From Patescibacteria group bacterium (GTDB taxonomy: Bacteria; Patescibacteriota; Minisyncoccia; UBA9983), in contig JAHJXC010000076.1 in assembly GCA_018827845.1 (NCBI GenBank), positions 1-14,711 of the forward strand: a stretch of DNA of 14,711 bases, in the 5' to 3' direction. The notes beneath the pieces were generated by a model, which did not search any database, was not told where the DNA came from, and saw nothing but the letters and a program-made list of their open reading frames with translations. Positions 1 through 14,711 of the stretch are shown here, piece by piece; within the stretch, counting starts at the first letter, position 1; each line of letters starts with the position of its first letter. The translations under genes and the position numbers were made by a program.

Positions 1-810
1 AGATTCATGATAATGAAATTTCTTAAAGTAATAATGCCCGGTTATTTCCATGCCGAACATCGCTTTATTTTTTCTCATTGCTTGTTTAATATTCAGGTGT
101 CCAACTTTGCTGGTGATAACACGCACTCCTTTGTTCCTGAAATATTCATAAACCGCCTTAGAGCATCTTAAATCGCATACGATTATATCTTTTTTTTGCG
201 CAACTGCATCAGCGACAATAGCGCCGATTATGTCCCCGCGGACTTCTTTTTTGTCTTTATCGCGGATGAAAAGCCGGTCTCTGTCATAATCAAAAGAATG
301 GGGTATTTTAATTTTTTTCATAAGCCGCAAATCAAAATCCTCGTAGACCTTATCAAAATAATTTTTCTTAATATCAATTTTTTTATACGTTCCTTTTTTT
401 ACCCAGCCTATCTTTTTGTTTTTTATAAATTTTTTTATTTCACTTCCACTTATCATTTCGCCGTTGCCCCTTAACATTTTGATGCCGTTGTATTGTTTGG
501 GATTATGAGAAGCAGTTATCATTGCTCCGGCATCAGCTCTTAACAAAGATACGGCATAATAAAGCATAGGAGAAGTAACCGCGCCAATATCAATTATGTC
601 AGCGCCCTTTTCAATCGCGCCTTCTATAAATCCTTTTGCTAATTTTGGCGCGCTGGAGCGCAGATCCCGGCCAACAATGATATTTTGTTTTTTCTTCCCC
701 AAAAATCGTACGAAAACGGCGCCTATTTCGCGGGCAACTTTTTTGTTGATTTCCTTGGGATAAATTCCCCTGATGTCGTATTCTTTAAATATATTTGGAT
801 TGACTTTCAT
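1..810 (-). CDS. Phosphomannomutase/phosphoglucomutase, 3' end outside window, domain 2 shortened
   Basis: Alpha-D-phosphohexomutase, which interconverts hexose 1- and 6-phosphates for envelope sugar synthesis in the cytosol. I translated 270 codons from ATG 808-810 with no stop to the window edge. Visible motifs are KEYDIRG (residues 9-15), the GRD loop (48-50), the phosphoserine loop TASHNP with Ser101, the metal loop DYDRDR (Asp174, 176, 178) and the sugar-binding loop MEITGH with Glu255. In P. aeruginosa AlgC the phosphoserine-to-metal-loop distance is about 134 residues (S108 to D242); here it is 73, while metal loop to sugar loop is normal (77 versus 79). About 60 residues of domain 2 are therefore missing between roughly residues 165 and 172, in frame. 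The metal-loop Gly residues are also replaced (DYDRDR rather than DGDGDR) and GEMSGH reads MEITGH. It may be a compact variant or an enzyme decaying by in-frame deletion. Divergent from rpsF. Confidence 0.9.
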   Translation of the reverse strand, partial: MKVNPNIFKEYDIRGIYPKEINKKVAREIGAVFVRFLGKKKQNIIVGRDLRSSAPKLAKGFIEGAIEKGADIIDIGAVTSPMLYYAVSLLRADAGAMITASHNPKQYNGIKMLRGNGEMISGSEIKKFIKNKKIGWVKKGTYKKIDIKKNYFDKVYEDFDLRLMKKIKIPHSFDYDRDRLFIRDKDKKEVRGDIIGAIVADAVAQKKDIIVCDLRCSKAVYEYFRNKGVRVITSKVGHLNIKQAMRKNKAMFGMEITGHYYFKKFHYHES

Positions 811-835
811 TGTTCTTTATTATACCATTGAATTT
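811..835. promoter_or_regulatory. 25-bp divergent promoter region between the phosphohexomutase and rpsF
   Basis: Only 25 bp separate the two start codons. On the minus strand a perfect TATAAT (824 to 819) lies 8 nt before the phosphohexomutase ATG. On the plus strand TATACC (821-826) lies 9 nt before the rpsF ATG, with a TTGACT at 800-805 (15-bp spacer) inside the opposite gene. The two -10 boxes overlap. Neither start has a Shine-Dalgarno. The minus-strand box is convincing, the plus-strand promoter weaker. Confidence 0.5.
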
Positions 836-1291
836 ATGGAGAGAGAATCCAAAATATATGAGATCGGCTATCTTTTAACTCCTCTTATTACTGAAGAAAA
901 AATCAATGAGGAGATTTCTGTTTTAAGGGGGTTGATTGAAGGGAATCACGGGTTTATAATAAATGAAGAAAGGGCAAAAATGCAGCGGCTGGCTTATACT
1001 ATTAAGAAACCGAATGCAGGCAGTTTTGACAGCGCTTATTTTGGTTGGATTAAATTTATGGTTGCTTCGGACAGCGTGCCTGAGATTAAAAAATCTTTTG
1101 ACAAAAACCAGAACGTGGTCCGTTTTCTAATCACAGAAATAACAAAGGAGGAAGCGCTTAGAAAATTGCCAACAGGAAAATTTATCAGAAAAAAGAAACC
1201 CGTTGCTGCAAGGCCGATAGAGCCAAAAATTAAGACAGAAATAAAAACAGAGGAAATTGATAAAAAATTAGAAGAATTATTAAGTAGATGA
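836..1291 (+). CDS. rpsF: Small ribosomal subunit protein bS6
   Basis: Ribosomal protein bS6, which binds the central domain of 16S rRNA as a pair with bS18. The 151-aa product starts MERESKIYEIGYLL, the typical first strand of bS6, and keeps the region around RLAYTIKK and the later VVRFLITE strand. Residues from about 105 on form a Lys/Glu-rich tail beyond the usual bS6 core. An upstream in-frame ATG at 773 exists, but it lies inside the phosphohexomutase start on the other strand and adds a non-conserved hydrophobic stretch, so ATG 836 is preferred. First gene of the conserved rpsF-ssb-rpsR order. The stop is TGA. Confidence 0.95.
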   Translation: MERESKIYEIGYLLTPLITEEKINEEISVLRGLIEGNHGFIINEERAKMQRLAYTIKKPNAGSFDSAYFGWIKFMVASDSVPEIKKSFDKNQNVVRFLITEITKEEALRKLPTGKFIRKKKPVAARPIEPKIKTEIKTEEIDKKLEELLSR

Positions 1292-1383
1292 TGCCAATAT
1301 GCGAATTTAATGCTAATGATGCGAATTGCAAATATTTGCAATTTGTAGATAGGCATAAGATTTGTAGATTTGCATAATATTGT
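1292..1383 (+). promoter_or_regulatory. rpsF-ssb spacer with a perfect 20-bp palindrome and two direct-repeat pairs
   Basis: This 92-bp spacer contains the perfect palindrome AATTGCAAATATTTGCAATT (1324-1343). ATGCGAATT occurs twice 20 bp apart (1299-1307, 1319-1327). A 19-bp unit beginning ATTTGTAGAT is repeated head to tail (1341-1359 and 1360-1378, about 16 of 19 identical). The density of ordered repeats in so short a spacer suggests an operator or RNA structure controlling ssb-rpsR. No Shine-Dalgarno precedes ssb; a weak -10-like CATAAT is at 1373-1378. Confidence 0.5.
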
Positions 1384-1830
1384 ATGAATTTTAATAAAGT
1401 GTTTATTATAGGAAATTTAACCAGGGATCCGGAATTAAAAACCCTTCCTTCTGGCACAGCAGTAGCTTCTTTTGGAGTGGCCACTAACAGGGTGTGGAAA
1501 GATCAGAGCGGGCAAAAAAAAGAAGAAGTGCAGTTTCACAATATCGTTATTTTTGGCAGGCAGGCGGAAATTGTCAGCCAGTATCTTACAAAAGGCAGTT
1601 CAGCCCTTATTGAAGGAAGGATACAAAACAGAAGTTGGGAAGCAGCGGATGGAAGCAAGAGAAACCGCACAGAGATTGTTGCGGAAAGAGTGCAGTTTGG
1701 TCCAAGAAAGGGGACTTCGTCTTTGGCGGGAGGAGGGGAAAAAAACGCGTCGCAGCAGGCACCAAAAGAAGAGCTAGAAACTATCCAATATCCGGATGAA
1801 GATATTAATCCGGAAGAAATACCATTTTAA
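1384..1830 (+). CDS. ssb: Single-stranded DNA-binding protein
   Basis: SSB coats single-stranded DNA during replication, recombination and repair. The 148-aa product has an N-terminal OB fold (about residues 1-106), with MNFNKVFIIGNLTRDPEL at the start and the conserved FHNIVIFGRQAE segment. A Gly/Gln-containing linker follows, then the acidic C-terminal tip DINPEEIPF, corresponding to the canonical DDDIPF peptide that recruits partner proteins. Length is normal for a short bacterial SSB. It sits between rpsF and rpsR as in many bacteria, with rpsR starting 4 bp after its stop, so the two are almost certainly cotranscribed. Confidence 0.96.
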   Translation: MNFNKVFIIGNLTRDPELKTLPSGTAVASFGVATNRVWKDQSGQKKEEVQFHNIVIFGRQAEIVSQYLTKGSSALIEGRIQNRSWEAADGSKRNRTEIVAERVQFGPRKGTSSLAGGGEKNASQQAPKEELETIQYPDEDINPEEIPF

Positions 1831-1834
1831 ATTT

Positions 1835-2035
1835 ATGCGCCAGTGTTATTTTTGCACAAATAATATAAAGGTAATTGATTATAAAAACATTGAGATTCTC
1901 AAGCGTTTTCTTGATTCTTTTTCAAGAATAGTGCCTGCAAAAGAATCAGGAACATGCACAAAGCACCAGAGAAAACTTTCCCGCGCCGTCAAAAATGCTC
2001 GCATAATGGCCTTGCTGCCATTTGTTACGCATTAA
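1835..2035 (+). CDS. rpsR: Small ribosomal subunit protein bS18
   Basis: bS18 pairs with bS6 on the 30S platform. The 66-aa product starts MRQCYFC; I chose ATG 1835 because the in-frame ATG at 1796 lies inside ssb and adds 13 unrelated residues. Conserved features are the IDYKNIEILKRF helix and the C-terminal TKHQRKLSRAVKNARIMALLPF signature. Cys4, Cys7, Cys41 and His44 form a CxxC...CxxH set that could bind zinc, as in the cysteine-containing form of S18. It begins 4 bp after ssb, so translation is likely coupled. Confidence 0.95.
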   Translation: MRQCYFCTNNIKVIDYKNIEILKRFLDSFSRIVPAKESGTCTKHQRKLSRAVKNARIMALLPFVTH

Positions 2036-2066
2036 AGAGCTTTTTCCACATATCCACAGGAGGTAA

Positions 2067-2101
2067 TTGACATAAAGTGATACTTTTTGTAAAGTAATAG
2101 T
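2067..2101 (+). promoter_or_regulatory. Promoter of the DUF4143 ATPase with a palindrome over the -10
   Basis: A consensus -35 TTGACA (2067-2072), a 17-bp spacer and -10 TAAAGT (2090-2095, 4 of 6) lie 6 nt before ATG 2102, so the mRNA would start at or next to the A of the ATG. A perfect 6-bp inverted repeat, TACTTT-TTGT-AAAGTA (2081-2096), covers the -10 and could be an operator. An AGGAGG-like string at 2058-2063 is too far upstream (about 40 nt) to act as a Shine-Dalgarno. Confidence 0.6.
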
Positions 2102-3277
2102 ATGCAAGAAGTAATAAAAAGAGAAATATTGGGCAAAATAAAGCCTTTTTATAATTCTCCTGAAGCAATAATTGTTACGGGCATGAGAAGAACTGGCAAA
2201 ACAACATTGCTAAAGTTTATCTATGACGAAATTAAATCGGACAATAAAATTTTTCTGGATCTTGAAAATATTCTCAACAGGAGCATTTTTGAAGAGAAAA
2301 ATTACGAGAAAATAAAATTCTCCCTTGAAGCGCTGGGGATAGATTTTGACAAGCGGCCGCTTATTTTCCTTGATGAAATTCAATTAGTCAAAAACCTGCC
2401 GTCAGTGGTAAAGTATTTTATTGACCATTACAAGGTAAAATTTTTTCTCACTGGTTCCGCCAGTTTTTATTTAAAGAACTTCTTTTCTGAATCTTTGTCC
2501 GGCAGAAAATATGTTTTTGAGCTTTTCCCGCTAAATTTCAGGGAATTTTTATTATTTAAAAAATCTAAATTGCGTTTGCCGGAAAATTCTTCCAAAATAA
2601 CCGAGCCAATTTTTAAATTATTTTCCGATTTATACGACGAATATATTTTATGGGGCGGATTTCCGGAAGTGGTGCTGAAAAATAACGCCCAGGAAAAGAA
2701 AAAATCCCTGGAAAATGTTTTTTCCTCTTTTTTTGAGCTGGAAGTCTTGCAGCTTGGAGATTTTAAAAGAAATGATATTGTGAAAAACCTGATGTTTCTT
2801 TTAATGGGGAGAATCGGTTCCAAGCTGGATATCCAAAAATTGTCTTATGAGCTTGGCGTATCGCGCCAGACAATTGCCCAGTACGTTTCTTTTTTAGAAA
2901 GCACTTATTTTATCAAAATCATCAGGCCGTTCAGCAGAAGCAAAGATACTGAGATAAGAAAAACTCCGAAAGTTTATGTTTGTGATTCAGGGCTAATCAA
3001 TTGTTTTGCCAAAGTGAGCGATGGATCGTTGTTTGAGAACGCGGTTTTTCAAAATTTAAGATTAAAAGGAGAGATAAATTATTACCAAAGAAAAAGCGGA
3101 GCGGAAATTGATTTTATTCTTGACAAAAGAATCGCTTTTGAAGTAAAAATTAAACCAACTCCTCAGGATTTCAACAAACTAAAAAAAATCAGCAACCAGT
3201 TAAAATTAAAAGAATTTTATCTTGTTTCAAAAACTTTTAGCAGTTTGCCTAGTGTAAAATATGGATTTTTGTTATAA
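2102..3277 (+). CDS. AAA_14 / DUF4143 family ATPase
   Basis: A 391-aa ATPase of the widespread AAA_14 plus DUF4143 family, whose cellular role is not well established. The N-terminal P-loop domain has Walker A GMRRTGKTT (residues 27-35), Walker B LIFLDEIQ (87-94) and a sensor-like FFLTGSAS (115-122). A helix-turn-helix-like segment follows (LSYELGVSRQTIAQYVSFLE). The C-terminal DUF4143 region contains GAEIDFILDKRIAFEVKIK, with Asp337, Glu347 and Lys349 matching a PD-(D/E)xK nuclease-like core. Full length, no frameshift. It has its own promoter and is not tightly coupled to rpsR (66-bp gap). Such genes are often mobile or present in many copies; a defence or toxin-related role is possible but nothing here proves it. 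Confidence 0.9.
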   Translation: MQEVIKREILGKIKPFYNSPEAIIVTGMRRTGKTTLLKFIYDEIKSDNKIFLDLENILNRSIFEEKNYEKIKFSLEALGIDFDKRPLIFLDEIQLVKNLPSVVKYFIDHYKVKFFLTGSASFYLKNFFSESLSGRKYVFELFPLNFREFLLFKKSKLRLPENSSKITEPIFKLFSDLYDEYILWGGFPEVVLKNNAQEKKKSLENVFSSFFELEVLQLGDFKRNDIVKNLMFLLMGRIGSKLDIQKLSYELGVSRQTIAQYVSFLESTYFIKIIRPFSRSKDTEIRKTPKVYVCDSGLINCFAKVSDGSLFENAVFQNLRLKGEINYYQRKSGAEIDFILDKRIAFEVKIKPTPQDFNKLKKISNQLKLKEFYLVSKTFSSLPSVKYGFLL

Positions 3278-3286
3278 AATATATTT

Positions 3287-3409
3287 ATGGATAAATTTAT
3301 TGCCCAAATTAATAAAACTCGCCGGCAGAAGTTGATTAAACAGTTGAGAGGCGAAAGAATATTTTTTAGGAAATCATTTTCCGGGCTTTTGGCTTTTCTT
3401 CTCATTTGA
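3287..3409 (+). CDS. Possible 40-aa basic/hydrophobic small protein
   Basis: A 41-codon ORF starting ATG 9 bp after the ATPase stop and ending TGA. The product has a basic N-terminal half (NKTRRQKLIKQLRGER) and a hydrophobic end (FSGLLAFLLI). A TATAAA (3273-3278) precedes it and overlaps the ATPase stop region. No family recognised and no Shine-Dalgarno. It may be a real small protein, the degraded start of a lost gene, or chance. Confidence 0.3.
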   Translation: MDKFIAQINKTRRQKLIKQLRGERIFFRKSFSGLLAFLLI

Positions 3410-3443
3410 AGGTTGTTAGTGAATAAAATTAATAAATAATTTT

Positions 3444-3514
3444 TGGACTCGAGGAGAATCGAACTCCTATCTGCGCAATGCGAATGCGCTGTTTTGCCAC
3501 TAAACTACGAGCCC
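3444..3514 (-). tRNA. tRNA-Ala, anticodon CGC
   Basis: Cloverleaf on the minus strand, 71 nt. The acceptor stem GGGCTCG/CGAGTCC includes the G3:U70 wobble pair that identifies alanine tRNAs. The D stem is GTTT/AAAC, the anticodon stem GCGCA/TGCGC with loop TTCGCAT (anticodon CGC, 3480-3482), and the T stem AGGAG/CTCCT with a TTCGATT loop. The discriminator is A and no CCA is encoded. Its first 10 nt (3505-3514) are also the last 10 nt of the efp coding sequence, including the TAG stop. It probably shares the efp transcript. Confidence 0.93.
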
Positions 3515-4104
3515 TTTTCTGCGCGTTCGGTGTATTGTTTAGTTTCCGTATTTATTCTTATAATATCCCCTTCATTAATGAACAGCGGAACATTTACTGC
3601 GGCGCCGGTTTCTAATTTGACCTGTTTGGTTCCGCCTTGGGCAGTGTTGCCTTTTACAGCCGGCGGAGCCTCAACAACTTTCAAGTCAACTTTAACCGGC
3701 ATTTTAACACCGATTATGTTTTTTTGGAAACTCATTGCTTCAATAAGAGAATTTGGTTTTAATAAATCAATATAATTTCCAACAAGCGATTCATCAAGCT
3801 TAAACCTGACAGATGGATTATCTTTTTCTGAAAACCAAAACTCACCCCCGCCTTCGCCAAGGCTTCGGCGGGCAGGCCTATGATATAAATACTTAACTGG
3901 CCTTGTTTCGATTTCAGCTTCTTCCAATTTGTCTGTTTGCTGGAAAGTTTTTTCTATGGTTTTGCCGGAAATAATATTTTTTATTTTTGTCTGCGTCACT
4001 GGTTTTCTTTGCTGCATTCTCAAAAATTTGAATTCCATTACCACATATGGCTGGCCATCCAAGATAATAAAAACCCCCGGCTTCAATTCATTGTAAGATA
4101 ACAT
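3505..4104 (-). CDS. efp: Elongation factor P with in-frame palindromic insertion
   Basis: EF-P enters the ribosomal E site and relieves stalling at consecutive prolines. The 199-aa product has the KOW-like domain I (LKPGVFIILDGQPYVV), and two OB domains ending in GAAVNVPLFINEGDIIRINTETKQY. Aligned without gaps to E. coli EF-P, the tip residue equivalent to modified Lys34 falls on Gln32 in LRMQQRKPV; basic residues lie next to it. Compared with E. coli YLYNDGEFWHF, this protein reads YLY, then H75-G86 as extra residues, then GEFWF, so about 10 to 12 residues are inserted in the domain II loop. They are encoded by a GC-rich palindrome. The start is ATG 4104, preceded by a minus-strand TATAAT. 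The stop codon lies inside the downstream tRNA-Ala. Confidence 0.95.
   Translation of the reverse strand: MLSYNELKPGVFIILDGQPYVVMEFKFLRMQQRKPVTQTKIKNIISGKTIEKTFQQTDKLEEAEIETRPVKYLYHRPARRSLGEGGGEFWFSEKDNPSVRFKLDESLVGNYIDLLKPNSLIEAMSFQKNIIGVKMPVKVDLKVVEAPPAVKGNTAQGGTKQVKLETGAAVNVPLFINEGDIIRINTETKQYTERAEKGS
3845..3873. repeat. GC-rich palindromic element inside efp
   Basis: An imperfect palindrome with outer arms CCCGCC (3847-3852) and GGCGGG (3867-3872) and an inner GCC/GGC pair (3856-3858, 3861-3863). It stands out from the AT-rich surroundings and encodes, on the minus strand, ARRSLGEGG, residues absent from ordinary EF-P. It resembles in behaviour the Rickettsia palindromic elements that insert in frame into genes. 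I did not find a second copy in this window, so its repeat status is inferred from its form and from my recollection of similar sequences in CPR genomes. Confidence 0.7.
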
Positions 4105-4114
4105 ACTTTGTTAT

Positions 4115-4120
4115 ATTATA
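4115..4120 (-). promoter_or_regulatory. efp -10 box
   Basis: Minus-strand TATAAT (4120 to 4115) lies 10 nt before the efp ATG (4104). A TTGCCC at 4141 to 4136 gives a short 15-bp spacer. There is no Shine-Dalgarno, so a leaderless or nearly leaderless mRNA is likely. Confidence 0.5.
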
Positions 4121-4150
4121 ATGAAACTTTTCTTTGGGCAAGATTAGTTA

Positions 4151-4156
4151 TATTAT
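4151..4156 (+). promoter_or_regulatory. Sigma-factor gene -10 box
   Basis: TATTAT (4151-4156), overlapping TATAAA (4154-4159), sits 6 nt before ATG 4163. No good -35 or Shine-Dalgarno is visible. A transcript would begin at or beside the ATG. Divergent from efp with 58 bp between start codons. Confidence 0.4.
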
Positions 4157-4162
4157 AAAGAC

Positions 4163-4735
4163 ATGGAAAAAGATATGAAAAGTTTAAGAGACGAAGAAGT
4201 TTTGGCTATGTCTGTGAAAAAGCCGTCATTTTTTGAATTATTAGTTGACAGACACCAGGACGCCTTTTTAAGGGCAGCTTTTAAGATTATTAATCACAAA
4301 GAAGAATCGCAGGACATTGTTCAGGAGGCATTTACTAAGATTTATTTGAATGCCGACAAGTTCAAAGAGCAGGCGGGCGGCAGTTTTAAAAGCTGGGCCT
4401 ATAAAATTGTCATTAATACGTCGCTGACGCATTACAGAAAAGTAAAATTAATCCAGAAAACTGTTGAATATTATGATTCTAATTTATATAATGCGGCAGA
4501 AAATAACGATATGGAGTTAAATACTGACATGAAGATTCTTGTATCTAAGACTTTATGTGGCATGCCGCAGCATCTGCAGAGCATTTTGAGAAAATATTAT
4601 TTGGAAGACAAATCTCAAAAAGATATTGCGCTTGAAGAAAACATTTCTGTCACTGCCGTGAAGATGAGACTTTTTAGAGCCAAAAAAATTTTTAAAAAAA
4701 TTATTGAAGAAGATAAAAAATTATGCATCACGTAA
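4163..4735 (+). CDS. RNA polymerase sigma factor, ECF-like (sigma-70 family)
   Basis: A 190-aa two-domain sigma factor. Sigma region 2 covers about residues 24-92 and includes FKIINHKEESQDIVQEAFTKIY, with the DxxQE core-polymerase-binding motif at 51-55, and FKSWAYKIVINTSLTHYRK for -10 recognition. Region 4 covers about 128-178, with LRKYYLEDKSQKDIALEENISVTAVKMRLFRAKK as its helix-turn-helix. There is no region 1.1 or 3, which fits the ECF group. The start is ATG 4163, just downstream of a -10-like box. The next gene overlaps its 3' end by 13 bp in another frame, so the pair is translationally coupled and the partner may control the sigma factor's activity. Confidence 0.92.
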   Translation: MEKDMKSLRDEEVLAMSVKKPSFFELLVDRHQDAFLRAAFKIINHKEESQDIVQEAFTKIYLNADKFKEQAGGSFKSWAYKIVINTSLTHYRKVKLIQKTVEYYDSNLYNAAENNDMELNTDMKILVSKTLCGMPQHLQSILRKYYLEDKSQKDIALEENISVTAVKMRLFRAKKIFKKIIEEDKKLCIT

Positions 4736-5064
4736 ATCTAAAGAAAAAAATAATGAGGAGAGTTTATGCTATCTGGTTTTTCAAAAAAATAACCAGCCCT
4801 TTTGCATTAGAGCTGATTTCTTTTGCGGCCTTGTTGCTTTGGATGACTGTTTATGTTTCTTTGTCCAATGTTTTAAACAATGTGCCTTCGATTTCTTCCC
4901 CGTTTCCTGCTGCCAATTTCTTTATTTCTGCTTTTTACGAAACAGAGATGATCGTCAAGATTATTCTTATCGGCATGCTTGCTTTATTAGTATTTTTAAT
5001 GAAAGATTTAAGAATAACAATATTGCGTTTGCTGTTCAGGAAAAAAGAAACACTTTTTGCATAA
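4723..5064 (+). CDS. Two-helix membrane protein coupled to the sigma factor
   Basis: A 113-aa protein of no recognised family. It has a basic N-terminus (LKKKIMRRV), a hydrophobic helix at about residues 26-48, a 25-residue Ser/Pro-containing loop and a second helix at about 75-94, then a strongly basic tail (LRLLFRKKE). Both ends are predicted cytoplasmic. It starts at ATG 4723, 13 bp inside the sigma gene; a second in-frame ATG at 4753 would avoid the overlap. Overlap with an ECF sigma gene is the usual place for a membrane anti-sigma factor, but no ZAS or other known anti-sigma domain is seen. That role is inference from position only. A terminator follows directly. Confidence 0.8.
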   Translation: MHHVNLKKKIMRRVYAIWFFKKITSPFALELISFAALLLWMTVYVSLSNVLNNVPSISSPFPAANFFISAFYETEMIVKIILIGMLALLVFLMKDLRITILRLLFRKKETLFA

Positions 5065-5067
5065 GAG

Positions 5068-5108
5068 ATGGCGGGGTATAAAAATCACTCCCGCCATTTT
5101 TTATTTTA
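5068..5108 (+). terminator. Rho-independent terminator of the sigma/membrane-protein operon
   Basis: An 8-bp stem ATGGCGGG (5068-5075) pairs with CCCGCCAT (5090-5097) across a 14-nt loop, followed by TTTTTTATTTT. It begins 4 nt after the stop of the membrane-protein gene. Confidence 0.85.
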
Positions 5109-5134
5109 ATTGTTTTTCGACATTGCAAACGACC

Positions 5135-5155
5135 AAACGACATCGTAAGTCGTTT
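5135..5155 (+). repeat. RAYT-associated palindromic repeat, copy 1
   Basis: A 21-bp unit with arms AAACGAC and GTCGTTT around the loop ATCGTAA. With one more base each side the stem is 8 bp (5134-5156). It is preceded by a tandem half-arm AAACGAC (5127-5133) and a possibly degraded further copy (5117-5133). Confidence 0.85.
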
Positions 5156-5159
5156 GCCC

Positions 5160-5188
5160 TTGAAACGACATCGTAAGTCGTTTATAAT
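5160..5188 (+). promoter_or_regulatory. Sigma-70 promoter of the RAYT gene
   Basis: TTGAAA (5160-5165), an exact 17-bp spacer and a perfect TATAAT (5183-5188), 8 nt before ATG 5197. The spacer is repeat copy 2, so anything that binds the repeat would block RNA polymerase. No Shine-Dalgarno; leaderless or nearly so. Confidence 0.75.
5163..5183 (+). repeat. RAYT-associated palindromic repeat, copy 2
   Basis: Identical to copy 1 over 21 bp and in the same orientation, 28 bp downstream of it. It spans the end of the -35, the whole spacer and the first base of the -10 of the transposase promoter. Confidence 0.88.
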
Positions 5189-5196
5189 TAAACTTG

Positions 5197-5904
5197 ATGA
5201 GAAAAACACCTTTTGTTTCGGGTGAATATTATCACATTTACAGCCGAACAATATTAAACGTGCCCGAATTTCGAGATAATAGAAACGCCGAACGGCTTGC
5301 GCAATCTTTTTTAATAGCTAATTCAACAGAGTCAACTCGAGCCTTTCAATTTTTAAGAAATCATGAAGATGCTACGATTGAAGACGCTGTAGAAATTGCA
5401 AAAACAGGAGAAAAACTCGTGGATGTTTTATGTTATTGCATAATGCCGGATCATTATCATCTTCTGATAAAAGAATTAAAAGACAATAATATCTCAAATT
5501 TTATGCGTAAGTGCAACATTTCTATTTCAAAATATGTGAACATCAAAAATGACAGGCGCGGAACTCTTTTTGAAAGCCGTTTTAATTCCAAACATATTGA
5601 TACAAATGAATATTTGCTTCACCTTTCTCTTTATATTCATCTTAATCCCCTTGATTTTATTAGTGGAAGGGAATGGAGAGAAAATAAACTTAAAGATTGG
5701 CCTAGCGCAAAGAAAAAACTTTTTGATTACCCATGGTCAAGTTTGAAATCTTATATAAATGAAAATGATAATTATAAAGATTCAATTATATCTGGCACAG
5801 AAATAATCAAGGATCAATTTAAAGACGTTAAGGAGTATGAATTGTTTCTTCAAGAATGGTCCGAAGATGCATTAAACTCAATAAAAGATCTAGTTTTTGA
5901 ATAA
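5197..5904 (+). CDS. REP-associated tyrosine transposase (RAYT, Y1_Tnp/IS200-like)
   Basis: Single-stranded-DNA transposase-like protein of the HUH Y1 family, 235 aa. It begins RKTPFVSGEYYHIYSR, the typical RAYT N-terminus, carries the metal-binding HUH motif in MPDHYHLLI (His86 and His88) and the helix YIHLNP containing the probable nucleophile Tyr146, and ends in PWSSLKSY, also typical. A TTG at 5194 would add one residue; ATG 5197 is preferred. RAYTs act on REP palindromes rather than on their own ends, and here three copies of a 21-bp palindrome flank the gene. The stop codon overlaps copy 3. All recognised motifs are intact. Length is somewhat above minimal RAYTs because of an insertion at about residues 42-72. 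Confidence 0.9.
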   Translation: MRKTPFVSGEYYHIYSRTILNVPEFRDNRNAERLAQSFLIANSTESTRAFQFLRNHEDATIEDAVEIAKTGEKLVDVLCYCIMPDHYHLLIKELKDNNISNFMRKCNISISKYVNIKNDRRGTLFESRFNSKHIDTNEYLLHLSLYIHLNPLDFISGREWRENKLKDWPSAKKKLFDYPWSSLKSYINENDNYKDSIISGTEIIKDQFKDVKEYELFLQEWSEDALNSIKDLVFE

Positions 5905-5923
5905 ACGAAATCGTAAGTCGTTT
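5903..5923 (+). repeat. RAYT-associated palindromic repeat, copy 3
   Basis: Same 21-bp unit and orientation as copies 1 and 2, with one change (the left arm is AAACGAA, disturbing the pair next to the loop). It overlaps the TAA stop of the transposase (5902-5904) and lies 5 bp from the recA stop on the other strand. Confidence 0.85.
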
Positions 5924-5928
5924 GGGTA

Positions 5929-6930
5929 TTATTTTATCGTTTCTTTGATTTTTTTGACGATTTCCTGGGTGATTTCGAGGTTGTCTTTGAGGAATTGGCG
6001 GGCGTTGTCATAACCTCGGCCAAGACTTGTTTTGTCATAACTATAAGAGGCGCCCGATTTTTTGATAATACTGTATTTTTCCGCCATATTCAAAATATCG
6101 CCTTCATAAGAAATTCCTTCGTTATACAAAATATCAAACTCAGCTGTTCTAAAAGGAGCAGCCACTTTGTTTTTAACAACTTTTGCTTTTACGCGGTTGC
6201 CGATGGTTTCCTCGCCTTTTTTAATCTGAGCAGCCCGACGGACATCAATGCGCACTGATGAGAAAAATTTCAGGGCCTTGCCTCCGGGAGTCGTTTCCGG
6301 ATTACCGAACATTATGCCGATCCGCATCCTTATTTGGTTAATGAAAATGACCACTGTTTTTGACCTTGCAGTCATGGCTGTGAGTTTGCGGAGAGCTTTT
6401 GACATTAATCTTGCTTGCAGGCCTATTTGCTGGGATGACATATCTCCTTCAATTTCTGCCTGCGGAGTGAGAGCGGCAACAGAATCAATAACTACAACAT
6501 CAATCCCTCCGGAGCGCACCAAACTCTCAACTATTTCCAGGGCTTGTTCTCCGGTATCTGGCTGGGAAATCAAAAGATCTTGTATTTTTACACCTAATTT
6601 TTTCGCATATTCAGGATCAAGGGCATGTTCAGCATCAACAAAAGCACAAACCCCGCCCTTTTTTTGCGCCTGAGCAGCGATACTTAAAGCCAGAGTTGTT
6701 TTGCCAGAACCTTCAGGCCCGAATATTTCTATAGTTCTTCCGCGGGGAACGCCTCCAACTCCCAGAGCCAGATCCAAACTTAATGAGCCGGTGGGAATAG
6801 TATCAACATCAACTCGTCTTGCATCGCCGAGCTTCATTATTGCTCCTTCGCCGAATTTTGCCTGGATTTCATGAATGGCATTTTCAATACCAGCATTTTT
6901 TTCTTTTGGTTCTTTTTGTTGTTTTGCCAT
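5929..6930 (-). CDS. recA: RecA recombinase
   Basis: ATP-dependent strand-exchange protein for homologous recombination and repair. The 333-aa product has the N-terminal helix ([21 protein letters not shown]), Walker [10 protein letters not shown] (71-79), the [10 protein letters not shown] segment with the catalytic Glu, Walker [11 protein letters not shown], loop L1 and loop L2 with [16 protein letters not shown]. The C-terminal domain is short and ends in a basic KKIKETIK, without the acidic tail of E. coli RecA that tempers activity. The ATG lies 7 bp after the stop of the upstream membrane/Ig protein gene, so the two are probably cotranscribed. Convergent with the RAYT gene, with a palindromic repeat between the two stops. 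Confidence 0.98.
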
Positions 6931-6937
6931 AATATTT

Positions 6938-7285
6938 TTATCTAAATACTACTTCTAATTTTTTTTCAATGTTTCGCCCAAATTTATCTTGAGCCGACAT
7001 TTCTATTATATTATATCCTCTTGCCAAGAGCAAACCCTCGTTAAAAACTCCTTTTTCATCAGTGAAAATTTGCCTGCCATTAAGATGGATTATAGCAACA
7101 TTTTTTAGCGACCCCCTTATTTCAAGATATGAAGAGGAAATTGTCTGGCCGTTGCCAGGGGATTCAATAATGATTTTAGGCCCCCTGAGAAAATCTTTTG
7201 CCTTATAAAAACCAAAAACAGCAAAACTAACCACCAAAACAGCAATAACCATTATCCCAACAAAGAATCTAATATTAGAACGCAT
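6938..7285 (-). CDS. Membrane-anchored protein with glucodextranase-B-like Ig domain
   Basis: A 115-aa protein. A short basic N-terminus (MRSNIRFF) precedes one transmembrane helix ([18 protein letters not shown]), then a single extracytoplasmic beta-sandwich of about 80 residues ([27 protein letters not shown] and so on). Its pattern of small polar turns and the [14 protein letters not shown] strand resembles Glucodextran_B/Ig-like domains. No catalytic motif is seen; a binding or scaffold role at the cell surface is likely. An in-frame ATG at 7342 exists, but ATG 7285 is chosen because a -10 TATACT sits 7 nt before it and the extra 19 residues overlap the promoter of the NUDIX gene. First gene of a likely pair with recA, an unexpected partner. 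Confidence 0.8.
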
Positions 7286-7292
7286 TACTATA

Positions 7293-7298
7293 AGTATA
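7293..7298 (-). promoter_or_regulatory. -10 box of the Ig-protein/recA operon
   Basis: Minus-strand TATACT (7298 to 7293), 7 nt before ATG 7285, with no Shine-Dalgarno. The -35 is weak (TTTCAA with a 15-bp spacer). It supports the shorter start of the Ig protein and a leaderless transcript. Confidence 0.5.
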
Positions 7299-7322
7299 AT
7301 CCACGCACCCAAATTGAAACTA

Positions 7323-7351
7323 TTGACAAAAATATTTATCAATGCTAAAAT
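7323..7351 (+). promoter_or_regulatory. Strong sigma-70 promoter of the NUDIX gene
   Basis: Consensus TTGACA (7323-7328), a 17-bp spacer and TAAAAT (7346-7351) with an extended -10 TGc (7343-7345). Predicted start near 7358 gives a leader of about 33 nt with an AGAAAGGA Shine-Dalgarno (7374-7381) about 9 nt before ATG 7391. This is the only clear SD-led start in the window. Confidence 0.8.
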
Positions 7352-7390
7352 CTAAATCAGAAATTGAAATTTTAGAAAGGACGGTGATTA

Positions 7391-7831
7391 ATGGTGGAAA
7401 ACACCCCGGCAGTTGTTTTTGTAATTATTGAAAATGTTTTTGGACACCAAGGGAAAATCCTCTTGCTTCAGGAAAAAAATAGGCCAGAGCCAAGAATGTG
7501 GAAATTGCCTGGCGGAACTCTTGACAAAGGTGAATGGCCGGAAGTCACGGCCTATAGGGAAGCCCTGGAAGAAACAGGTTTGCTGATAAAAACTTTGTAT
7601 GATGAAGATAAAATTTTTGACGAGAAAAGAGAAGGCAGGTTCGGACCATACAGATTTATTGTATTTCGCGCTGATTATATGCGCGGAACGACTTTGGTTG
7701 GAGACAAGGTGGAAAGAATTGGGTTTTTCTCAAAGGAAGAAGTGAAAGGTCTGATTGAAAAAAGAGAAATTGTGCCGACTCATGTTCCCACCCTCAAAAA
7801 ATATCTTGAACTCAAAAGCCCCGCTAAATAG
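7391..7831 (+). CDS. NUDIX hydrolase
   Basis: Hydrolase of nucleoside diphosphates linked to another moiety; the substrate cannot be told from sequence. The 146-aa product contains a complete 23-residue Nudix box from Gly42 to Leu64 (GTLDKGE, then REALEETGL), with Glu57, Glu60 and Glu61 for metal binding. The single-domain length and the MWKLPGG lead-in to the box resemble MutT-like housecleaning enzymes. The start is supported by the SD. It is monocistronic: its own strong promoter in front and a terminator hairpin that overlaps its stop codon. Confidence 0.93.
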   Translation: MVENTPAVVFVIIENVFGHQGKILLLQEKNRPEPRMWKLPGGTLDKGEWPEVTAYREALEETGLLIKTLYDEDKIFDEKREGRFGPYRFIVFRADYMRGTTLVGDKVERIGFFSKEEVKGLIEKREIVPTHVPTLKKYLELKSPAK

Positions 7832-7850
7832 CAGGGCCTTTTCTTTTTTA
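7818..7850 (+). terminator. Rho-independent terminator overlapping the NUDIX stop codon
   Basis: GCCCCGCT (7818-7825) pairs with AGCAGGGC (7830-7837) with one mismatch and an AAAT loop, followed by TTTTCTTTTTT. The TAG stop (7829-7831) lies in the loop and stem, and the T tract reaches the ftsK stop codon on the other strand. Confidence 0.8.
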
Positions 7851-9944
7851 AAATTCTGTTTCGTTTTCTGAATAGTCATCTTTGTTTTCTGCCTCCGGAT
7901 CTTTGATTAAAACTTCGCGCGGTTTGGCGCCATCACCCGGTCCAACCACGCTTCGCTCTTCCAGCATATCTATCAATCTGGCAGCGCGCGCGTATCCAAT
8001 TCTTAATTTTCTCTGAAGATAAGAAGTGGAAGCCTTGCCGGCCTTTATAACTGTTTCCCTGGCTTCCTCGTAAAGTTCGTCATCAATTTCTTCGTCAAAA
8101 TCAAGAGATGGCTGGGATTTAGCGTCTTTAAAAATTTCTTCAATCGGCTCTCCCAATTCTTCCATATCAACATCTTTATATTCCTCATCCAGATATTTCA
8201 CTACGCGCTTGATTTCTTTTTCAGAAATATAAGGTCCCTGGATTCTTTTTGGCTTGGCTGTATCGCCGGCCAAATAAAGCATATCCCCGTTTCCTAATAA
8301 TTTTTCCGCGCCACCCATATCCAAAATAGTCCGCGAATCAATCTGCGAAGCAACCTGCAAAGCGATTCTGGAAGTAATATTGGCTTTGATAAGGCCGGTA
8401 ATGACTTCTACTGAAGGCCTCTGCGTGGAAACTACCAAGTGAATGCCGACTGCGCGGGACATTTGAGCCAGACGCACAACAGACGCTTCCATTTCCCGCG
8501 GATAAGTGGCCATCAGGTCTGCCAGTTCATCAATAACTATTAATAAGTAAGGCATAGAATTGTATTCGCCTTTTTTCTCATGATAAGACATGATATCTCT
8601 CACCCCTGACTTTAAAAGAGATTCATATCTTCTTTCCATTTCTTTGCATGCCCACTTGAGAGTGAGGATTGCTTTTTTTGCTTCAGTAATAACTGGGGTT
8701 AAGAGATGGGGAATTTTATTATAAACAGTCAGCTCAACCATTTTAGGGTCAATCATAATAAAGCGCAAAGATTGCGGAGAATTTCGGTAAAGCATGCTTA
8801 TTATAATGGAATGAATGCAGATAGATTTTCCCGTGCCTGTTGCTCCGGCAATAAGGACATGGGGCATTTTGGCGAGATTGGCAAAAATTGGCTTGCCAGT
8901 AACGTCTCTGCCAAGGGAAAAAAGCAGAGAAAGATTTGATTTCTGAAATGTTTCTTCTGAAAGAAGATTAGCAAGCCCGACAATTGTTTTTATATTATTA
9001 GGAATTTCAATTCCTGCTAGGGATTTTCCCGGGATAGGCGCCTCTATTCTTAAAGGATAAGCAGCCAGTGCTAAAGAGAGATCGTTTTGCAGGGCAATGA
9101 TACGCGATAATTTGATTCCTTCAGCCGGCTTTAATGTGTATTGGGTAACAGAGGGGCCGATATTTATTTCACCCATTTCAACTTCAATGCCAAAATTTTG
9201 AAGCGTTCTTTTGATAATATTGGCATTTGCTTTTGTGTCGCCGCTTGAGGGCTTGCCTTTATCGCTTTCAAGAAGTTCTAATGGGGGAGGAATAAAATCG
9301 GTTTTTTTAATTTTGATAGTTTCTATATTAATATCCTCGTCTTTTTCTTTGTCGGATTTTTTTGGAAGAGGGATATCTTTTTTCAGAGCTTCTTTTATCT
9401 CTTCTATTGTTTCCTTAACGCTTTCCACTACCTGCCCCTCCTCTTTTTTCTTTGGCAAAGCCAATTTGATTGAAAGTGAAGTATTGAGAATTATCAAAAG
9501 AGAAACAATAAACAATCCCGTTAAGATAATGAGACTTACCCAAAAATCAAAAAGTTTAAGAAGGGGCCAAGAAATTAAATAACCGATATAGCCGGCAGTT
9601 CTTTCGCCAAACATTATATTAGCCGCACCAAGACTGCTTATGAGAAAAAGTATTGTTCCGGCAATTGTGGTGGCAATGAAATGCGGTCTTACGGAAACAA
9701 GAAGAGATATGCTGGACAAGAAGAATACTGTTGGCACCAAAAAAAATCCAGAACCAAACAAAAGCTCCAATATTTTATAAATTGAGTCACCGATAATTCC
9801 TGCCTTGCCAAAACTAGCCAGAGAAAAAAATAAAGCAAGAACAAGAAAAGAAATTGCCAGAATAGAATGCTTGGTTCCGTCGTTTAGACTATGATGCCAT
9901 TTTTCTTTAGATTCTTGTTTTCTTAATTTCTTTTTTGAAGACAT
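7848..9944 (-). CDS. ftsK: DNA translocase FtsK/SpoIIIE
   Basis: Septum-located DNA pump that clears and resolves chromosomes at division. The 698-aa product has a basic N-terminus, about four hydrophobic helices (near residues 27-47, 62-84, 90-112 and 133-156), a charged linker (about 160-240), then the motor: alpha domain, Walker A GATGTGKS (367-374), Walker B LLIVIDELAD (467-476) and the STQRPSV segment. A winged-helix gamma domain (about 622-682, ARETVIKAGKASTSYLQRKLRIGYARAARLIDMLE) would read polarity sequences. It is short because the linker is only about 80 residues. The start codon lies inside the left arm of a 27-bp inverted repeat, and no clear -35/-10 pair is visible. Confidence 0.97.
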   Translation of the reverse strand: MSSKKKLRKQESKEKWHHSLNDGTKHSILAISFLVLALFFSLASFGKAGIIGDSIYKILELLFGSGFFLVPTVFFLSSISLLVSVRPHFIATTIAGTILFLISSLGAANIMFGERTAGYIGYLISWPLLKLFDFWVSLIILTGLFIVSLLIILNTSLSIKLALPKKKEEGQVVESVKETIEEIKEALKKDIPLPKKSDKEKDEDINIETIKIKKTDFIPPPLELLESDKGKPSSGDTKANANIIKRTLQNFGIEVEMGEINIGPSVTQYTLKPAEGIKLSRIIALQNDLSLALAAYPLRIEAPIPGKSLAGIEIPNNIKTIVGLANLLSEETFQKSNLSLLFSLGRDVTGKPIFANLAKMPHVLIAGATGTGKSICIHSIIISMLYRNSPQSLRFIMIDPKMVELTVYNKIPHLLTPVITEAKKAILTLKWACKEMERRYESLLKSGVRDIMSYHEKKGEYNSMPYLLIVIDELADLMATYPREMEASVVRLAQMSRAVGIHLVVSTQRPSVEVITGLIKANITSRIALQVASQIDSRTILDMGGAEKLLGNGDMLYLAGDTAKPKRIQGPYISEKEIKRVVKYLDEEYKDVDMEELGEPIEEIFKDAKSQPSLDFDEEIDDELYEEARETVIKAGKASTSYLQRKLRIGYARAARLIDMLEERSVVGPGDGAKPREVLIKDPEAENKDDYSENETEF

Positions 9945-10080
9945 ACCCGGTAGTAGAAATTCAAATTGCTTTGAATTTTGATTAAATTATCTCTAATAAT
10001 ATTTTACTCCCCAGTAGTTTTTAGTTTGTCTAAACTTGCAATACCGCAAAAATTAATTTGAATTTTCACTACCGGGCATA
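9942..10080. repeat. 139-bp inverted-repeat structure at the ftsK 5' end
   Basis: A left arm (9942-9968) and right arm (10054-10080), each 27 bp, match as reverse complements at about 22 of 27 positions; the core is TTTGAATTT, then ACTACCGGG. The 85 bp between them are AT-rich. A second, nested perfect hairpin, AAATTCAAA-TTGC-TTTGAATTT (9957-9978), uses the left arm, so two alternative folds are possible. It may be a miniature element or a regulatory structure for ftsK. Confidence 0.6.
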
Positions 10081-10199
10081 GATACATTATACAATTTCTA
10101 ATTTTTAATTTCTAATTTTTAAACACTTTTTGAATTTTGGGTTTTGGTTTTTTGAGATTTGTTTGGAATTTGTTTCTTGGTGCTTGTAATTTTCACCAC
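10081..10199. repeat. Low-complexity intergenic stretch with a 14-bp tandem repeat
   Basis: TTTCTAATTTTTAA occurs twice head to tail (10095-10108, 10109-10122). From about 10123 to 10190 the plus strand is almost only T and G, with few A and very few C (for example TTTGAATTTTGGGTTTTGG). No ORF or RNA gene is seen. Together with the preceding inverted repeat it fills the 275 bp between ftsK and the HTH gene. Confidence 0.6.
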
Positions 10200-10219
10200 T
10201 GTCCTTTAGAATAAGGACA
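10184..10219 (+). promoter_or_regulatory. Promoter and palindromic operator of the HTH regulator
   Basis: -35 TTGTAA (10184-10189), a 17-bp spacer and -10 TAGAAT (10207-10212). The -10 is exactly the 6-bp loop of a perfect inverted repeat with arms TGTCCTT (10200-10206) and AAGGACA (10213-10219). The right arm touches ATG 10220, so the transcript would start within it, at or next to the ATG. A repressor bound to the palindrome would cover the -10. Confidence 0.7.
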
Positions 10220-10894
10220 ATGGATATGTCTGATAAAAATAACAAAAGGACACAGGTGAATGATTATATAACAAACAGGATAAAAAAGCTGACCGAGGCA
10301 GTTTACAGAGTGACTGACCTTTATCCTGACCAGGAGCCGTTAAAATGGGCATTAAGAGAGAACGCTGTTTATTTGTATAACAATCTAATGTCCATAACAG
10401 ACATGTCCGATAGAAAATTAAGATATAATTTTAAGGAAGTTTTAAGTTCTCTTTCCCAAATTATCAATAAACTTGACCTCGCCTCTTTAGGCGGTTTTAT
10501 TTCTGATATTAATTTTGAAATCATAAAAAAAGAATACGGGTCTTTAAAAGATTTTCTTGAAAACCAGCAGCAATTTATTTTCTCCCAAGAAGAATTATTA
10601 ATTAAGCCTGAATTGCCTATTTTAAAAGAAAAAGAAACTAAAGAGTATAAAGGACAGAAAATTCTATCGGACAAAACTGAAGACAGAAAGCAAAAAATCA
10701 TTAATTCATTAAAAAATAACGATAAAAAGACAATAAAAGAAATTTCCTCTATTTTTGAAGATATTAGTGAAAAAAGCATTCAAAGGGACTTAGCAGATCT
10801 TGTAAAATCCGGCCGTTTATTGGCAAATGGCGAAAAAAGATGGAGGGTTTATTATTTAAACCCTAATTTCAATGTTATTGACAAAAATCCTTAA
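10220..10894 (+). CDS. Winged-helix DNA-binding protein, probable self-regulator
   Basis: A 224-aa protein. Residues about 10-120 are helical and lack a known catalytic motif (TNRIKKLTEAVYRVTDLYPDQEP and so on), probably a dimerisation or sensing bundle. A charged linker (about 125-154) leads to a winged helix at about 155-212: RKQKIINSLKNND, then a helix-turn-helix KEISSIFEDISEKSIQRDLADLV and a wing SGRLLANGEKRWRVYYL, similar to DeoR-type or other winged repressors. I know of similar uncharacterised CPR proteins but no assigned role. It starts at the first ATG (10220), directly against a palindrome enclosing its -10, which suggests autorepression. The next gene downstream on the same strand encodes the surface-layer protein but has its own promoter. 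Confidence 0.8.
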   Translation: MDMSDKNNKRTQVNDYITNRIKKLTEAVYRVTDLYPDQEPLKWALRENAVYLYNNLMSITDMSDRKLRYNFKEVLSSLSQIINKLDLASLGGFISDINFEIIKKEYGSLKDFLENQQQFIFSQEELLIKPELPILKEKETKEYKGQKILSDKTEDRKQKIINSLKNNDKKTIKEISSIFEDISEKSIQRDLADLVKSGRLLANGEKRWRVYYLNPNFNVIDKNP

Positions 10895-10918
10895 AAATGC
10901 GGTTTTGAGGTATTTTTA

Positions 10919-10946
10919 TTGACTCTTTTGCTTTGTATAATATAAT
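10919..10946 (+). promoter_or_regulatory. Promoter upstream of the surface-layer gene
   Basis: TTGACT (10919-10924), a 16-bp spacer and TATAAT (10941-10946); another TATAAT overlaps it at 10936-10941. Predicted start near 10953 gives a 5' leader of about 310 nt, far longer than other leaders in the window. Confidence 0.65.
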
Positions 10947-10964
10947 AAATAGCCTAGATCTGGA

Positions 10965-11024
10965 AGCCCCGACGCCCTTCGGAGTCGGGGCTCCGACCCC
11001 CGACGCAGAGTCGGGGCGTCGGAG
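10965..11024. repeat. Two adjoining GC-rich hairpins (REP-like element)
   Basis: Hairpin 1 has arms AGCCCCGAC (10965-10973) and GTCGGGGCT (10984-10992) and an inner CTTCGG loop. Hairpin 2 has a 14-bp stem: CTCCGAC (10991-10997) with GTCGGAG (11018-11024), and CCCCGAC (10998-11004) with GTCGGGG (11010-11016), loop GCAGA and one bulged C. They share two bases and the CCCCGAC/GTCGGGG words recur, so arms can be exchanged. Very GC-rich in an AT-rich setting. It could be a repeat element, an attenuator or an mRNA-stabilising leader. Confidence 0.75.
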
Positions 11025-11264
11025 TTATCCACATCTTAATTTTGCACTTTATGCTAAAGGATTTATAATTATTAGTACGTAAGAATTGTAAAATTAACAG
11101 TTTATCAATTCTTTTATTGGTTAATAATTTGTATAGAATTTGGTTGAGTCGAGCCATGTTATCTATGCAAGTAAGTAAAATAATTTTGTATGTGTTTTTA
11201 TTGAATCCCATTTTAGCGGAGGAGATAAGGCGCAATAAAATTATTTAACAAAAGTTAAAATTAT
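11025..11264 (+). promoter_or_regulatory. Rest of the surface-layer gene leader
   Basis: An AT-rich leader of 240 bp. It holds a perfect 8-bp inverted repeat AAGAATTG/CAATTCTT (11081-11088, 11106-11113), a possible 30-aa ORF, and a hairpin TTTAAC-AAAA-GTTAAA (11244-11259) just before ATG 11265. A strong SD-like GGAGGAG (11218-11224) is about 40 nt from the ATG, too far for normal use. No SD lies at the usual distance. Confidence 0.4.
11156..11248 (+). CDS. Possible 30-aa hydrophobic leader peptide
   Basis: A 31-codon ORF ending TAA 16 bp before the surface-layer ATG. Its product has a hydrophobic middle (KIILYVFLLNPILA) followed by EEIRRNKII. It would be translated from the long leader and could couple or regulate translation of the large gene. 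There is no SD in front and no family is recognised, so it may be chance. Confidence 0.25.
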   Translation: MLSMQVSKIILYVFLLNPILAEEIRRNKII

Positions 11265-14200
11265 ATGAGTAAAAATTTTATTAGAAAAACTAAAGTCGGA
11301 AAAATAACTTCTGCTTTTGTAGGAATTACAACAGCTGTCTGGCTTTCAGGCGCGGCGGCAATTATGCCTATCGCAGCTCAAGCTGACACTATGTCAGATC
11401 TTCAAGCGCAGATTTCAGCATTGCTTGCGCAGATTACTACATTGCAATCGCAACTTTCTGCATTGCAAGGCGGTACTGGAACAGCTTGCGGTTACACATT
11501 TGGTGTTGACCTAAAACAAGGAAGCACAGGAGCAGATGCTAAGAATCTTCAGACAGTTCTTAACTCTGACGCAGCCACGCAAGTTGCCGCGAGCGGAGTT
11601 GGCTCATCTGGAAATGAAACAACATACTTCGGTCCTTTGACCAAAGCGGCTGTTGTTAAATTTCAGGACAAATACGCTTCTGAAGTTTTGACGCCAATCG
11701 GCCTTACAGCAGGAACAGGTTATGTTGGTTCAATGACGCGAGCAAAATTAAACGCTCTGTTTGGAACTTGCGTAACACCACCACCACCAGGAGAAACACC
11801 ACCTCCTTCAGTTGGCACAGGAATTTCAGTTTCTTCAGCAATTCAGCCAGCAGCATCAATCGCTCCTAATAGTGCTGCAAGATTGCCTTTTACTAAGGTA
11901 ACCCTTACAGCCGGAACTGATGGAGATGTTGTTGTTAATGGAATTCAAGTTGAAAGAACAGGTCTTGCTGTTGATGCAAACTTTGCCGGTATCGTTCTTT
12001 TGGATGAAGACGGATTACAGCTTGGCATTGCTAAGACATTGAATTCTCTCCATCAAGCAACAATTGGCGAAGCTTTCACTGTTAAAGCAGGACAATCAAG
12101 AACAATGACCATTGCCGGCAACATGGCATCTTCTAACACCGCAAGAGCAGGACAAATCGCTTTTATTTCAGTAACCGGACTTAGCACTTCAGCAACAGTA
12201 ACAGGAACTCTGCCAATTACTGGAGCTGGTCATGTCATTAATGCAACTCTTACAATTGGAACAGCCACACCTTCAAGAGGACCACTTGACCCGAATGCTA
12301 CTATAAGCAAAGAAATTGGAACAACTGGCTATACATTTTCTTCTGTTAAGGTTACAGCAGGTTCAACCGAGAAAGTAATAATGAATTCAATTAGGTGGAA
12401 TCAGTCAGGTTCAGCAGGATCTTCAGACCTTGCTAATGTCAAGGTATACGTTGACGGCACTGCATACGATACCACGATTTCTTCAGATGGTAAGTACTAC
12501 ACCGCAAGTTTTGGCAGTGGAATTGTGATTGACAAGGGCCTTTCAAAAGAGGTCTCAATCAAGGCTGACATCATAAGTGGTACAACAAGAAATATTGCCT
12601 TTGATCTCTACAAAAACACAGACCTTAATGTAACAGGAGAAACATACGGATATGGAATCACTCCTGCTTCAACAGGAACAGGTTTTGCGGCAACTACACC
12701 TTGGTACGATGCTTCTGTGGTAACAATTTCAGCTGGTACTGTTAGCTCGATTTCTCAATCAAACACAGTTCCCGCTCAAAACATTGCTGTTTTAGCGGCA
12801 AATCAGCCATTGGGAGGATTTGAGGTTAAAATAAGAGGTGAAGCCATTACGGTTCAACAAATGATTTTCAATATTCAGGCAACTGGAGATGAAGCAGAAA
12901 ATATCACAAGCATTCGCTTGGTAGATCAAAACGGTTCAGTAGTTGCTGGTCCAGTGGATGGAGCAAGCACAGCTACCGACTCCGCATACGGCACAGTCAC
13001 ATTTACTGACGCTGTAACATTCCCAATTGGAGACACCATACTTAAATTGCAAGGCCAGCTTGGCTCAACATTTGTAGCAAATGACACAGTTCAAGCTTCC
13101 ACAACGCCTTCAACACAATGGACAACAGTAACAGGAGTGAGTACAGGAGACACTGTATCTCTTGCATCATTCTCTTCAGCTGTTCAGAGTAACTTGATGA
13201 CAGTTAAGGCCGGTGCGATGGCAATGAATGTTTCATCACAGCCTACAGCGCGAAATGTTATTGCTGGCGCAAAAGGATTTGAGTTTGCTCGATATATTCT
13301 TGACGCAAGCCAGTCAGGTGAGGATGTTAGGTTATCAAACTTCAAAGCGCTTCTTGCTTTGACAACAGTTACGGCCTCACAGCTTTCAAACTGTAATCTG
13401 TATGATGGTACAACTAATGTTACAGATGGAACAAATGTAACATTAGCAGCAGGAGACAATACATTCACATTCAATGGTGGAGGACTTACAGTGCCTAAGG
13501 GTACACAAAAGTCTATATCAATGAAGTGTGATCTTTCTGCTGGCGCAACATCAGGCACAGTTAAATGGGGGTTGACTGATAACTCATCAACTTACACATC
13601 TGCAACCAGTGTTGGTTCAGGCCAGACAGTGGTAGAAACTATGACCGCTGCGGCTGGTCAAACAATGACAGCAGCTACAAGCGGTTCATATACAGTCACA
13701 GAAGATTCGGCGCTTCTTTATAGCGTAGCTCAGGCCGGGACAACTGGAGTAACGCTTGCTAGAATACGGTTTACAGCGGGCGCTACAGAAGCTGTGGACT
13801 TGAAACAAATTGCTCTTCAATTGGGCAATACTGCTTCAAACTCACCAGCTGATCTTGTTGGAGAGAGAGTAACATTATTGAATGGTACTACTCTTGCTCA
13901 GATAGGTACCGCGCAATTCGGTGGCGCTAACCCTGACAATGCTACATCTACAATACTAACTCCAGCACCACGCATTGCTGCGGGTGAATCAGTAGTGATT
14001 ATAATTAAGGGTGATTTGTCAGCTCAAAATGTAAATGAAGGTACACCAGGCGCATTCTTAGCTATTACCTATGATGGTGATAACAATGGAATCAATGGTA
14101 ACTACGCAACAGGAGTTGATTCACAGGTATCAATCAGTGGGGGAACAGCTTCGGATATTACTACGAATGGTCTAAGAATCTTCAGGACCGTTCCTATGTT

Positions 14201-14711
14201 TGCTGTAACAAGCACAGGAGGCACACTGGCTCCAGGAGCTGATTTGTACAAATTCACAGTAACAAATGGGAATAACAGAGATGTTGTATTGCAGAAGTTT
14301 AGTTTCTCTGTTGCTACAACTGGCGGAGCTGTGACTGGATTCACGCTTTATGGTGATGGCGTTACAGCTAATGGATCTGTCGTAGAAGCTCCATTGGGAG
14401 TATTGGAAGTTGCAATTGATGCCACATCACAGGCTAAAATTGTTCCAGCAAATAGCTCAAAGACATATGTTTTGAAAGCATCAGCAGTTGTAGATACTGC
14501 AGCAGTCGCTGAAACAATCAACATTGCTCTTCTGGCTGATACATCATATCCTGCAATTGCGGATTTGATGGGTACAGTAACATCGGTTGAAGCTGGTTCG
14601 GGTAACACAGATAATATTATCTGGTCACCGTTCTCAACAACAACTCCTGTTGCTACATCAGCTACAGAAAGTAACCTTGACTGGACAAACGGTTATGGTT
14701 TGCCTGGCTTC
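11265..14711 (+). CDS. Large surface-layer-like protein with peptidoglycan-binding domain (3' end outside window)
   Basis: An open frame of 1149 codons with no stop to the window edge. Residues 1-40 form a signal peptide (basic MSKNFIRKTKVGK, a hydrophobic core, and AQA before Asp41 as probable cleavage site). Residues 41-69 are a short coiled coil (LQAQISALLAQITTLQSQLSAL). Residues 76-168 match a PG_binding_1 domain (LKQGSTGADAKNLQTVLN, YFGPLTKAAVVKFQ, VGSMTRAKLNALFG), flanked by Cys75 and Cys169. A Pro-rich linker (171-181) follows. The rest is Thr/Ser/Ala/Gly-rich beta modules with recurring starts such as VTLTAG (212), VTAGSTEKV (363), FTAGATEAV (836) and FTVTNGNNRDVVL (997). Only two more Cys occur (710, 755). 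The codon usage and base composition differ from neighbouring genes (many GCA/ACA, less AT-rich), as expected for high expression. Probably the cell-coat protein. Confidence 0.88.
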   Translation, partial: MSKNFIRKTKVGKITSAFVGITTAVWLSGAAAIMPIAAQADTMSDLQAQISALLAQITTLQSQLSALQGGTGTACGYTFGVDLKQGSTGADAKNLQTVLNSDAATQVAASGVGSSGNETTYFGPLTKAAVVKFQDKYASEVLTPIGLTAGTGYVGSMTRAKLNALFGTCVTPPPPGETPPPSVGTGISVSSAIQPAASIAPNSAARLPFTKVTLTAGTDGDVVVNGIQVERTGLAVDANFAGIVLLDEDGLQLGIAKTLNSLHQATIGEAFTVKAGQSRTMTIAGNMASSNTARAGQIAFISVTGLSTSATVTGTLPITGAGHVINATLTIGTATPSRGPLDPNATISKEIGTTGYTFSSVKVTAGSTEKVIMNSIRWNQSGSAGSSDLANVKVYVDGTAYDTTISSDGKYYTASFGSGIVIDKGLSKEVSIKADIISGTTRNIAFDLYKNTDLNVTGETYGYGITPASTGTGFAATTPWYDASVVTISAGTVSSISQSNTVPAQNIAVLAANQPLGGFEVKIRGEAITVQQMIFNIQATGDEAENITSIRLVDQNGSVVAGPVDGASTATDSAYGTVTFTDAVTFPIGDTILKLQGQLGSTFVANDTVQASTTPSTQWTTVTGVSTGDTVSLASFSSAVQSNLMTVKAGAMAMNVSSQPTARNVIAGAKGFEFARYILDASQSGEDVRLSNFKALLALTTVTASQLSNCNLYDGTTNVTDGTNVTLAAGDNTFTFNGGGLTVPKGTQKSISMKCDLSAGATSGTVKWGLTDNSSTYTSATSVGSGQTVVETMTAAAGQTMTAATSGSYTVTEDSALLYSVAQAGTTGVTLARIRFTAGATEAVDLKQIALQLGNTASNSPADLVGERVTLLNGTTLAQIGTAQFGGANPDNATSTILTPAPRIAAGESVVIIIKGDLSAQNVNEGTPGAFLAITYDGDNNGINGNYATGVDSQVSISGGTASDITTNGLRIFRTVPMFAVTSTGGTLAPGADLYKFTVTNGNNRDVVLQKFSFSVATTGGAVTGFTLYGDGVTANGSVVEAPLGVLEVAIDATSQAKIVPANSSKTYVLKASAVVDTAAVAETINIALLADTSYPAIADLMGTVTSVEAGSGNTDNIIWSPFSTTTPVATSATESNLDWTNGYGLPGF

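Follow-up and report, generated by a model that had tools for sequence, protein, structure and literature searches.

A RAYT-like transposase gene in a Patescibacteria genome with a promoter that overlaps its own palindromic repeat

A Y1 HUH transposase gene of a Patescibacteria group bacterium is preceded by a promoter-like site whose spacer is filled by a copy of the palindrome that flanks the gene, and this layout is recurrent in the RAYT-like genes of CPR genomes. We consider the fusion of promoter and repeat, taken alone, to be very probably correct. The fuller statement, in which a REP/RAYT-like unit carries its promoter on its own repeat and is in addition subject to negative autoregulation, is offered tentatively, as its probability comes close to an even chance but stays short of it. 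The window, meaning the whole stretch of DNA analysed here, is the 14,711-nt contig JAHJXC010000076.1 of assembly GCA_018827845.1.

The transposase gene and its promoter repeat

The palindrome of the window is 21 bp long (AAACGAC-ATCGTAA-GTCGTTT) and is present in three copies around the transposase gene, all on the forward strand and in a single shared orientation. Copy 1 (5135..5155), whose arms reach 8 bp when positions 5134 and 5156 are counted, is preceded by a lone left arm AAACGAC at 5127..5133. Copy 2 occupies 5163..5183 and copy 3 lies at 5903..5923, sharing two bases with the TAA stop codon (5902-5904). The preliminary description, made from the letters and their open reading frames, had reported three such copies and the placement of the third on the stop codon; both observations stand, with the detail that copies 1 and 2 are exact and copy 3 has one mismatch. 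A shuffled control gave 0 matches in 200 shuffles. Folded as DNA, the hairpins of copies 1, 2 and 3 reach -7.2 kcal/mol (5132-5158, z -4.78), -5.6 kcal/mol (5160-5188, z -3.00) and -3.6 kcal/mol (5900-5926, z -2.71), respectively.

Copy 2 lies in the 17-bp spacer between a -35 box TTGAAA (5160..5165) and a -10 box TATAAT (5183..5188), both on the forward strand and both identified by consensus match. As the earlier description had proposed, the copy extends over both boxes, sharing 3 bases with the first and 1 base with the second. The site matches the consensus at 11/12 positions and is the best of the 9 promoter-like sites found in 4700-6300, a number which is itself little informative (shuffles have a mean of 5.2 and an sd of 1.7). 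The -10 box and the ATG at 5197 are only 8 bases apart, which would leave the transcript with little or no leader.

The gene itself (5197..5904, forward strand), called intact before, is an uninterrupted open reading frame of 235 codons from this ATG; the list of open reading frames placed the start one codon earlier, at the TTG at 5194. The protein matches Pfam Y1_Tnp (7.7e-08) and scores 52.1 bits (E 6.4e-14) against the NCBIfam equivalog NF047646 for REP-transposases, below its cut-off of 80. Residues H86 and H88 (codons 5452-5454 and 5458-5460) and Y146 (5632-5634) are invariant across 20 aligned sequences, and from the Y-x3-N-P pattern we take Y146 to be the catalytic residue. A phmmer search of the protein against PDB sequences returned no match up to E 1, and its relatives were found by fold comparison. 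The predicted structure has a pLDDT of 90.7. Its best match in the PDB, ahead of the IS transposases, is 4er8 (E 3e-6, 11% identity, query TM 0.48, target TM 0.66), a structure of TnpAREP in complex with a REP hairpin.

The tag GTAG is absent beside all three copies, which are preceded by GACC, CTTG and GAAT and followed by GCCC, ATAA and GGGT. The RAYT label given to the gene in the preliminary description is therefore retained only in part: the TnpAREP fold and the HUH motif support it, whereas the score below the NF047646 cut-off (52.1 vs 80) and the missing GTAG speak against it. The gene is RAYT-like and does not belong to a classical GTAG REPtron. The REPtrons of E. coli (group 2) and Stenotrophomonas (group 3) resemble the window in having a Y1 HUH gene between palindromes and dispersed copies which are often paired; they differ in that the window repeats are without the GTAG tag. 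In the E. coli MG1655 REPtron, moreover, the REP is placed further upstream of a leader with AAGGAG (by eye), whereas the window promoter overlaps the repeat. In the S. maltophilia system, binding is reported to tolerate changes in GTAG to a large extent (PMC8266576). RAYT-like genes between long terminal inverted repeats are described as TIRYTs and TIRtrons (PMC3733652), and the window shares with these a RAYT-like gene without GTAG repeats. Their long terminal inverted repeats are not seen here, where three palindromes of 21 bp stand in one orientation. The IS200/IS605 elements have the HUH Y1 fold in common with the window protein, and their palindromic ends are in direct orientation, a further likeness. 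The window protein is, however, longer (235 aa), and its best fold match is TnpAREP and not the IS transposases.

Elsewhere in the window, a tRNA gene is located at 3444-3514 on the reverse strand, and an Rfam scan of the window detected this one tRNA and nothing else. An open frame of 1151 codons (11259-14711, forward strand) continues past the end of the window; judged by eye, it has an exported-protein-like start and looks like a large surface protein.

Dispersed copies and history of the unit

The genome of the window (558,660 bases, 94.86% complete) contains 8 matches to Y1_Tnp, 7 of which exceed the family cut-off. Both flanks are available for 7 of its Y1_Tnp genes, and in 6 of them the upstream palindrome matches the 3' flank, while that of the seventh (C14) is degenerate by eye. 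The genome-wide search for the repeat which had been proposed along with the first description located the window palindrome at other sites, as four inverted pairs and one single copy, plus variants with two mismatches. The repeat is thus not restricted to the transposase locus, and its dispersed copies are mostly inverted pairs, that is, REPIN-like. One of the four pairs, at G000:C6:32-77 (L016), was set aside as a probable assembly artefact, since it lies at the end of a contig and its flanks are perfect inverted copies of each other. Inspection by eye of the printed contexts, with no formal count, revealed no TATAAT abutting the dispersed copies.

One palindrome pair is located in frame inside gatB of the window genome (L013:1301-1346, G000:C54). 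When the gatB site was compared in eight genomes, a palindrome pair was found at the same position and in frame in 4/8, namely the window genome (G000) and G001, G008 and G005 (loci L199, L200 and L201). A different in-frame insert is present at this site in G003, G006 and G007 (L204, L202 and L205), and a short segment in G004. In G000, G001 and G008 the pair includes a unit identical in sequence to a palindrome that borders a RAYT-like gene elsewhere in that genome. In G005, where the gatB pair is also present, a search for Y1_Tnp genes at E 1e-4 gave none. The insert of G003, G006 and G007 has, by eye, long inverted arms and a common central peptide like LRTGIAGNSTGT; the palindrome script, with loops up to 9, listed no palindrome in it. 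Palindromes in frame inside genes are described for the Rickettsia palindromic elements (PMC3733652), which the gatB pair resembles in this respect. In the window genome, unlike that case, the repeat also flanks a transposase gene.

Further copies of this palindrome or of related ones were also seen inside other open reading frames (L014:4837-4857, L021:5282-5326, L018:1030-1050, L014:939-1055 and L022:109-717). Two of the hosts are GAPDH and valyl-tRNA synthetase; others look by eye like a hydroxyacid dehydrogenase and low-complexity proteins. The genome G001, of about 0.5 Mb, has 14 Y1_Tnp matches, several of them with differing palindromes. Two RAYT-like genes, L025 and L046 (G007), lie between inverted repeats of the type GGGGTCAGGTACCTTT or GGTGTCAGGAACCTTT, which is like the published TIRtron layout.

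For the comparison of the insertion site, the convergent neighbour recA (5929..6930, reverse strand) served as the reference point. The upstream neighbour is an open reading frame of 113 aa (4723..5064, forward strand). These two neighbours are adjacent without a transposase in G008 and G006. In the sister species G001 a transposase is present at the same recA site, and seven other genomes of the family have another neighbour there. From this distribution, the unit was either gained in this genus or lost in others. The window gene and its G001 ortholog share 73.4% protein identity, with a dN of 0.164 and a dS of 0.999 (near saturation), and the transposase unit, judged from this sequence comparison, is kept under purifying selection. 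The promoter palindrome of the G001 ortholog has C-G at one arm pair where the window has A-T, and the same C-G pair is found in the downstream copies of G001 and in the outer arms of its gatB pair. By eye, the G001 promoter retains the 17-bp spacing (TTGCAC-17-TATTAT), while the script chose TTTGCA at a spacing of 18.

Recurrence of the layout in CPR genomes

A RAYT-like gene passes the rule applied here if a palindrome whose arms make 7 or more pairs, one mismatch being allowed, extends over 8 bp or more of the spacer in the best -35/-10 match, or over 4 or more bases of the -35 box. The part concerning the -35 box entered the rule only once the results of the spacer rule on set 1 were in view. 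Set 1 comprises the RAYT-like genes of those genomes of the class that have such genes (23/37), the window gene being among the final 67. It started from 77 listed matches, of which 76 were taken; the omitted one (G013:C1:1-201) is a below-cut-off fragment at a contig end, and one weaker match was added. Of the resulting 77, 8 dropped out: 4 lacked a start or a stop, 3 did not prove RAYT-like and 1 lay at a contig end. Two further genes, whose starts were less than 90 nt from an end, were also removed (n=67). For seven genes the start was placed manually, guided by the protein motif.

Set 2 was formed from the best 80 of 502 confirmed stretches of a separate scan of named genomes. The titles of these 80 name CPR/Patescibacteria groups in 70 cases, a bacterium or uncultured bacterium in 7, and Nanoarchaeota, Omnitrophota and Spirochaetia in one case each. 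Twelve were dropped for a missing open reading frame, start or flank and 3 as duplicates of set 1 (n=65). Set 2 is not fully independent of set 1, because an alignment of set 1 members was used to collect it and the two have some genomes in common. Mechanically defined open reading frames of at least 120 codons from the same loci served as controls (n=103 for set 1 and n=131 for set 2).

The rule was passed by 47/67 genes of set 1 and 37/65 of set 2 (drawn from the best 80 of 502), as compared to 16/103 and 9/131 of the respective controls (Fisher 5e-13 and 3e-14) and 62/2640 shuffled upstream regions. Under the spacer-only rule, 36/67 and 26/65 RAYT-like genes passed against 9/103 and 6/131 controls, and an earlier spacer-only control of 108 genes had 7 with overlap. 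The preliminary description had called for a comparison with the promoters of related RAYT genes. In the pooled sets, with the window gene included, 84/132 of these promoters overlap their own repeat by the full rule and 62/132 by the stricter spacer-only rule, so that the connection between promoter and repeat is not peculiar to the window. The other 48/132 fail the rule. The true ortholog (L067) is scored as a miss because its promoter arms count 6 bp. In set 2, L138 and L150 have a palindrome directly upstream of a TTGACA box, outside the spacer.

When only genes having both a palindrome and a -10 box are considered, the rule is passed by 47/48 and 37/43 RAYT-like genes and by 16/23 and 9/17 controls (p 0.001 and 0.015). 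With one gene taken per cluster, 51/91 pass at 60% identity, 30/44 at 50% and 10/11 at 40%. Within set 2, again from the best 80 of 502, loci named Microgenomates pass in 4/10 cases and the remainder in 33/54, L138 being counted in neither, and in the window genome 5/7 testable genes pass. Among non-CPR genes, a small sample made up of the E. coli gene and eight genes from plasmid records, 0/9 passed; for it, 12/33 plasmid-record matches were fetched and 8 scored, the starts of L176 and L178 being the match starts. The contrast between RAYT-like genes and controls is a favoured one, because the RAYT starts were chosen with the protein motif and the control starts mechanically. The shuffles and the matched-copy control, in which -10-like hexamers are counted at upstream and downstream copies (see below), are free of this bias in the choice of starts.

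A promoter palindrome is usually a copy of the one behind its own gene. The 17-base core of the promoter palindrome was found at an identity of at least 85% in the own 3' flank of 73/83 genes and in the flanks of other loci in 9/1661 comparisons; this test covered the genes passing the rule (84, minus one with too short a flank). A stricter test of the whole palindrome at 80% identity gave 42/69 upstream/downstream matches in set 1. Alignments show several loci in which the -35 box is formed by the palindrome arm.

Autoregulation and its alternatives

In the explanation that we favour, the locus is a REP/RAYT-like unit: a Y1 HUH transposase gene, present at one site in two species, sits between copies of its own palindrome, and paired REPIN-like copies are scattered in the genome. 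One copy makes up the spacer between the -35 and -10 boxes as well as an edge of each box, right before a probably leaderless start. The protein may recognise this palindrome and, when placed on the promoter copy, would lower transcription. As the protein would recognise the promoter copy, expression and substrate recognition would be tied to one sequence. The most plausible state for recognition would be a hairpin exposed as a single strand or extruded, for which replication, transcription or extrusion may provide the opportunity; a duplex-binding mode would be a further route, although we know of no such mode. TnpAREP is described as recognising the folded single-stranded REP in a strand-specific manner and not the inverse strand (PMC8266576). 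For the shut-off of its own promoter that the preliminary description proposed, repression at a duplex operator is therefore an extra assumption.

An analogous arrangement is described for IS2, a member of the IS3 family, which has a weak promoter just inside its left end and, just upstream of it, a repressor-binding sequence, where an element protein is reported to bind (PMC3299598). If autoregulated, the window unit would resemble IS2 in that a promoter and a site for the element's own protein lie next to each other at the element end. A promoter that overlaps or adjoins an element repeat is found in the window by consensus match and recurs in relatives. Protein binding was measured in IS2, whereas the window promoter is known from its consensus match. 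The IS2 enzyme is also of a different kind and acts on double-stranded ends.

The same layout could have arisen by compaction without regulation, in which case the palindromes would be the ends of a minimal element hugging its gene and the overlap with the promoter would be a by-product. In such a compact element the -10 box would fall between the element end and the ATG because the gene is leaderless. We regard this as quite possible although, as a complete account, we lean slightly against it; autoregulation and mere compaction, set directly against each other, appear about equally probable. Consistent with compaction, the downstream copies hug the stop codon as well (69/73 cores begin at -26 to +17 and 16/73 span the stop), and -10 boxes at -16 to -10 are common also in controls (42/103 and 44/131, as compared to 45/67 and 42/65 in RAYT-like genes). 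The coupling of palindrome and -10 box beyond their shared proximity to the start codon is weak (Spearman rho 0.19, p 0.078), for which reason we rejected it as proof of regulation; since the palindrome end tracks the -10 box only weakly, compaction could yield the layout by itself. However, a -10-like hexamer (at least 5/6) adjoins the 3' edge of 33/89 upstream copies and only 10/89 downstream copies (52/89 and 30/89 at a threshold of at least 4/6), and the palindrome abuts the -10 box in 41/91 cases against a permuted mean of 32.7 (p 0.01). These differences, together with the palindrome arms that serve as -35 boxes, are less expected if the copies are merely element ends.

It is improbable that the spacer acts as a switch independent of the protein, extruding as a cruciform under negative supercoiling and lowering promoter activity without the transposase. 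The hairpin energy of copy 2 in the window (-5.6 kcal/mol, z -3.00) and the stronger one at L085 (-12.8 kcal/mol) agree with such a switch, but arms of 7 bp with a loop of 7 bases are short for cruciform extrusion, and the match between the promoter palindrome and the downstream copy would be left unexplained. That the upstream palindromes are ordinary hairpins of the preceding gene, such as terminators, or chance occurrences is highly improbable and was already disfavoured: upstream palindromes do occur in 27/103 and 20/131 controls, but they are carried by 56/67 and 48/65 RAYT-like genes, and the promoter palindromes match the 3' flank of their own gene. In the window, moreover, the preceding gene is followed at about 5069-5104 by a GC-rich hairpin of its own, which ends in a run of T as judged by eye (absent from the output of the scan, whose loop limit was 8).

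The fusion of promoter and repeat bears on a question raised in a survey of 2013, which gave it as unknown whether REPs drive the expression of RAYTs, counted the varied layouts known at the time and the failure of REPtrons to spread by themselves against such a role, and stated that REPs as promoters had not been examined (PMC3733652). In the open-access literature searched, partly in excerpt, we found no report of a RAYT promoter overlapping its own repeat, and the word "promoter" does not occur in PMC6006769, PMC8266576 or PMC3116915. Among the CPR loci, one and the same promoter position is filled by differing palindromes, which amounts to many natural replicates and makes self-regulation of REP/RAYT units directly testable. 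The fusion also suggests a reason why enzyme and repeat remain matched. It is possible, though rather doubtful as a generalisation, that across CPR the REP palindrome acts as operator and promoter for the RAYT-like gene to which it belongs, locking the enzyme and its repeat family together. If so, each change in the repeat would alter substrate choice and expression at once, and several separate self-limiting REP/RAYT pairs could coexist in one half-megabase genome.
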